Of a DNA stretch of 64,000 nt, positions 1 through 64,000 are shown one piece after another. Source of the stretch: an uncultured Prevotellaceae bacterium (GTDB taxonomy: Bacteria; Bacteroidota; Bacteroidia; Bacteroidales; Bacteroidaceae); assembly GCA_900316315.1 (NCBI GenBank), contig ONCK01000008.1:1-64000 (forward strand). The letters run 5' to 3'. The translations under genes and the position numbers were made by a program. Within the stretch, counting starts at the first letter, position 1. The number at the start of each line of letters is the position of its first letter. A model generated the notes under the pieces. It searched no databases and had not been told where the DNA came from. It saw only the letters and a list, made by a program, of their open reading frames with translations.

Positions 1-387
1 TACTGTAGGTATTCCCAACAGGCGCATCTTGCCATTGTCCTTGGGTATTTCTACCCTTTTCACTGGGTTCGGACGGTAAGAACCGTCCATCAAGGAACGA
101 ATGAGTTCATCCTTGTTGGTCAATAGCCATGGGAGTAACTGCTCGCATGACATCTTGTCGATACCACCACAGCCTCTGTTTCTCATAACCGCCTTGTAGG
201 CTCGGTTGAGATTTGCAGGACTAAGGATTTGCTCGAGAAGGTGTTCCTTGTCGAATGGTACTTCCACGATGTTGTCTTCACACATCCACATGAAGGTCTG
301 CACTCCCCCATACCCTTCGGTTTCCGACCTATCTCTTTGGGGGCAGCCATTAACTTGGGATAATGTTTTCTGCGTTCTTTCCTTCAT
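1..387 (-). CDS. Group II intron reverse transcriptase/maturase, N-terminal part
   Basis: The reading frame is open from an ATG at 387 down to base 1 (129 codons) and runs off the window, so only the N-terminus is present. The translation carries the RT0 and early RT landmarks of intron-encoded proteins: LNRAYKAVMRNRGCGGIDKM, then LMDGSYRPNPVKRVEIPKD and GKMRLLGIPTV, which precedes the first catalytic RT blocks. Such proteins bind their own intron RNA, assist splicing and reverse-transcribe the intron into new DNA sites. The upstream bases to about 850 read as the intron's RNA domain I rather than as coding sequence. The YxDD active site, maturase and any endonuclease domain lie outside the window, so activity cannot be judged. 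Confidence 0.85.
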   Translation of the reverse strand, partial: MKERTQKTLSQVNGCPQRDRSETEGYGGVQTFMWMCEDNIVEVPFDKEHLLEQILSPANLNRAYKAVMRNRGCGGIDKMSCEQLLPWLLTNKDELIRSLMDGSYRPNPVKRVEIPKDNGKMRLLGIPTV

Positions 388-850
388 GAGGTATGTTTCA
401 ATTACTATCGCTTAATTGTTAGGTTCTGCCCTTCGTGCAGCGTTATCGAGTATTGCACTACTATGGCGTCTGCTGACTTCTCACGGCAAGCTTTACTCCG
501 CTTCTTTCGTAAAAAAAACTATTTGAAGCGTCCGTGAGACCTCCTCGGATAAGGGCATTGTCTTTCCATCTTATACCTACTTCATTTACACCAACCATTC
601 CGAATAGCAATAGGACTTTGATTTGTGATGCAATCTTATCCATGGTCAAATGCCTTATATGAAGTTTCTGTCCGTTAGGTCAGATATTTGTCGCCGGCTT
701 CCTTCAGATTCCACCTCACGATGGACACCCTTGCCTTTGACTATGCAATTCCCGCTATTAGGGCTTGCTCGGGACTTCCACCCGTTAGACAATGCTCATG
801 CCGAGCGTACATCAAATCGGGCGCAAGTTTGTGATGAACTTGCGCCCAAG
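1..850 (-). mobile_element. 5' part of a group II intron
   Basis: Read on the minus strand, the stretch between the wzc stop and the reverse transcriptase start has typical group II domain I strings: TCTAACGGGTGGAAGTCCCG near 768-787 and GTGGAATCTGAAGGAAGC near 696-713. It starts close to an 11-bp perfect inverted repeat (819-829 with 837-847), about 27 bases after the wzc stop. I do not see a clear GTGYG 5' splice site, so the left boundary is approximate. The 3' half, with domains V and VI, is outside the window. Confidence 0.7.
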
Positions 851-874
851 CAGTATGTAAAAGGGATTTGATGA

Positions 875-3298
875 TTATTTGTTGATCTTTTCTACGATTC
901 GGTCGACAAGAGTACGTTTGCGGTTTTGCTCGCTTTCATTTCCGTAACCGTAGCCATAGCCGTAGCCATAACCATAACCATAGCCGTAACCATAGCTGTC
1001 CTTGCTGGCGTTTTCGTCGTTGACGACCACATACATATTGTGGAATTTGCCCTCCTTGTACATCTTGTCTAGTTCCTTGAGGAATCGACTATCCTCAACA
1101 CCTACACGGATGATATAGAGCGTAAGATCAGCCACACGGTTGATAATGCTGGCATCAGCCACAGCAAAAGCAGGTGTAGCATCAAAGATGATATAGTCGT
1201 AAGACTTCTTCAGCTCACTCACCATCTTTTCCAAGTTTTTGCTCATCAGCAACTCAGCAGGATTGGGCGGGCGCACGCCGACAGGCACAAAGTCAACATT
1301 GTCTGCAATATTCTTGACAATAATCTTGTCCCAGTCCATCTCTATCTCGGAGAGGTAGCCGGTGAGGCCTGAGCTGTGCTCATGCATCACGCTTGTTAGT
1401 GAGCCCTTACGGATATCCGCGTCTACGAGGAGCACCTTCTTGCCGGCTATACCGAAAATGACGGCGAGGTTACGCGACGTAAAGCTCTTACCTTGAGACG
1501 GCGTAGACGAGGTAGTCATGATGACCGCCGGTCTTTTAGCTACCATATCGATATTGTATCGCAGGATACGGAAAGCCTCTGCGACACTGGAGGCAGCACT
1601 CTTCTTGGAGAGCAATTTCTCCTCGTTACCATCCTCGTCCCAACGAGGGATAGAGCCCAGAATCGGTGCGCTCAGATTGTCCTCAACCTCTTTGCGTGCG
1701 CGAACCTTGGTATTGAGTTGAGTACGTGCCCAAATGATAAGTGAAGGAATCGCGAAGCCGACGAGCAGAGCAACGAGCAAGATTATATTCCAAGAGCGAG
1801 ATGCAGGTTGAGCTGGCCCGTAGGGATACTCGACGATACGTACATTGGCCTCATTGATAGCCAATTGGAGAGCCACCTCTTCCCGCTTGTTGAGCAGATA
1901 GGTATAGAGCGCTTCCTTAATAGATTGCTGGCGCGTGATATCCAGGGCTTTAATCTCCTTGTCCGGCACACCGGTCAACTGCGACTGCAACTGATTGTCT
2001 ACAGAACGTGCTTTAGCCAGCTGGAGTCTGATAGAGTTGGTATAGCTGTCAATTGAAGCGTTGATAGCTCGGCGCATAGAAGCCAACGCCGCGTCACGGT
2101 CTGCAATAGGAGAAGCCGTTTCGCTTGAGTTGGAAGCCATCTTGTTGCGTTCAATCATCAATTTATTGTAATCCGATATCTGAGTTTGCATGTTGGCGCT
2201 GCCGAGTCCCGTCAATTGAGGTATAAGAGACTTATTGTTGGCCTCCTTTGAGATATACTCCTTGAGATACTGGGCTACGGTTAGCTGTGACTCAAGGTCC
2301 ATGAGATCCTTACGCGAGGTTTCACTTTGATTCAAATAACTCTGGGCATTGAGTTGGAAGTCGACAAAGTCGTTGTTGCGCTTAAAACGCGCCAGTTCGC
2401 CCTCTACTTGGCTCAGCTCGCTACCAATAAGCCGAATACGGTTGTCTATAAATTTGGCCGTATTGGCAGAAACCATATTCTTGGCATCTACGATATCCTC
2501 CTTATAGACTTGCAGCAAGGTATTGAGCACAGCCTGTGCGCGTGACTTATTGATATCACGCATAGAAATATTGATAAGTTGTGCTTCCTTATCATATTCT
2601 GCCGCCGAAAGCCTGGAGACATATGTGCTTGTCGCAGCCTCTTTGCTCACTCTGGAAACTCTGACCGTACGTCCTACAAACTGATACGCATCAGGTTCCT
2701 TGTCCAGGCGGAAAGCGCCGCCTGGAGTCTGCACTACCTGACCATAGGTAAATGTTCGCTCAAACTTGTATTTCTGACCGTCCCATACCACATTGGAAAC
2801 CTTTAGTCTGTCACCTTTACTTACCTCAACATCAAAACTGAGAGGTCCATGAAATGATGGGCCAAAGTGAGCCGTAAAGGGGCGTATTGTAAAGAGTGCC
2901 ACAGGTCGCAAGCCCGCAAAAGTATTATAGCTAATATTGAGGCCGAGGCGATCGACTACCTTCTCCATCAGTCGGCGTGACTGGAGGATGAATATCTCGT
3001 TTTTCAGCTGGTCGGTCACCTGTACGCCATAGAGGTCTTTGAGTCCGCTAAATCCGTTGCGATTGTAGTAGTTATCATTATTGGAATCCTCGAGCAGGAT
3101 AGTAGCCGTCTGGGTAAAGATATGCGGCTCACGCATCTTATAAATCGTCGCAAAAAACAAGCAAAGAACAAGAGAAAGCAGATACCAGCGCCAGTTCTTG
3201 ACAAGTACTATCAGGCAAAGCTTAGCAATTGCAAAGAAGTCTGTAGACTTGCCTTCCTGCTCTTGAGTATTGTAACTGAGAGATTCGTTTTCTTCCAT
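875..3298 (-). CDS. wzc: Wzc-like polysaccharide co-polymerase / tyrosine kinase
   Basis: This 807-residue inner-membrane protein has the Wzc/BY-kinase layout. An N-terminal transmembrane segment (about 38-55) begins a Wzz chain-length domain, long coiled-coil-like helices span roughly 260-480, a second transmembrane segment lies near 505-523, and a cytoplasmic kinase domain follows. The kinase has Walker A SSTPSQGKSFTS (about 594-605), Walker A' VLLVDADIRK and Walker B YIIFDATP. The C-terminus holds an alternating Tyr-Gly run of about nine repeats (around residues 765-785), the expected autophosphorylated tyrosine cluster. By family knowledge it controls chain length and export of capsule or exopolysaccharide together with Wza, encoded 3 bp upstream. 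A group II intron lies just past its stop. The polymerase and glycosyltransferases of the pathway are not in this window. Confidence 0.93.
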   Translation of the reverse strand: MEENESLSYNTQEQEGKSTDFFAIAKLCLIVLVKNWRWYLLSLVLCLFFATIYKMREPHIFTQTATILLEDSNNDNYYNRNGFSGLKDLYGVQVTDQLKNEIFILQSRRLMEKVVDRLGLNISYNTFAGLRPVALFTIRPFTAHFGPSFHGPLSFDVEVSKGDRLKVSNVVWDGQKYKFERTFTYGQVVQTPGGAFRLDKEPDAYQFVGRTVRVSRVSKEAATSTYVSRLSAAEYDKEAQLINISMRDINKSRAQAVLNTLLQVYKEDIVDAKNMVSANTAKFIDNRIRLIGSELSQVEGELARFKRNNDFVDFQLNAQSYLNQSETSRKDLMDLESQLTVAQYLKEYISKEANNKSLIPQLTGLGSANMQTQISDYNKLMIERNKMASNSSETASPIADRDAALASMRRAINASIDSYTNSIRLQLAKARSVDNQLQSQLTGVPDKEIKALDITRQQSIKEALYTYLLNKREEVALQLAINEANVRIVEYPYGPAQPASRSWNIILLVALLVGFAIPSLIIWARTQLNTKVRARKEVEDNLSAPILGSIPRWDEDGNEEKLLSKKSAASSVAEAFRILRYNIDMVAKRPAVIMTTSSTPSQGKSFTSRNLAVIFGIAGKKVLLVDADIRKGSLTSVMHEHSSGLTGYLSEIEMDWDKIIVKNIADNVDFVPVGVRPPNPAELLMSKNLEKMVSELKKSYDYIIFDATPAFAVADASIINRVADLTLYIIRVGVEDSRFLKELDKMYKEGKFHNMYVVVNDENASKDSYGYGYGYGYGYGYGYGYGNESEQNRKRTLVDRIVEKINK

Positions 3299-3301
3299 AG
3301 T

Positions 3302-4129
3302 TTACCTGGTTAATGCGATGATAAGGGATATGATAGATGCGGTCATACTTACGAGCGTACCCGATACAGTCAGGTAGGTATAGCTTGTGCTACCCTTCAC
3401 TTTGACCGACTTATTGGACTCCACGTATACGAGGTCATTCTGTTGCAGGTAGTATGCCGGTGAGCTAAACACCGATTCGGGATTGGTCAGGTCGACTTTG
3501 TAAGTCACGCGCTGACCGTCCTCTTCACGTACCACGAGGATATCCTTGCGCACAGCCGTATTGTTGAGATCACCGGCACGGCCTATAGCTTCAAGCAGGG
3601 TAAGACGTTGTCCCGTATAGCTCTGCACGCCCGGCGACTTGACGTCACCGAGGATTGTCACCTTGAATGACATAATACGCGTCGTCACAATAGCGTCATT
3701 GATATAGCCGTCGCGGATACGTTTCTGGAGCTCGTTGGACAATTGCTCCACCGTATAGCCGGCCGCCTTGATCTTGCCAAATATAGGAAAGGTGATGGTA
3801 CCGTCCTTTTGGACATAGAAGTAAGCGATACCAGCCGAGCTGTTGATCGTCGAGGAGGCATTACCAGTAGATAAGCCACCCGTTCCACCACCGATGAGGG
3901 TATTGTTATCAAACTGCTCCGTGAGCGACTTATCCCGCGTATTGATAGAGATGGCGAGCTCGTCATCAGGCTGGATGACTAGGCCGTAACTCTTGGAAAT
4001 GTTTTGAGGGACAGCATAGAGGCTGTCGGCACCTTGCAGGTACGTCATTTCTTTATTGGAAACACAGGATGTCATACTCAGCGCCACGATTAGGGCACAG
4101 AGTATTCCTAGGACCCATTTATTTCTCAT
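3302..4129 (-). CDS. wza: Wza-like polysaccharide export lipoprotein
   Basis: This 275-residue protein has a lipoprotein signal ending MTSC at about residue 22, a polysaccharide-export (Poly_export) domain at roughly 45-160 with the pattern GTITFPIFGKIKAAGYT, and an SLBB-type domain (VTILGDVKSPGVQSYTGQRL, then LLEAIGRAGDL). A hydrophobic C-terminal helix (about 250-272) matches the membrane-crossing helix of Wza-type translocons. It should form the outer-membrane channel for capsule or exopolysaccharide. The next gene, wzc, starts 3 bp after its stop, so the two are almost certainly co-transcribed from the promoter at 4192-4225. Confidence 0.92.
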   Translation of the reverse strand: MRNKWVLGILCALIVALSMTSCVSNKEMTYLQGADSLYAVPQNISKSYGLVIQPDDELAISINTRDKSLTEQFDNNTLIGGGTGGLSTGNASSTINSSAGIAYFYVQKDGTITFPIFGKIKAAGYTVEQLSNELQKRIRDGYINDAIVTTRIMSFKVTILGDVKSPGVQSYTGQRLTLLEAIGRAGDLNNTAVRKDILVVREEDGQRVTYKVDLTNPESVFSSPAYYLQQNDLVYVESNKSVKVKGSTSYTYLTVSGTLVSMTASIISLIIALTR

Positions 4130-4191
4130 GATTGATTGATATTTTTCTTTGGAACAGTCGTTAGTTATCCTCGATAACTATATTTTGGTGA

Positions 4192-4225
4192 CAAAGGTAT
4201 ACAATATTTTTCTATTTAAGACCAA
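4192..4225 (-). promoter_or_regulatory. Promoter of wza-wzc
   Basis: The -7 box TACCTTTG (4192-4199) matches Bacteroidetes TAnnTTTG. A TTG at 4223-4225 lies 23 bp upstream, slightly wide of the usual 19-21. It is about 60 bp ahead of the wza start. Confidence 0.55.
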
Positions 4226-4690
4226 TTTAACAAAAAAGAACTATGTCAAAACGCCATTTTCCTTTCCGTAGCCATATCCATGATATAGTCTCGAGCCGCC
4301 ATGCGCCAATCTGTTTGCTGCAAGTCTTTTTCTTATACTTTTTTATGCTGACATAGCTTTCGCATACGCATCAACTGTTCTTTCTTTTGCTCGTCAGGGA
4401 CTTCTGTATCCCGATGATTCAGCTTAGTTAGCGCGAGCTTCTCCAGTGTCACATAAAGGCATACAGTTCTTTCGAGTGACACGCCTATTCCGCATTTTCT
4501 TTCACGAGTCACCCGTCCCACTTGCGACACTTTGTCTGGTAGCAGCAAGTGCGGGTAGCCCTGTAGAGACGCTATACGACATCTCCATATCACATTATGA
4601 CTACTTTACATTCTCTCAAAAGATGCCTCAGACGTCCAAACCCCATTATTAAATATTTTTTATTAACATGTCGTAAGGGTCAAGAAATCA
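4226..4690. other. Intergenic, no gene seen
   Basis: This is the divergent space between wza and maeB. A minus-strand frame at 4333-4593 has no recognisable domain, no promoter box and atypical composition, so I do not call it. Confidence 0.5.
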
Positions 4691-4697
4691 AAATTTG

Positions 4698-4705
4698 TAA
4701 CTTTG
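4698..4705 (+). promoter_or_regulatory. -7 promoter box of maeB
   Basis: TAACTTTG is a full match to TAnnTTTG and lies 25 bp ahead of the maeB ATG. No clear TTTG is visible at the -33 position. Confidence 0.6.
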
Positions 4706-4729
4706 TAGAAGTTTCTAATCCATACCATC

Positions 4730-7018
<2,289 letters not shown>

Positions 7019-7047
7019 CGCCGTCCGTCACTGATTCAAAAAGATTG

Positions 7048-7084
7048 TAGTCCTTGCCGCTTTGACGGCAAGGACTATTTTTTT
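7048..7084 (+). terminator. Terminator after maeB
   Basis: A perfect 12-bp stem (7048-7059 with 7066-7077), a 6-base loop and a run of seven T. Confidence 0.9.
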
Positions 7085-7464
7085 GCCTACCGGCAGTTCA
7101 CCCTAATACATCTGAATACAGGCGGACTGATTTTGTCCGCATTCAAGTCTCTCGACATAGTCAGGCCGACCTCATCCACAAGACTTCGTAGCCACAGCAG
7201 AGTAGAAGGTCCTATATGCGATTCACCGTTTGCACCTCTGCGCCACCTCTATATCCGCCCCGTCTCCTGGCGCCGCCCCCATCCGCACTTATCACTCGCA
7301 TTGCCTGTACGCCGAGAAGAGGCATCTCTTCACCCACTCCGCTAAATCAGCTCTCATGGTCAAACAGCAAATATGAATCTGTGACGGACGGCCTCAGAGC
7401 AGTCCATCAGACAGACAAAAACCGCAAATCCCCAATCGCCTCCTCTGTCATCTCCTGTCTTGTC
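7085..7464. other. Intergenic, no gene seen
   Basis: Plus-strand frames at 7133-7345 and 7216-7548 show no domain and no promoter. A small GCGGAC/GTCCGC inverted repeat lies at 7122-7140. Confidence 0.4.
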
Positions 7465-7550
7465 AGGATTTCTTTTCGTACTTCTCCGGCAGCATCTCCT
7501 CGAGAGTTGAGCCTACAGATACAGGCAGCTATCCCTATCAAGGGCTAGCT

Positions 7551-7826
7551 GAGACATAATAATTTTATAATAAAAAGGTGAATTGAGATTCCCGCCTTAT
7601 TCTCGAAGACAGAAAATAGGAATTTTCGTCTAAATCACCTCTGTAACTCACTGAAAATCAATGAATTGAAAATAAGATTTGACACTTTTGCAACTAATTG
7701 GCTATCAGGTGATAACAACTCGCCTTCCAGTTTAAACTACATCGGACCGTAGCGCTTACAAGGCAACTTGTCATCACTACATCGGCGCCTGTACGAGGCA
7801 GGATCTCAGATTTATTATATAAAAGG
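7551..7826 (-). repeat. Interspersed 21-nt-phased element, copy R1 (inverted)
   Basis: On the minus strand this stretch aligns over its whole length with 35782-36074 and 61815-62113. Shared parts are an outer TTTTATATAATAAA end, GCCGATGTAGTGATGACAAG, GCCTTGTAAGCGCTAC, a GATGTAGTTTAAACTGGAAG unit, GGCGAGTTGTTATC, a block ending in TTTCAGTGAGTTACA and an outer TTTTATTATAAAATTATTAT end. Unit starts fall at 7786, 7765, 7746, 7725 and 7704, so the spacing is 21 nt except for a 2-nt deletion in the hairpin unit. R1 has one TAGTTTAAACT unit; R2 and R3 have two. Weaker similarity continues to about 7465. It sits between the convergent genes maeB and rlpA. Confidence 0.85.
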
Positions 7827-8046
7827 CTGAACGGGAAAAACAAAATGCCATCTAATTATGACGAATCGCACCACTATCCCGACGTAACAGACGCAAGCGA
7901 TTGTCCGTACACTCCTGCCTCCGCTCTCTCCCATTCGTGCCATCTTCTCTACAAGTCGACAAACAAACGGAAGCAAAGACTGAGGTAACAGTCGCCGTAC
8001 GACTTAAGCGATAATCTCGAGAGGACACACATACGTACAACAGACA

Positions 8047-8084
8047 GCAGCGCGGGTCTCCCCATGAGGAAACCCGCACTGCCT
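8047..8084. repeat. Inverted repeat, possible weak terminator of rlpA
   Basis: CAGCGCGGGTCTC pairs imperfectly with a GGAAACCCGCACTG arm. No T-run follows on the minus strand, so termination is uncertain. Confidence 0.4.
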
Positions 8085-8104
8085 ATAACAAAAAAAATCT
8101 GTAT

Positions 8105-8743
8105 TTACTTGACGATGATTGAGCCGTTGCCTTGGGGTACAGTCTCAGCATCTTGCGCCGTCAACTGATGGAGGATTCTCCAGCGAGGCACACTGTCGCG
8201 CTTAGCCTTTCCGACGACATTGGTACCGCGTGTCTTGCCTGCTCTAGCCATGGACTCGTTGATTTTCTTCTTGTTGTAACGTTCTCCCCACTGTGACAAC
8301 GAGCAGTAGCCCTTGCCCAGAGGATCCTTTACCTTGAGTTGCGGCAGTCCAAGGTCATCACCAGCCTTATAAGGTACGTGAGCCATGTCTTTGACCGTGG
8401 TAATCTCCACATTGGTTACACCCCTGCCAATCATGCCCAGTTCCTTAGCCGCAGCATAAGAGAGGTCGACGATACGTCCCCTGACATAGGGGCCGCGATC
8501 CGTCACCTTAACGTAGATTTCCTTGTTCGTCCTTGTATCACGCACCTTGAGAATAGTGCCAAAGGGCAGTGTGCGGTGCGCACAAGTGAAGCTGTCTCTG
8601 TGTATCCGCGTTCCGCTGGCCGTCATACAGCCATGTGAACGACGGCTGTAGTATGTAGCCTTACCGCGCTGGGATTGAGCCAGTGCAAAGTCAGTCATAC
8701 TCAGCATTGCGACAAAGAGCAGCAATATTTTCCGAAATGCCAT
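8105..8743 (-). CDS. rlpA: RlpA-like septal ring lytic transglycosylase family protein
   Basis: The 212-residue protein has a Sec signal peptide (about 1-22, cut after FALAQ) and an RlpA-like double-psi beta-barrel at about 25-115 with GKATYYSRRSHGCMTASGTR, CAHRTLPFGT and VKVTDRGPYVRGRIVDLS. The aspartate in TDRGP is the conserved catalytic position of the family. RlpA enzymes cleave peptidoglycan strands lacking stem peptides near the division septum. No SPOR domain follows; the C-terminal 95 residues are unrecognised. It stands alone, so its partners cannot be read from context. Confidence 0.85.
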   Translation of the reverse strand: MAFRKILLLFVAMLSMTDFALAQSQRGKATYYSRRSHGCMTASGTRIHRDSFTCAHRTLPFGTILKVRDTRTNKEIYVKVTDRGPYVRGRIVDLSYAAAKELGMIGRGVTNVEITTVKDMAHVPYKAGDDLGLPQLKVKDPLGKGYCSLSQWGERYNKKKINESMARAGKTRGTNVVGKAKRDSVPRWRILHQLTAQDAETVPQGNGSIIVK

Positions 8744-9243
8744 AAATAGTAATTTGCGGATAGCCTTTCACTCAGCGAGCATCAAAGTTTAGCCCTTGAG
8801 TAGTGCGTCAAAAACGAGGCCTCATCACGAGACTCCGAAATCAGATGTAGAAGGCGCACAAAGGACGCATATCCTGATTTTCGTATCGCAAAGGAAGGCA
8901 TTTTTCTCATTTTGGCCAAAAATATGCAGTTAAACTTTGATGATTTTCTTAATTTTGCAATCTCAAATGAGCAGTTGGCATTTCCCGTATCGCCTTTGGC
9001 AAGTACGCTCAGGGGGGTATAAATATTTTTAACACTTTTATCTCCTTTCCAGTTCGTATTAAGACTTATCAGACACTGATTTAGGCGCAAAAAAATCCCA
9101 TAGGCGACACCACTTCTCTTGAACTGGACTTCCGCTGTGTCCCCTGGGACATACCGGATACACTGCGCAGCACACGGCACACCCCAGCGGAGCATCTGCC
9201 GACCCTCTACGATTATAAATAATAGAAACCAGCACACATCATC
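8744..9243. other. Divergent intergenic region of rlpA and the Dus gene
   Basis: No gene is supported here. A plus-strand TAATTTTG at 8950-8957 fits the -7 box and could start a long leader for the Dus gene, but lacks a -33 partner. The minus-strand frame at 8782-9519 runs into the Dus gene and is a shadow. Confidence 0.4.
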
Positions 9244-10272
9244 ATGCAAATAGGAAATCACGATCTGGGCTCCCGTCCCGTCATGCTCGCCCCCATGGAG
9301 GACGTGACCGACATCGGCTTTCGCACGCTCTGCCGCAAGCTGGGAGCTGCCATGGTCTACTCTGAATTTGTCTCCTGCGACGCGCTCACCCGACAAGTCC
9401 AGCGATCGCTCGACAAGCTGGCTGTCAATCCGGAAGAGCGACCTGTGGCCATCCAGATCTACGGCAAAGACCCGCAGGCCATGGCTGAGGCTGCAAAGAT
9501 TGTAGAGTCTACCGCCCACCCCGAAGTCATCGACCTCAACTTCGGCTGCCCGGTCAAAAAGGTAGCCGGCAAGGGTGCCGGAGCCGGCCTCCTACGCAAT
9601 ATCCCGCTCATGCTGGAGATTGCACGTGCCGTCGTCCATGCCGTAGACACGCCAGTGACGGCCAAGACCCGCCTCGGGTGGGATGCAGACCATATCATCA
9701 TCCCCACCCTCGCGCTTCAGTTGCAAGACTGCGGTATACAGGCCCTCACCATACACGGGCGCACCCGCTCGCAGATGTACCAAGGAGAGGCACAATGGGA
9801 CCTCATCGGCCAAGTGAAGCACGATGAGCGCATCCACATCCCCATTATTGGAAACGGCGACATTGACAGTGCTGAAAAGGCCAAGACTGCATTTGACCGC
9901 TATGGCGTCGATGCCGTCATGATCGGTAGGGCCACCTTCGGCCGCCCGTGGATATTTAAGGAGGTCCACGACCTGCTCCATCCCGACCAGCCCCTCGACA
10001 CCTCAGCCGTCATACCCAGTCAGTATCCCCCGATGTCGGTCGACTGGAAGCTTGATGTGCTTAAGGAGCAAGTGCGTCTGAGCGTAGACCGTATCGACGA
10101 GTACCGCGGTATCCTGCACACGCGACGTCATCTCGCCGCTTCACCTATATTTAAAGGTATACCTGACTTCCGTCAGACGCGCATTGCCATTCTCCGGGCC
10201 ACCACCGTCAAGGAACTCTTTGATCTCATGGAGTCCACCCGCTCTCTGCTGCACCGCAACGAGGAGGCATAG
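9244..10272 (+). CDS. dusB: tRNA-dihydrouridine synthase (DusB-like)
   Basis: This 342-residue TIM-barrel flavoenzyme reduces uridines in tRNA D-loops with NADPH and FMN. Visible motifs are APMEDVTDIGFRTLCRKLGA (FMN binding), DLNFGCPVKKV with the catalytic Cys at 102, VTAKTRLGW, LTIHGRTRSQMYQG and IIGNGDI followed by VDAVMIGRATFGRPWIF (phosphate-binding end of the barrel). Length is normal for the family, and the helical C-terminal domain (about 250-340) is present. The start is the first Met and sits where the family begins. A papain-like lipoprotein gene starts 34 bp after its stop and is probably co-transcribed. Confidence 0.93.
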   Translation: MQIGNHDLGSRPVMLAPMEDVTDIGFRTLCRKLGAAMVYSEFVSCDALTRQVQRSLDKLAVNPEERPVAIQIYGKDPQAMAEAAKIVESTAHPEVIDLNFGCPVKKVAGKGAGAGLLRNIPLMLEIARAVVHAVDTPVTAKTRLGWDADHIIIPTLALQLQDCGIQALTIHGRTRSQMYQGEAQWDLIGQVKHDERIHIPIIGNGDIDSAEKAKTAFDRYGVDAVMIGRATFGRPWIFKEVHDLLHPDQPLDTSAVIPSQYPPMSVDWKLDVLKEQVRLSVDRIDEYRGILHTRRHLAASPIFKGIPDFRQTRIAILRATTVKELFDLMESTRSLLHRNEEA

Positions 10273-10306
10273 AGTCCTTAGCCACAGTCCATCGCCACAC
10301 GATACG

Positions 10307-11335
10307 ATGAGGATCTTACAACATCTCCATTTTACCGGCAAAAATCAGGCACATTGCCCTGTCCGATCCGGGCGGCGTATCCTCATCGGCATGCTGGCCA
10401 CGATTTTCATCCTCTCCTCCTGTCGGCGTCAGGCCCTGCCCCATATCACGCTGGAGGACGACTTCCGTCTGCCCGTCACCTCTGTACGCAATCAGCAGCA
10501 ATGGCCCACAGGATGGATCTACGCCACGCTGGCCCTCGTCGAAACGGAACGTATACTCGTCGGTGACAGTCTGGATCTCTCACCCGACTATCTGGTACGT
10601 CAGCTCGCGGGACAGCTCGGCAACGGCCGACTTGGCAATCCCGGCCGTGCACTCACCGCTACCGACTTTCAGGGTTCTCCTGCCCGTTGCATACAACTCA
10701 TGGAACGCTATGGCGTCATACTCAACGGTATCTATCGCGACAGCCTCAGCACCTCCTGCCATCAGTTTTGCAATATTGTCAACCATTTGCCGGCCGGCAA
10801 CGCAGGTCGCCAGGCCTTGCAAGTCGTACTCGATACCACATTTGACTATCTGCCCAGCTATGTCTCCCTCTACGGAGTCGTCTACACGCCGCATGAGCTC
10901 CTGCGGTCCGTCGTCGAGGAAGGGAGCTACCAACAACTATCCATCGCCGAAATACACCGGAATTTTGGTACTCCATCGCATCTCATCGACCGGACGCTGC
11001 GTCACGGCCATGCTATCGCATGGGAAGGAGACACCTTGCAGTCCGGATACAGCTCACGAGCTGGCCTAGCAGTCTGCAGCAGTTCCGACGAAGCCACGAC
11101 GACCTCACGATCCGCCCTCTCTACCTCCTCCAGCCGCCATCGACATTGCCTCATCATCATTGGCATTGCTCACCCGCGACGCCTGCCGCTGGGCTGTCGT
11201 GACACGAGCCGCACCTACTATATCGCGAAAGACAGTCACGGGGCCTATGGCACCCATCACGGCTACATCTACCTCTCGGCGGCCTATGTAGAGGCTCACA
11301 CTCTATCTCTCACACGCCTCCGGTCAGCTGGCTAA
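10307..11335 (+). CDS. C1-peptidase-like lipoprotein, predicted inactive
   Basis: The frame is open from 10184, but the start is placed at 10307, after the Dus stop. That gives a lipoprotein signal (hydrophobic stretch 25-38, then Cys39 in ILSSC). The body resembles bleomycin-hydrolase-like C1 peptidases of Bacteroidales. TSVRNQQQWPTGWIYA aligns with the usual PVKNQGxxGTCWxFA, but the catalytic Cys is Gly69. The final block AKDSHGAYGTHHGYIYLS aligns with the usual VKNSWG box, with Asp replacing Asn. A GHAIAWEG segment carries the histidine. Two of three catalytic positions are therefore altered, so I infer a binding or scaffold role. The product should be lipid-anchored in the envelope. Confidence 0.75.
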   Translation: MRILQHLHFTGKNQAHCPVRSGRRILIGMLATIFILSSCRRQALPHITLEDDFRLPVTSVRNQQQWPTGWIYATLALVETERILVGDSLDLSPDYLVRQLAGQLGNGRLGNPGRALTATDFQGSPARCIQLMERYGVILNGIYRDSLSTSCHQFCNIVNHLPAGNAGRQALQVVLDTTFDYLPSYVSLYGVVYTPHELLRSVVEEGSYQQLSIAEIHRNFGTPSHLIDRTLRHGHAIAWEGDTLQSGYSSRAGLAVCSSSDEATTTSRSALSTSSSRHRHCLIIIGIAHPRRLPLGCRDTSRTYYIAKDSHGAYGTHHGYIYLSAAYVEAHTLSLTRLRSAG

Positions 11336-11395
11336 CAAAGGGTTAAGGGCCTCACAGGCGCTTCTTGCCCATGTCGGCTCCCCTTCCTCCACAAA

Positions 11396-11440
11396 CAAGG
11401 TCCGACCCAGCCTCTGCTGAGTCGGACCTTGCCTATTTAA
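11396..11440. terminator. Bidirectional terminator between convergent genes
   Basis: An 11-bp perfect stem (11396-11406 with 11421-11431) sits between the peptidase-like gene and yfhO. The TCCGAC and TCGGAC cores start exactly 21 nt apart (11401, 11422), like the 21-nt repeats elsewhere. Confidence 0.75.
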
Positions 11441-11483
11441 AAATCTTATTTTCTCCTATATAGACGCTTCCGGATTCTCACCC

Positions 11484-14012
11484 TTACGCCTTGGCCTTGT
11501 GCTCGCCCTTGGTCTGCCGGCGCAGGGTGATGCCAAGTGACGTAAGGAAAGCGATGACCAGTACCGCGATTGCACTATAGGCAATTGCTTCCGTGGTCTT
11601 GACGCTCTTCGGTCTGAACTCCATAGCAATCTTATGCTGCCCGGCAGGTACTACAGCGCCGCGCAGCGTGTAGTCGACCCGAGCCAGTTGCAAGGGCTTG
11701 CCGTCCAGAGTGGCAGTCCAACCCGGATAGTAAATCTCAGAGAAGACAACCAAGCCTCCATGAGGCGATGAGACATCATAGTGCAGCTCGTTGCACTGAT
11801 AGGAAGTGAGCGTCACCTGCTCCAAGCTGTCGTCTACAGCATTGGAGCCGTTTACAGTACCGATGATATCCCGCTGTGAGGCATCGGCTACGGCCTGTTT
11901 TTTCGGAGAGAGCGCAAGCAGGGCCTTCATCTCTGCATTAGCCCCATCAACATACTGGATCTGATGTACCATCCATGCATTGCCATAAGCCCAAGGATTG
12001 GGCACGGGCGAAGTTTCTCCTCCCTGCAGCGGTACGATGAAGTACTTGGTATTGAGCATATTGAGCACAGGATAGAGCGTATCGCCGGGAGCCTTGGCCA
12101 AGTCTCCTCCGACCTGCCCGACAGCCTGGATAGCCTTTTGCATCTCAGGAGCTATCGCATGCTCTATGAGGTCCTGATAACGTCCGAGCTTGGCTGCATT
12201 GTAGCCACCGATACTCTTGTGGAAATAGGAGGTCTCATTTTCATTGAAGGTGTTGCTGGCAAAATTGAGCACGCGGTAGTCCAAGCTCGGGTCTTGAAGA
12301 ATGAGACGGTCTGTCTGCGTCTCTGTCGGGGCACCGAGGTCTGTGCGCGGTTCCTCAAAGTTGTTGTCATTGAGATAGCGGCGATTGACAGCGTACATAT
12401 CGCCCAGGCAGAGCACGCCAATGAGGACTGTGGCGACAGCCGGGCTCTTGATGGTCCTGCGTCCGTAGAGGATGAGGATCAAAGCTCCTATGGCAATGAT
12501 CAGGAAGCTTCTCCACGCGTCACTGACAAAGATGGCGCGTCGCATCTCCGATAGATTGGCCGTCACGGCCTGAAGTACCTGAGGATTGTCGGCAAAGGCC
12601 TTTTGCAGTCCCTGGATCTCATTGCTCGACATATAGCTTGGAAAAAATACACTCGGCATCAGGGCAAAGAGCAGAGCCATTCCTGCAGTGAGGCCCAGAC
12701 TTATATACAGCGATTTGCGGTTTTGCCGCAGCAACTCAGGCTTCTGCAGCACTTGGGCCAAGCCCATAATGGCCAGAGCCGGTATAGTAAACTCCGCAAT
12801 GACGAGTATTGAGCTCACCGTACGGAACTTATTGTACAAGGGTATATGATCTATGAAGAAGGAGGTGAGTCCCATCAGATTGTGTCCCCATGAGAGCAGG
12901 ATGGACAGGACTGTAGCGAAAAGGAGTGCCCACTTCATCGGTCCCTTTACGACAAAGAGGCTCCAGATGAAGAGGAAGAGCACAAAGGCACCGACATAGA
13001 CAGGGCCTGAAGTGCCCGGCTGCTCACCCCAATACTGCCCAATCTGATTGTACAGCGACTGGAACTGCGGGTCAGCCTTCTCCATTGCCTTCTCATTGTT
13101 GGCGATAGGCACAGAAGCCCCACCCTTGACATTGGGCACGAGCAGCGACCAAGTTTCTCCGATACCGTAGCTCCACTGAGTGATATAGTCCTTGGTAAGT
13201 CCGCTACTCTTGGACTGGCCCGCCGTGGCAAGCTCACTCTTGCCGCGCATAGACTCCTTGGAGTACGTATAAGTATGGTAAAGGTTGGAGGCATTGGCCG
13301 CAATAGCGATGATGGCGGCTACCAGAAGCGCAACACTGGCCTTGAAGAACTGAGGCAGTGCCTTCTGCTTGACAGCCTGGATGAAATAGGCCACGATCAT
13401 GACCAGCATGACGAGCAGGAAGTAGTACGTCATCTGGAGGTGATTGGACAAAATCTGGAAGGAAAGGAAGAGGGCCGTCACTGCTCCGCCCCAGAGATAC
13501 TTACCGCGGTAGCAGAGAACCATACCCGCTATTGTAGGCGGTATAAAGGCAAGTGTAAGCACCTTCCATATATGGCCGGCACCAATGATGATAAAGAAAT
13601 AGGAGGAGAAAGCCCACATCACAGCGCCCACAGCACTAAGCAGCGGCTTGAAACGCAGCGCCCGCATCAGGATGTAGAATCCCAGCAACAGGATAAATAC
13701 ATACATTACGACGTCTGGCAGCCCCAGCTCATAGATAGAGCGAAATACATTGAGCGTCGAACGCGATCCGTAGCGGGGTGCTATCTGATAGGTCGGCATA
13801 CCGCCAAAGAGAGCGTTGGTCCAGCGGGACACCTCTCCCGTCTTGTCAAAATGGTCTCCGATTTCCTTGCCTGCACCCACGGCAGCCGTATTGTCCTGGC
13901 CGGTAAGTACAAGGCCCTCGCTCACCGGCGAGGCGAAGTAGGAAAAACTTAGGATGATGAAGAAGAGCACTGCGGCCGCCTCGGGCCAGATCTTCTTGAA
14001 AATCTCTTTCAT
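11484..14012 (-). CDS. YfhO family membrane protein
   Basis: This 842-residue polytopic membrane protein has about a dozen hydrophobic segments between residues 12 and 560, among them AAAVLFFIILSFSYFA near the start, then a periplasmic region and a final transmembrane helix near 808-828 (IAYSAIAVLVIAFLTSLGI). The late segment with ISPHGG-like turns and GWTATLDGKPLQLARVDYTL is typical of YfhO proteins, which belong to the GT-C glycosyltransferase fold group. In Gram-positive relatives YfhO glycosylates lipoteichoic acid; the Bacteroidales substrate is not known. It starts 62 bp after the ahcY stop on the same strand and may share its transcript. Confidence 0.85.
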   Translation of the reverse strand: MKEIFKKIWPEAAAVLFFIILSFSYFASPVSEGLVLTGQDNTAAVGAGKEIGDHFDKTGEVSRWTNALFGGMPTYQIAPRYGSRSTLNVFRSIYELGLPDVVMYVFILLLGFYILMRALRFKPLLSAVGAVMWAFSSYFFIIIGAGHIWKVLTLAFIPPTIAGMVLCYRGKYLWGGAVTALFLSFQILSNHLQMTYYFLLVMLVMIVAYFIQAVKQKALPQFFKASVALLVAAIIAIAANASNLYHTYTYSKESMRGKSELATAGQSKSSGLTKDYITQWSYGIGETWSLLVPNVKGGASVPIANNEKAMEKADPQFQSLYNQIGQYWGEQPGTSGPVYVGAFVLFLFIWSLFVVKGPMKWALLFATVLSILLSWGHNLMGLTSFFIDHIPLYNKFRTVSSILVIAEFTIPALAIMGLAQVLQKPELLRQNRKSLYISLGLTAGMALLFALMPSVFFPSYMSSNEIQGLQKAFADNPQVLQAVTANLSEMRRAIFVSDAWRSFLIIAIGALILILYGRRTIKSPAVATVLIGVLCLGDMYAVNRRYLNDNNFEEPRTDLGAPTETQTDRLILQDPSLDYRVLNFASNTFNENETSYFHKSIGGYNAAKLGRYQDLIEHAIAPEMQKAIQAVGQVGGDLAKAPGDTLYPVLNMLNTKYFIVPLQGGETSPVPNPWAYGNAWMVHQIQYVDGANAEMKALLALSPKKQAVADASQRDIIGTVNGSNAVDDSLEQVTLTSYQCNELHYDVSSPHGGLVVFSEIYYPGWTATLDGKPLQLARVDYTLRGAVVPAGQHKIAMEFRPKSVKTTEAIAYSAIAVLVIAFLTSLGITLRRQTKGEHKAKA

Positions 14013-14074
14013 ATAGTGTATTGATATATAGGATTAGCTGTATACAGCAGGGCTTATGGCTGTTTTCCGCCGCC

Positions 14075-15490
14075 CTAGTAGCGATAGTAGTCAGCCTTGA
14101 ACGGGCCATCCTGGGGAACTCCCAGATACTTGGCCTGCTCGGGGGTAAGGTGGCTCAGATGGACACCAATGCGCTCCAGATGCAGACGTGCCACTTCCTC
14201 GTCCAATTTCTTGGGAAGCACGTACACTCCTTTTGCGTAGCGATGGGTGAAAAGCTCTATCTGAGCCAAAGTCTGATTGGTAAAACTGTTGCTCATCACA
14301 AATGAGGGGTGACCGGTCGCACATCCGAGATTAACCAATCGTCCGTCAGCCAGTATCGTGATACGGTGGCCGTCAGGGAAGATGTAGCTGTCTACCTGAG
14401 GCTTAATATTCATCTTACGTATGCCCGGCAGTTGCTTAAGCTGCTCGACCTGCACTTCCGAGTCAAAATGACCTATGTTGCAGACAATAGCCTGATCCGG
14501 CATCTGCTGCATGTGCTCGACTCTGATGACATCGATGTCACCCGTCGTCGTCACAAAGACGTTGCCCCGCGGCGCAGCCTCCTCCATGGTGACGACCTCA
14601 TAGCCTTCCATCGCAGCTTGAAGCGCACAGATTGGATCTATCTCGGTGACCAGCACGCGCGCTCCATAGCTACGCAGGCTCTGGGCGCAGCCTTTGCCTA
14701 CGTCACCGTAGCCTGCTACGACAGCCACCTTGCCTGCGAGCATCACGTCGGTAGCCCGCTTAATCCCGTCTACGAGACTCTCGCGACAGCCATAGAAGTT
14801 GTCAAATTTACTCTTGGTCACGGAGTCATTGACATTGAAGGCGGGAAACAGCAGTTTCCCCTCGCGCTGCATATTGTATAGTCTGTGAACGCCTGTCGTG
14901 GTCTCTTCGCTCACGCCTCTCATCTCAGCTGCCGTGCGGTGCCAGCGGGTCGGGTCCACACGGAGCACCTCCTTGAGCAATCGCTTGAGCGCACGCTCAT
15001 CATCGCTCGTCGAGGGCGTATCCAGCACCGTGCTGTCCTCCTCGGCCTTGTAGCCGAGATGGATCATGAGCGTAGCGTCACCACCATCGTCCACAATCAT
15101 ATTGGGCGTCTGGTTGCCGTCAAAGTTCATGGCCTGCAGTGCACACCACCAGTACTGGTCGAGGTCTTCTCCCTTCCAGGCAAAGACTGGTATGCCGTCG
15201 CCGGCTATAGCTGCGGCCGCATGATCCTGGGTCGAGTATATATTGCAACTGCTCCAGCGTATCGCAGCGCCCAGTGCCGACAGCGTCTCAATGAGTACAG
15301 CGGTCTGGATAGTCATGTGGAGACTGCCCATAATACGGGCGCCCTTAAGCGGCTGGGAGGCGCCGTACTTTTGGCGCAGCGCCATAAGGCCAGGCATCTC
15401 GTGCTCGGCTATCTCTATCTCCTTACGGCCGAAGTCCTGGAGGTTCATATCTGCCACCTTGTAGGGCAGAGTTGAGAAGAGTGAGTCCAT
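14075..15490 (-). CDS. ahcY: S-adenosylhomocysteine hydrolase
   Basis: The 471-residue enzyme splits S-adenosylhomocysteine into adenosine and homocysteine, removing the product inhibitor of methyltransferases. Conserved segments include the N-terminal [17 protein letters not shown]-like start, [35 protein letters not shown], the NAD-binding [14 protein letters not shown], the VCNIGHFD block and the C-terminal [11 protein letters not shown] end with the lysine that contacts NAD of the neighbouring subunit. Length is as expected for the bacterial long form. It is preceded by a -7 box and followed by yfhO. Confidence 0.96.
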
Positions 15491-15534
15491 CTGTAAATCT
15501 TGATAATATGGGCTTTAAGCCCTGATTGTGGGGA

Positions 15535-15542
15535 CAAAGTTA
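15535..15542 (-). promoter_or_regulatory. -7 promoter box of ahcY
   Basis: TAACTTTG on the minus strand, 45 bp ahead of the ahcY start. Confidence 0.6.
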
Positions 15543-15846
15543 CACATTTCCGCCCATATCCGCCCCTTTTACAGGTGCAAATTGAGCAGTCCCATGCTCC
15601 GTCCGCAGACGGTCTGACTCTATACGGCGTCAGTTCCACATTTGACTACTGTCAACACGTTCTTCTGTTCCTCGTAAGCAGGCTATATTCCCTATATGTA
15701 GTCGAAGCTGACAAGACTCGGCTCCTGACGTCTCCACATACGGTAAAGCGCGTCTGCCAGTCCACTTCCGACACATTCGCACGCTAAAAAAACTGTCCGT
15801 CTGCTTCTTAGCATAAGACAAGAGGCAACATGCCAGCCTTTTTTAC

Positions 15847-15854
15847 TATCTTTG
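15847..15854 (+). promoter_or_regulatory. -7 promoter box of hisS
   Basis: TATCTTTG lies 30 bp ahead of the chosen hisS start at 15884. This argues against the earlier in-frame Met at 15830, which would lie upstream of the box. Confidence 0.6.
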
Positions 15855-15883
15855 CAAGTCGTAATTCCTATCATATCAATATC

Positions 15884-17248
15884 ATGTCTACACAGAAACC
15901 CAGTATTCCTAAGGGCACACGCGACTTCTCCCCGCTGGAGATGGCCAAGCGCAACTATATCTTCAATACCATCCGCTCTGTCTACGAGCTCTACGGATTT
16001 CGTCAGATCGAGACGCCGGCTATGGAAAACCTGTCCACACTTATGGGCAAATATGGCGAGGAAGGCGACAAGCTGCTCTTCAAGATACTCAACTCAGGCG
16101 AGTTTCGCAGCCATCTGCTCCCCTCCGACATGCAGGAGATGAGCTCTGCCAAACTCGCAGCCAAGATCTGCGAAAAAGGTCTGCGCTACGATCTCACTGT
16201 ACCCTTTGCCCGCTACGTTGTACAGCACAGGGAAGAGTTGCAACTTCCCTTCAAGCGTTACCAGATACAGCCTGTATGGCGTGCAGACCGTCCTCAGAAG
16301 GGACGTTACCGTGAGTTTTATCAGTGTGATGCCGATGTTGTAGGTTCTGACTCCCTGCTCAACGAAGTCGAGCTCGTACATATCATCGATGAAGTCTTTG
16401 CCCGCTTCGGCATCAGGGTAAGCATACGCCTCAACAACCGCAAGATACTCTCCGGCATGGCCGACTATTGCGGCAGGCCGGACAAACTAACCGAAATCAC
16501 CGTAGCAATAGACAAGCTGGATAAGATTGGCATCGACAATGTCAAGGCAGAGCTCGCCGATGACGGACTAACAGCCGAGGAAATCGAGCGTCTACAGCCC
16601 GTATTTGCTATCCAGGGCGACAACTCTCAGAAGTTGGATGCCATGCGTCAGCTCTTCACAGACAACGCTACCGGACTCAAGGGCGTAGAAGAAGTTTCCT
16701 ACGTACTGGATGCCCTCTGCCAATCCCCGCTCACCAACGAGATAGCTCTTGACCTGACTCTCGCACGCGGACTCAACTACTATACCGGATGTATCTTTGA
16801 GGTCAAAGCGCTCGATGTAGAGATTGGCAGTATCACAGGCGGAGGTCGCTACGACAATCTCACGGGTATATTCGGCATGCCGGGACTCAGCGGCGTCGGC
16901 ATCAGTTTTGGCGCCGACCGCATCTTTGATGTGCTCAATCAGCTCGACCTTTATCCCAAGGACGCCGTACAGGGCACGCAACTGCTCTTTATCAATTTTG
17001 GCCCCAAGGAGGCTGCTCACTGCATGAAGCTAGCTGCGGAGACGCGCAAGGCCGGCATACGTACCGAGGTCTACCCTGACAGTGTCAAGATGAAGAAGCA
17101 GATGGCTTATGCCAACGCCAACAAGATCCCCTACGTCGCCCTGATCGGCGAAAACGAGATAGCCGCCGGTACAGTCAGCCTCAAAAATATGGAAAGCGGC
17201 GAGCAGACACAGGTATTGCTCGACCAACTCATCTCTACCGTCAAGTAG
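15884..17248 (+). CDS. hisS: Histidyl-tRNA synthetase
   Basis: A class II aminoacyl-tRNA synthetase of 454 residues that charges tRNA-His. The start [15 protein letters not shown] gives the family's usual N-terminus. Motifs visible are GTRDFSP, motif 1 around [13 protein letters not shown], motif 2 in [28 protein letters not shown], the histidine-A region [13 protein letters not shown], motif 3 [13 protein letters not shown] with [10 protein letters not shown], and the C-terminal anticodon-binding domain (about 355-450). It leads a cluster with an SGNH/SASA esterase 38 bp downstream and a B3/B4 protein. Confidence 0.96.
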
Positions 17249-17286
17249 ACCGTACATTGTAGGAAACTAACAAAACAAAAATAGAC

Positions 17287-19329
17287 ATGAAGAAATTAGT
17301 ATTTTCCATCGTCTGTCTCCTGACCGCTACTATAGTCTCGGCCAAGGACATACAGCGCGTAGCCTGCCTCGGCAACAGCATCACCAAGGGGTCCTGGCTC
17401 GTTAAACCGCAGCGTGACGCCTACCCTGCCGTACTCCAGCAGTACCTGGGCGCAGGCTACGAAGTCGACAACTGGGGTCTCAGCGCCGCCAGAGCCACAC
17501 AGACCGCCAAGACCGCATACATCAAGAGCGACATCTGCCGCCAGGCTCTCGAGAGTCAGCCCCAGATTGTCACCATCCTGTTGGGTACTGACGACAGCCG
17601 CAAGCCCTACCAAGGAGAGTTCGACTCATTCAAGCCCGGTCTCATCCAGTTGGTCAAGCAGTGCCAAGCACTCCCTACCCATCCCAAGGTATACCTGCTT
17701 ACGCCACCTGCTATCCATTCTGTAGCCTGGGACAATGACAGCGCATTTCTCCAGAGCCACATCGTGCCCGCTGTCAAGACAGTAGCCGCAGAGACAGGAG
17801 CCACGGTCATTGACCTCAACGCCATCACTCAAAGCCTCGGCCGCTACTATCCCGACGGCATCCATCCCGATGTCAATGGTGCTGGCCGTCTGGCCGCAGC
17901 TATCTACACCGGTATCACGGGAAAGAGCAAACAGTACAAACGTCCGCTCTCCCTGCCGACGATATTCACAGACCACGCTGTACTCCAGCAGCAGAGTGAC
18001 GCTGCCATTTGGGGCTGGGGCGCGGCAGGACAGAAGGTGACCGTCAAGCCTAGCTGGAGCAAGGCTGTCACGACGACCGCTGATGCCGACGGCAACTGGC
18101 GCGTCCGCATTCCGACCAGGCAGGCCGGATATACCAAGTATAGTATCCATATCTCTCAGGGCAGTCAGCGACTGGAACTCCACGATATCCTCTTTGGCGA
18201 AGTATGGTTTGCCGCCGGTCAAAGCAACATGCAGATGGAGCTCGGCGGATACTACTCCACAGCTGTCGACGGCGGCCCTGAGGCCATCGCAAACAGTACA
18301 TGCGAATACCTGCGCTTCTACCGCGTACCTCACAAAGACTGCGCACGGCCGCTGGACGACGTCAATATTCCCGGATGGGAAGTCTCCGGTCCCGCGGCTG
18401 CCGTACACTTCAGCGCAACAGCATTCTTCTTCGCCCGACAGTTGCAGCGCGTACTCAATATCCCCGTGGGTGTCATTCAGTCTGCCTATGGTGGCGCGAG
18501 TATCAACTCCTTTATGACACCCGATGTCGTACATCAATACTCCTATATCAAGGATCCTGACTACAAGGATATGTATATTCCAAAGTATTGGGAGACCTAC
18601 ACGTGGGCAAAGCACACCCCGACTGTCGTATACAATGCCATGGTACATCCCGTCCAGGGCTACAACATCAAGGGTGCCATCTGGTATCAAGGCGAAGACG
18701 ACCGTCGCCACCCGGATCTCTATCCCAAAATGTTTGAGAGCTGGCTTAGAGACTACCAGGCCAAATGGCAGTGCGGCAAATGGCCCATTTATTACGCCCA
18801 AATCGCGCCTTACGACTACAATGACCAGACTGCAGCCCCCTTCCGCGAATGTCAGGAGAAAATGGAGAATCCTGCTGAAGGCAAATACATGATCTGTCTG
18901 ATGGACAACGGTCTGGAGAAGAATATCCACCCCAGCGACAAGCCCACAGTCGGATTCCGCTTTGCCCAGCGTGTGCTCGATAAAACCTATGGCATAACTG
19001 GCATCAACTCCACCTATCCCCATTTCAAGAGCTTGGAGACGAGAGCTAAGGACGGCAAGATTATACTCCACTTCACCGGCATGGACGACGGCGTAGCCAA
19101 GAAGCCGTACAAATTTGAAGGCTTCCAGGTGAGCGACAATAGTAAGCAGTTTTACAATGTCAAGGAAGCCAAGGGCGAAGGTGCCACCATCGTGCTTACG
19201 CCTCCTGATGGCGTCAAGCCAGTCGCCGTGCGCTACTGCTGGAAGGACTATCAGAAGGGCACTGTCTACAATATGCGCGGTCTGCCTCTCTCCAGCTTCC
19301 GCACAGACCAGTGGAATGACGTCAAATAA
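17287..19329 (+). CDS. Secreted SGNH hydrolase fused to sialate O-acetylesterase
   Basis: The 680-residue protein has a signal peptide (1-19) and two hydrolase modules. Residues about 22-212 are an SGNH/GDSL esterase: GNSIT with Ser31, WGLS, LLGTDDS in place of GxND, and DGIHPDVNG with Asp190 and His193. Residues about 218-680 are a sialate O-acetylesterase (SASA) module: FTDHAVLQQ, FAAGQSNMQME with Ser313, a GAIWYQGEDD segment and an IHPSDKPTVGFR block with His548. It probably removes O-acetyl groups from host or dietary glycans in the periplasm or outside. The stretch before His548 is LEKN, unlike ETDQ in the stand-alone paralogue at 55906, so the second site may be altered. It follows hisS by 38 bp. 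Confidence 0.88.
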   Translation: MKKLVFSIVCLLTATIVSAKDIQRVACLGNSITKGSWLVKPQRDAYPAVLQQYLGAGYEVDNWGLSAARATQTAKTAYIKSDICRQALESQPQIVTILLGTDDSRKPYQGEFDSFKPGLIQLVKQCQALPTHPKVYLLTPPAIHSVAWDNDSAFLQSHIVPAVKTVAAETGATVIDLNAITQSLGRYYPDGIHPDVNGAGRLAAAIYTGITGKSKQYKRPLSLPTIFTDHAVLQQQSDAAIWGWGAAGQKVTVKPSWSKAVTTTADADGNWRVRIPTRQAGYTKYSIHISQGSQRLELHDILFGEVWFAAGQSNMQMELGGYYSTAVDGGPEAIANSTCEYLRFYRVPHKDCARPLDDVNIPGWEVSGPAAAVHFSATAFFFARQLQRVLNIPVGVIQSAYGGASINSFMTPDVVHQYSYIKDPDYKDMYIPKYWETYTWAKHTPTVVYNAMVHPVQGYNIKGAIWYQGEDDRRHPDLYPKMFESWLRDYQAKWQCGKWPIYYAQIAPYDYNDQTAAPFRECQEKMENPAEGKYMICLMDNGLEKNIHPSDKPTVGFRFAQRVLDKTYGITGINSTYPHFKSLETRAKDGKIILHFTGMDDGVAKKPYKFEGFQVSDNSKQFYNVKEAKGEGATIVLTPPDGVKPVAVRYCWKDYQKGTVYNMRGLPLSSFRTDQWNDVK

Positions 19330-19360
19330 GACTTGCCAAGCCTATCTCCTCTGACCAATT

Positions 19361-20041
19361 ATGCAGATACTCTTCTCTACGGAAATACAGGCAGCCTGCC
19401 CGCGACTCTGCGTTGCCACGCTGGAGGCTACCGTGCGCAACACCGCATACGACGAAGCCCTCTGGCAGCAGATCAGAGCCGAGGAAGACGAACTTAAATC
19501 GCGTTTCACGCCTGACAGTCTTAAGAGTCGTTCCGGCATAGCAGCCACACGTGCTGTCTACCGTGCTCTGGGCAAAGACCCGAGCCGATACCGTCCGAGC
19601 AACGAGGCGCTCGTGCGACGCTTTCTCCAAGGCAAGACGCTCTATCAGATATCTACGCTTGTCGATGTCAACAATCTCGCAAGCATCAAGTGGGCCTACA
19701 GCATCGGAGGCTTTGATCGCGACAAGATAGAGGGCGACACCCTCACCCTAGGAGTGGGTCGCGCCGGCGATCCCTACGAGGGTATCGGGCGCGGTCCCAT
19801 CAACATCGAGTCACTTCCCGTCTACCGTGATGCCAAAGGCGGTATAGGCACGCCGACCAGCGACAATGAGCGCACCAAGATAGGACTTGACACCACGCAT
19901 GTCTACTTTACAATCAACGGATACGACGGCGATGAGGTGGCTACCCGCGGCTGTGCCGAAGAACTCCGACAATTGCTTATCCGATACTGCGACAGCGATG
20001 GCGGAGAACTCAAACTGTGGCACGCTATCCCGACTGACTAG
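19361..20041 (+). CDS. B3/B4 tRNA-binding domain protein
   Basis: This 226-residue protein matches the stand-alone B3/B4 domain family (COG3382), related to the editing domain of phenylalanyl-tRNA synthetase beta subunit. Supporting segments are SRSGIAATRAVYRALGKDPSRYRPSNEALVRR, split by LQGKTLYQISTLVDVNNLAS, and a late NGYDGDEVATRGCAEEL. Such proteins are thought to bind or edit mis-charged amino acids, but their substrate is not settled. It lies 31 bp after the esterase gene, before a strong terminator, so it is probably the last gene of the hisS cluster. No signal peptide is seen; it should be cytoplasmic. Confidence 0.8.
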   Translation: MQILFSTEIQAACPRLCVATLEATVRNTAYDEALWQQIRAEEDELKSRFTPDSLKSRSGIAATRAVYRALGKDPSRYRPSNEALVRRFLQGKTLYQISTLVDVNNLASIKWAYSIGGFDRDKIEGDTLTLGVGRAGDPYEGIGRGPINIESLPVYRDAKGGIGTPTSDNERTKIGLDTTHVYFTINGYDGDEVATRGCAEELRQLLIRYCDSDGGELKLWHAIPTD

Positions 20042-20089
20042 TCACGCGATACTATAAGTAAGGCTCTGTCCCCGTACAGACAATAAATA

Positions 20090-20126
20090 AAGACCCGACT
20101 TGGAAAATCCAAGTCGGGTCTTTTGT
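20090..20126. terminator. Bidirectional terminator
   Basis: AAGACCCGACTTGG (20090-20103) pairs with its complement at 20109-20122, followed by TT. It separates the convergent B3/B4 and receptor genes. Confidence 0.9.
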
Positions 20127-20212
20127 ATCTATACATACCGCTTTCCGTTATTCGGAAGACGGGCCTCAGTCATCAGGTGATCCCAGACGCGCATCAAGGG
20201 GGCTGATATTTC

Positions 20213-22828
20213 CTACTGCATGCCGTTGTCTTCAGACATAGGCTCTCGCATGCCTCTGCCATTGCTGTCCCGGGAATCATCATCGCCGATTGTACGCGAC
20301 GTCCTCTTGACCTTTGTATTGAGGGAGCCTAAGCGATAGCGCACACCCACACCAAATCTGAGGAAATCGACGCGCGTACGTGATATATTGCGGTAAGTGT
20401 CGGTCGTAGTCGCGTTGGTAAAGTGATGATAGCGGTGCAGGAAGTTTCCGGCAAAGACATTGACAGTCATACGGTCCTGCTTAAAGAATGATTTGTTGAT
20501 ACTCAATCGATAGAAGTAGAAGTTTGCGCTCTTGCCCTGCAGACTGTATCGTCCCGTGGCGCCTCCTCCGTGAAGGTTAATCTTGACCCGCCAAGGCAAA
20601 GTCTGCTGTATGCCGCCGAAAGCATAGGCTTGGAAGCCGTAATTGTGGTCTCCGGTACGTGCTACCTTGTAGTCTGAATAGCTGGCTCCGCCGTTGAGAT
20701 TAAAGCGCGTCGTAGTTGTGATATTCCACATGACGAACTGGTTAAGCGAGAGCACTTTGCTATGAAGGAAGTTGTCGTATGTAGTGTTGAGGACGCCGTT
20801 GCTGTCAAGGAAGGTGTAGTCTGTGAGACCGTCGTTGCTGAGAGAGTAGGTCAAGGTCGTATTGAGGCTGAGCGAGGGGCCGTAGTTGCTGTAGCCCAGC
20901 TCAAAGTTGTGAGCCTTCTCGCTTTTCAAGTGAGCGTTACCGTAGCTCTGGCTCTCGTAGACTTTGTGTGTGACGTACGGGGAGAGCATGTCGATGCCTG
21001 GGCGATCGATGCGCATATTGTAGCCCAGACGCAGCATCTGCGTCTCGCTTAAGTTGTAGCCCATGCTCAGAGAGGGAACCAAGTCGCCGATATTTGAGGT
21101 AAACGCCTCGCGCTTACCGTTGGGGTAGTCCGCTTTCACGTGGTAGTACTCGTATCGTGCGCCGGCCACGAGCTTGAAGTTGGACAACTTGTAAGCATAC
21201 TCGCCGTATGCGGCGCTTATATATCCGCGGTGGCGGTAATTGAGCGAGCGCTCTTCGTCTATCTGAAAGGCATCAGTCGTACCTGAGGTACGCGTCATCT
21301 CGATATTGTTGCTCTTATTGAGACGATAGATATACTTGAGGCCGGTGCTGATCGTATGGTGTGTGCCCAGAGGCGTGGAGAAGTCGAGCTGCGCCGTATG
21401 CTCATAGCTCTTGTTGTCGGGATCTGCGTACTGGTCGGTCAGAGAGTAGGGCAAATTGTACAGATTGTCATATGTACTCGTCTGCTTGTTGCGGCTCGGA
21501 TCCATACTGAAGCGATAAGAGAGCGTCAAGGTCGGCTGCTCTGCATCGCTGCCGTCACCTGCCTCGTCACCGCCGCCACGCGGACCGCCGCCCGGGCCAC
21601 CCCGGTGTCCTCCTTGCGGGCCCTGCGGTGTACTGGCCTTAGCCGCATCTGCCTTTTTATCGTCCTTGCGTCCGAAGGTGTGCTGGTAGTCCACACTGCC
21701 GTCTACGCTGAAGCGAGAGTTACGGCTTCTGGAGTACAAGTCATAGCCATACTGACGTTCGCCTGCCATATTATACATATTATAAAAGGTCTCTCCCTTG
21801 CTGCGTCCCGAATGGCCCCACAGTCCGCCGGAGACACTGAGCAAATTGTGCTCATCAAATTCGTAGCTGCCCTCTATCTCTCCGTGATGGAACTGATTAC
21901 GGCGGTCATACTGGCGGCCTTGGCTTGTGAAGAGGTGGTTGGTTTCCTCTGCAAAGACTTCGCGTTCGCTGCTAGACTTGGTATCTGACTCCCACAAGTG
22001 ACATCCGGTACCGTAGTCAGCACTTAGGGTTAGCTTGCCTATTTGTGTCATGCCGAAGAAACCGAATCCCAGGCCGTGATTGTCGAAGCGCAAGTTGGGG
22101 GTCAGACTATATCCTGTCGTGCGCGTATCGGCGACCGTCACGATATTGAGTACGCCGGCCACACCCTCGGCGTCGTAGCGGGCGCCGGGGTTGGTGATGA
22201 CCTCAATCTTCTTGATGGCACTGGCGGGAAAGTTCTTGAGAATCTCAGACGGGTTATTGCTCATCATCTGATTGGGCTTGCCATTGACATATACCTTGAA
22301 GCTTGAGTTGCCGTTGACCTGTATATTGTCCTCCCCGTCCACGGTCACCATAGGCACCTTGCGGAGCATCTCAATAGCCGTATTGGTCTGGGCATCGGGG
22401 TCGTCAGCCACACTATAAGCGATCTTGTCCACTTCTGCCTTGACCAGCGGCTTCTGCGCCTTGACAGTGACGACACCAAGTGTCGCATCCTGACTGGAGA
22501 CAAGCAGTTTGCCGAGGCCAACCGACTTGCGGGTATCCGACAGAGTCACCTGACGCTCGATTGGCCGCTTGCCGATGCTATTGATCGTCAGCCTATAAGC
22601 ACCAGGTTTGGGAGTGGCGATGCTGAATTTGCCATCAACTTCCGTCAGTCCCGTAGCGACCGGCATCTTGCCGCCTGCGGGAAACAGACGTACTGTGGCG
22701 TAAGACTCTGCCGTACCGCTAAGCGAATCGACAACCTGACCTCTCACCTGGTAGGCGGCGGTCTTTTGGGCGCTGACGCCTGAAAATGCAGAGAGCAACA
22801 GGACCAGCGAAATCAAGAAATGTCTCAT
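20213..22828 (-). CDS. TonB-dependent receptor-like outer-membrane beta-barrel protein
   Basis: The 871-residue protein has a signal peptide (1-20), a carboxypeptidase-regulatory-like domain (about 25-105), a plug domain (about 115-235, with VDGEDNIQVNGNSSFKVYVN and IEVITNPGARYDAEGVAGVL) and a C-terminal barrel (about 250-840) of the OMP_b-brl_3 type. It should import or sense a ligand across the outer membrane; the ligand cannot be told. A Gly/Pro/Arg-rich, Asp-rich segment at about 395-430 lies in a predicted surface loop. No SusD partner is next to it. The tail after the barrel is charged and ends in an unusual Met-Gln, not the aromatic residue common in barrels. Confidence 0.85.
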   Translation of the reverse strand: MRHFLISLVLLLSAFSGVSAQKTAAYQVRGQVVDSLSGTAESYATVRLFPAGGKMPVATGLTEVDGKFSIATPKPGAYRLTINSIGKRPIERQVTLSDTRKSVGLGKLLVSSQDATLGVVTVKAQKPLVKAEVDKIAYSVADDPDAQTNTAIEMLRKVPMVTVDGEDNIQVNGNSSFKVYVNGKPNQMMSNNPSEILKNFPASAIKKIEVITNPGARYDAEGVAGVLNIVTVADTRTTGYSLTPNLRFDNHGLGFGFFGMTQIGKLTLSADYGTGCHLWESDTKSSSEREVFAEETNHLFTSQGRQYDRRNQFHHGEIEGSYEFDEHNLLSVSGGLWGHSGRSKGETFYNMYNMAGERQYGYDLYSRSRNSRFSVDGSVDYQHTFGRKDDKKADAAKASTPQGPQGGHRGGPGGGPRGGGDEAGDGSDAEQPTLTLSYRFSMDPSRNKQTSTYDNLYNLPYSLTDQYADPDNKSYEHTAQLDFSTPLGTHHTISTGLKYIYRLNKSNNIEMTRTSGTTDAFQIDEERSLNYRHRGYISAAYGEYAYKLSNFKLVAGARYEYYHVKADYPNGKREAFTSNIGDLVPSLSMGYNLSETQMLRLGYNMRIDRPGIDMLSPYVTHKVYESQSYGNAHLKSEKAHNFELGYSNYGPSLSLNTTLTYSLSNDGLTDYTFLDSNGVLNTTYDNFLHSKVLSLNQFVMWNITTTTRFNLNGGASYSDYKVARTGDHNYGFQAYAFGGIQQTLPWRVKINLHGGGATGRYSLQGKSANFYFYRLSINKSFFKQDRMTVNVFAGNFLHRYHHFTNATTTDTYRNISRTRVDFLRFGVGVRYRLGSLNTKVKRTSRTIGDDDSRDSNGRGMREPMSEDNGMQ

Positions 22829-22873
22829 GTGAAAATGTTTCCGTATTTATAAATGTGTGGCGTCCTTAGAACG

Positions 22874-22902
22874 CAAAAATATGTGCGTAGCGAGGGGACC
22901 AA
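22874..22902 (-). promoter_or_regulatory. Promoter of the receptor gene
   Basis: -7 box TATTTTTG (22874-22881) and TTG (22900-22902) spaced 18 bp, about 45 bp ahead of the start. Confidence 0.6.
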
Positions 22903-23185
22903 GTGAAGTCTCCGTATAGAGGGGACAAGGGTTACCTGACCGTTTGGATGATATCAGATAGTTGAGGCTTGCGACTGCAAACGGGCGCAAAGGTACTAAA
23001 ATCTTGCTAATTCTCAAGGAGTTTTACCTATCATTTATCTGTCGGGCAACAAGATTAACCTGTTGCCCGAGATGTACGCCCGAGTCACCGCTCTACCTGC
23101 ACCTGCCATCGTAGCGTCTCTTGCCGCAGATGCAAGAGCCATGATGAAAACGTCGGTTCCGGCACTTGACGCCCGCTGGACAGGG
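22903..23185. other. Intergenic, holds an inverted repeat
   Basis: TCGGGCAACA (23042-23051) pairs with 23061-23070. No T-run follows on the minus strand, so it is at best a weak terminator of the helicase gene. Nothing else is recognisable. Confidence 0.45.
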
Positions 23186-24523
23186 CTATGGTTTCATCAG
23201 TTCAATCTTGGTCGACAGCTTTTTGATCTTTTCGCCCTGGCACTGGGAGATAATCTGCCGCACACGGCTTCTGAGTACTGCTACATAGGCCCAATGCTCC
23301 CCCATGTCTATACGCCCAATATCGTCTCTCCGAGCTCCTCCCTGCTTACACAGAAAGCCGACGACATCGCCCTTGCTCAGCTTGTCCTTGCGTCCCTTGC
23401 CGATATATACTGACACCCACTTGGAAGGTGCTGGCGGTGCGTAGGGAGGTCGCAGGTCGTACTCTTCAAAGTCTACGCCCTCATACTGAGGCTCCGTCTC
23501 TCCGGGTGCGAGGATCAGGTAGGAGTCTCCGTTTTGGTCCCAGCGGCCTGTACGGCCACAACGGTGCAGATAGTCCTCCGGACGTGCCGGCTGATGGTAG
23601 TGTACGACGTGTCTGAGCGTGGGGATGTCAAGCCCGCGCGCGCTGAGGTCGGTTGAGACAAGCACATTGGCCGCCCCACCGGCAAAGAGGTAGAGACTCC
23701 GTTCCCGCTCGCGCTGCTCCATGCCGCCGTGGAAGAGACTTACGCTATAGCCTTGGCCGCGCAAAAACTGTCCCACTCTGTCTACGCTCTCACGGTAGCC
23801 GACAAAGACGACCGCCTGTTGCTGACCAAACTTACTGAGTAGCATGCGGAGTGTCTCGAGTTTGTCCCGCTGCGGACTACGTACAATATAGTGTGTGATG
23901 CGGGCCTTCTGGCGGGAAGAAGACGGCGACAGATAGTCGAGCACCACTGGCCTGCGTCGCGTCAGGCCCATAAATGCAGGGATTTCCGGGGCGTCTGTCG
24001 CCGAGACAAGCACACTGCGGCGCACTCCCGTCAGGCGGCGCACGATGCGCCCCAGTTCGTCTTGAAACTTGAGCTCGAGCATCTTGTCAAACTCGTCGAT
24101 GACAAGCATCCGGATGCCGTCTGCAGCAAAGTTGCCCTTGTCCAGATGGTCATTGATGCGACCCGGAGTACCCACGATGAGCTGCGGCTGTATATTGTTG
24201 AGTTGCCGGTGTTCATCCATGGCAGGTCGGCCACCGTGGAGGCAGCAGGCACGCAGCGGCGTCCCCATGCGGGTAAAGACGGAAAAGGTCTGCTCCGCCA
24301 GTTCGCGGGTAGGAGACAGCACCAGGGCCTGCGGCTCAGCCTTCTCGCTATCCAGTGCGGAGACGAGAGGCAACAGAAAGGCCAGCGTCTTACCTGTGCC
24401 GGTCGGGGCCAGCAATACGGTATCAGCATTGGCCGTTATCACGGATACAGCGTTGCGCTGCATCTCACTAAGCTGGGATATGCCCAGACGGGATAGGATA
24501 TCGGGGGTATGAATCTCTGGCAT
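23186..24523 (-). CDS. DEAD-box RNA helicase with DbpA-type RNA-binding domain
   Basis: The start is set at 24523 (MPEIHTPDILSRLGI), where the Q-motif region begins; an upstream in-frame Met adds 29 unlike residues. Motifs in the 445-residue protein are the Q motif (SEMQRNAV), I APTGTGKT (39-46), Ia PTRELAEQ, Ib GTPGRI, II DEFD instead of DEAD, III SAT, IV-V TDLSARGLDIP and VI HRCGRTGR. The last 75 residues (KWVSVYIGKGRKDKLSKGDV onward) form a DbpA-like RNA-binding domain, which in E. coli targets helix 92 of 23S rRNA. The likely role is a late step in large-subunit assembly. Confidence 0.88.
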   Translation of the reverse strand: MPEIHTPDILSRLGISQLSEMQRNAVSVITANADTVLLAPTGTGKTLAFLLPLVSALDSEKAEPQALVLSPTRELAEQTFSVFTRMGTPLRACCLHGGRPAMDEHRQLNNIQPQLIVGTPGRINDHLDKGNFAADGIRMLVIDEFDKMLELKFQDELGRIVRRLTGVRRSVLVSATDAPEIPAFMGLTRRRPVVLDYLSPSSSRQKARITHYIVRSPQRDKLETLRMLLSKFGQQQAVVFVGYRESVDRVGQFLRGQGYSVSLFHGGMEQRERERSLYLFAGGAANVLVSTDLSARGLDIPTLRHVVHYHQPARPEDYLHRCGRTGRWDQNGDSYLILAPGETEPQYEGVDFEEYDLRPPYAPPAPSKWVSVYIGKGRKDKLSKGDVVGFLCKQGGARRDDIGRIDMGEHWAYVAVLRSRVRQIISQCQGEKIKKLSTKIELMKP

Positions 24524-24639
24524 GGGTCTTCGTAAAATTGGGTCTTGCTCTTGTCTGTAGCCACTTGACAGTATAAGGAGCGGTTCTGATAGGTCACCAG
24601 CTCCTGTCAACAGGTATACGAAGCAGGATCGGACTCGCG

Positions 24640-25350
24640 TCAGTCGCCAAATCGATAGCGCAGCAGGGTCAGGATAGCCTGCAGTCCGTCCTTGGCACGT
24701 ATCTTCTTGCCCTGCTCAAAACTGCGCGGGCGGTAGTGTATCGGGACCTCGGGGATGCGGTATCCGCGACGGGCAATCTTGGCTGTCACCTCAGGACAAA
24801 ACTCAAATCCTTCGCACTTAAGCGGGATAGACTTAAGGATCTCCGTGCGAAACATCTTGTAGCATGTCGCCTCGTCGGTGATGTGAAGGCCGTAGAGCAG
24901 ATTGGCCACCCACGCGAGCACCTTGTTGCCGAAGTAGAAAGTACTACCTTGAGCCTCAGCGTCAGCTTCGAGGAAACGGCTGCCGTAGAGTACCGGCAGA
25001 TTCTCGTCTACCATCTTGGCAAACATCGCCGCGAAATCGCGGGGGTCGAGCTCGTCATCGCCATCTTGGATGACCACATAGTCACCCGTCACATATTGCA
25101 GCGCCGTCCGTATACCGGCGCCCTTGCCGCGGTTGTGGGCATGGTCTATCAGGCGGATGTCGGCCTCAGGATGGGCATCCATAAAAGCCTGAGCCTGATC
25201 ATGCGTATCATCACGGCTGCCGTCGTTGACCACGATGAGCTCCAGCTGAGCATCATGGGCAAGGTGCAACCCACAGACCTTATCCATGATAATCTGGATA
25301 TGGCTCCCTTCATTGTAGGCAGGCATGATGACAGACAACTTGTGACTCAT
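24640..25350 (-). CDS. Family 2 glycosyltransferase (dolichol-phosphate-mannose synthase-like)
   Basis: The 236-residue protein has a GT-A fold: VIMPAYNEGSHI at the N-terminus, NDGSRDDT (nucleotide binding), HNRGKGAGIRTAL, the DxD region QDGDDELDPRDF and YGSRF. It lacks C-terminal membrane helices, like the soluble polyprenyl-phosphate mannose/glucose synthases of this family. It probably transfers a sugar from a nucleotide donor to undecaprenyl phosphate or a glycolipid. It is followed 116 bp later by the helicase gene. Its promoter lies at 25376-25405. Confidence 0.85.
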   Translation of the reverse strand: MSHKLSVIMPAYNEGSHIQIIMDKVCGLHLAHDAQLELIVVNDGSRDDTHDQAQAFMDAHPEADIRLIDHAHNRGKGAGIRTALQYVTGDYVVIQDGDDELDPRDFAAMFAKMVDENLPVLYGSRFLEADAEAQGSTFYFGNKVLAWVANLLYGLHITDEATCYKMFRTEILKSIPLKCEGFEFCPEVTAKIARRGYRIPEVPIHYRPRSFEQGKKIRAKDGLQAILTLLRYRFGD

Positions 25351-25375
25351 AGACGAGTGTGACTGATACTTAATG

Positions 25376-25405
25376 CAAAGGTAACAATTTTAGAAGAATG
25401 ACCAA
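25376..25405 (-). promoter_or_regulatory. Promoter of the glycosyltransferase gene
   Basis: TACCTTTG (25376-25383) with TTG (25403-25405) 19 bp upstream. The short plus-strand frame at 25398-25592 overlaps this promoter. Confidence 0.65.
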
Positions 25406-25490
25406 GCTACCCGACGCGAATAATACACACAATACCACATTTTTATTTCCTGCCGCGGGAGCTGCTCCGGGCTTGGCCAATGCTTATATA

Positions 25491-25574
25491 TCAGACCTTC
25501 TCCAAAATACATCAGACCTTTTGAAAAAAACGTCGGACTTGGTTCCTTCCAAGTCCGACATTGTCTCACCTACG
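25491..25574 (+). repeat. Four-unit 21-nt-phased repeat
   Basis: Anchors TCAGAC, TCAGAC, TCGGAC and TCCGAC start at 25491, 25512, 25533 and 25554, exactly 21 nt apart. The first two units also share ACCTT after the anchor. The last two pair with each other to form the terminator at 25532-25559. Read in frame, the units would encode heptads SDLLQNT, SDLLKKT, SDLVPSK and SDIVSPT, close to those at 48158 and inside mtaB. Confidence 0.75.
25524..25559 (-). terminator. Terminator of the pseudouridine synthase gene
   Basis: An 11-bp perfect stem (25532-25542 with 25549-25559), followed on the minus strand by a run of seven T. Confidence 0.85.
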
Positions 25575-25624
25575 GGGCAATGGCCTTGGTAGGTAGCGAA
25601 GATTATACACCGACACAGCCCTCC

Positions 25625-26323
25625 TCATATCTCTGGAGCGACGGACTCATCGAGCTGGCTGCGGAAGGACTGCCACAGATTGCCTCCCGGGAGCGGAGCA
25701 AAGAGACTGATGGTTTTGTGGCTCACGGGGTGCTCAAAAGCGATATGCCAAGCGTGCAACGAGATACTGCCGTCAGAATTACTGCGCCGGGCCCCGTACT
25801 TGAGATCGCCCTTGATAGGACAGCCCATGTGGGACAGTTGACAGCGTATCTGGTGATGGCGGCCCGTCAGGAGACGCACGCCCAGGAGGAAGTAGCGGTC
25901 GGAAGTGGCCAAGAGCCGATAGCGCAGCCGCGCCAGCTTGGCCTCGCCGCGCTGACCGGGGACCACATACGACTTGTTTTGCTTCTCATTGCGCACGAGC
26001 CAGTCTTCCAGTTCACCCTCGTCCTCCTGAGGACGCCGCTCCACGATGGCGAGATACGTCTTGGCGACCTGTCCCAATCGAAAGAGCTCATTCATGCGCG
26101 AGAGTCCCTTGCTCGTGCGTGCAAAGACGACCAGCCCGCTCACAGGCCGGTCCAGGCGATGCGTCACACCGAGGTAGACCTCCCCAGGCTTGGCATACTG
26201 CTCCTTGATATAGGCCTTGACCTCGTCACAGAGTGTCTTGTCGCCCGTCTTGTCGCCCTGCACAATCTCACCAGCCGCCTTGGAGACGACGATGATATGA
26301 TTATCCTCGTAGAGTACCTGCAT
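25625..26323 (-). CDS. RluA-family pseudouridine synthase
   Basis: The start MQVLYEDNHIIVVSKAAGEI at 26323 gives the usual family N-terminus, a 232-residue catalytic domain without an S4 domain. The catalytic motif is HRLDRPVSGLVVFART, whose Asp attacks uridine; other markers are KTYLAIV, the LLTGRHHQIRCQL block and GDLKYGA. It isomerises specific uridines in rRNA or tRNA, but the site cannot be read from sequence. It lies 88 bp after fabG and before a clear terminator, so it probably closes that transcript. Confidence 0.9.
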   Translation of the reverse strand: MQVLYEDNHIIVVSKAAGEIVQGDKTGDKTLCDEVKAYIKEQYAKPGEVYLGVTHRLDRPVSGLVVFARTSKGLSRMNELFRLGQVAKTYLAIVERRPQEDEGELEDWLVRNEKQNKSYVVPGQRGEAKLARLRYRLLATSDRYFLLGVRLLTGRHHQIRCQLSHMGCPIKGDLKYGARRSNSDGSISLHAWHIAFEHPVSHKTISLFAPLPGGNLWQSFRSQLDESVAPEI

Positions 26324-26411
26324 ATGTATGGACAAAAGGTAAAAAAAAGGCCCTGTCCCCGAGCTCTGCAGCATCTGGGCCAAAGCCTATCGTGATTGGT
26401 CTGAGTACAAA

Positions 26412-27158
26412 CTACATATTCATACCGCCGTCTACCTGAATCACCTGACCGCTGACATAGGAGCTCAGGTCACTGGCCAGATAGATAGCCGTATTGGCGA
26501 TATCCTCTACCGTGCCGCCGCGACGAAGTGGTATCTTGTTGATCCACTGCTTGCGGATCTCCTCAGGCAGTGCCTGCGTCATCGCTGTATCGATAAATCC
26601 GGGGGCGATAGCATTGGCTCTGATACCCTTGGGACCCATCTCCTGACCGATACTCTTGGCCAGGGCAATCAGACCAGCCTTGGAGGCGGCATAGTTGCAC
26701 TGACCGGCATTGCCATGTACGCCTACAACGCTCGCCATATTGATGATGGAGCCCTTACGCTGCCTCATCATAATAGGTACACAGGCATGGATGAAATTGA
26801 ATGCGCTCTTGAGGTTGACAGCGATGACTGCATCCCACTGAGCCTCGGTCATACGCAGCATCAGACCGTCCTTGGTGATGCCGGCATTGTTGACCAGGAT
26901 ATCGATTGAGCCGAAGTCAGCCTTTACCTTGCCGACGACTTCCTCTGTCTGAGCAAAGTCGGCTGCATTGGAGGCGTAGCCGATGCACTTGACACCCTTG
27001 GCTGCAATTTCTGCCTCGGTAGCCTTGCCGTTTTCATCGATGGCAAGATCTGTGAAAGCGATGTTGGCGCCTTCTTCTGCAAACTTGAGGGCAATGGCCT
27101 TGCCAATGCCGCGTGCAGCACCTGTGATGAGTGCTGTCTTTCCTGTTAATAATCCCAT
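26412..27158 (-). CDS. fabG: 3-oxoacyl-ACP reductase
   Basis: This 248-residue short-chain dehydrogenase has TGAARGIG (12-19) for NADPH, the NNAG motif, and the catalytic set Ser in MASVVG, Tyr156 and Lys160 in YAASKAG. The C-terminal SSYVSGQVIQVDGGMNM ending is typical of FabG, which reduces 3-oxoacyl-ACP in fatty-acid elongation. It lies downstream of a TetR-type regulator on the same strand, with a 338-bp gap that contains its own -7 box, and upstream of the pseudouridine synthase gene. Confidence 0.93.
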   Translation of the reverse strand: MGLLTGKTALITGAARGIGKAIALKFAEEGANIAFTDLAIDENGKATEAEIAAKGVKCIGYASNAADFAQTEEVVGKVKADFGSIDILVNNAGITKDGLMLRMTEAQWDAVIAVNLKSAFNFIHACVPIMMRQRKGSIINMASVVGVHGNAGQCNYAASKAGLIALAKSIGQEMGPKGIRANAIAPGFIDTAMTQALPEEIRKQWINKIPLRRGGTVEDIANTAIYLASDLSSYVSGQVIQVDGGMNM

Positions 27159-27496
27159 TTAATTGTTTATATAATTGATTATAAATGATTTACAAAACAA
27201 AATATCTTGATGACCGTTTACTAAATCCGTCTGGGTACGTCAATCAGCCTATAAGTTTCCACCCCTATCTGACATATATCGAAAACAAAGATAACAAAAA
27301 ACAGACATTCCGCATATCTCAGCACGCCGGAAGATTTACAGACTTGTGTCTTTCACTTGTCGCGACAATGGTCTGAAATGCAGTCAATACGGCGACTGCA
27401 CTGATCCTTGCCGTCATCTCCCGACAGACCGCCACCATGCGTCTATGCATACGTTTGTCCCCCATTACAAATGGCTGGCTCCCGATATTGCTCAAA
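27159..27496. other. Space between tetR and fabG
   Basis: It holds a minus-strand -7 box TATCTTTG at 27286-27293, which would give fabG a leader of about 125 nt. No TTTG is seen at -33. No gene is supported. Confidence 0.45.
27286..27293 (-). promoter_or_regulatory. Candidate -7 box of fabG
   Basis: TATCTTTG on the minus strand. The -33 element is not recognisable. Confidence 0.45.
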
Positions 27497-28111
27497 TCAA
27501 TAGTTGGTCGGATAGATACCCAGAGCCCTGCGGACAATCGTAGTGACAGCCGGACGACTCTCCTCCACGGAGATGCCATCACCTAGACGGCCAAATATAT
27601 AGGGCACCTCCAGCCCCTTGAGTGTATAGTGGATAATGTCGGCCGTCAGACTGATATTCTCGATGCGAAACTTGCCTTTGTCGCAGCCGTCCTTGAGCAC
27701 TTGACGGAAGAGCTCCAACTCGTCGTGGTCAAAAGCCTTGCGTACACGCTCTACCATCCAGATGTTGCGAAAAAACTCCGCCCTCAAGTTGCCATTGCGC
27801 GTGACCGCCTCCTTGATCATATTGAGGTGGGTGTAAATGAGCAGGATGATCTTTTGCTCAGAGTCCATATCGCGCGTGGCGACTTCCTCCATCTTGTCAG
27901 AGAGACGCTCCATCTCTGTCTCAATCACCGCATAGTAGATCTCCTCCTTATTTTTGAAATATGTATACAGCGTGCGGCGCCCTTTCTTCGAGGCGATGGC
28001 GATATCATTCATCGTAGTGCCCTCCAGCCCCTTGACGGCGAAGAGATGGCGCGCCGTGTCGACAAAGAGACTCCTCGTTTTGGATATTGACATAGCTGAT
28101 TTATTTGGCAT
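27497..28111 (-). CDS. TetR/AcrR family regulator
   Basis: The helix-turn-helix is at about residues 10-60: TARHLFAVKGLEGTTMNDIA, then IASKKGRRTLYTYFKNKEEI, very characteristic of TetR. The C-terminal half is a helical ligand domain, unrecognised in detail. The start at 28111 (MPNKSAMSISKTRS) is chosen; a Met at 28093 is also possible and closer to the usual family start. Its place upstream of fabG suggests control of fatty-acid genes or itself, but no operator was identified. Confidence 0.85.
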   Translation of the reverse strand: MPNKSAMSISKTRSLFVDTARHLFAVKGLEGTTMNDIAIASKKGRRTLYTYFKNKEEIYYAVIETEMERLSDKMEEVATRDMDSEQKIILLIYTHLNMIKEAVTRNGNLRAEFFRNIWMVERVRKAFDHDELELFRQVLKDGCDKGKFRIENISLTADIIHYTLKGLEVPYIFGRLGDGISVEESRPAVTTIVRRALGIYPTNY

Positions 28112-28152
28112 AAGGCGCAGGCTCGGTACCTGCACGTCCTATATTGTTTGTG

Positions 28153-28183
28153 CAAAAATACTTTTTATCCGCGATTTGACCAA
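28153..28183 (-). promoter_or_regulatory. Promoter of the TetR-type gene
   Basis: TATTTTTG (28153-28160) with TTG (28181-28183) 20 bp upstream. Confidence 0.6.
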
Positions 28184-28253
28184 GCAGAAAAGGCACAAAA
28201 GTCGTCCAAAAATCTTATTTGTTCGTCTATAATATATTTTTAAAGGATTTTTC

Positions 28254-28284
28254 TTGCTTTTGGCTCAGATTTGTTGTACCTTTG
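28254..28284 (+). promoter_or_regulatory. Promoter of tRNA-Met
   Basis: TTG (28254-28256), 20-bp spacer, TACCTTTG (28277-28284), 18 bp before the tRNA 5' end. Confidence 0.7.
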
Positions 28285-28302
28285 CAGTCGCAAATAAGAA
28301 AT

Positions 28303-28375
28303 CGCGGAGTGGAGCAGTTGGTAGCTCGCCAGGCTCATAACCTGGAGGTCGCTAGTTCGAGTCCAGCCTCCGCCA
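28303..28375 (+). tRNA. tRNA-Met(CAT), initiator type
   Basis: The 73-nt sequence folds into a cloverleaf with anticodon loop CTCATAA. Two initiator hallmarks are visible: no pair between base 1 and base 72 (C opposite C), and A11-T24 in the D-stem (GAGC with GCTC). The anticodon stem CCAGG/CCTGG has A29-T41 instead of the usual third G-C pair of initiators, and the T-stem (GCTAG/CCAGC) has an A-C mismatch. CCA is not encoded. It has its own promoter and terminator. Confidence 0.88.
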
Positions 28376-28388
28376 CTAAACGAAGACA

Positions 28389-28428
28389 AGAGGGTGAAAG
28401 TTTCATTGAAACTTTCGCCCTCTACTTT
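28389..28428 (+). terminator. Terminator after tRNA-Met
   Basis: A 16-bp stem with one mismatch (28389-28404 with 28407-28422), then TACTTTTG. Confidence 0.85.
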
Positions 28429-28688
28429 TGTATCCGCGCTCACCGACCTACAAAACTTGACCGACGGAGTAGAAGGTCTGCAGCCAATCAGCGAAAGGCA
28501 AAAACTTCATCGCCGCCAGCGGGACGTCAGCATGCCGTCTCTCCCCCGCGCTCATGTCAGGCCAGAAAGCATACCCCGCAGCGTGAACTCTCTAACCTGC
28601 AACCCAAGCAGCATGTACAAGGTCCGATATGGTATGAAAGCAAAACGCTGCAACAATATCTCTGGCGCTTTTCGGGAAACGCAGGGTG

Positions 28689-29066
28689 CTATTTATTGTT
28701 TGTGATACGGAAGTAGACGGTATCGCTTAGCGTCGTGCCCATGCCGTTCGTCGCATAACTTACAGCATAGTAGGACCCGGCTTGCAGGCTGTCCACCACC
28801 GCAGAAAAAGCATAGGATGCAGAATCCATCTCTATCTCATTGGACAGGGTATCGTTGCCCCAGTAAAACCCACACGACAGAAGTCCGCTATTGTGACTCT
28901 CGCCCACCACACCGGTAAGGCGACAGCTGTCACCCGAAGCCGCTGCCGTACACACTACCCCCTCAGGCACGCGGGGCATCTCGTCACTGCGGTCTTCACC
29001 AGAGCATCCCGCCAACATGACAACGGCCAGCACAAAAAGCAACATCCGACAGATGGGACTCTTCAT
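28689..29066 (-). CDS. Small predicted lipoprotein
   Basis: The start at 29066 (MKSPICRMLLFVLAVVMLAG) directly follows the stop of the DUF4250 gene, with 1 bp between. The signal ends MLAGC with Cys at residue 21. The rest (about 105 residues) has a beta-rich pattern with GYWGN-like turns and resembles a single fibronectin-like or Ig-like domain (SLQAGSYYAVSYATNGMGT), but I cannot assign a family firmly. It should be lipid-anchored in the envelope. An earlier in-frame Met at 29102 lies inside the upstream gene and is less likely. Confidence 0.6.
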   Translation of the reverse strand: MKSPICRMLLFVLAVVMLAGCSGEDRSDEMPRVPEGVVCTAAASGDSCRLTGVVGESHNSGLLSCGFYWGNDTLSNEIEMDSASYAFSAVVDSLQAGSYYAVSYATNGMGTTLSDTVYFRITNNK

Positions 29067-29067
29067 T

Positions 29068-29247
29068 TCACCAAAACTTATTTTGCTTCTCATTATATTC
29101 AAAACCGGCAGCCTTGAGTTTGGCCTCCAGCGCCGCGCGGTCTACTTGGCGGTCCTCACAGAGGGCATCAAGAGAGGAATAGTCATCACGCAGGAGCATG
29201 TTGACTGCGCTGAAAAGGATCATGGGATCTTCGGGAAGCTTATCCAT
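29068..29247 (-). CDS. DUF4250 domain protein
   Basis: A 59-residue protein matching DUF4250 over its full length: LPEDPMILFSAVNMLLRDDY, then SSLDALCEDRQVD and KLKAAGFEYN. The family is small and cytoplasmic, and its function is unknown. The start at 29247 (MDKLPEDPM) fits the usual family start. Its promoter at 29265-29295 is divergent from the VanZ promoter, and the small lipoprotein follows with 1 bp spacing, so the two are co-transcribed. Confidence 0.85.
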   Translation of the reverse strand: MDKLPEDPMILFSAVNMLLRDDYSSLDALCEDRQVDRAALEAKLKAAGFEYNEKQNKFW

Positions 29248-29264
29248 ACGATTGAGATTTGACG

Positions 29265-29295
29265 CAAAGTTACGAAAAGCATGCTCCTCAGCCAA
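29265..29295 (-). promoter_or_regulatory. Promoter of the DUF4250-lipoprotein operon
   Basis: TAACTTTG (29265-29272) with TTG (29293-29295) 20 bp upstream. Confidence 0.7.
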
Positions 29296-29315
29296 AATCT
29301 GCGTCCTAAAAGTCG

Positions 29316-29323
29316 TAACTTTG
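29316..29323 (+). promoter_or_regulatory. -7 promoter box of the VanZ gene
   Basis: TAACTTTG, 26 bp ahead of the ATG. It points away from the DUF4250 promoter only 43 bp away. Confidence 0.55.
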
Positions 29324-29348
29324 CACTCGTTAAGCCCATGTCAAGACA

Positions 29349-29765
29349 ATGAAATTATCAGCCGACCACAAGTGGACGCTACTCTGCATCTTGCTTATCT
29401 GGTATCTGTGCTTCTTCACACCGCCCAAGACGAAACTGGATGAAGTGACCAATTTTGACAAACTGGTCCACTGCTGCATGTATCTGGGCACGATGTCAAT
29501 CTACTGGATAGAGCACTGGCGCAGATGCATCAGACGCAGACTTACCAACCGTCCCCTCCGGGAGATAACCGTCGCCCTCCTCGCCCCTATCATGATGAGC
29601 GGCATAATCGAACTGCTCCAAGCCTACTGCACCGGCGGGCGACGCAGTGGTGACTGGGCCGACTTGGCCGCCAATACGGTCGGGGTCGTACTGGCCTACA
29701 TCCTTGGAATCACCGTCTACAAGCGTCTGTCGCGCCGCTACTTCACCCCTAAGGACGCTCAATAG
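29349..29765 (+). CDS. VanZ family membrane protein
   Basis: The 138-residue protein has three or four hydrophobic segments (about 10-25, 42-52, 76-92, 104-121) and the conserved polar residues of VanZ-like proteins: FDKLVHCCMYLG and IELLQAYCTGGRRSGDWADL followed by ANTVG. VanZ proteins are small inner-membrane proteins; the founding member gives low-level teicoplanin resistance, but most members have no known role. It stands alone with its own promoter. Confidence 0.85.
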   Translation: MKLSADHKWTLLCILLIWYLCFFTPPKTKLDEVTNFDKLVHCCMYLGTMSIYWIEHWRRCIRRRLTNRPLREITVALLAPIMMSGIIELLQAYCTGGRRSGDWADLAANTVGVVLAYILGITVYKRLSRRYFTPKDAQ

Positions 29766-30108
29766 CCCAGCTGCAACAGTATATTCAGCCCCTCGTCAGT
29801 TCTCCTACCCATATCCTAGTGACAGGACGCGGTATCGAAGCAACACCACACTTCTTCGCCACCCCCATAAGCGGGCTTACCCATACACTCTATACTCCCC
29901 GCATTATCTCTTCGCCGTATCACAAGCCTGCAGAGGCACCTCAAGCTGTCTGGTCCCCCATAGACTTAAGCCAACAACTGTCCTTCCCCGCCATCCACAC
30001 GGTTCTCATAACGACAGACCCTGCATAGACAAAATCAAGGCCTGACGGAGACATGCGCCATCGGGCCCTGAGCATTATTACAGCCTGCCGTATAGGCATA
30101 GCTGCGCA
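29766..30108. other. Intergenic, no gene seen
   Basis: Short frames here show no domain or promoter. I see no clear structure. Confidence 0.4.
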
Positions 30109-30141
30109 CAAAAAAAACCTGCGGGCTGAGCCCACAGGTTT
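30109..30141 (-). terminator. Terminator of the small Ala/Asp-rich lipoprotein
   Basis: A 12-bp stem with a G-T type mismatch around TCA, followed on the minus strand by eight T. Confidence 0.88.
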
Positions 30142-30166
30142 CAATCTCTCTTACTGTAACTGTTGA

Positions 30167-30385
30167 TTACTGAGCAACGGGAGCTTCCTCAGCGGGAGCA
30201 GCAGCGTCAGCGGCAGCAGTGTCAGCTGCAGCGCTATCGGTAGCAGCGCTATCTGCAACAGCAGAATCAGCAACAGCTGCGATAGAATCAGAATCAGCGG
30301 CGGGGGCGTTATTGCCAGCCTTGTTGCCACAAGATGCGAAAGACATAGCTGCAACAGCTACAAATACTAAAACTAACTTTTTCAT
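30167..30385 (-). CDS. Small Ala/Asp/Ser-rich lipoprotein
   Basis: The start at 30385 (MKKLVLVFVAVAAMSFASCG) gives a lipoprotein signal with Cys19. The remaining 53 residues are low-complexity repeats of the type ADSA and ADTAA, ending in PAEEAPVAQ. It is acidic, lacks aromatic residues and is probably disordered. Function is unknown. It has a complete promoter and a strong terminator, so it forms its own transcript and may be abundant. An ORF start at 30511 lies upstream of the promoter and is rejected. Confidence 0.75.
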   Translation of the reverse strand: MKKLVLVFVAVAAMSFASCGNKAGNNAPAADSDSIAAVADSAVADSAATDSAAADTAAADAAAPAEEAPVAQ

Positions 30386-30436
30386 TTTCTCTTCAATTTT
30401 GAATTGTAAAACGATCAATTGCTTATTAAAACAGTG

Positions 30437-30466
30437 CAAAGGTACAACCTTTTTTGATTGCGCAAA
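30437..30466 (-). promoter_or_regulatory. Promoter of the small lipoprotein
   Basis: TACCTTTG (30437-30444) with TTTG (30463-30466) 18 bp upstream. Confidence 0.7.
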
Positions 30467-30555
30467 CAAAAAAGAGAAAAAAATTCGCACTTTTTTTGTA
30501 ACTTTTTGCAATATACTGATTATCAGAGTGCTTTTAAAAAAGATTTTTCGGACTA

Positions 30556-30586
30556 TTGTAGGACTAGGCTTTATTTGCTAACTTTG
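30556..30586 (+). promoter_or_regulatory. Promoter of mtaB
   Basis: TTG (30556-30558), 20-bp spacer, TAACTTTG (30579-30586). It lies 21 bp ahead of the chosen mtaB ATG and downstream of the first Met of the open frame (30458). Confidence 0.7.
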
Positions 30587-30607
30587 TATACCAATAAAAG
30601 ACGTACC

Positions 30608-32110
30608 ATGGAGCTACCCGTATCGCTAAAAGGGAAAAAAGCCATCTACATATCTCTCGGCTGCAAGCTCAACTTTGCCGAAACATCAGCATTGGCAGAT
30701 CAGCTGGCAAGCGAAGGCGTCAGCCGCGCTGACAAGGGGGAACCCGCTGATCTCTGCATCATTAATACGTGCACCGTCACCGAGGTGGCCAACCACAAGT
30801 CGCGTCAGGCTATCCACAAGCTCGTGAGAGATAACCCCCAAGCACTGACCGTCGTCATGGGATGCTACGCCCAGATGTCAGCAAACGAGGTCAGGCGTAT
30901 TACAGGCGTCGACCTCGTCGTCGGCATGGAGCAAAAGGGCCAAGTCATTCCCTTGCTGCGTAAGGCACTGTCCGAACGGGAAGCCGCGATAGAAGACATA
31001 GCCGCCACGCCCTCAGACACAGACCACGCGACACCTGACCCTGCGGCATCCACATCAGACTTGATAAAAAATATGCCGGACTCCGCCGCGCAGTCAGCCA
31101 ATTCTGCTGCCGACACGATGCGTCAGACCGGCGACCACGCGCTTCACGAGTCCTTCATCTCGGCGCGCAAGGACATCCAGACCTTTGTTCCCTCATGCTC
31201 CCGCGGCAGTCGCACACGCTACTTCCTCAAGGTGCAGGACGGATGTGACTACTTCTGCACCTACTGCGCCATCCCCTACGCACGTGGCAAGAGCCGCAAT
31301 ACCACAATTGCCTCTCTGGTCAGCCAGGCTGAGGATGTCGCCCGAAGGGGCGGTAAGGAGATTGTCATTACCGGCGTCAATATCGGAGACTTCGGCCGCA
31401 CGACAGGCGAGAGCTTCTACGATCTCATACAAGCCCTTGACCAAGTGAAGGGCATAAGCCGCTACCGCATCTCCTCCATAGAACCCAATCTGCTTACCCC
31501 CGAGATTATCGACTTTTGTGCCCGCAGCCGCGCTTTTATGCCCCACTTCCACATTCCCTTGCAGAGTGGCAGCGATGAAGTACTCCGACTGATGCACAGG
31601 AGATACGACACAGAGTTCTTTTATAATAGGATACAATATATTAAAAAGGTGATGCCGGATGCCTTCATCGGCGTCGACATCATGGTCGGCTGCCGTGGAG
31701 AGACTCCGGAATGCTTTGAAGCTGCCTACGACTTCGCCCGGCGGCTCGACATCTCCCAGTACCATGTGTTCAGCTACTCGGAGCGTCCGGGCACTGCCGC
31801 GCTCCGCATCCCCTATATCGTGGACGAACGCGAAAAGCACGCCCGCAGCCAGCGCATCATCCGGCTCTCGGAGGAGAAGCGTCAAGCCTTCTACGCCCGA
31901 TATATCGGGCAGAAGCGCGAGGTGCTGACCGAGCACGCCAAACACGGCATGCCGCTCCACGGATTTACCGACAACTATATTCGTGTCGAGCTGCCCGAGC
32001 TGAGCGCCTCTGCCTCCAACACGGACAATCGCCTTGTACAGGTCTGTCTGGGTGGTTTTAACGCCGATCACTCGGCACTTATTGGAAAAATAATCAGATA
32101 TGACAGATAA
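30608..32110 (+). CDS. mtaB: tRNA t6A37 methylthiotransferase
   Basis: This 500-residue radical-SAM enzyme of the MiaB/MtaB group adds a methylthio group to t6A37 of tRNAs. The N-terminal UPF0004 domain starts SLGCKLNFAET (Cys19) with NTCTVTEVA and MGCYAQ, giving the three auxiliary-cluster cysteines. The radical-SAM cluster is CDYFCTYC (Cys213, 217, 220). A C-terminal TRAM-like domain follows. Between the two domains is an insert of about 55 residues (128-185) rich in Ser, Asp, Ala and Pro; part of it (31013-31096) is four in-frame 21-nt units. The start at 30608 follows the promoter. The next gene overlaps by 11 bp. Confidence 0.93.
   Translation: MELPVSLKGKKAIYISLGCKLNFAETSALADQLASEGVSRADKGEPADLCIINTCTVTEVANHKSRQAIHKLVRDNPQALTVVMGCYAQMSANEVRRITGVDLVVGMEQKGQVIPLLRKALSEREAAIEDIAATPSDTDHATPDPAASTSDLIKNMPDSAAQSANSAADTMRQTGDHALHESFISARKDIQTFVPSCSRGSRTRYFLKVQDGCDYFCTYCAIPYARGKSRNTTIASLVSQAEDVARRGGKEIVITGVNIGDFGRTTGESFYDLIQALDQVKGISRYRISSIEPNLLTPEIIDFCARSRAFMPHFHIPLQSGSDEVLRLMHRRYDTEFFYNRIQYIKKVMPDAFIGVDIMVGCRGETPECFEAAYDFARRLDISQYHVFSYSERPGTAALRIPYIVDEREKHARSQRIIRLSEEKRQAFYARYIGQKREVLTEHAKHGMPLHGFTDNYIRVELPELSASASNTDNRLVQVCLGGFNADHSALIGKIIRYDR
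31013..31096 (+). repeat. In-frame 21-nt-phased repeat inside mtaB
   Basis: Anchors TCAGAC, CCTGAC, TCAGAC and CCGGAC start at 31013, 31034, 31055 and 31076, exactly 21 nt apart and in the mtaB frame. They encode the heptads SDTDHAT, PDPAAST, SDLIKNM and PDSAAQS (residues 136-163). Period and anchor match the intergenic arrays at 25491 and 48158. Confidence 0.7.
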
Positions 32111-33149
32111 AAAGATTGCCGTCGTCATACTCAACTGGAACGGCGTCGAGATGATGCGCCGATTTATACCTTCCGTAGTCAGCTACTCTCAAGAGGCCGA
32201 CGTCATCGTAGCCGACAACGGTTCGACCGACGACTCCCTGCAAATGCTCCGCGCAGAGTTTCCCGCCGTACGCATCATACAGCTCGACCGAAACTACGGA
32301 TTTGCCGAGGGCTACAACAAAGCACTCTCCCAGATAGGCCATCCCTACTCCATCCTGCTCAACTCCGACGTGGAAGTTAGCCCCGGATGGCTACGGCCTA
32401 TGCTGGACTACATGGAGTCTCATCCCGACATCGCCGCTTGCCAGCCCAAGATCATCAAGGAGTCGGAGCGCGCAAGCTTCGAATACGCCGGAGCAAGTGG
32501 CGGATACATCGACTGGCTAGGCTACCCCTTCTGCCGCGGTCGATTGATGAGCACTGTAGAGGAGGACCATGGGCAATACAATCAGCCCGTGTCCATTTTT
32601 TGGGCCACAGGCGCGGCCCTGATGGTGCGCACGGAGCTATACAAGGAGCTCGGCGGACTCGATGCCCGCTTCTTTGCCCATCAGGAGGAGATAGACTTCT
32701 GCTGGCGTCTCCACAACCGTGGCTACCAGCTGATGTGCATCCCGCAGAGCGTCGTCTACCATGTAGGCGGCGGCACGCTCAACCAGGGAGATCCCCGCAA
32801 GACATTTCTCAACTTCCGCAACAATCTCCTACTCCTCTACAAAAACCTCCCACTCACCCGCCGCTGGCGCGTTATGCCCCTGCGCTGCGTGCTTGACTAC
32901 GTGGCTGCGCTGCAAATGTGCCTCACCGGACATCGCAAGGACGCACTCGCCGTGCTCCACGCGCGCCAGGAGTTCAGCCATATCCGGCACGAGTTTGACG
33001 ACAAGCGTGATGCAGAGCTTCAGGCCCAGCGCAAGCAAGAGGCCGTCTCGGGGCACAAGTTTGACATACCGGAGATCATGCCCTCAAGCCTGCTCTGGCA
33101 ATACTATGTCAAGGGCCGCACGCACTTCAGCCAGCTCAAATGGAAATAA
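32100..33149 (+). CDS. Family 2 glycosyltransferase (rhamnosyltransferase-like)
   Basis: The 349-residue protein has a GT-A fold: VVILNWNGVEMMRRFIPSV, ADNGSTDDS, NYGFAEGYNKAL and LNSDVEVSPGWL (the DxD position), then ATGAALMVR, FFAHQEEIDFCWRLHNRGY and a V[Y]HVGGGT block. This pattern is that of rhamnosyltransferase-like GT2 enzymes that build surface glycans. The C-terminal 80 residues contain a short amphipathic, membrane-associating region. The ATG overlaps the end of mtaB by 11 bp, so translation is probably coupled, although the functions seem unrelated. Confidence 0.88.
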   Translation: MTDKKIAVVILNWNGVEMMRRFIPSVVSYSQEADVIVADNGSTDDSLQMLRAEFPAVRIIQLDRNYGFAEGYNKALSQIGHPYSILLNSDVEVSPGWLRPMLDYMESHPDIAACQPKIIKESERASFEYAGASGGYIDWLGYPFCRGRLMSTVEEDHGQYNQPVSIFWATGAALMVRTELYKELGGLDARFFAHQEEIDFCWRLHNRGYQLMCIPQSVVYHVGGGTLNQGDPRKTFLNFRNNLLLLYKNLPLTRRWRVMPLRCVLDYVAALQMCLTGHRKDALAVLHARQEFSHIRHEFDDKRDAELQAQRKQEAVSGHKFDIPEIMPSSLLWQYYVKGRTHFSQLKWK

Positions 33150-33174
33150 TAACCCTTCATATATCCGATAAATT

Positions 33175-35415
33175 ATGATCAAACACACACACTCTCTCCT
33201 CCTGCCCCTCGCGCTGCTCGTCTGCACGCCACAGGCTCACGCCCAGCGTCTCCCGGCCTACCTTGACGACACGCAACCCTTGGAAACGCGTGTCGAGGAT
33301 GCCCTCTCGCGCATGACATTTGCCGAAAAGATCGCTGTCATCCACGCTCAGGGCAAGTTTACAAGCCCAGGTGTCAAGCGCTTGGGGATACCTGACTTCT
33401 GGTGTGACGACGGCCCTCACGGAGTAAGAGCCGACGTGCTCTACGACTCTTGGACCCAAGCAGGCAATACGAATGACTCTGTAGTGGCTTTTCCGGCCCT
33501 TACATGTCTCGCCGCCACATTCAATCCTCATATGGCCGCCATATACGGCCATGCACTCGGCGAGGAGGCACTCTACCGAGGCAAACACATGATGCTAGGC
33601 CCCGGTGTCAACATCTACCGCACGCCTCTGGGTGGACGCAACTTTGAGTATATGGGCGAAGATCCCTATCTGGCTTCCCGCATAGCCGTACCTTATATCC
33701 AGCAGCTTCAGGCCCTAGGAGTATCAGCCTGCGTCAAGCACTTTGTACTCAACGACAATGAGGCCGACAGGCACACGACCAATGTCATCGTGTCCGACCG
33801 TGCCCTTCACGAGATCTACCTGCCTGCCTTCAAGGCCGCAGTCTGCGAAGCCCACACCTGGGGTCTGATGGGAGCCTACAATCTCTATCGCGGCTACCAC
33901 AACTGTCACAATCCCTACCTCCTGACTGACCTGCTCAAGGGGCAGTGGCACTACGACGGCGTGGTCGTCTCTGACTGGGGAGGCGCTCACAACACCGAGC
34001 AGGCCGCCAAGTACGGTCTGGACATGGAGTTTGGCACCCACACCGACGGGCTCTCTGTCGACGCCCCCAACGCTTATGACAAATATTATCTCGCCAATCC
34101 CTACCGGGATCTCATCGTCTCAGGCAAAATGACGGACAAAGAGCTCAATGACAAGGTACGCCGCGTATTGCGCCTCTTCTTCCGCACGAGCATGAACCGC
34201 CACCGCGGCTTCGGCTCCCTGTGTTCGGAGGCTCATTACGCCACTGCCGAGCAAATCGCCGAGGAAGGTATCGTACTGCTCAAGAATGAGGACCACATCC
34301 TTCCCCTCCGCCCGTCTCATGTCAAGCGACTGCTGATCGTAGGTGAGAATGCGCTCCGTCTGATGACCCCCTCCGGCGGCAGCAGCAAGCTCAAGGCCCA
34401 GCGCGAGATCTATCCGCTGCAGGCCATGCGCCGCCGATTGGGCAGCGAGATGCAGATAGACTTCGCTAGAGGCTATCTGGGCGTCATGGAGAAGCGTGGA
34501 GAGACCGAGGCCTTCCTAGAGGGCAAGGACGAGAAGCGTCCTGCCGCCCAACTGGTCAGCGAGGCAGTCGACAAGGCCCGCAAAGCTGACGTCGTCGTCA
34601 TCTTTGGCGGTCTCAACAAAAATAAGCATCAAGACACCGAGGGATCCGACCGCGAGAGCTACTCCCTGCCCTATGGCCAGGACTCTCTCGTCAACGAGCT
34701 GGTCAAAGTCAATCCAAATGTGGTCTTTGTCAATATCAGCGGCAACTCGTCTGCCATGCCCTGGGCCAAAAAAGTCAAGGCCATCATCCAGGGATGGTAT
34801 CTCGGCAGTCAGGCCGGCGAGGCTCTGACCCGCGTCATCGCGGGAGACGTCAACCCCTCCGGCAAACTGCCCTACACCTGGTACGCACAACTCAACGACT
34901 ATCCCGCTCACGCCCTCCACGCGTATCCCGGCGTCAAGACCCAGGACGGCAAACAGGTAAACGAGGAGTACAAGGAAGGCATCTATGTAGGCTACCGCTG
35001 GGCTGACGCACACAAGGTCAAGCCTCTCTTTGCCTTCGGCCATGGCCTGAGCTATACTACCTTCCGTCTGAGCAAACTACAGGCCGACAAGACAGCCCTC
35101 ACAGCCGCAGACAGCATCACCTTCAGCCTCGACGTGACCAATACGGGCAAACAAGCAGGTGCCGAAGTCGTACAGCTCTATATCCACGATGTCAAGTCAT
35201 CGGTCGACCGCCCCTACAAGGAGCTTAAGAGCTTCCGTAAAGTCTACCTGCAGCCCCGCGAGACACGCCGTATCAGCCTCACCATCGGTCGCGACGCTCT
35301 CAGTTACTACGACCCGACGATACAGGACTGGAAGGCCGAGCCTGGCAAATTTGAAGCCCTGATCGGCACAGCATCAGACGAGATAAGTTCGCGCGTAGCC
35401 TTCACGCTGAAATAG
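33175..35415 (+). CDS. bglX: Secreted GH3 beta-glucosidase
   Basis: The 746-residue protein has a signal peptide (about 1-23, cut after AHAQ), a GH3 N-terminal barrel (about 30-330), a GH3 C-terminal domain (about 370-610) and a fibronectin III-like domain (about 665-735). The nucleophile is Asp267 in VVSDWGGAH; RIPDFWCDDGPHG-like and KHFVLNDNEADR segments form the -1 subsite. The acid/base glutamate is probably in EGSDRESYSLPYG. It should release terminal glucose from beta-linked glycans in the periplasm. It follows the glycosyltransferase by 25 bp and has a strong terminator. Confidence 0.92.
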   Translation: MIKHTHSLLLPLALLVCTPQAHAQRLPAYLDDTQPLETRVEDALSRMTFAEKIAVIHAQGKFTSPGVKRLGIPDFWCDDGPHGVRADVLYDSWTQAGNTNDSVVAFPALTCLAATFNPHMAAIYGHALGEEALYRGKHMMLGPGVNIYRTPLGGRNFEYMGEDPYLASRIAVPYIQQLQALGVSACVKHFVLNDNEADRHTTNVIVSDRALHEIYLPAFKAAVCEAHTWGLMGAYNLYRGYHNCHNPYLLTDLLKGQWHYDGVVVSDWGGAHNTEQAAKYGLDMEFGTHTDGLSVDAPNAYDKYYLANPYRDLIVSGKMTDKELNDKVRRVLRLFFRTSMNRHRGFGSLCSEAHYATAEQIAEEGIVLLKNEDHILPLRPSHVKRLLIVGENALRLMTPSGGSSKLKAQREIYPLQAMRRRLGSEMQIDFARGYLGVMEKRGETEAFLEGKDEKRPAAQLVSEAVDKARKADVVVIFGGLNKNKHQDTEGSDRESYSLPYGQDSLVNELVKVNPNVVFVNISGNSSAMPWAKKVKAIIQGWYLGSQAGEALTRVIAGDVNPSGKLPYTWYAQLNDYPAHALHAYPGVKTQDGKQVNEEYKEGIYVGYRWADAHKVKPLFAFGHGLSYTTFRLSKLQADKTALTAADSITFSLDVTNTGKQAGAEVVQLYIHDVKSSVDRPYKELKSFRKVYLQPRETRRISLTIGRDALSYYDPTIQDWKAEPGKFEALIGTASDEISSRVAFTLK

Positions 35416-35456
35416 CCAGCAGCCCCGTCAAACGGACAATCCACATTTTACACCTC

Positions 35457-35497
35457 AAAGCCCCGAATGCTCCTCAAAAAGCATCCGGGGCTTTTCT
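35457..35497 (+). terminator. Terminator after bglX
   Basis: AAAGCCCCGAATGCT pairs with AGCATCCGGGGCTTT across a short loop, then T-rich. Confidence 0.88.
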
Positions 35498-35689
35498 TAT
35501 TCAGAGCGTTCATCCTCCGCCCACGAAGGACCCACTCACTTGCGGAAAAATCCTGCAGCAGGCCACATCTGTCCGAACTCAGAGATGATCCGACTGGCAA
35601 CAGACGGCAGGCATGCCCGCTATTTCAGTTTGCCCTCCCCGCCCCCTCCGTAGCACCTTAGACTTTGCTCGATGCGCGGATTTCTTAAC

Positions 35690-35781
35690 AGCACGCTTTG
35701 AGAAAAAAATACTCAAAGGACGGCTCCGTCCGTATCCGGTCTTCGCCTCCGAATACTCCCGATGTACACGACGGCTAATTG
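35690..35781 (+). repeat. Upstream flank shared by R2 and R3
   Basis: CTTTGAGAAAAAAATAC near 35696, then a TATCCGGTCTTCGCC block, resemble 61705-61775 (CTTTGAAAAAATCCCACG, then TATGCGGTCTTGGTCCC). Homology of R2 and R3 thus extends about 100 bp left of the core; R1 lacks it. Confidence 0.45.
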
Positions 35782-36074
35782 TTTTTATATAATAACTCTA
35801 GGATATTGTCCATCACAAGTGCCGATGTTGTGATGACAAGTTGCCTTGTAAGCGCTACAAGGTCGGATATAGTTTAAACTAGGTCGGACTTAGTTTAAAC
35901 TGGAAGGCGAGTTGTTACCGCTTGATAGCCAGTTAGTTACAAGAAAGTCAAAACCTCATTTATAATTCATTGTATTTCAGCGAGTTGCAAAGGTTTTTGG
36001 GGAGGATTTTCATTTTTTCGCCTTCGAAGGCGAAAGGGAAATGTCAGTCCAATTTTTTATTATAAAATTATTTT
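35782..36074 (+). repeat. Interspersed 21-nt-phased element, copy R2
   Basis: Full-length copy aligned to R1 and R3. Units start at 35821 (GCCGAT), 35842 (TGCCTT), 35863 (TCGGAT), 35884 (TCGGAC), 35905 (AGGCGA) and 35926 (TAGCCA), all 21 nt apart. Units three and four are near-identical tandem copies with the palindrome AGTTTAAACT. The second unit is a hairpin, CCTTGTA-AGCGC-TACAAGG. A second hairpin, TTTCGCCTTCGAAGGCGAAA, lies near 36017-36036. The ends are imperfect inverted repeats: TTTTATATAATAA and TTATTATAAAA. It lies between the convergent bglX and skp genes. Confidence 0.9.
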
Positions 36075-36489
36075 ATCCAAAGACCTCTTGACAAGATGGG
36101 CGTCCGTACCTGTAAACTCGACTCTTGCGGAAAAATTGCCGCAAAGGGAAAGATAGCAGACTAAGACTGTTCCGTTTAGGAACCATGTGACGAAAAGGAG
36201 TCCCGATGAAGGAGCTACTGCAAGGGAAAATGATCCATCAGCGAGAGGAAGCGGCTGACAAAGTGCGGAGGAACCCTCGAGTAGCAGAGAGTGTAATCAA
36301 GACTTCATCCGCCCTTCCTCGTTCGGATTGGCGCTCAGATATCCTCCGTTGCGGACATGCTTTATCAAGCGAATACAAAGGCGGAGAGTGAGCCACTGAG
36401 TGGCTTACCGCGAGCGTCGGGAAAGAGCCCCGTCCCCGCGGTCCTTTAACCGGACCCTTGTACGGTCCACAACTGCGGGAGCAGACCTC
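36075..36489. other. R2 right flank, remnant frame and clustered hairpins
   Basis: To about 36160 it keeps weak similarity to the right flanks of R1 and R3. A 61-codon frame (36206-36391) follows an AAAGGAG-like site (MKELLQGKMIHQREEAADKV) but matches nothing I know. Four inverted repeats follow at 36391-36405, 36407-36442, 36440-36456 and 36452-36468. Confidence 0.4.
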
Positions 36490-36547
36490 ACAAAATAGTC
36501 ATTCCCCGCATCCGAGCGTCGAGGACGCGAGATGGATGCGGGGAATG
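36490..36547 (-). terminator. Terminator of the bamA-skp operon
   Basis: A 14-bp perfect stem (36500-36513 with 36534-36547) encloses a small GCGTC/GACGC hairpin and is followed on the minus strand by ACTATTTTG. Confidence 0.8.
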
Positions 36548-36586
36548 ATGCGCAGCAAAGTGCTGCGAGAGCGGCAGAAGCGCGGT

Positions 36587-37084
36587 CTACTTGAGGCCGA
36601 GCTTGGCTTTAAGCTCAGAAGTGATGTCCTTGCTCTGTGTCGTGCTGATATAAGGGATACCAGAGGTGACGTCCATGATGTAAGTATAGCCACCTGCATC
36701 GCCGATAGCCTTGACTGCAGTACGTACCTTGTCGGCTATCTGCTGCATCTTCTCACTAGACTGCTTCTGGAGGTTCTGCTGATCGTCCTGGCCGGTCTGC
36801 TGGATGCGCTGATAGAGGTCCTGCATCTCCTGCTCGCGGCGCTGACGGATATTCTGGGGCAGTGAATCCTGCTGCTTGGTATAGTCCTCCTGCTTGCGCT
36901 GGAGCTCGTCCTGCATAGCCTTGATATCTGCCTCATACTGCTTTTGCAGATTTTGCAGCTCGGTCTGTGCGGTCTTATACTCCGGCATAAGCTGGATGAT
37001 TTCTGCGGAATTGAAGTGGCCGAACTTCTGTGCAGCGAGGCTCAGAGGGGCCAAAAAGAGCATAGCTAAAAGAATTTTCTTCAT
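36587..37084 (-). CDS. OmpH/Skp-like periplasmic chaperone, second copy
   Basis: A 165-residue protein with a signal peptide (about 1-18, LSLAAQ), a long charged coiled coil (about 35-120, rich in Gln, Glu and Lys) and a C-terminal GGYTYIMDVTSG strand pattern typical of OmpH/Skp. Skp trimers hold unfolded outer-membrane proteins and deliver them to BamA. It is the last gene of the operon, 64 bp after its paralogue, and is followed by a terminator. Same family and length as the next gene, but the two differ widely in sequence. Confidence 0.9.
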   Translation of the reverse strand: MKKILLAMLFLAPLSLAAQKFGHFNSAEIIQLMPEYKTAQTELQNLQKQYEADIKAMQDELQRKQEDYTKQQDSLPQNIRQRREQEMQDLYQRIQQTGQDDQQNLQKQSSEKMQQIADKVRTAVKAIGDAGGYTYIMDVTSGIPYISTTQSKDITSELKAKLGLK

Positions 37085-37148
37085 TGGTATTGATATTATT
37101 TGTTATTCCTTGGTTTGGTTACCGATTAGGCGTGCAAATATAGGCATT

Positions 37149-37667
37149 TTATTTGGAATAGCCCAATTTGGCAAGGACTTCATTGGAAATATCTGCTGCA
37201 GGAGAGGCAAATACGATGCCGTTGTCGCTGGCGCGGTCGAGGACCAGCTGGTATCCACGCTGCTCTGCGACGGTCTTGACGGCAGTATAAATCTGCTCCT
37301 GTATGGGGCCGATGAGGCTTTCACGCTTCTTGTAGAGCTCGCCCTCGGGAGAGAAGTACTTCTTCTTGAGTTCGCTAGCTTCCTTCTCCTTGTCCAGAAT
37401 TTCCTTTTCCTTAGCTTTCTTTTGCTCTGCGGAGAGGAAGACGCTCTCATTCTGATAGTTGGTATAGAGGGACTTGGCCTGGCTGTTGATGGCCTCGACC
37501 TCGGCTTGCCACTTGCGGGAAGTCTGATTGAGTTGCTCGTTGGCACGCTCATATGCCGGAATATTTTTGAGGATATACTCCATGTCGACCAGCGCAAACT
37601 TCTGGGCAGCGGCCGGCATCAGCACTGCTCCGAAAAGAATAAGGAGTGCAAAAATCTTTTTCTTCAT
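37149..37667 (-). CDS. OmpH/Skp-like periplasmic chaperone, first copy
   Basis: A 172-residue protein with a signal peptide (about 1-21, MPAAAQ), KFALVDMEYILKNIPAYERA at the mature N-terminus, a coiled coil (about 45-125) and the C-terminal RGYQLVLDRASD strand characteristic of OmpH. It lies 28 bp downstream of bamA and 64 bp upstream of the second copy. The arrangement bamA-ompH-ompH is the usual Bacteroidales one and supports a role in outer-membrane protein transport. Confidence 0.92.
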   Translation of the reverse strand: MKKKIFALLILFGAVLMPAAAQKFALVDMEYILKNIPAYERANEQLNQTSRKWQAEVEAINSQAKSLYTNYQNESVFLSAEQKKAKEKEILDKEKEASELKKKYFSPEGELYKKRESLIGPIQEQIYTAVKTVAEQRGYQLVLDRASDNGIVFASPAADISNEVLAKLGYSK

Positions 37668-37695
37668 TGTATCTGTTTTTTGGTTGAATTGTTTG

Positions 37696-40329
37696 CTAGA
37701 ATTCGCGGCCTATCAGGAAGTGGAACTGACTGCCGGAGTTTGTGCGCGAGCCATTGATCTTGTCAAATCCGTAGGCCCAGTCAACACCCATGAGGCCGAT
37801 CATCGGCAACCAGAGGCGCACGCCGACGCCCGCCGAGCGCTTCATGTCAAAGGGGTTGAACTTTTTGACACTTGTCCATGCATTACCGCCCTCGAGGAAT
37901 GCCAGTGCGTAGATACTGGTCTGCGTAAGCAGCAGAGGGTAGCGCAGTTCAAGCGTCATGCGGCTGTAGGCATAGCCTTCCGAACCGTAGGGGGTGAGAG
38001 CTCCGTTGTCATAACCACGGAGTCCGACCATCTCCTGCGCATAGCCGGTCGTGTAGCCCGACATACCGTCTCCACCTACGTAGAAGGTCTCAAAGGGGGA
38101 CTTCTTGTGACGATTGTAGTAGCCGAGCAAGCCAAACTCTGTACGCGTCATCAGCACGGGGGTATGTGTGGCGCTGGAGAGGGCATTGTAGGTCTTGAGG
38201 GAGAACTTCCACTTGTGGTATTCGACCCACTTAAACTTCTCCGCCATCTCCTTCATATAGGTCGGACTTTGTGAATTGTTGGCAAGTGATGCGTAGTCCT
38301 TGCCGTCCCACAGCGAGTAGGGCGGAGTGAAGCTGACCGACATAGCGAGATCGGAGCCGCTACGCGGGAAGAAGATCTGATCGGATGAGTTGCGGGTCAG
38401 CGAGAGGGTGAAGTTGAGGTTGTTGCAATTGCCGTCGGACATGATGAAGTAGGACCAGTTGCGCAACATGTACCGCTGGTAAGCAAGCATGATTGAGAAG
38501 GAGAAGTAGTCATCGGGCCAGTGGAGACGCTTACCCCATCCGATGCTTCCTCCAAACATCTTTACATATTTGTCGGGGTCATAATAATTCTCCATATTGT
38601 AGTATCCGCTGCCATAAGATCCGTAGCCGTAGAGACGGTTGTAGTAGTTGCTGTAATAGTCGGAGTTGTAGAATTGACTATTAATATCAGTCTGCTTGGA
38701 GTAGAAGAGAGAGAGGGAGAAGTCGTTGGGGCGGCGTCCGCCAAACCAGGGATCTTCAAACGACAGGCTGTACTGCTGATAGTAAGTACCATTGGTCTGG
38801 GCCTTGATTTCTATGTTCTGGCCCATACCCTGCGGGAATATGGAGCGGTGACGGCCTTCCTTTTTCAGAAAATTCTGCATGGCGAAGTTGGTAAACTTTA
38901 AGCCGACGGTTCCTGTGATGCCCACGGGACCATAGCCCGCGCTTATCTCCAGCTGGTCGCTGCTCTTGGGCTCAAGCTTATAGGTAATGTCGACAGTACC
39001 ATCGTCCGGATGAGGGATAACCTTGGGCTCCATCTTCTCAGGATCCCAGTGTCCCATCTGCGCGAGGTCTTTGCAGCTGCGCATGATGGCTTCCTTGTTG
39101 AAGAGATCGCCGGGCTTGGTGCGCAGTTCGCGGCGTATGACCTCATCATATACCTTCTGGTTGCCTTGGATATTGACATGGCCGAGATGAGCTTGCTGTC
39201 CCTCGACGACGCGGACCTCGATGTCTATCGAGTCTCCTACGACCTGCGTCTCGACAGGCTGAATCTGGTTGAATACATATCCGTGGTTGTAGTAGAGATT
39301 GCTCACTGCGTCGTCGTCAGAATGCAGGCGTTTCTCGAGCTGGGTCTGATTGTATACATCTCCAGTCTTGAAGGCGAGCAGACGGTTAAGGAGGTCGGTC
39401 GAATAGATCGTGTTGCCGACCCATGTAAGGTTGCGGAGATAGTACTTCTGGCCCTCGTCTACATTGAGATAGATGTCGACGTGCTTCTCATCAAACGGCA
39501 CCACGCTGTCACTGACAATGTAGGCGTCGCGATAGCCCCACTCATTGTACTTCTTGATGACGTTTTCCTTATCCTCTGCGTACTTTTCAGCGATAAATTT
39601 CTTTGACTTCAGGAGGTTGCGGAAGCGGTTGACCTCTTTGGTCTTGGCCATGGCGCCCTTCAGCTTGCCGATGCGCTTGCTGTCTGCTCCGGTGAAATAG
39701 ATCTTGTGTACCTTTATCTTGCTGTGCTTGTCAATATTGATATCGACTTTGACGTAGTTTTTCTTTGCAGGATCGTCTTGCTGTAGGATATCCACCGAGG
39801 CATTGGTAAATCCTTTTTCGTTGAAGTAGTTTTTGATAACAATCTTGGCCCTGTCGATAGCGTTTGTACTGATTTGACTTTCCTTCTTAATACCGATTTT
39901 TTCCTCGAGGTCTTCCATCTCGCTCTTTTTTACACCATTGAAGTTGAGCGATGAGATGCGCGGGAGGGCGGTCAGCCATATATGGAGAAAGATCTTGTTG
40001 CCTTTTATACTGTCCGCGGTGATGGAAACATCCGAGAAGAGTCCTTGATCCCAGTAATTTTTCACTGCCTTGGTGATGGCTCCATCTGCCTTGGGGAAGG
40101 TTATTTGCTGCCCGACGCTGAGTCCGGAGATACCCTGCAGGACGCTCTGGTCATAGTCTTTGACCCCGTCGATGACAAGTCCACCTATGATGTAGTCGGT
40201 AGGGGACATCGAATAGTCCAGTGTGGGATTGACTTTGACTATCTCGCTCTGTCCGCGCAAGGAGGGCAGACTTAGACTGATCATGCATAGGCATGCCAGG
40301 ATTCTGGAGAGGGTTGTGTGGGTTAACAT
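37696..40329 (-). CDS. bamA: Outer-membrane assembly protein BamA
   Basis: The 877-residue protein has a signal peptide (about 1-26), five POTRA domains (about 45-440, among them [20 protein letters not shown] and the [20 protein letters not shown] segment) and a 16-strand Omp85 barrel (about 470-877) ending in a phenylalanine (LIGREF), the usual last-strand signal. The lid-loop motif [15 protein letters not shown] carries the RGxD/Y-type signature of Omp85. A Tyr/Gly/Asn-rich insert around residues 565-590 is unlike E. coli BamA. It inserts barrel proteins into the outer membrane. Its start overlaps the uppS stop by 7 bp. Confidence 0.95.
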
Positions 40330-41075
40330 TCTGGTTTGGTCTCGTTGATTTGTTCGCTTGTTTTGCCAAATCTGCGCTCTCGCTTCTGGTAGTCCAGGAT
40401 TGCTTTGCAGAGAGCCTCTTCGTCAAAATCAGGCCAAAAAGTATCGCAGAAATAGAGCTCGGAGTATGCGCACTGCCAAAGGAGGTAGTTACTCAGCCTC
40501 TGCTCTCCGCCTGTGCGGATGAGTAGCTCCGGATCGGGCATGAAGGCTGTGGCCATCTCCCGGCTGACGGTGTCCTCGCAGATCTCTTCCGGCTGGAGCG
40601 TGCCCGCCTTTGCCTTGGCCGCTATCTGCCGTGCTGCGTTGGTAATCTCCCAACGGCTGGAGTAACTCAGGGCCATAACTACGGTCATCGCCGTATTGTG
40701 ACTCGTATCTCTGACGACGTCATTGATATGTCGGAGTACGGGGGCTGGTATGCGGCTCATATCGCCGATACAGCGGAGGCGTACATTGTTTTTCATGAAG
40801 ATCTCTTCCTTCAGGGAGGTCAGGACCAGCTGCATCAGCGCGGCCACCTCCTCCGCGGGCCGGTTCCAGTTCTCTGTGCTGAAGGTGTACAGCGTCAGGT
40901 ACTTGATGCCGAGCTTCACTGCCGCCTCCGTGACAATGCGCACAGCCTCTACGCCCTGCTGATGACCCATGCTACGGGAGAGTCCCCGGCGCTTAGCCCA
41001 GCGTCCGTTGCCATCCATGATGATGGCGACGTGCTCAGGTATGCGCTTCATGTCCAGCTGTTCTTTGTAGCTCAT
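40323..41075 (-). CDS. uppS: Isoprenyl diphosphate synthase UppS
   Basis: The 250-residue cis-prenyltransferase makes undecaprenyl diphosphate, the lipid carrier for peptidoglycan and surface glycans. Motifs are [18 protein letters not shown] with the catalytic Asp, [31 protein letters not shown] and the C-terminal [20 protein letters not shown] region followed by [11 protein letters not shown]. The start at 41075 is the first Met; 41051 (MKRIPEHVA) would also fit. It overlaps bamA by 7 bp. Confidence 0.95.
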
Positions 41076-41108
41076 TCTTTATATCTTACTCGTTGCGGTC
41101 TGTCTTTT

Positions 41109-41813
41109 TCAGTCCTTATTGCAGTTGGGACAAATCGGTGAGATGTTGTAAGTCAACGTCAGCATCGTCAGGCAATAGTTGTCCTTATTTTTAAAAACCT
41201 CCGACTTGATGCCGAGAGGGTCTTGATAGTCATCCAGCTTGTCCGACAGGGCGAAATGATACGTCCAGTCCAGCGCGATGTTCCAGCGCTTGCCAAGGCG
41301 GTACTTCAGGCCTACGCCGATGGGGATATTGGCAGAGGCCGTCTTGCCGGCCGATGAGTAGGTCAATCCCAGACCTGCCTGGATATAGGGCGTGAGCCTC
41401 TTGTAGCCCATGTAGCCCGTGTAGTAGCCGTAAGGCCAGAAGTTAAGTTCATACAGGCAACTGAGGTCATATACTGTGCCGCTGAAGCGGTACCGGCTCG
41501 GCACTGAGCTTGCTGCCCCGCTGCTAAGATCCACAGGATAGTAGTTGATATCCGGCGAGACCTGCCCCTTGATGCCCCCGATGCTGAGCGCCACCTTCAA
41601 GACGTTATGATGGTCAAACAGATAGCGCCATAGTCCGGCAAAAGCCGCCTTCTGCTGGCTGTAAAAAGTATTGTTGGCATCCCCCATATAGAAGCTCGTC
41701 CCCACACCGACGCCGTATTCCATACGATACTCGGCGTCCTCCTGTCCGTAGACCGTTACCGTGGCGGTGGCCATCAAGACCAATAGGGTTATACTTCTGA
41801 GGGGAAAGGTCAT
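41109..41813 (-). CDS. porG: PorG/DUF6089-like outer-membrane barrel
   Basis: The start at 41813 (MTFPLRSITLLVLMATATVT) gives a signal peptide cut after YGQ and an ATGA overlap with the preceding stop. The mature 210 residues form a small beta-barrel pattern (YGVGVGTSFYMGDAN, then AFAGLWRYLFDHHNVLKVAL and GVGLKYRLGKRWNIALDWTY). Position next to uppS, bamA and two skp genes is the same as PorG (PG0189-PG0193) in P. gingivalis, a T9SS outer-membrane component. The name rests on both the family look and this order. Confidence 0.82.
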   Translation of the reverse strand: MTFPLRSITLLVLMATATVTVYGQEDAEYRMEYGVGVGTSFYMGDANNTFYSQQKAAFAGLWRYLFDHHNVLKVALSIGGIKGQVSPDINYYPVDLSSGAASSVPSRYRFSGTVYDLSCLYELNFWPYGYYTGYMGYKRLTPYIQAGLGLTYSSAGKTASANIPIGVGLKYRLGKRWNIALDWTYHFALSDKLDDYQDPLGIKSEVFKNKDNYCLTMLTLTYNISPICPNCNKD

Positions 41814-43177
41814 TCGGTGAAGGCTTTTTGGTTGTCGGCGAAGGCCAGTCGGTTGATTCTCCCGCGCCATATTGCTCCGCTGCCGCCGCAGAAGATCCAG
41901 ATGTACTTATCCTTATCCACCGCGCAGCTGAAGGAGGTCGCATATATGCCGCTGGGGTGCAGATAGCTGCTTCGCTGCTGCTTCCAAGTGCGGCCAGCGT
42001 CGCTTGTAAGGTAGAAGAGACTCAGCGTATCTCCCTCTGTCGTCAGCGCAAGCGTCTTGCCGTCATAGCCGATCATCTGCGATTCGCCCTTGGCAGGATA
42101 TACGTAGCTGTCGTCGGCGTTGGTATTGTAGAGGCTCCAAGGCTCATCGTTGCTGCCGGTCTTGTCGAGTGTCTTCTTCCACTCCACATTGCCCTGGCTC
42201 GTAGTGCCTGCCATCAGGATATACTCAAAGTTGCTGTTAAAGTTCATCTCCGTCCAAGCAGAGGTGAAGTGGCCGGTCGGCAAACTGGCCGCGTCTGACT
42301 CGAGGCTGTCCTTCGACCACGTCTGTCCGTTGTTGGAGGCATATATCGCCCCATTCATGATGGCAAAGAGGCGGTTGCTTCCCACTGCCGGCAGTGCTTC
42401 CGGGCTGATGTCGGATCCGGCAGACGTCCAACTGGCGCCGTCAGCCGACGTCATCAGCGTCGTGCCGTCCAGGGCGAAGAACTGATTGTTGAAGTACTGC
42501 ACGCTGGAGGGATCCAGTCCGCTCAGGGGCAGATCCGTCGTCGCCCAGGCCTTGCCATTGGCCGTCGTAGAGGTCAGCAGCACGGGCTTGCCGCCCTTGA
42601 CAGCGAAGATGTAGATATTATCCCCGATGATGAAGGACTTTTGCGCGGTCACATCGCTCAGCGCAACATTGGCGCTGTCAACTTGACCCCACATAAATTT
42701 TTCCGGGTCTACCTGATGCACGTTGACATGCACCGTATACTCCTTCTTGGCCGTACCTGAGTAAGCGTAGCACACAAATATACGCGGCTTCGTGAAGTCC
42801 AGTGAGTCGCTTTTGCTATACAGCGTATCGTTGCCCGAAGCCGTGCGATAAGCTATCATGCCGTCACTGCTGATCGATGTGAAGGCGACCTTCGTCACCC
42901 GCGTGCCCAGAGGCAGGGAGTCCGGATTGTAGATCTCCTGCTTGAGCTGATCGATATACATCGGGTAGACATTGCCTGATACCGTAGTATTGTATGTCGT
43001 ATCTTTGCCGCTGGAGGTCGCAGTCGTGACACGGCGCAGCAGCGATCCGAGAGTCATACTGGTAATGGCACAGTCGGTGCTCTCATCTCCCGTGGTGGTC
43101 GTACTGTCATTGCATGCCGTAAGGCTGAGCGCGAGGCCCAGCATGATGGCTATGGCGCCTGATTGCGGTTTTCTCAT
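41810..43177 (-). CDS. DUF6242 lipoprotein with Asp-box propeller
   Basis: The 455-residue protein has a lipoprotein signal with Cys at residue 22 (LSLTAC). An N-terminal DUF6242 domain (about 30-150, LPLGTRVTKVAFTSISSDGM) precedes a beta-propeller-like region (about 160-445) with several Asp-box-like turns (TTLMTSADGASWTSA, NNGQTWSKD, TSDAGRTWKQQ). Function is unknown, but it shares a 4-bp ATGA overlap with porG and probably one transcript with bamA. It may act in the envelope. Confidence 0.82.
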   Translation of the reverse strand: MRKPQSGAIAIMLGLALSLTACNDSTTTTGDESTDCAITSMTLGSLLRRVTTATSSGKDTTYNTTVSGNVYPMYIDQLKQEIYNPDSLPLGTRVTKVAFTSISSDGMIAYRTASGNDTLYSKSDSLDFTKPRIFVCYAYSGTAKKEYTVHVNVHQVDPEKFMWGQVDSANVALSDVTAQKSFIIGDNIYIFAVKGGKPVLLTSTTANGKAWATTDLPLSGLDPSSVQYFNNQFFALDGTTLMTSADGASWTSAGSDISPEALPAVGSNRLFAIMNGAIYASNNGQTWSKDSLESDAASLPTGHFTSAWTEMNFNSNFEYILMAGTTSQGNVEWKKTLDKTGSNDEPWSLYNTNADDSYVYPAKGESQMIGYDGKTLALTTEGDTLSLFYLTSDAGRTWKQQRSSYLHPSGIYATSFSCAVDKDKYIWIFCGGSGAIWRGRINRLAFADNQKAFTE

Positions 43178-43212
43178 GATATGATTTTCGTAGAGTAGGA
43201 TATATTAGTGTG

Positions 43213-43220
43213 CAAAATTA
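43213..43220 (-). promoter_or_regulatory. -7 box of the DUF6242-porG-uppS-bamA-skp operon
   Basis: TAATTTTG on the minus strand, 36 bp ahead of the DUF6242 start. No -33 TTG is clear. Confidence 0.55.
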
Positions 43221-43306
43221 CTCGTTTTTTTGCTAATTCGCCTTATTGCTGTCCGCTTTTTGCTTGTCAGAGAGCTCAAAACGCGTTTTTTAGTTTATTT
43301 TCCCAA

Positions 43307-44065
43307 TCATTGTGCATTAGGGTCGTCGGCCGGCATTTCCTCCTCGCCGTCTCCATTGCCCTGAGGTGCCGCCGACTGCTCATCGTCTGCGGGGTCGTCA
43401 GACTGCGGCTCGGCCTGCTGGTCCTGTGGAGCCGTGGCATCAGGCTGTGAGGGGGCATCAGAGTCCACTTGCTCCGTCGGGTTCGGGTCAGCCTGCTGCT
43501 CTACCGCTATCGGACGCCGATGTGCCGTCAGGTAGAGCGCGAGCAGAAAGATAATGACGATGACAAAGAGGATCATCACCAGAGAAGTGTGATGCTTGCG
43601 CTTCAGCGGAATCTGCTCTGCAGGCTTCTGTGCCCTCGTCTCCTGAGCCGAAGGTGCCACGACGGCGCTTGCCGACAGACGGCAGCCACACTCCGGGCAC
43701 ACCCTCGAGGTATCGGCAATCAAGGCCCCACATGAGGGACACTTGACCTTGCCCGACAGGCTCCCCGTCTCTGTCTTTACGAAGCTGTAGCCGCAATGAG
43801 GACAACTGGGGGCATCCTCACTGATGATATTGCCGCACTCAGGGCATCGCTTCCTCAGCGGAGCAGCTGCGGGAGCCGGAGCCGGCGTCGGAGCGGTGTC
43901 TTCTACCGCATGGCCGCACTCGTGGCAAAATCTGTCTCCAGCACGGAGAGGCGCGCCACACGCTTTGCAGTATTGCTGCTGCTCTATCTTTTGCCCACAA
44001 TGGGGACAATATTTCCAATCACCGGTCACTGCGGCTCCGCAGTGGGGACACTGTATCTGATTCAT
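43307..44065 (-). CDS. Zinc-ribbon membrane protein
   Basis: The 252-residue protein has eight CxxC knuckles making four zinc ribbons: C6-C9/C20-C23, C33-C36/C47-C50, C74-C77/C88-C91 and C109-C112/C123-C126. A single transmembrane helix (about 160-178, SLVMILFVIVIIFLLALYL) follows, then an acidic tail rich in Gln, Asp, Pro and Glu. Topology suggests cytoplasmic ribbons and a tail on the far side. The role is unknown; such rubredoxin-like ribbons often bind zinc for protein or nucleic-acid contacts. It is the third gene of a three-gene operon. Confidence 0.8.
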   Translation of the reverse strand: MNQIQCPHCGAAVTGDWKYCPHCGQKIEQQQYCKACGAPLRAGDRFCHECGHAVEDTAPTPAPAPAAAPLRKRCPECGNIISEDAPSCPHCGYSFVKTETGSLSGKVKCPSCGALIADTSRVCPECGCRLSASAVVAPSAQETRAQKPAEQIPLKRKHHTSLVMILFVIVIIFLLALYLTAHRRPIAVEQQADPNPTEQVDSDAPSQPDATAPQDQQAEPQSDDPADDEQSAAPQGNGDGEEEMPADDPNAQ

Positions 44066-44100
44066 CTTATGTGGATTGTTGGGTGTCTGGTTGCGACACG

Positions 44101-44583
44101 TTAGTATTCCTGAGGAGAAATGTCAAAGTAGCCCAGTGAAGCACCGGTCTCCGAACTGTACTGATAGCGCAGCGTCGTACCGTAATGCCTCATCTGACGC
44201 ATCGTCGCATCGTCAAGTCGTGAAAGTGTGAAAATGGCCCTCTGTTTGCGACTATTCAGTTCAGAAGCATCAAAGGGCGTGCCTCTGTTGCTCAAGACAT
44301 AGTGGTAGACAAATGTATTGCTTGTTTCGATGTAGCCTACCGCCGTCAAGATGGTAAAAGAGTCCAGTCTAGCCGGCAGCAAGGCGTTGCAAGAGTCCAC
44401 GCTGACGCGATAGAAACTCGCGCGACTCTGAGATCCCGCCTCTGCCTCGACCTTGACAGTCTGCTGCTGGCGGCCCGAGCACGCTCCAACGGCCGTCAGT
44501 ACAGCCAACATAGCCACCACGCCGGCTGATCTGCGGATTTTGCGTCCGATACAACCGGCACCATATCTAGCATATAGTCTCAT
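44101..44583 (-). CDS. Predicted lipoprotein of the zinc-ribbon operon
   Basis: The start at 44583 follows the upstream stop by 2 bp. A hydrophobic segment (about 21-34, VVAMLAVLTAVGAC) ends in a Cys at 35, with a longer charged N-terminus than usual. The roughly 125-residue mature part has no domain I know; it carries YRVSVDSCNALLPARLDSFT and a repeated TTLRYQYSSETG turn. It is probably lipid-anchored. Function is not known. Confidence 0.7.
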   Translation of the reverse strand: MRLYARYGAGCIGRKIRRSAGVVAMLAVLTAVGACSGRQQQTVKVEAEAGSQSRASFYRVSVDSCNALLPARLDSFTILTAVGYIETSNTFVYHYVLSNRGTPFDASELNSRKQRAIFTLSRLDDATMRQMRHYGTTLRYQYSSETGASLGYFDISPQEY

Positions 44584-44585
44584 CG

Positions 44586-44765
44586 CTAGATGGTCTGAAG
44601 TACTGCCCATACTATGGCAGCCACTATCACGGGCACCACAAAGGGCGTAGCCCACGCCTTAGGTCTGAGCGGAGCATAGGTGGAGCGGAAGTTGGGTATC
44701 TCCGAGGGTACGGTAGCGCAACTACTGGGAGTTGCAGCGGAAGTCTTTTCTGATTCTGAATTCAT
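44586..44765 (-). CDS. Small single-pass membrane protein
   Basis: A 59-residue frame with the start at 44765 (MNSESEKTSAATPSSCATVP). It has a hydrophilic N-terminus and one C-terminal transmembrane helix (about 40-57, PFVVPVIVAAIVWAVLQ). The 2-bp spacing to the lipoprotein supports it as a real gene of the operon. A longer frame from 44843 would start near the -7 box, so I prefer the internal Met. Function is unknown. Confidence 0.6.
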   Translation of the reverse strand: MNSESEKTSAATPSSCATVPSEIPNFRSTYAPLRPKAWATPFVVPVIVAAIVWAVLQTI

Positions 44766-44831
44766 ATCATCTAGATGCTTATCTGTCTGGTCCTCTTGAC
44801 TATAGGGCACATGACGCGGATTATACGTTTG

Positions 44832-44839
44832 CAAAAATA
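44832..44839 (-). promoter_or_regulatory. -7 box of the zinc-ribbon operon
   Basis: TATTTTTG on the minus strand, about 66 bp ahead of the chosen first start. Confidence 0.5.
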
Positions 44840-45176
44840 GCAATACACCTCGAAACTCATACTTAATAATCTCAAAAAATAGTCAAGTTTACCACACTCT
44901 GTATCCGGCAGGCGCATTCCCCTCGTCTGGCCAAGTCCTTTTGCACCGTCTGGGAGCCGCCTTCATCACGACTGCAGGCCTCGCGCAGCGTGACAGTTGC
45001 GGACAGCCTCACGTCAGCGGGCAGTGTCTGAAGCCGCCTTGCATCTCCGACTTCCGCTGCGTCTCTCCCGTCTTGGCGTCCGTCTCGTGCCAGCCTTGCT
45101 AAGGGCGGTACCACATAGACGAGGCGGCCACCCGACCGGAGTCGGATGGCCGCCTGATGACATATTGTCGCGACGC
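44840..45176. other. Intergenic with terminator-like inverted repeat
   Basis: An inverted repeat with 14-bp arms (45123-45136 with 45141-45154, one mismatch) lies 22 bp past the DUF5722 stop and probably terminates it, although no T-run follows. The remaining 280 bp hold nothing recognisable. Confidence 0.5.
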
Positions 45177-47444
45177 CTAGTTTACAGTATGGATGAGACC
45201 GTCCCAGTTGGAAATACCGATGACATCGAGATACGGCTTAAATACCTCATCCTCCTTGTCAGTGTCAGCAGCTTGCCATACCTTCCATACCGGCTTGACA
45301 TCGTATTCCTTGAAGTCGCCGTCGGCAAAGGCGCGCAAGCCAATGCGCAGGCCGCCTTCCTCTCTGTTGTCCATCCAGTTGTGCCACTGCATGGCGTCAA
45401 TGCCGTCCAGCTGTTTGATCTTCTTCCATATCAGCGCGGCACCTGCGGCCTGATTGGCCAGATCCGTCTCGCTGTAGCTCGGAGAGTTGGTCCCCTGCTC
45501 GCTGAAAAAGAGGATGCGCTTCTTGGTGCCCTTGTAGTAGTTGGTCTTGTCCAATATCCAATCGTTGATGACCTCAGGATTTTGGAAAGTGACAAAGCTG
45601 GCATTTTTTGAATAGGTTGCTTTGCTCACGTCATTGATCCAATATTTAGGCGAAGCAAGGTTAATCGGATACGGATGGTAAGCTACGCCCCACAGGAAGT
45701 CGCCTTCTGCTGCCGAGTACTTGACTGTCGTGTTGAGCATGTCTTTGGGCGCATAATTGCCGTCGCCGCTTGCCCAACTATGCGTGTAGGAGCCGAGGAT
45801 AGAAGCGTTTTGGTCGTACTGACGAATGATATTGTAAGCCATACGCTCGGACTTAATATAGCGGTCAAGGTAACGATACATCGGCTGGGTGCCCATGTTG
45901 GTCCACGTAGTTCCCATGTCGACCTCATTGTGCATAATCCAGTGGTGGATACGCCCGTGCTCACCGGTAGAGTAGCGCTCTGCGAGGTAATTGAGCACAG
46001 CGGCGTAGGCATTGACAGCCTCAGCGGTCGTCATATTGGGCATCGAGTAGTATCCGCCCGTGTTTTCCGGATCCGTAAACATGGAACCGGTCGGGCAAAG
46101 CAGGATGGCAGAGACGATGATACCCTTGGCCTGAGCATGGAGCAGGACATCGTCGTGTACGGCTACGGTACTATTGTTGATATAGTACGTCTTGCCTCCG
46201 TAAGTATAGGGGGTCGTATTGCCTCCGGCCGTCGTCTGCAGGATGGTGTTGAGCGTTATGTTCATCGTCGTGCTGTGTACATCGAGCGAGTCAAAGTCCG
46301 CATAGTAGTAAGCGCCGAGACCGGCAGCGATACCCTTCTTTCCCTTGAGCACGCCCGGCTCCGCAGAGTATTTGGGCGTCACGTCATCAGCATAGCGAGC
46401 GTGGGAGGCCAGCACATCTGCGGTGTCAGTCTTCTGAATGACGGCCCACTTGGAGAGGACACGGTCGTAGGTCACTCCCTCGCGGCTTACAGAGCGGTCA
46501 AGGGTGATGCTGAATGCGCTGTCGGTGATGCTCGTCTGATAGGGGAAGGCCTTGAGCTCAGTGACATCCTCCCAAGGCGTCACTTCTGCGAGGGCGAAGG
46601 TGCCTTTGCCCGTCGTGGTGCCGGTAATGATGACCTTGTTGTCCGTAACGCTGACCTGGGTAATCGTATCCGGATAGCTGGCGACAAGATACTGGGCTAT
46701 ATCGGCGTTGATACGCTTCTTGGCAGCAGCTGCGCTGTCGGCTACACGCTGAGCCTCGGTTTCTTCTGCCGTCATGGGGCGGAAGTGGAAGCCGCGCACC
46801 TTAAACTCGCTACCCGTGGGGCAGCCCCAGTCTACTCTCAATCGGCTTGTAGCACTGCCCCATTTGAAGTTTTCACGCAAGATCTTGGTATTGTAGGAGA
46901 AAGTCTTCCAGTTGGTTCCCTCTGTAGCGTCCAGATCGCCGATAGTGACGGACCTGCCTTCGTTGATCGGGTCGCCAAAGAAGACCTGCATGCCGGTGAT
47001 GCCCTGCGTAGCCTGATACTCAAAGGTCAGCACGCATGAGTCCTCGCTCAGCGTACGGCCCAGTCGAGACGTAAAGATGAAAGGATCACCGCCTGTCGAG
47101 GCAAAGGTGTACTCCTGTAGCGCATCGTCGTAAGAAGCCGTCAGCTGGTGGGCGGAGGAGATGATAAAGGCTGGATCGGAGAAGTTGTTACGCCAACACA
47201 TACTGTCTATATTCCTGCGGGATTCGCTGTAGAGCAGTTTGCCCGAGGGGCTGTAGATACGGTAAAACCTCTTGCTGGGCGTCAGTCCGATACTGTCTAT
47301 GCTGTCAGCGTTGATGCGAAAGACGATCCTGCCGTTATTGTATACACAAAACTGGTCTATGCCGCCTGAGGCCAGAGCTGCGGCGGACATTGTCAGACCC
47401 AGTACGACCCAGAGCAGGCCCTTATATAGTCTAGAGAGCTTCAT
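45177..47444 (-). CDS. DUF5722 glycosidase-like secreted protein
   Basis: The 755-residue protein has a signal peptide (about 1-25), an N-terminal region to residue 230 with a jelly-roll-like carbohydrate-binding pattern, and a C-terminal TIM-barrel-like domain (about 330-755). The latter matches DUF5722: VHDDVLLHAQAKGIIVSAIL, RIHHWIMHNEVDMGTTW and ILFFSEQGTNSPSYSE. The glutamates in HNEVD and FSEQG sit at places typical of acid/base and nucleophile in clan GH-A, so glycosidase activity is inferred. It follows the T9SS-tagged gene by 5 bp. The end of the protein is a DGLIHTVN strand, not a sorting domain. Confidence 0.82.
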   Translation of the reverse strand: MKLSRLYKGLLWVVLGLTMSAAALASGGIDQFCVYNNGRIVFRINADSIDSIGLTPSKRFYRIYSPSGKLLYSESRRNIDSMCWRNNFSDPAFIISSAHQLTASYDDALQEYTFASTGGDPFIFTSRLGRTLSEDSCVLTFEYQATQGITGMQVFFGDPINEGRSVTIGDLDATEGTNWKTFSYNTKILRENFKWGSATSRLRVDWGCPTGSEFKVRGFHFRPMTAEETEAQRVADSAAAAKKRINADIAQYLVASYPDTITQVSVTDNKVIITGTTTGKGTFALAEVTPWEDVTELKAFPYQTSITDSAFSITLDRSVSREGVTYDRVLSKWAVIQKTDTADVLASHARYADDVTPKYSAEPGVLKGKKGIAAGLGAYYYADFDSLDVHSTTMNITLNTILQTTAGGNTTPYTYGGKTYYINNSTVAVHDDVLLHAQAKGIIVSAILLCPTGSMFTDPENTGGYYSMPNMTTAEAVNAYAAVLNYLAERYSTGEHGRIHHWIMHNEVDMGTTWTNMGTQPMYRYLDRYIKSERMAYNIIRQYDQNASILGSYTHSWASGDGNYAPKDMLNTTVKYSAAEGDFLWGVAYHPYPINLASPKYWINDVSKATYSKNASFVTFQNPEVINDWILDKTNYYKGTKKRILFFSEQGTNSPSYSETDLANQAAGAALIWKKIKQLDGIDAMQWHNWMDNREEGGLRIGLRAFADGDFKEYDVKPVWKVWQAADTDKEDEVFKPYLDVIGISNWDGLIHTVN

Positions 47445-47449
47445 ATCTG

Positions 47450-47935
47450 TTACTTCTTAAGGATTTTCTTTACATAAGTCTTGTCCCCGGCAACCACCTT
47501 GACGATGAGTATACCCTTGGGCAAGGCCGACATATTGTAGTTGAGACTCCGTGTGCCCGGAGTCAGACGGGCGAGTACCACACCCGATGTAGAGACGATG
47601 TCCACGCGGTTCACATCATTGCATACCTGGATACTGAGCACATCGCCGCGGGCATCGATAGTTGCCTCATCGGCTGTAGCACGCTTGATACCCGCAGGCA
47701 GCGGCGTAGCATAAAATCTGAAGTAGTCAAAGTCCGCATACTCGAGGTTTGCAGACGAACCGTCATTGCCATTGATCTGGATGCCGGTCGTAGAGACTAC
47801 GATGCTGCGGATATTGCGAACCGTCTGCACCGGCGTATAATTGCCGGTCGTGTAAACATAAATGTCGTGGGCACTGACCGTCCCCATACCCACGAGGGCC
47901 AATGCCATAGAGAGGAGTAATAATTTACCTTTCAT
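47450..47935 (-). CDS. Small protein with T9SS C-terminal sorting domain
   Basis: A 161-residue protein with a signal peptide (1-22, cut after SAH). The last 70 residues read as a type A T9SS sorting domain: VDIVSTSGVVLARLTPGT, a central LNYNMSALPKGILIV and a final VAGDKTYVKKILKK with the usual Lys-rich end. The N-terminal 65 residues have no known domain. It should be exported by the T9SS and fixed to the surface. It is co-transcribed with the DUF5722 gene 5 bp later, an odd arrangement in which the carrier has the tag and the putative enzyme does not. Confidence 0.8.
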   Translation of the reverse strand: MKGKLLLLSMALALVGMGTVSAHDIYVYTTGNYTPVQTVRNIRSIVVSTTGIQINGNDGSSANLEYADFDYFRFYATPLPAGIKRATADEATIDARGDVLSIQVCNDVNRVDIVSTSGVVLARLTPGTRSLNYNMSALPKGILIVKVVAGDKTYVKKILKK

Positions 47936-47994
47936 ATCTATCTGAATTTGATTTCATATTGACGCCTTGACTTGCAAGAATACACATTATCGTG

Positions 47995-48026
47995 CAAAAA
48001 TAAGCAAATTTGTGTTTTTGCGCCAA
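47995..48026 (-). promoter_or_regulatory. Promoter of the T9SS-tagged protein and DUF5722 operon
   Basis: TATTTTTG (47995-48002) with TTG (48024-48026) 21 bp upstream. Confidence 0.65.
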
Positions 48027-48490
48027 CTTTTTCTCTCAAAATCAACAAGACAGCACTCCCCCGAGGTACGAGAGCAATGGTAAGAAGTGTCTATCAAGCC
48101 CTGCTTGAGACAGAGAGAGAGGTGGTCAAGCCCACCTCTCACCAAGCTTTGGCTCCATCAGATCCAGCCTCAACGGCATCAGACTTAGTTCTCCCCAAAT
48201 CTGATTTTGGTCTTAATACGCCTCGACACGCGCAGGCCCTCCGCCGAAGGCGAAGCCTGCAGGCCGGCCTTACCAACAGCTCGCAAGGAGGGGCCACCCG
48301 CCTCATCCGACCTCCCAGCTACAGACCCCTGTCATGTTCGCGCATCGAGGCACGTATCGCGTGCAGCTTCCGACCTTCCGCCTACAGGCTCCACACCCGA
48401 CGTGATAATCTCTGACATGCCGCCCACGGTATCAGCACATGATACCCATCAGCAGGAAGCACTCTTCACCGTACCAAACGCTCTATAAAT
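48027..48490. other. Divergent intergenic region before the AraC gene
   Basis: It holds a GAGAGGTGG/CCACCTCTC inverted repeat (48117-48140) and the repeat at 48158. The plus-strand frame 47972-48415 shows no domain. No clear -7 box precedes the AraC gene. Confidence 0.45.
48158..48220 (+). repeat. Three-unit 21-nt-phased repeat
   Basis: Anchors TCAGAT, TCAGAC and TCTGAT start at 48158, 48179 and 48200, exactly 21 nt apart. In frame they would encode SDPASTA, SDLVLPK and SDFGLNT. SDLVLPKSD resembles SDLVPSKSD at 25533, and SDPASTASDL resembles PDPAASTSDL in mtaB. Confidence 0.65.
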
Positions 48491-49408
48491 ATGAACCCAG
48501 AAAACAATTCTCAACTTCCCATCCAGCAGCCCACATGCGGCACTCCCAACTTTCCGGAGCCCGACTATACTGACGAAGATGTGTTCATCTTCAACAATAT
48601 ACGAGCCCTTGCCGACTCTATCTCTGCCCGCATAGTTATGAATACCCTCCTGCTCTGTACCCAGGGCCACATACAGTTTGCCGCCAACGGCAAGAGCGTC
48701 ACCGTGTCCCAAGGCCAGATATTCATGTGTCCGCCCAATACCTACCTGGCCGACACAATGGTAAGTATAGACTTCGAGTGCAAGACTCTCTGTCTGACCA
48801 ATCGCATCATACAAGCACTTATCCGCCCCTATATCGGCATCTGGAATAGTATAGTCTACGGCCCTGCTCCCATCATCTACGATTTGGATGACATCGATAT
48901 GCTCTTTGTGGCGCGTCTCTTTGACATCGTGAAACTCAGCCTTGACCACAAGCGAACCAAGTACCGCAAAGACGTCATCCATTCGCTTATCCGAGGCGCT
49001 CTCATCGGACTGTGTGGCTTCACCGGCGATGGTAGGCAAGTCTCCGAGGAGTCTGTTTTTACCAAGGACCTCTTTCAGCGTTTCCTCGACCTACTTCAGC
49101 GGAGCGAGGTCAAGCATCGGAGCGTCAAGAGCTATGCCACACAGCTCAACATCTCGTCCAAGTATCTCGCCGTCACTTGCAAGAAGAACTCCGGCCGCAC
49201 TGCGCTCAGCTGGATTGACGAGTACACCATGAGCGATGCCGTCTACTATCTACAGAGTACCTCCCTGTCAATTAAGGAGGTGAGCAACAAGATGGGATTT
49301 CCCAACCCCTCTTTCTTCGGCCGCTACTTCCGTCTGCACAAGGGTGTCTCGCCACTTGCATTTCGGAAGCGTTGTCAGGCACAAAGCAAAGCAGAGCCCG
49401 CAGAGTAG
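48491..49408 (+). CDS. AraC family transcriptional regulator
   Basis: The 305-residue protein has an N-terminal cupin-like sensor half (about 35-110, GKSVTVSQGQIFMCPPNTYL) and a C-terminal double helix-turn-helix (about 205-298): YATQLNISSKYLAVTCKKNSG, split after position 20, and SIKEVSNKMGFPNPSFFGRY followed by HKGVSPLAFRKR, the classic second AraC helix. It probably activates genes in response to a small molecule. Divergent placement from the DUF5722 operon makes that operon a plausible target, but no operator is evident. Confidence 0.9.
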   Translation: MNPENNSQLPIQQPTCGTPNFPEPDYTDEDVFIFNNIRALADSISARIVMNTLLLCTQGHIQFAANGKSVTVSQGQIFMCPPNTYLADTMVSIDFECKTLCLTNRIIQALIRPYIGIWNSIVYGPAPIIYDLDDIDMLFVARLFDIVKLSLDHKRTKYRKDVIHSLIRGALIGLCGFTGDGRQVSEESVFTKDLFQRFLDLLQRSEVKHRSVKSYATQLNISSKYLAVTCKKNSGRTALSWIDEYTMSDAVYYLQSTSLSIKEVSNKMGFPNPSFFGRYFRLHKGVSPLAFRKRCQAQSKAEPAE

Positions 49409-49456
49409 ACTTCGCCCTCCACGTCCGGTATACCTCATCCCAGCGCTGACTTATCC

Positions 49457-49499
49457 GAAGAAGGGAATCTGATAACAGATTCCCTTCTTCATACCTTTT
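49457..49499 (+). terminator. Terminator after the AraC gene
   Basis: A 14-bp perfect stem (49457-49470 with 49477-49490), 6-base loop. Confidence 0.8.
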
Positions 49500-49701
49500 A
49501 AAAAGAATATCACACTTAGATTGCGCTACTTCGCGCCTTGACTGTCCCAGGTCTGATGCAAAGGCTTGGCCATTGGGAGTTTCTCCGGCAAGGTGCCGGA
49601 GGCTGCGAGGCTGACCTGCTTGCGCCAGTCATCTGCCGTACGGGGATACGCCGGGTACCTAGGACAGCGCGACGAGAATGGAGCAAATACGTGCGCTGTG
49701 G

Positions 49702-51030
49702 CTACTGGAGCTTGATGTCTATGAGATTGGGATAATGGTCGGTGAGCTTGACCGTAAAGTAAGGCATGAGGCAGTCAAAGGAGCGCACCAGCATCTCCGT
49801 GCCCGCATGGGTGACCAGACAGTGATCGATAGCGCCGCTACGGTCATCCGCCTTGCGCTTGCTGACGCGCGAGAAGCCCTCCGAGGCACTGCAAACGTGA
49901 TGTCCATTGTGATTGTCGGCGTAGCCAGTAGCCACCTTGTAGCACGGAGTGAAGTCATGACTGAAATAAGCCTTGATGGCGATGGATGTCTCATAGCTAT
50001 TCATGTCGCCGCAGACAAATATCGGACAGTCGTAGCGCAACTTCAGCTCCTCAGCCTTGGCGATAAGCGTATTGACCTGCTCATAGCGTGCCGAGTCACT
50101 GCCGGCCTGCGCCGACTCGCTCTTCCACCAGAGATGCGTGGAGAAGACAATAAACCGCTTGCCCGTTTCCTTGTGGGTGAAGACGCCGTAAGTGTAAGAC
50201 TTGGTGCCGGCGTTGCTCCACTGGGAAGGCGTGTAGAGATGATAGCCTGACTCCAAGAGCGTCACACGCGCCGTATCATAAAAGACAGGAGTATAGTTCC
50301 AATTGTCTCCATCGCCTGCTGTGGCAGTGGTATAGCCATATTTTCTGATCAGCGGGTAAAATACAGCATCCATGGGGCTGGAGTATTCTTGCAGGGTGAC
50401 GACCTCAGGCATATAGGCGCGTACTAGTTGGGCGAATTGCGGACCGCGTGCGCTGTTGCGGCAGTCTACATTCAGATTCTGCCAAACTACAGCATTGCTT
50501 TTGCTGTCGTATTGCCAGATATTGTCGTCTAGTATGCGCAGGTTGGCATCCTCATAGCGGTCAAAGAGGACATCGCCGGTCACCGTGCCCGATCTGGAGA
50601 AATAGGTCGAGACGTTGCCTTTGCGTAGCTGGTTGCAGAGCAGATGAACCGCCCTGTTGAAGGCCCAACTGGAGCCTCCGGTGATATACACCTGGCCTGT
50701 AGTGCAGCGCAGGGTGTAATTGAATGTACCCACGCTCGTAGAGGGGATGAGGTGGATGGCATTGCCTTGGCTGAAGGCAGTATCTGCGACAGTCGGCAAG
50801 GTCTCGCCCGTCGCCGACTTAAGGCTGTCGCGTAGCCGGGCGGCGGCTTCAGAGCCCTCGTCCCAGTCGGCAGAGCCCTGATAGACGATGCTGTAAGTGG
50901 CCAGCCTCTCACCGGCGACTTTAGCCGTGGTACTCTTTGCTCTGGACACGAGCACGAGGCTGTTGCTCTGCGATCTGATAGGCAGCAGGCTGGAGATGGT
51001 GATGAAGAAGAGGAAGGATAACTTTTTCAT
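49702..51030 (-). CDS. Secreted endonuclease/exonuclease/phosphatase family protein
   Basis: The 442-residue protein has a signal peptide (about 1-20). Residues about 25-150 resemble the alpha/beta domain found ahead of glycosidases (DSLKSATGETLPTVAD, then YTLRCTTGQVYITGGSSWAF). Residues about 165-440 are an EEP-fold phosphoesterase: VTLQEYSSPMD with the catalytic Glu, FSTHLWWKSE, PIFVCGDMNSYE, AIDHCLV and a closing LTDHYPNLIDI. Substrate is unknown; the group includes nucleases and sugar or lipid phosphatases. It starts 9 bp after the permease gene, so it is in the same operon. Confidence 0.82.
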   Translation of the reverse strand: MKKLSFLFFITISSLLPIRSQSNSLVLVSRAKSTTAKVAGERLATYSIVYQGSADWDEGSEAAARLRDSLKSATGETLPTVADTAFSQGNAIHLIPSTSVGTFNYTLRCTTGQVYITGGSSWAFNRAVHLLCNQLRKGNVSTYFSRSGTVTGDVLFDRYEDANLRILDDNIWQYDSKSNAVVWQNLNVDCRNSARGPQFAQLVRAYMPEVVTLQEYSSPMDAVFYPLIRKYGYTTATAGDGDNWNYTPVFYDTARVTLLESGYHLYTPSQWSNAGTKSYTYGVFTHKETGKRFIVFSTHLWWKSESAQAGSDSARYEQVNTLIAKAEELKLRYDCPIFVCGDMNSYETSIAIKAYFSHDFTPCYKVATGYADNHNGHHVCSASEGFSRVSKRKADDRSGAIDHCLVTHAGTEMLVRSFDCLMPYFTVKLTDHYPNLIDIKLQ

Positions 51031-51039
51031 TAGCGTGAC

Positions 51040-52065
51040 TTATATAGTATTGTACGTATTCCGTCGGCACAGGAGGACATATAGGATGACCGGCACGCCA
51101 AAGAGCGGCGTCACCACGTTGAGCGGCAGCACACCGCCTCCCATGGGCAAGTTGCAAAGCAGGCAGCAAAGCAGCGCCACAGCGCTCCCGCAGAGCAGCG
51201 TCGCCGGCAGCAGCACGCGATGGTCGGACGTACCGGTCATCATACGCGCTATATGGGGCACAGCGAGGCCGATGAAGGCGATAGGACCGCAAGCGGCCGT
51301 CACAGCAGCCGACAATATACCTGTCAGCAGCAAGAGCAGCGTGCGTATCCGCCGGATGTTGACCCCCAGGTTGCGGGCGTATCGGTCGCCCAGCAGGAGC
51401 GCATTGAGCGGCTTGACGAGCAGCAGTGATCCGATGAGTCCTGCGGTGATGACTACCGCGTACGGCAGCAGCCAGCGGCGGGATAGACTGCCGAAGCTGC
51501 CCATACCCCACAGCATGAAAGCCTGCAGAGAGTCTGCTGTTGCCAGATAGTTGAGCAGGGAGATGATGGAGGAAAGTGCATAGCTGATCATGATGCCTAT
51601 GATCAGGAGCATCATATTGCTGCGTACAAGGCTGGAGCAGAGAAGTAGGAGCAAGATGACAACGCCTGCGCCAATGAGCGCCGCGGCTACCATCAATACA
51701 AATCCGGTCAGGCCCCACGAAGCTGCAGCTCCGGTTCCACCGGCCACCAGAACAACAATGCCGACGCCAAGTCCCGCTCCGCTGTTGATACCCAGGATGG
51801 AAGGGTCGGCCAAGGGGTTGCTGAAGATGGTCTGCAGGAGCAAGCCGCTCACAGCCAGCGCCGCACCACTCAGCAGAGCCACGACGGCCTGAGGCATACG
51901 GCTCTCGAGGATGATCAGCTGTGAGGTGGCATCGGCTGACTGGCCGCTGAGCACCGCCCATATCTCTCCAGCCGGTATGCTGACGCTGCCGCAAAGCAAG
52001 CAGAGCAAGAGCAGCACCACGATAAGTGCCGACAGCAGGATGATGGTCAGAATATTGCGTCTCAT
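51040..52065 (-). CDS. FecCD-type ABC transporter permease
   Basis: The start at 52065 (MRRNILTIILLSALIVVLLL) overlaps the previous stop by ATGA. The 341-residue protein has nine or ten transmembrane helices and FecCD landmarks: RMPQAVVALLSGAALAVSGL, LQTIFSNPLADPSILGINSG, then GIRRIRT-like and CGPIAFIGLAVPHIARMMTG. It should import iron-siderophore, haem or cobalamin together with the binding lipoprotein encoded just upstream. No ATPase gene follows; the next gene is a phosphoesterase. Confidence 0.92.
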   Translation of the reverse strand: MRRNILTIILLSALIVVLLLLCLLCGSVSIPAGEIWAVLSGQSADATSQLIILESRMPQAVVALLSGAALAVSGLLLQTIFSNPLADPSILGINSGAGLGVGIVVLVAGGTGAAASWGLTGFVLMVAAALIGAGVVILLLLLCSSLVRSNMMLLIIGIMISYALSSIISLLNYLATADSLQAFMLWGMGSFGSLSRRWLLPYAVVITAGLIGSLLLVKPLNALLLGDRYARNLGVNIRRIRTLLLLLTGILSAAVTAACGPIAFIGLAVPHIARMMTGTSDHRVLLPATLLCGSAVALLCCLLCNLPMGGGVLPLNVVTPLFGVPVILYVLLCRRNTYNTI

Positions 52066-53195
52066 TGCAGGGGACTGAAATATTGTAGCCGGTAGCCGGG
52101 CATCAGCTGGGGGTGACATATACTGATCATGTCGCCGAGTATGCGCTCCGGATGGAAGGCTCCTTGTTCGAAATAGGCGTGACGAAACAGATTGCATCCC
52201 CAGATGTGGCGCTGTTGCCAGGCGCCAAAGCAACTGTAGCGCTCATCGTCATCACGGAGTGCGCTGTAGGTGAGATCCGATTGGCCGCCGTACTTGATCA
52301 GCCAGATGTCGGCATCATGAGCTCCCGCATAGACGCTCTCCATCGTCATGCCGACCGATCCCTTCTGGCTATTGTTGCCAAATACATAGGAAGCTCCGGC
52401 ATCCTTGATCAGTTGGCCGACTGTGCTGTTGCCTCCCGGCTGATACCAGATGCCGGAGGTCATCAAGTCGACAAAGACCGTAGGGCGGCGCTGTAGCCGG
52501 GCGGCACGGCGCCTAAGCGTCTCGTAATCAGCAGCCAACTTGCGGTAAAGCGAGTCCGCCCGCTCCTCCTCGCCGACCAGCATGCCGTACCATCTGACCC
52601 ACTCCGCGCGCGCCAAAGGCGAGACCTCCATATAGTCGGCGCACTCTATGATGGGCAGACCCGAGGCTGTAACGGCACCATAGTCGACCCGGTCGTAAGG
52701 GGAAAGCATCAGCGCGTCACAACCGGAGGCCATCAGGCGCTCGACATTGATATTGGCCGACAAGCCCATGTCCTGTATCTTGCCCGCCTTGACCGCGTCT
52801 CTCACCCGCGGCGAGATGACGTACTGCAAGTCGCAGATGCCGGCTACGTGGTCCAATGCGCCGAGCTCATCCATCAGCACCGCGATGACCGACGTACCCG
52901 CCGTCAGGCGCCGCAAGGGCGTACGCAGCAGTGTCCCCTCGGGCAGGTCTGCGGGCAAGCTGTCCTTGCGCGGCACCATCACGTACCGATGAAGCACTTC
53001 GCCAGGATGCCAAGGATTGTCTATGACGACGAGGCGGTAGCCCCGACCTGTGTAAATGTGTAGCAGAGTGGCATGGCTGAAGGTCACGCTGTCGGCCGTA
53101 GCATCGGCTCCGTGTGCCGCCTGGCGCTGACATGACGGGCACAGCAGCACAAGCAGTAGGGAGAGGATCAGACTATGAACGGACGATTTCGCCAT
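52062..53195 (-). CDS. Iron/B12-type ABC substrate-binding lipoprotein
   Basis: The start at 53195 gives a lipoprotein signal (LLCPSC, Cys22). The 377-residue protein has the two-lobed periplasmic binding fold of the FecB/BtuF group: VIDNPWHPGEVLHRYVMVP, then DHVAGICDLQYVISPRVRD, NVERLMASGCDALMLSPYD and a linking helix (LYRKLAADYETLRRRAARLQ). It captures ferric-siderophore, haem or cobalamin for the permease that overlaps its stop. The first Met of the open frame (53408) lies upstream of the promoter at 53217-53248 and is rejected. Confidence 0.9.
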   Translation of the reverse strand: MAKSSVHSLILSLLLVLLCPSCQRQAAHGADATADSVTFSHATLLHIYTGRGYRLVVIDNPWHPGEVLHRYVMVPRKDSLPADLPEGTLLRTPLRRLTAGTSVIAVLMDELGALDHVAGICDLQYVISPRVRDAVKAGKIQDMGLSANINVERLMASGCDALMLSPYDRVDYGAVTASGLPIIECADYMEVSPLARAEWVRWYGMLVGEEERADSLYRKLAADYETLRRRAARLQRRPTVFVDLMTSGIWYQPGGNSTVGQLIKDAGASYVFGNNSQKGSVGMTMESVYAGAHDADIWLIKYGGQSDLTYSALRDDDERYSCFGAWQQRHIWGCNLFRHAYFEQGAFHPERILGDMISICHPQLMPGYRLQYFSPLQ

Positions 53196-53216
53196 CAGGT
53201 AAATACTTAGGATAGG

Positions 53217-53248
53217 CAAAGATACCTTAAGTCGGTCACACGACCAAA
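53217..53248 (-). promoter_or_regulatory. Promoter of the ABC-binding protein operon
   Basis: TATCTTTG (53217-53224) with TTTG (53245-53248) 20 bp upstream. Confidence 0.72.
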
Positions 53249-53552
53249 CACCGCAGGTCCTTTTTTGCTGTTGTCCAGACCAAGGGCCCCGTGCTCGCCT
53301 TGCCTCATTCTGCACCCCGTCTGCTCTGCTCCGGCAGGAGACAGCAGCAAGTTCGGACGAGGTCCAATGTACTCCGGATAGAAGCTTTTTTCCCGATGAA
53401 ATCGGCATTTTTTAGTTGCAGAGGCGACAGGAGTCTCCCCGATTAGACCTACTCTCCGCCACATCTCCAGTCGGAAGCAACAAGTACGCGGTCAACTTTT
53501 TCGCATCGCTTCCGTATGTGGCTGGATACCAGATATTGGCACAAAAAGAGAT
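53249..53552. other. Intergenic, no gene seen
   Basis: Part of the 690-bp divergent space. No domain-bearing frame and no clear structure before the R4 repeat. Confidence 0.4.
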
Positions 53553-53655
53553 GTTTTTGTAACTGATTGGCTTTCAGGACTTATAAACTACATCCGACCT
53601 TGTTGTCAAAACAAGGCGACTTGTTTGTCGTACGTCTTAAGTGAATACCATCACA
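53553..53655 (-). repeat. Truncated 21-nt-phased element, copy R4 (inverted)
   Basis: On the minus strand it reads CGCCTTGTTTTGACAACAAG, then GTCGGATGTAGTTTATAAG and GAAAGCCAATCAGTTACAAA. It matches the central part of R1-R3 but lacks the AGGCGAGTTGTTA unit. The hairpin arm is CCTTGTT/AACAAGG where R2 and R3 have CCTTGTA/TACAAGG, a compensatory change. Confidence 0.7.
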
Positions 53656-53826
53656 TGGGTAAATTTTTTCCGAGAGCCGTCTCTGCCACGCTGCGGACTT
53701 CTCCCCGTCTATTCCGTATCCCAGCTCGGCGATAAAGGATTGCAGGCAGAGAGGCCGGCTTCCCTTGGTACCTCACGCAGGGAACGCCCCATAGACACCT
53801 GGGCCGTAAAAAATTGAATATCGTCT

Positions 53827-53857
53827 TTTGCGGATTTACAGATATACGCTACCTTTG
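53827..53857 (+). promoter_or_regulatory. Promoter of the 53885-57486 gene group
   Basis: TTTG (53827-53830), 19-bp spacer, TACCTTTG (53850-53857), 28 bp ahead of the start. Confidence 0.78.
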
Positions 53858-53884
53858 CATAATACAACTCAACAAAATCCAACA

Positions 53885-54484
53885 ATGTCAAACAATCAAC
53901 GCCAACACTCCGCTCCTTCTCCAGCGCCGCACAAGCCCGCAAAGGCCAAGACGGAACGCAGGGGATTTGGGACTTGGTTTATACGCAACGGAGCCCTGCT
54001 CATCGTGGCCGGCGTACTCATCAGCAAGGTACCGGGCCTCAATCAGTCGTACCAATGGCTGTGGGAGGGATACCTCAAGAGCAATCTGGAAGCCATCAAG
54101 CAGTATCCCGACCTCTCTACTGACGAGAAAATGGCGATGAAGCTCGGGGCTGACTATCAGTACCTCGCCTACCTGCGTGACAATACGCCTAAAGATGCCG
54201 TCATCTACTGGCCGTCAGCCGGTGACTTCAGATCGGCGCCTGACAGCACGCAGCAAAATCCATTTAACGGCAAACTCAATGACAAGTTGACGGCTGTACG
54301 CGTGCTCTACCCCAGACGCGTTGTCACCGAGAACGAATACGGCAAGACTTCCTGGTCTAAGAAGCTGACCTACATCGGTATCGTCAACGGCCACAACACG
54401 GACAAGGTCCACTACCCCGTACCTCCACAGTATACCATCGGCGTGCTGCCTGTCAATGCGCCACAAAATATGAAGCAGCCATGA
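53885..54484 (+). CDS. Membrane-anchored protein next to a GT-C-like gene
   Basis: The 199-residue protein starts at 53885, after the promoter. It has a Pro/Lys-rich cytoplasmic N-terminus (1-28), one transmembrane helix (about 31-48, IRNGALLIVAGVLISKV) and a soluble part of about 150 residues with YQYLAYLRDNTPKDAVIYWP and a KKLTYIGIVNGHNTDKVHYP ending. I do not recognise a family. Its stop overlaps the next start by ATGA, so the two proteins probably work together, perhaps in transferring a sugar across the membrane. Confidence 0.7.
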   Translation: MSNNQRQHSAPSPAPHKPAKAKTERRGFGTWFIRNGALLIVAGVLISKVPGLNQSYQWLWEGYLKSNLEAIKQYPDLSTDEKMAMKLGADYQYLAYLRDNTPKDAVIYWPSAGDFRSAPDSTQQNPFNGKLNDKLTAVRVLYPRRVVTENEYGKTSWSKKLTYIGIVNGHNTDKVHYPVPPQYTIGVLPVNAPQNMKQP

Positions 54485-55863
54485 TCGCACTCTGTCTATT
54501 TCTCATCTTCCTGGGCGGATTTCTGCTCATCAGCCGTCTGTCCCTCAGCATCACGCTCACAGAGCGCGTCGGATTTGCCTTTCCCGTGGGTCTGGCAGTC
54601 GTCACCTTCCTCATGATGCTTCTGGACTGGGTCCGCGTACCTCTGACCGCCACCACCTGCCAGCTGATCACCGTGGCCGTGCTCCTCGTCACCGCTGCCA
54701 CCCTCGTACCCAAGAGGCGTCAGTTCCTGTGTTCGTTGCAGCCGAAACTAAATCTGAACTGGTTTAATGCGCTGTGGCTCCTGCTCCTGATTCTCCTCGT
54801 CTATGTAGAGTACGGCAACCTGATGAAGACCCTCTACTTCCCCGTCTATGACCGCGACAGCATGGCCGGATTTGACACCATCGGATTTGTCGCCGCTCAA
54901 GAGCACACCTACAGCGGCATGAGCATATTTGCAGGCGACTACATGCCCAAGATTCACCAGGCAGGCAGTTGCATCTCCTATCTCCCCATGCTCCAGCTCG
55001 CCTACGCCTACGTCTACACACTCGGAGCCGAGACCTCCAAGATCATCATCGGCCTCTTCTACCTCTCCTTCATCGTAGGTTTTTACGGTCTGACGCGGCG
55101 CGCGAGCAACCCAACGGCGGCTATGCTCGCCACACTTGCCACCGTGTTTACGCCGGAAATGCTCTCCTTCTCCTCACTCAGCATCACCAATGTCGTACAG
55201 GCCGCCATGGCCTCGACGGGACTGCTCTATATCACGCTATGGTTTGAACGCGGAGCACGCAGAGACCTCCTGCTCGGCACGATACTCATTGCCGTCAACT
55301 GCTGGCTCCGGGCCGAAGGCATCGTCTTTGGGGCTACGGCCGGCGTCCTCGTACTCATACAGTGTCTGCGCCGCAAGGCATCGTGGCTAAGCCTGATCGC
55401 GCCATTCGCCACGCTGATACCGACCGTCATATTCAGCATCTACGCAGCCGCCAACGGCCTCACGAGCGAATCAGCCCTCATCACTCACCCCTTCTGGGAT
55501 GCCGAGAAGGCCTCAGAGGTGTGGCGCGGCGCATGGAGTCTGATTGGCAACACACAGTTTTACGGCTGGGCCTTTGTAGCCGCCCTTCTGGCCTTGCTAG
55601 CCGACTCCTACTATATAGTCAAGGAGAGGAACAATCTCTGTGTGCTCGGCGCGCTCGTACTCAGCATTGTTCTCTACTATATAGTATTGTATCACGTGGA
55701 GTACAAGTGGGACTCTCTGAGCAACGTACTGGCTTACTCGGCCAAGAGATACATGTTTTGCTACGTTCCAATGGCTTGGTACTATGTCGTAACGTGCAAG
55801 ATCGTGCGTCAGGGCTTCGACTGGATCGAGCGCACATGCGGACTGGTAGCGTCAAAATCGTGA
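54481..55863 (+). CDS. Polytopic membrane protein, GT-C glycosyltransferase-like
   Basis: The 460-residue protein has about 11 hydrophobic segments (starting MIALCLFLIFLGGFLL). A large non-membrane loop after the third segment carries YFPVYDRDSMAGFDTIGF and a conserved-looking DYMPKIHQAGSCISYLPML. The combination of an acidic first loop (YDRDS) and many helices is typical of GT-C enzymes that use polyprenyl-phosphate sugars. I infer a glycosyltransferase, but the family is not firmly identified. It overlaps the upstream gene by 4 bp and precedes a sialate esterase by 42 bp. Confidence 0.7.
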   Translation: MIALCLFLIFLGGFLLISRLSLSITLTERVGFAFPVGLAVVTFLMMLLDWVRVPLTATTCQLITVAVLLVTAATLVPKRRQFLCSLQPKLNLNWFNALWLLLLILLVYVEYGNLMKTLYFPVYDRDSMAGFDTIGFVAAQEHTYSGMSIFAGDYMPKIHQAGSCISYLPMLQLAYAYVYTLGAETSKIIIGLFYLSFIVGFYGLTRRASNPTAAMLATLATVFTPEMLSFSSLSITNVVQAAMASTGLLYITLWFERGARRDLLLGTILIAVNCWLRAEGIVFGATAGVLVLIQCLRRKASWLSLIAPFATLIPTVIFSIYAAANGLTSESALITHPFWDAEKASEVWRGAWSLIGNTQFYGWAFVAALLALLADSYYIVKERNNLCVLGALVLSIVLYYIVLYHVEYKWDSLSNVLAYSAKRYMFCYVPMAWYYVVTCKIVRQGFDWIERTCGLVASKS

Positions 55864-55905
55864 CATTTTCTTATCCATTCTGATACAAATCCTACAAATA
55901 ACATT

Positions 55906-57486
55906 ATGACCAACTATAAAAGCATTCTTATCCTGACGCTGTCAGCCCTCAGTCTGGGCGCATCGGCACGTGTCATTCCCGGGTCTCCCTTCAACGACGG
56001 CATGGTCTTGCAGCAAGAGTCCAAGGCCCTCATCTGGGGCAAGGCCCAGCCAGGCGCTACCGTCGAAGTCGTAGCCTCATGGGACTACAAGCGAATCGCC
56101 ACCACGGCCGCCGCAGACTCCACATGGAGCCTACGCATCGTGACGCCCAAGGCCAGTTTTACGCCCTACGCTATCACGCTCTCCGACGGCAGCGAGCCGC
56201 TGGTCATCCGCGATGTCCTCGTCGGTGAGGTGTGGCTTGCCTCCGGGCAGAGCAACATGGAGATGCCGGTCCAGGGATGGAGCTGCTGCCCGATAGACAA
56301 TTCCGCCCAGCTCATCGCAAGCGCCGCCGCATACAGCGGCAAACTCCACTTCTGCAATATACCCAACCGCAGTTGCCGCACGCCCCAGCACTCTGTGCCC
56401 GCCCAATGGCACAATAGCAACCCACAGGAGATACTCGGGTTTACTGCCGTCGGTTTCTATTTTGCCAAGGCCCTGATTGACCAGCTCAACGTGCCGGTCG
56501 GCATCATCAATGACCAGTGGGGCGGCTCCAATGTCGAGGCATGGATTCCCGCGGACATTCTCAAGAGCTACGGCAACGTAGACCTGAGCGACGAGGCCTA
56601 CAAGAAGATGGATCAGCACGCACCCGCCGCTCTCTACAACGCCAAGATCTACCCGCTGCGCGGATATACAATCAGAGGATTCATCTGGTATCAAGGCGAG
56701 GCCAATGTCGGTTACCACCCCGAGACGTATGCGCGCCGACTGGGCGACATGGTCAACCGCTGGCGTCAGGACTGGGGCGACAAGAAGCTCCCCTTCTACT
56801 TCGTAGAAATCGCGCCCTACGCCTATGATAAGAAAGTGGACGGGCTAAAAGGCGCCTTCCTACGAGAGCAACAGCACAAGGCTTATCACCAAATCGAATA
56901 CTCGGGACTGGTCTGCACCAACGACCTCGTCAAGCCCAGCGAGACCGACCAGATACACCCCGCCAACAAGCAACCCGTCGGGCAGCGACTCGCCAACTGG
57001 GCCCTGCGCAAGCAATACGGCAAGACGACTATCGCAATATGCCATCCGGAGTACAAGAGCCTCAAAGTCAAGGGCGACAAAGCCTTCCTGACCTTCACAC
57101 ACGCCAGCGAGGGCTTCAACCGCGAGGAGGGTATCCAGGGATTTGAGATCTGCGGCGGCGACAGTGTCTTCCACACAGCTACAGCCGTAGTCAAAAACGG
57201 CAAAGTAGTTCTCCGGAGTGTCGAGGTAAAGCAGCCTGTTGCCGTGCGCTACTGCTTCCGCAACTTCCTCATTGGCAACTTGGCCAACAAGCAGGGACTT
57301 CCTGTCCTCCCCTTCCGCACGGACAACTTCCCCACAAGTCCTGCCCAGCATCACCCCAAGTCGGGCAAGACGACAGGCGCCGTTAAGCCTGCCAGCAAAT
57401 CCTCTGATCAGTTTAAGCAGGGGAGGCGATTGACGCTGTCGGCGCCCTCCAGGACCGGACTAAGACATGCCGACAAAAAGGCTTGA
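55906..57486 (+). CDS. Sialate O-acetylesterase, stand-alone
   Basis: The 526-residue protein has a signal peptide (about 1-21) and a SASA domain: FNDGMVLQQESKALIWGKA, LASGQSNMEMPVQGW with Ser116, GVINDQWGGSNVEAW-like turn, RGFIWYQGEANVGYH and ETDQIHPANKQPVGQRLA with Asp348 and His351. It removes acetyl groups from sialic acids or other sugars. A 40-residue basic tail after about 485 (KTTGAVKPASKS onward) is not part of the family. Its DNA partly resembles a repeat unit, with AGTTTAAGCAGGGGAGGCGA near 57410-57429 compared with AGTTTAAACTGGAAGGCGA in R2. It is the last gene of the 53885 group. Confidence 0.9.
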   Translation: MTNYKSILILTLSALSLGASARVIPGSPFNDGMVLQQESKALIWGKAQPGATVEVVASWDYKRIATTAAADSTWSLRIVTPKASFTPYAITLSDGSEPLVIRDVLVGEVWLASGQSNMEMPVQGWSCCPIDNSAQLIASAAAYSGKLHFCNIPNRSCRTPQHSVPAQWHNSNPQEILGFTAVGFYFAKALIDQLNVPVGIINDQWGGSNVEAWIPADILKSYGNVDLSDEAYKKMDQHAPAALYNAKIYPLRGYTIRGFIWYQGEANVGYHPETYARRLGDMVNRWRQDWGDKKLPFYFVEIAPYAYDKKVDGLKGAFLREQQHKAYHQIEYSGLVCTNDLVKPSETDQIHPANKQPVGQRLANWALRKQYGKTTIAICHPEYKSLKVKGDKAFLTFTHASEGFNREEGIQGFEICGGDSVFHTATAVVKNGKVVLRSVEVKQPVAVRYCFRNFLIGNLANKQGLPVLPFRTDNFPTSPAQHHPKSGKTTGAVKPASKSSDQFKQGRRLTLSAPSRTGLRHADKKA

Positions 57487-57545
57487 CTCTGCAAGCCATA
57501 GGTCTGACTTTACACCCTCTGAAGTCCGAAGTGTCCCGCGCAGCA
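57461..57545 (+). repeat. Possible degenerate 21-nt-phased repeat
   Basis: TAAGAC, CTTGAC and TCTGAC start at 57461, 57482 and 57503 (21 nt apart), with TCCGAA one base late at 57525. Two units end in AGG as in the R elements. It straddles the stop of the sialate esterase gene. Similarity is weak. Confidence 0.35.
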
Positions 57546-57586
57546 GGGATTTGAGAGCAAGGAATTGAGTTTTTCGATAGAAATAC

Positions 57587-57617
57587 TTGCTTGTTTCAGA
57601 AAAAAAGACGAACTTTG
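57587..57617 (+). promoter_or_regulatory. Promoter of rpsF-rpsR-rplI
   Basis: TTG (57587-57589), 20-bp spacer, GAACTTTG (57610-57617), which deviates at the first base of TAnnTTTG. It leaves a 44-nt leader. Confidence 0.6.
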
Positions 57618-57661
57618 CACCCGCAAATCACAATTTATCAACAAACTAACACAACTAGAGT

Positions 57662-58009
57662 ATGAATCAGTACGAAACCGTTTTCATTTTAACTCCCGTT
57701 TTGTCTGACGATCAGATGAAGGAAGCGGTTGACAAGTACCGTGCTTTCCTGGAGAAAGGCGGGGCCGAGATTCTCTATGAGGAGAATTGGGGCATGAGGA
57801 AGCTCGCTTATACGATTGACAAGAAATCGAGCGGCTTCTACGTGGTATTTGGCTACAAAGCCGAGCCTACATTTATCAAGAAACTGGAAACTGACTTCCG
57901 CCGCAACGAGCGCGTCATCCGCTACCTCACGGTTAAGATGGACAAATACGCTGCCGCTTATGAGGCAAAGCGCCAGCAGAATAGAAATAACAAGCAAGAA
58001 GACAAATAG
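57662..58009 (+). CDS. rpsF: Ribosomal protein S6
   Basis: A 115-residue protein with the S6 fold: [40 protein letters not shown] and [12 protein letters not shown], then [13 protein letters not shown]. The Gln/Asn/Lys-rich C-terminal tail is typical. S6 binds 16S rRNA together with S18, encoded 2 bp downstream. It heads the three-gene operon. Confidence 0.96.
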
Positions 58010-58011
58010 CC

Positions 58012-58281
58012 ATGGCAGATCAGAAGAACGAAATCAGATATCTTACCCCGCCTTCAGTAGACGTTAAGAAGAAGAAGTATTGCCGCTTCAAGAAGTACGG
58101 CATCAAGTACATCGACTACAAGGATCCCGAATTTTTAAAGAAGTTCCTCAACGAGCAAGGCAAGATCCTGCCCCGCCGCATCACCGGCACCTCGCTGAAG
58201 TATCAGCGTCGTCTTGCACAGGCAGTGAAGCGCGCACGCCACCTCGCCCTGCTCCCATTTGTAACTGACCTTATGAAGTAA
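58012..58281 (+). CDS. rpsR: Ribosomal protein S18
   Basis: An 89-residue protein with the S18 core [20 protein letters not shown] and [20 protein letters not shown], then [11 protein letters not shown]. It partners S6 in the small-subunit platform. The start 2 bp after rpsF implies coupled translation. Only one Cys remains at the zinc-like site of the family, as often in this phylum. Confidence 0.96.
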
Positions 58282-58301
58282 TTAAAAAGGAGGACAAGGA
58301 A

Positions 58302-58751
58302 ATGGAAATCATACTTAAAGAAGACGTCAACGGACTGGGTTACGCCAACGACATAGTTAAGGTAAAGGACGGCTATGGCCGTAACTACCTCATCCCGACC
58401 GGCAAAGCTGTTATCGCCTCCGAGTCTGCCAAGAAGGTACTCGCTGAAAATCTCAAGCAGCGCGCTCACAAGCTCGCCAAGATTAAGGCCGATGCCGAGG
58501 CACTCGCAGAGAAACTGGGTCAGGTGGAGCCTCTCGTTATCCCCATGAAGGTCAGCCCTACCGGCACCATCTATGGATCAGTCACCAATGTACAGATTGC
58601 AGACGAGCTTGCCAAGAAAGGCTTTGAGCTTGATCGCAAGATTATCACCGTGGGCGATGTCAAGGCAGTCGGAGACTATACCGCCACTGTCAAGCTTCAC
58701 AAGGAAGTAGCCGCAACTGTACCTTTCAAAGTCGTAGCTGACGAAGACTAA
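58302..58751 (+). CDS. rplI: Ribosomal protein L9
   Basis: A 149-residue protein with MEIILKEDVNGLGYANDIVK, the signature GRNYLIPTGKAV, a long central helix (about 40-75) and the C-terminal domain. It follows rpsR by 20 bp with an AAGGAGGACAAGGAA stretch just before its ATG, a strong purine-rich ribosome site unusual for this phylum. A terminator follows. Confidence 0.96.
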   Translation: MEIILKEDVNGLGYANDIVKVKDGYGRNYLIPTGKAVIASESAKKVLAENLKQRAHKLAKIKADAEALAEKLGQVEPLVIPMKVSPTGTIYGSVTNVQIADELAKKGFELDRKIITVGDVKAVGDYTATVKLHKEVAATVPFKVVADED

Positions 58752-58784
58752 TATGCACTAGCAAGTCAGCTCCATCCGAGCTAC

Positions 58785-58828
58785 AGCTCCTTACGATAGC
58801 CCAAGAGCATATCGTAAGGAGCTTTTTA
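58785..58828 (+). terminator. Terminator of the S6-S18-L9 operon
   Basis: AGCTCCTTACGATA (58785-58798) pairs with 58810-58823, followed by TTTTT. Confidence 0.92.
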
Positions 58829-58870
58829 GTTCATAACCGCCTTGCTCTATACACGCTAAGCCATACACGC

Positions 58871-60133
58871 ATGAAATCAATCACTCTACATTTAAATATA
58901 TGGGCCGCATTCGCCCTCTGCTTTCTCCTGCTGGCCACACCCGCCCAAGCACAGACCAGACGAAGCGCTACCCGCACTGCCAAGGCCCGTACCACTCAAG
59001 TCCGCAAGCAAGTTCCTAACTCCGCACGGACATCCCGCAATGCACGGGCCGGCAAGACGTCTCTCCGAGTAGGACGCCCCGTCACCATCATCGGCACCAC
59101 CGAGGGCATAGCCGACGGCAAGAAGGTCTACCTCGCCATGATACGCCGCGGGCAGACCATCTACATAGACTCTGTCGCTGTCAAAAAGGGCGCTTTCACC
59201 TTCCGCGGCCAGTGTGATACGCCCCCGCAGGTACTGCTTCTCAGTGTAGGGCCGGTCAAGAGGGAATCTCTGTTGGCAGACTTTTTCCTAGAGCCCGGCA
59301 CCATCAAGGCTCATCTCGTCGAAGGCAAATTTGCCAGCCACGTGACCGGTACCCGACACAACAATATCTACTCCGTATACATCGACAGCCTCAATCGCCT
59401 GCGCACCAACGTGGCCGAGCGTTACAAGTATGCCGACAATGCCCCCGCAGGTGCCAAGATGGAAAAACTGCGTCAGGCCTCCGACACAATCATCAAGGTA
59501 CAAAACGCTTACTCCTACGACTTCATCAGCCACAACCTGGACAATTACGTCGGCATATACCTGCTCAACCAATACTTCCAGAGCTTTACCATTGAGCAAA
59601 ACAAGGCCCTTGTCGCTAAGATGTCTGACAAGATGAAGCAGACGCCTCTGGCCGGCAGCATCTGCCGATACATTGATATCAAGGCCCGCACGCTGGCCGG
59701 ACAGCCTTTCGTCGACTTCAAGGCACAGCGCCTGGACAGTACCCAATTTCACTTCGCCGACATGGTCAAGGCCGGCCACTACGTCTACCTCCACTTCTGG
59801 TCTGACAAGGTCGGCAAGAGCTACCTCGAAGTCCCGGCAATGGTCGATGCCTACCAGAAACTGCACGATCGCGGACTTGACATCGTAAGCGTATATATGG
59901 GTACCGACAGCGCCAAGTGGCGGGATATGACCGACAAGTTCAAGATGTCTTGGATACAGGTCTCCGACCTCAAGGGCAATGCCAGCCCCATTGCGGCTCA
60001 GTTTGGCCTAGATGAACTTCCATTTGCCCTCCTCATCGGCCCTGATGGCAAGATCGCCGATAGAGACCTCAGGAGTGCCAAGCTCAAGGCGAGAGTAGAA
60101 CAACTCCTCGCGGATACCGACAAACAACAATAA
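58871..60133 (+). CDS. Thioredoxin-fold envelope protein lacking CxxC
   Basis: The 420-residue protein has a signal peptide (about 1-27, AQAQ), a basic Thr/Arg/Ala-rich linker (about 28-68), a DUF4369-like domain (about 70-165, GKKVYLAMIRRGQTIYIDSV) and a C-terminal thioredoxin-like domain (about 275-415). At the active site, FWSDKVGKSYLEVPAM aligns with FWASWCGPCRREMPNM of the next gene. Val314 and Ser317 replace both cysteines, so it cannot do thiol-disulfide exchange there. It lies 14 bp before its active paralogue, and a non-enzymatic partner role is inferred. Confidence 0.85.
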   Translation: MKSITLHLNIWAAFALCFLLLATPAQAQTRRSATRTAKARTTQVRKQVPNSARTSRNARAGKTSLRVGRPVTIIGTTEGIADGKKVYLAMIRRGQTIYIDSVAVKKGAFTFRGQCDTPPQVLLLSVGPVKRESLLADFFLEPGTIKAHLVEGKFASHVTGTRHNNIYSVYIDSLNRLRTNVAERYKYADNAPAGAKMEKLRQASDTIIKVQNAYSYDFISHNLDNYVGIYLLNQYFQSFTIEQNKALVAKMSDKMKQTPLAGSICRYIDIKARTLAGQPFVDFKAQRLDSTQFHFADMVKAGHYVYLHFWSDKVGKSYLEVPAMVDAYQKLHDRGLDIVSVYMGTDSAKWRDMTDKFKMSWIQVSDLKGNASPIAAQFGLDELPFALLIGPDGKIADRDLRSAKLKARVEQLLADTDKQQ

Positions 60134-60146
60134 GACTTACCCTACC

Positions 60147-61286
60147 ATGAAAAGCATGCATATCATCACGGCAACTCTCCTCACCACTCTCTGTCTGACT
60201 GTTCCCGCACAGGGCAGGGACAAAATACACGAGTCTGCCACCCGCTGCACCATCAGCGGCATTCTCAGCAAGCAGAACACCGCCCGCAAGGTATACGTCG
60301 CCAAGCCGAAGGGTCGAGGGCTTATCAAGCTTGACTCAGCCTCCGTGGTTGACGGAAAATTTACCCTACAGACCAACTTCGACTCCATACCTGTCGCACG
60401 CTTTGTCCTGATTGGCGAAGGCGAGCAGGCCTTCCCTGTCGAAGTATATCTCGACGGAGATGAACTGACCCTGACCCAGATCGGCGATGAGCCCAAGGTA
60501 CGAGTCTCCGGATCGGAATCCAACGAGGCAGCCTCCCGCATGGCCGACGAGACTTCCGAACTTGAAGAGCAAATCAGCCAAACCTATAAGCAGTACAAGG
60601 ACACTACACTCACACAGGACCAACGCAAGGAGGCCGGGAAGCGCATGGAGCAAATTGACGACCAGATCTCAGGCATACAGATACGGTATATGAAGGACAA
60701 TATCTCCAATTACTTTGGTCTGCGGCTCCTGTCTGATCTCTGCTACACTCTTGGCGGACCCTCTACAGAGACCTATCTTCTGCAAGTACCCGCCGTATTC
60801 AAGTCGACAAACGACTACAAGCTACTGAGCAAGTTTGTGGAAAACGACAAGAAAGTCACCGCCGGATTTGACTACATCCCCTTCACGCTCCCCGATCCCA
60901 ACGGCAAGCCTGTCAGCCTCTCAAGTCTTATCAACGAGGGCAAATACGTCATCATCGACTTCTGGGCCAGTTGGTGCGGTCCCTGTCGCAGGGAAATGCC
61001 CAATATGGTCAAGCTCTACCAAGACTTCAAGGACCACGGCATAGCCATCATCGGCGTATCGCTGGATCAGGACGCCAAGGCATGGAAGCAAGCCATCAAG
61101 GACTTGCATATGACCTGGCCGCAAGTATCCGACCTCAAGGGCTGGAAGAGTGAGATTGCCAACAAATACGGTATCCAGGCCATCCCACAGACCGTCATCG
61201 TGTCTCCCGGAGGACGCTTCATCGCTAAGGGACTCCGCGGCGAAAAGCTCTACGAAGCCGCCAAGCAATGGGCTTCCAAGGAGTAA
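60147..61286 (+). CDS. TlpA-like thiol-disulfide oxidoreductase with DUF4369 domain
   Basis: The 379-residue protein has a signal peptide (about 1-23), a DUF4369-like domain (about 33-125), a helical linker with a coiled-coil-like pattern (about 130-190) and a TlpA/AhpC-type thioredoxin domain (about 245-375). The active site is WASWCGPCRREMP with Cys277 and Cys280, and the cis-Pro loop is GIQAIPQTVIV. It should reduce or exchange disulfides in the periplasm; the partner is unknown. It follows its cysteine-less paralogue by 14 bp. Confidence 0.9.
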   Translation: MKSMHIITATLLTTLCLTVPAQGRDKIHESATRCTISGILSKQNTARKVYVAKPKGRGLIKLDSASVVDGKFTLQTNFDSIPVARFVLIGEGEQAFPVEVYLDGDELTLTQIGDEPKVRVSGSESNEAASRMADETSELEEQISQTYKQYKDTTLTQDQRKEAGKRMEQIDDQISGIQIRYMKDNISNYFGLRLLSDLCYTLGGPSTETYLLQVPAVFKSTNDYKLLSKFVENDKKVTAGFDYIPFTLPDPNGKPVSLSSLINEGKYVIIDFWASWCGPCRREMPNMVKLYQDFKDHGIAIIGVSLDQDAKAWKQAIKDLHMTWPQVSDLKGWKSEIANKYGIQAIPQTVIVSPGGRFIAKGLRGEKLYEAAKQWASKE

Positions 61287-61357
61287 ATATGCGGCACGTC
61301 AAAGTTTCGATCCACCGGGACTGATCCTCTCTCTATCAGACCAGACCTGTCAAGGCG

Positions 61358-61395
61358 AAGGCCAGACCCAGTACACACTGGGCCTGGCCTTTGTT
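61358..61395 (+). terminator. Terminator after the TlpA-like genes
   Basis: AAGGCCAGACCCAG (61358-61371) pairs with 61378-61391 with one mismatch, then TTGTTG. Confidence 0.75.
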
Positions 61396-61814
61396 GTCAC
61401 CGTAAGCGATTCCGGCCTTAGTCGAACGCTGGCAGAAGTAAGCGTCTCGCCTAGCATTCAGAAAGATAAGCACCTATAGTCTCTACAGCGCCCTCATACA
61501 GACGCAGGAGCGCTTCATTCTCGCACAGCCAGGCTCTGTGCTGCAACATATGAAGAACAGTGATCGCACAAGCGGAGCTGACCCTCTCGGAGTGACGCTC
61601 CCGGAGTGTACCCAACAAGGTCCCATGCCATTTCAGTCCGGGCTCCTCAGTCCTGTCGTGCCGTCCACTCTCTGCCCGCCGGGCAGACTCTATGACAGCA
61701 TCCTTTGAAAAAATCCCACGTGAGAAAGGGTACCCATCCGTATGCGGTCTTGGTCCCGGAGAATCCTCAAAGAAAGCAGACAACAGCTCGCCGTCTTTTT
61801 AGGCAAGTCATCCG
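61396..61814. other. Intergenic left flank of R3
   Basis: No gene is supported. From about 61700 it shares blocks with the left flank of R2 (35690-35781). A minus-strand frame at 61451-61783 has no domain. Confidence 0.4.
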
Positions 61815-62113
61815 TTTTTTATATAATAAATATGAGACACCGTCTCATACAGGTACCGATGTAGTGATGAACAGTCGCCTTGTAAGCGCTACAAGGTCGG
61901 ATGTAGTTTAAACTAGGTCGGATGTAGTTTAAACTGGAAGGCGAGTTGTTATCGCTTGATAGCCAGTTAGTTATAATAAAGTCAAATCTTGTTTATAATT
62001 CATTGGATTTCAGTGAGTTACAAAGGCCTGTTGGAGCGATTTTCATCTTTTTGTCTTCGGAGACAAGCTGGTGCTCTCAACTCAATTTCTTATTATAAAA
62101 CTATTGTGTCTCA
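61815..62113 (+). repeat. Interspersed 21-nt-phased element, copy R3
   Basis: Full-length copy. Units start at 61855 (ACCGAT), 61876 (CGCCTT), 61897 (TCGGAT), 61918 (TCGGAT), 61939 (AGGCGA) and 61960, each 21 nt apart. The two TCGGATGTAGTTTAAACT units are identical over 18 bp. The first hairpin is CCTTGTA-AGCGC-TACAAGG. The second is TTGTCTTCGGAGACAA, where R2 has TTTCGCCTTCGAAGGCGAAA, again with paired changes. Ends TTTTATATAATAAA and TTATTATAAAA are imperfect inverted repeats. Similarity to R1 and R2 continues to about 62190. It lies between convergent tlpA-like and gltD genes. Confidence 0.9.
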
Positions 62114-62303
62114 GCGAGGGCTTGACAACGACCTCTGTCTGTCTCTGCAAGCCTGCTCCTCGCAGAAAGACTGCGGGAAAAAGAAATGGCCAGACAAATG
62201 CTGTGCTGTACGGAAATGATGTCGACAGGAGAAACTCTCGCTGAAAGAAAAGTTGCGACGCATTTTAGAAAGGCGGCTGGCAATTTTCCCCAAACCCTAG
62301 CCT

Positions 62304-62547
62304 CATCCAGTAAGACTTGTAAAGCAGTTCGGAAAGACAAAAGGACGATTTAGCGATACTTTATTAAGCCATCCAAGAAGGTCGTAAGGCGATTGGAAAA
62401 GACAACAAGGCTTTTTAGCAAGGACATCACTCATCCGGTAAAGCATGTAAGGCAATCCAAAAGACGACAAAACATTTTGGCAAGAACTTAAGTTCATCCC
62501 ATATGGCTTGTGAAGCCATTTACAAAGACTGCTAGGCAACTAAAAGA
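62304..62547 (+). repeat. Four degenerate tandem repeats of about 63 nt
   Basis: Units start with CATCC at 62304, 62370, 62432 and 62495 (spacing 66, 62, 63). Shared landmarks in order are CATCC, GTAAnGC or similar, TGTAAnGC, a run like AAAAGACnACAA, then TTTTnGCAAG. No supported gene overlaps; the minus-strand frame 62303-62539 follows the repeat only by chance, because the spacing is not a multiple of three throughout. Confidence 0.75.
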
Positions 62548-62588
62548 AATCAGGCCTGACACGGATCTCTCCGCATCAGGCCTGACCT
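62544..62588 (-). terminator. Terminator of gltD
   Basis: Two copies of TCAGGCCTGA (62550-62559 and 62576-62585), each itself a palindrome, pair with extended arms. TTTCTTTT follows on the minus strand. Confidence 0.75.
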
Positions 62589-62605
62589 ATAATCTATCTC
62601 AGGGA

Positions 62606-63955
62606 CTATTTGCCGCCCTTGATATAAGCATCAATTTGTTTGGCCGCCTGCTGTCCGCTCGCTATAGCGCGAACGACGAGCGAGGCTCCGCTGGCAGCAT
62701 CTCCCCCCAGGAAGACATTGGCTGCCAACTCAGGATGCTGCGGACGAAGGAAGCCCATGGCCAGCAGGACCATGTCACACTTGATTGTCTCCTTCTTGCC
62801 TGTAGCCTTCATGATGGGACGACCGCCCTCGGGATTGGGCAGCCACTCTACCTCCTCGACTTCGGCGCCCGTGACATGGCCGGCCTTGTTGCCGATAAAC
62901 TTGTTGGTATTAAGCAGCCAACGACGTGTACATCCCTCCTCGTGAGCAAAGGTCGTCTTGAAGATACGAGGCCATTGAGGCCACGGTGTTTGCGGATTGT
63001 ACCCTACCGGTGGCTTGGGCATAATCTCGATCTGCGTAACCTCGATAGCGCCTTGACGATGTGCCGTACCGATACAGTCAGATCCCGTATCACCGCCACC
63101 GATGACCAATACGCGCTTTCCCTTGGCTGAAACAAGTTCCTCAGGTTTGAAGGTCTTGCCTGCCAAGATGCGGTTTTGCTGGCTCAGCATCTCCAGAGCG
63201 AGATATATGCCCTTGAGCTCGCGTCCCTCCACCTTGAGGTCGCGTGCCTGGGGAGTACCCGTGCAGAGTGCATAGGCCTCATAGCCCTCAGGCATCTTGG
63301 TGGGGTCGACCTCGACCCCGTACTTGAAGGTGATGCCCTCGGCTTCCATCAGCGCTATACGGCGGTCGATGATGGCTTTGTTGAGTTTGAAATTAGGAAT
63401 ACCGAAGCGGAGCAAACCTCCGGCGGATTCGTTTTTATCAAAGACTGTAACTGTATATCCTGCGAGGTTGAGGCGGTTGGCGGCAGCAAGTCCGGAAGGT
63501 CCAGAACCAATTACTGCAACCTTGTGGCCGTTGCGTATGATCTCTCGGGGGTGAACGTAGCACTCTGAGAAGGCCATTTCTGCGATGGCGCCCTCATTCT
63601 CCCGATTGGTTGTCGGAGCATTGAGCACATGATTGAGCACGCAGCTCTTCTCGCACAGAGCCGGACATACGCGGCCGGTAAACTCAGGGAAATCATTGGT
63701 ACGTGTGAGTATCTGATAAGCCTCTTCAAAGTTGCCGTGATAGAGAGCGTCATTCCACTCCGGGATACGACTGCCTAGAGGGCAGGCCCAGTGGCAGAAG
63801 GGTACGCCACAGTCCATACAACGGCTGGCCTGCTCCTGACGATCCTTGACATTGAGCGTCTGCTCTACCTCTCCGAAGTCCAAGATTCGGTCATGCTTAG
63901 GACGATAGCCGGCTTCCTTGCGCGGCACTGTCATAAAAGATTTAGGATTACCCAT
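62606..63955 (-). CDS. gltD: Glutamate synthase small subunit
   Basis: The 449-residue protein passes electrons from NADPH to the large subunit GltB for glutamate synthesis. It has the N-terminal iron-sulfur domain (RCMDCGVPFCHWACPLGSRI, VCPALCEKSC), an FAD-binding AVIGSGPSGLAAA, a GGLLRFGIPNFKL segment, the NADPH-binding VIGGGDTGSDC and the C-terminal VFLGGDAASGASLVVRAI FAD loop. Length is normal. gltB is expected upstream, outside the window; bases 63971-64000 could be its last codons, but this is not provable here. Confidence 0.95.
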   Translation of the reverse strand: MGNPKSFMTVPRKEAGYRPKHDRILDFGEVEQTLNVKDRQEQASRCMDCGVPFCHWACPLGSRIPEWNDALYHGNFEEAYQILTRTNDFPEFTGRVCPALCEKSCVLNHVLNAPTTNRENEGAIAEMAFSECYVHPREIIRNGHKVAVIGSGPSGLAAANRLNLAGYTVTVFDKNESAGGLLRFGIPNFKLNKAIIDRRIALMEAEGITFKYGVEVDPTKMPEGYEAYALCTGTPQARDLKVEGRELKGIYLALEMLSQQNRILAGKTFKPEELVSAKGKRVLVIGGGDTGSDCIGTAHRQGAIEVTQIEIMPKPPVGYNPQTPWPQWPRIFKTTFAHEEGCTRRWLLNTNKFIGNKAGHVTGAEVEEVEWLPNPEGGRPIMKATGKKETIKCDMVLLAMGFLRPQHPELAANVFLGGDAASGASLVVRAIASGQQAAKQIDAYIKGGK

Positions 63956-64000
63956 ATGATGTATATCTTTTTACGAATTAATAGATAGGATGTGGGGCAC

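Follow-up and report, generated by a model that had tools for sequence, protein, structure and literature searches.

A 290-bp intergenic repeat of an uncultured Prevotellaceae bacterium is the conserved core of a longer, decayed inverted-repeat unit

Introduction

Is the block of roughly 290 bp at positions 35782 to 36074 of this DNA a complete small mobile element, a structured RNA, or part of something larger, and does it still move? The window analyzed here is the whole 64,000-nucleotide (64-kb) stretch of contig ONCK01000008.1 of an uncultured Prevotellaceae bacterium; the nearest named relatives of one window protein are from ruminant Prevotellaceae/Bacteroidaceae MAGs, at 56-61% identity. 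A sequence-only reading of the window had described the block as one of three full copies of an interspersed element lying between convergent genes, and had named a non-autonomous mobile element or a structured RNA or DNA element as the main options.

Copies in the window and in the genome

A core profile built on 41 genome copies was run over the window. Together with alignment, it placed the three full copies where they had been reported, with E-values from 8e-69 to 2e-89 in the 64-kb window. Copy 2, the block in question, lies at 35782-36074 on the plus strand (profile match 35783-36071, E = 8.4e-86), copy 3 at 61816-62107 on the plus strand (E = 2.2e-89), and copy 1, detected by both profile and alignment, at 7556-7825 on the minus strand (E = 8.1e-69). 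Copies 2 and 3 share 82% identity across 292 bp, and copy 1 is 72% identical to 35782-36074. The profile also matched a degenerate fourth core at 53451-53638 on the minus strand (E = 5.9e-12), in a divergent gap between genes at 53150 (minus) and 53885 (plus). The TTTTATA-type inverted-repeat ends, TTTTTATATAATAAA / TTATTATAAAA, are genuine, presenting mean pairwise identities of 0.92 and 0.77 over 61 copies.

Direct reading of the sequence reveals two 21-bp modules in the center of copy 2, ACAAGGTCGGATATAGTTTAA and ACTAGGTCGGACTTAGTTTAA (35857-35898, plus strand; TRF period 21 at 35860-35901), followed by a near-invariant box, ACTGGAAGGCGAGTTGT (35899-35915, plus strand), in a core part with a mean pairwise identity of 0.94. 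Copy 3 also has two modules (61891-61932, plus strand; TRF period 21 at 61894-61935, 100%), while copy 1 has only one, plus the box (7715-7750, minus strand). A bare array of about four modules, with neither core nor flanks, lies between co-directional genes at 25483-25563 on the minus strand (TRF period 21 at 25486-25528). Elsewhere in the window, Rfam group II intron matches (RF02001, 147.6 bits; RF01998, 51.2 bits) occupy 428-725 on the minus strand, just downstream of an 807-aa ORF at 875-3298 on the same strand.

The window copies belong to a family of about 130 sites in the 2.45-Mb genome, which bears out their description as interspersed elements. Allowing up to three mismatches, the pattern AGTTTAAACTGGAAGGCGAGTTG yielded 90 genome matches (48 forward and 42 reverse), against zero for the reversed control, and a 99-position sequence model yielded at least 153 matches, or at least 131 distinct places after merging. 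Merging, performed for the spacing test, joined reverse-strand matches falling on the same site, as well as two internal duplications. The genome was covered by searches and by stretches fetched around the sites, in two rounds, 89 in the first and about 40 weaker ones thereafter. At two places in the source genome, G000:C8:1991-2163 and G000:C18:142576-143044, the core center is locally duplicated inside one core locus.

The 1-kb unit described below was not found in 18 congeners, and the weak model matches obtained there are 21-bp arrays of other sequence. When about 400 family genomes were searched with exact patterns, three single weak matches were obtained and taken as chance; an exact 28-mer in GTDB genomes and a 20-mer in IMG/VR, collections from which the source genome may be missing, gave 0 matches, and the core was not found in the plasmids and phages searched. 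In the congeners examined, the region after ompH carries no unit and the gene on its other side differs in most; ompH-side gaps there are mostly 36-328 bp, compared with 1171 here.

Boundaries of the unit

The 290-bp block had been taken to be the whole element, which does not hold: a unit of about 0.8-1.3 kb, with other, outer inverted repeats, has this block as its conserved core. Sequence beyond the TTTTATA ends was non-random already in the first alignment, and homology runs on for about 200-400 bp on either side of the block. Flank profiles trained on half of the loci were tested on the remaining half, where most loci were recovered at the correct offset (E-values of about 1e-7 to 1e-45). 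After iterative extension over 61 copies, mean pairwise identity is 0.25-0.33 outside the unit, 0.38-0.59 in the flanks and 0.42-0.94 in the core. The outer step in identity, from a mean of 0.29 outside to about 0.45 in the flanks, is located exactly at a 24-bp inverted repeat of the consensus (87.5% identity, L 30-53 versus R 297-274; GGCCCAGTAGAATATCAGCAGGGA / TCCCCGCTGATTTTCTACTGAGCC), where flank conservation begins and ends; a further step leads to blocks of 0.5-0.94 in the core. Where both ends are present, unit length is 820-1340 bp and typically 0.92-1.1 kb, and at least one recognizable flank is present at 64 of the 89 cores examined. The unit consensus has no long ORF, and stops occur in all six frames.

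In the window, copy 2 has a partial left flank with an unrecognizable outer end at 35582-35781 (plus strand; flankL profile 35612-35786, E = 4e-29) and a right flank at 36075-36456 (plus strand; flankR profile 36076-36453, E = 1.2e-36). Copy 3 has a left flank at 61415-61811 (plus strand; flankL, E = 2.1e-65) and a partial right flank at 62108-62260 (plus strand; flankR, E = 1.5e-10), and copy 1 a partial right flank at 7347-7555 (minus strand; flankR, E = 6.3e-32). A coreless right-flank fragment lies at 28474-28628 on the minus strand (flankR, E = 7.7e-15; model R2, E = 1.6e-12). Outer ends were read for the right flank of copy 2 and the left flank of copy 3, and in both the outer terminal inverted repeats (TIRs) have decayed to the point of being no longer readable. 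The outer TIRs of single copies are decayed too, arm identity within a copy being no higher than between copies. An 8-bp target-site duplication at the unit ends is possible and nominally suggested (p = 0.0025 at the predicted ends, about 0.025 when corrected for ten lengths, and p = 0.18 in the all-offset search).

Having two sets of ends, the unit might consist of two nested elements, the core with its TTTTATA ends being a younger MITE that repeatedly entered one and the same position of a 1-kb repeat, itself older and decayed. The core ends do form an inverted repeat of their own, highly conserved and with a sharp conservation step, and core and left-flank distances between copies are uncorrelated, both of which agree with nesting. 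However, nearly all of the 63 genome matches of the right-flank model adjoin cores. The clear coreless ones number three, and given that these truncated flanks have no matching left flank either, they represent truncations rather than empty units. Furthermore, conservation ranging from 0.49 to 0.94 among core blocks is not expected from a recent insertion, and even the closest cores are 13% apart. Taken together, these observations make nested elements distinctly unlikely.

A limited search found neither an autonomous partner nor an intact TIR pair. In the source genome, at G000:C30:31773-31997 (locus L297), a copy of the unit with only its right flank has immediately before it a decayed open frame, whose end ...EERNNVEATIF... 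recalls those of DDE transposases; as a transposase partner this remnant was dropped, having no Pfam match and no second genome copy.

Divergence and constraint

The family is star-like, with a mean p-distance of 0.27 among cores and 0.54 among flanks, and its closest pairs differ by 13% in the core and 36% in the flank, so no copies are recent. In substitutions per site, the flanks reach 0.94-0.97 and the core 0.33, i.e., the core evolves about three times slower. Four-fold degenerate sites of the ompH-bamA region present 1.19 substitutions per site against G014, the nearest congener tested. Judged from these sequence distances, the flanks look near neutral and about as old as the species split or younger, an age that fits the absence of the unit from the 18 congeners and from the region beside ompH in the congeners examined. 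Conservation of the core is arranged in blocks: values of 0.86-0.94 are reached by both modules, the AAGGCGAGTTGT box and the AT-rich termini, and the remainder stays near 0.5. This pattern argues for function rather than for a younger age of the core.

These distances divide the earlier proposal of a non-autonomous mobile element. The family is indeed dispersed, non-coding and transposon-like, but present mobility is unsupported because the closest cores and flanks are as far apart as given above. An active or recently active MITE served by a transposase in trans, which corresponds to the mobile-element option of the sequence-only reading, would account for the number of sites (about 130), their inverted repeats and intergenic positions, and congeners devoid of the unit. 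Yet there are no young copies; the outer TIRs are decayed, including at the two outer ends examined in the window, and the limited search revealed no autonomous partner. Current or recent activity is therefore considered very unlikely.

RNA structure and termination

The structured RNA option obtained neither covariation support nor a consensus structure. Rfam searches at gathering and at permissive thresholds returned nothing at the element, the consensus RNA structure of the core center contains zero pairs, and the strongest predicted stem shows no covariation, its pairing being what is expected from independent columns. A UUCG-type hairpin near the right end (core position about 235) is not kept across copies. 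Single copies do fold well as RNA, being more stable than shuffles (z from -3.3 to -4.1), and the center is palindromic, which is what a family of structured non-coding RNAs would present; given the missing Rfam match, the zero consensus pairs, the main stem devoid of compensatory change and the loss of the UUCG-type hairpin, such a family is extremely improbable.

The terminator scan gave no candidate in the 35782 region and five in the 7551 region. One of the five, a strong terminator-like hairpin at 7047-7078 followed by TTTTTT, lies outside the unit, about 30 bp past the malic enzyme-PTA gene.

The 21-bp modules

The core center is composed of two 21-bp near-palindromic modules and AAGGCGAGTTGT. 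Over 47 modules, the consensus is ACWAnnTCSGAnnTWGT plus four spacer bases and is palindromic by column; the two half-sites of a single module are often unlike. About 20 centre-only sites share the central 60-100 bp amid unrelated surroundings and are up to 95-98% alike across about 60 bp. Bare module arrays occur at a similar number of sites (about 20), such as ACAAGGTCGGACCTAGTTTAAATTACATCCGACCTAGTTTAAAACTACATCGGACCTTGT (L186); they often start with ACAAGG and end with CCTTGT, and are mostly found 50-250 bp past a stop codon. Head-to-tail 21-bp modules without unique spacers do not have the make-up of a CRISPR array.

The apparent conservation might instead reflect functionless homogenization of the cores by gene conversion, a process able to mimic constraint. 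In favor of this, array positions have exchanged module types, and copy quality and type differ between contigs (Kruskal p = 0.005). On the other hand, whole cores share no tracts of near identity, conserved columns coincide throughout the star-like family, and the centre-only sites retain 60 bp amid unrelated surroundings. Homogenization of this kind thus appears quite improbable as the source of core conservation. By core match score and module type, contigs C29, C11, C28, C18 and C13 are systematically unlike C10, C16, C21, C22 and C8.

The 21-bp period is also present beyond this family. A motif-free autocorrelation was computed on intergenic DNA in small samples of 20-60 kb, which may include uncalled coding sequence, and its strongest value falls at lag 21 for five of the eight genomes of genus g1, namely the source genome G000 (cores removed), G005, G007, G010 and G011. 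Outside g1, the peak is found in G142 and G168 (g31), G345 (g27) and G063 (g46). Pooled z values at lags 21 and 42 are, respectively, 7.4 and 6.3 for g1, 5.3 and 3.3 for g31, and 3.4 and 3.0 for other genera. In G142, which belongs to another genus, an ACCTCWGAGGT module has 24 pattern matches. In random stretches of related genomes (L226-L239, L245-L264), many family members have their intergenic peak at exactly 21 bp, with sequences particular to the species, e.g., GTTCCGTCTGCCGGAATGTAC in G005 and TTATATAAACCAAAGTTTGAA in G142. Given that the de novo arrays in related genomes are not all palindromic, support for a general feature is better in the case of the 21-bp period than in that of the palindrome. 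Searching the literature for 21-bp repeats in Prevotella/Bacteroidales and for evenly spaced intergenic repeats returned nothing matching, and the 21-bp intergenic period in related species appears to be undescribed in the literature searched.

Distribution along the chromosome

Sites are more evenly spaced than chance would have them. Distances between neighboring sites, with a mean of about 20 kb, present a coefficient of variation of 0.61-0.75, compared with about 1 if random (p = 0.0003-0.003), and gaps below 5 kb make up 0-2.4% of the total, compared with 20-24% expected. This over-dispersion could stem from recombinational loss of nearby copies while they were still identical.

All examined sites are intergenic. 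The convergent setting reported for the three window copies is correct for those copies, which lie between gene pairs 7018 (plus)/8105 (minus), 35415 (plus)/36587 (minus) and 61286 (plus)/62606 (minus), but it does not extend to the family: according to gene calls from a simple codon-usage script, the 75 sites with both neighbors called comprise 23 convergent, 36 tandem and 16 divergent cases. Of the class A sites (core with or without flanks), 21 are convergent, 27 tandem and 6 divergent; the corresponding centre-only counts are 2, 9 and 10.

This distribution bears on a REP/BIME-like role at 3' ends, in the transcription termination or mRNA stability of neighboring genes. Such a role would be in keeping with the intergenic position of all examined sites, the bare arrays mostly 50-250 bp past stop codons, the good folding of single copies and the placement of about half of the other-genus arrays between convergent genes; published REPs prefer similar places (PMC3733652). 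It is nevertheless unlikely, since the predicted stem lacks covariation and no consensus structure exists, the 35782 copy has no terminator-like site, and divergent gaps hold 10 of the 21 centre-only sites. A chromosome-wide role, such as marking domains, compacting the chromosome or insulating transcription units from one another, fits better than single-gene regulation, given the regular spacing of about 20 kb on average with almost no gaps below 5 kb.

Discussion

The reading we favor, to which we give about an even chance, derives the 290-bp block from an extinct non-autonomous inverted-repeat transposon. That transposon, about 1 kb long, would have captured a local 21-bp module array, and the block would be its preserved core, kept likely as a DNA-binding array. 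One burst in the lineage of this species would have spread the unit, after which transposition would have ceased, the outer parts decaying freely while selection retained the core. What was retained is most likely a putative sequence-specific DNA-binding array. The module AC-W-A-nn-TC-S-GA-nn-T-W-GT with its 4-bp spacer may be read as a pair of half-sites in opposite orientation, averaging one for each helical turn, so that repeated modules would show the same face to a putative dimeric or polymerizing protein, with the AAGGCGAGTTGT box capping the array. As a functional reading, a bound DNA-organizing array is the best available from sequence, yet it is unproven.

In comparison with known systems, the unit combines familiar traits in an uncommon way. 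It shares TIRs, the lack of an ORF, high copy number and a possible target duplication with classical MITEs. However, at about 1 kb it is at their upper size limit, no autonomous partner was found, and the classical pattern of a mobile MITE is reversed, the TIRs being decayed and the center conserved. Chromosome-organizing sites such as matS, parS and SBS are likewise palindromic, present in many dispersed copies and over-dispersed in placement. They are short single sites, conserved across relatives, and their protein is known; here, in contrast, the sequence differs between species and the binder is only putative.

The likeness to BrickBuilt elements, suggested earlier as one of style only, was aptly worded. 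According to the part of the published account drawn on here, the BrickBuilt MITE of Porphyromonas gingivalis comprises a leader, a short tandem repeat and a tail, has TIRs and no ORF, and reaches up to about 1 kb (PMC4596501). Both families are intergenic, lose flanks from the outer ends, retain the repeat core and are confined to one or few species, as described for BrickBuilt (PMC4596501). Nonetheless, BrickBuilt repeats are 23 nt long in 1 to 22.8 copies, whereas the modules here are 21 bp and mostly two, and 19 elements are given there, compared with about 130 here (PMC4596501). The BrickBuilt TIRs, AAGACCTTTGCA / CCGAAAGGTCTC, are related to those of the IS5-family ISPg1/ISPg9, and the GGCCCAGTAGAATATCAGCAGGGA-type repeats found here are unrelated to them (PMC4596501). 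Unlike the present results, the portion of that account used here makes no mention of core constraint or over-dispersed spacing (PMC4596501).

REP/BIME sequences resemble the modules in being short, palindromic, intergenic, multicopy, often clustered and species-specific in sequence, and they are frequent in convergent and unidirectional gaps (PMC3733652). A GTAG/CGTC tag accompanies the REP palindrome, however, and the module consensus ACWAnnTCSGAnnTWGT has no such tag. The modules further differ in forming exact 21-bp tandems, in constituting the core of a 1-kb TIR unit and in lacking RNA covariation.

More tentatively, and with appreciably less confidence than the origin of the core, the arrays may represent a previously undescribed class of chromosome-organizing element in this rumen Prevotellaceae clade. 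These would be 21-bp near-palindromic arrays with one half-site per helical turn, a fixed step and turnover of sequence between species, of which one array would here have been dispersed by a transposon and later become fixed at near-regular intervals.

Bacterial interspersed repeats are usually seen as either mobile or decaying. Here, a single unit combines outer parts that drift in a neutral-like manner with a slowly evolving core, at about 130 places with unusual spacing. The lag-21 autocorrelation provides a simple, testable signature for looking across Bacteroidales. If the core binds a protein, the family would be one of the rare examples in which a transposon can be traced as the supplier of binding sites arrayed across a bacterial genome.
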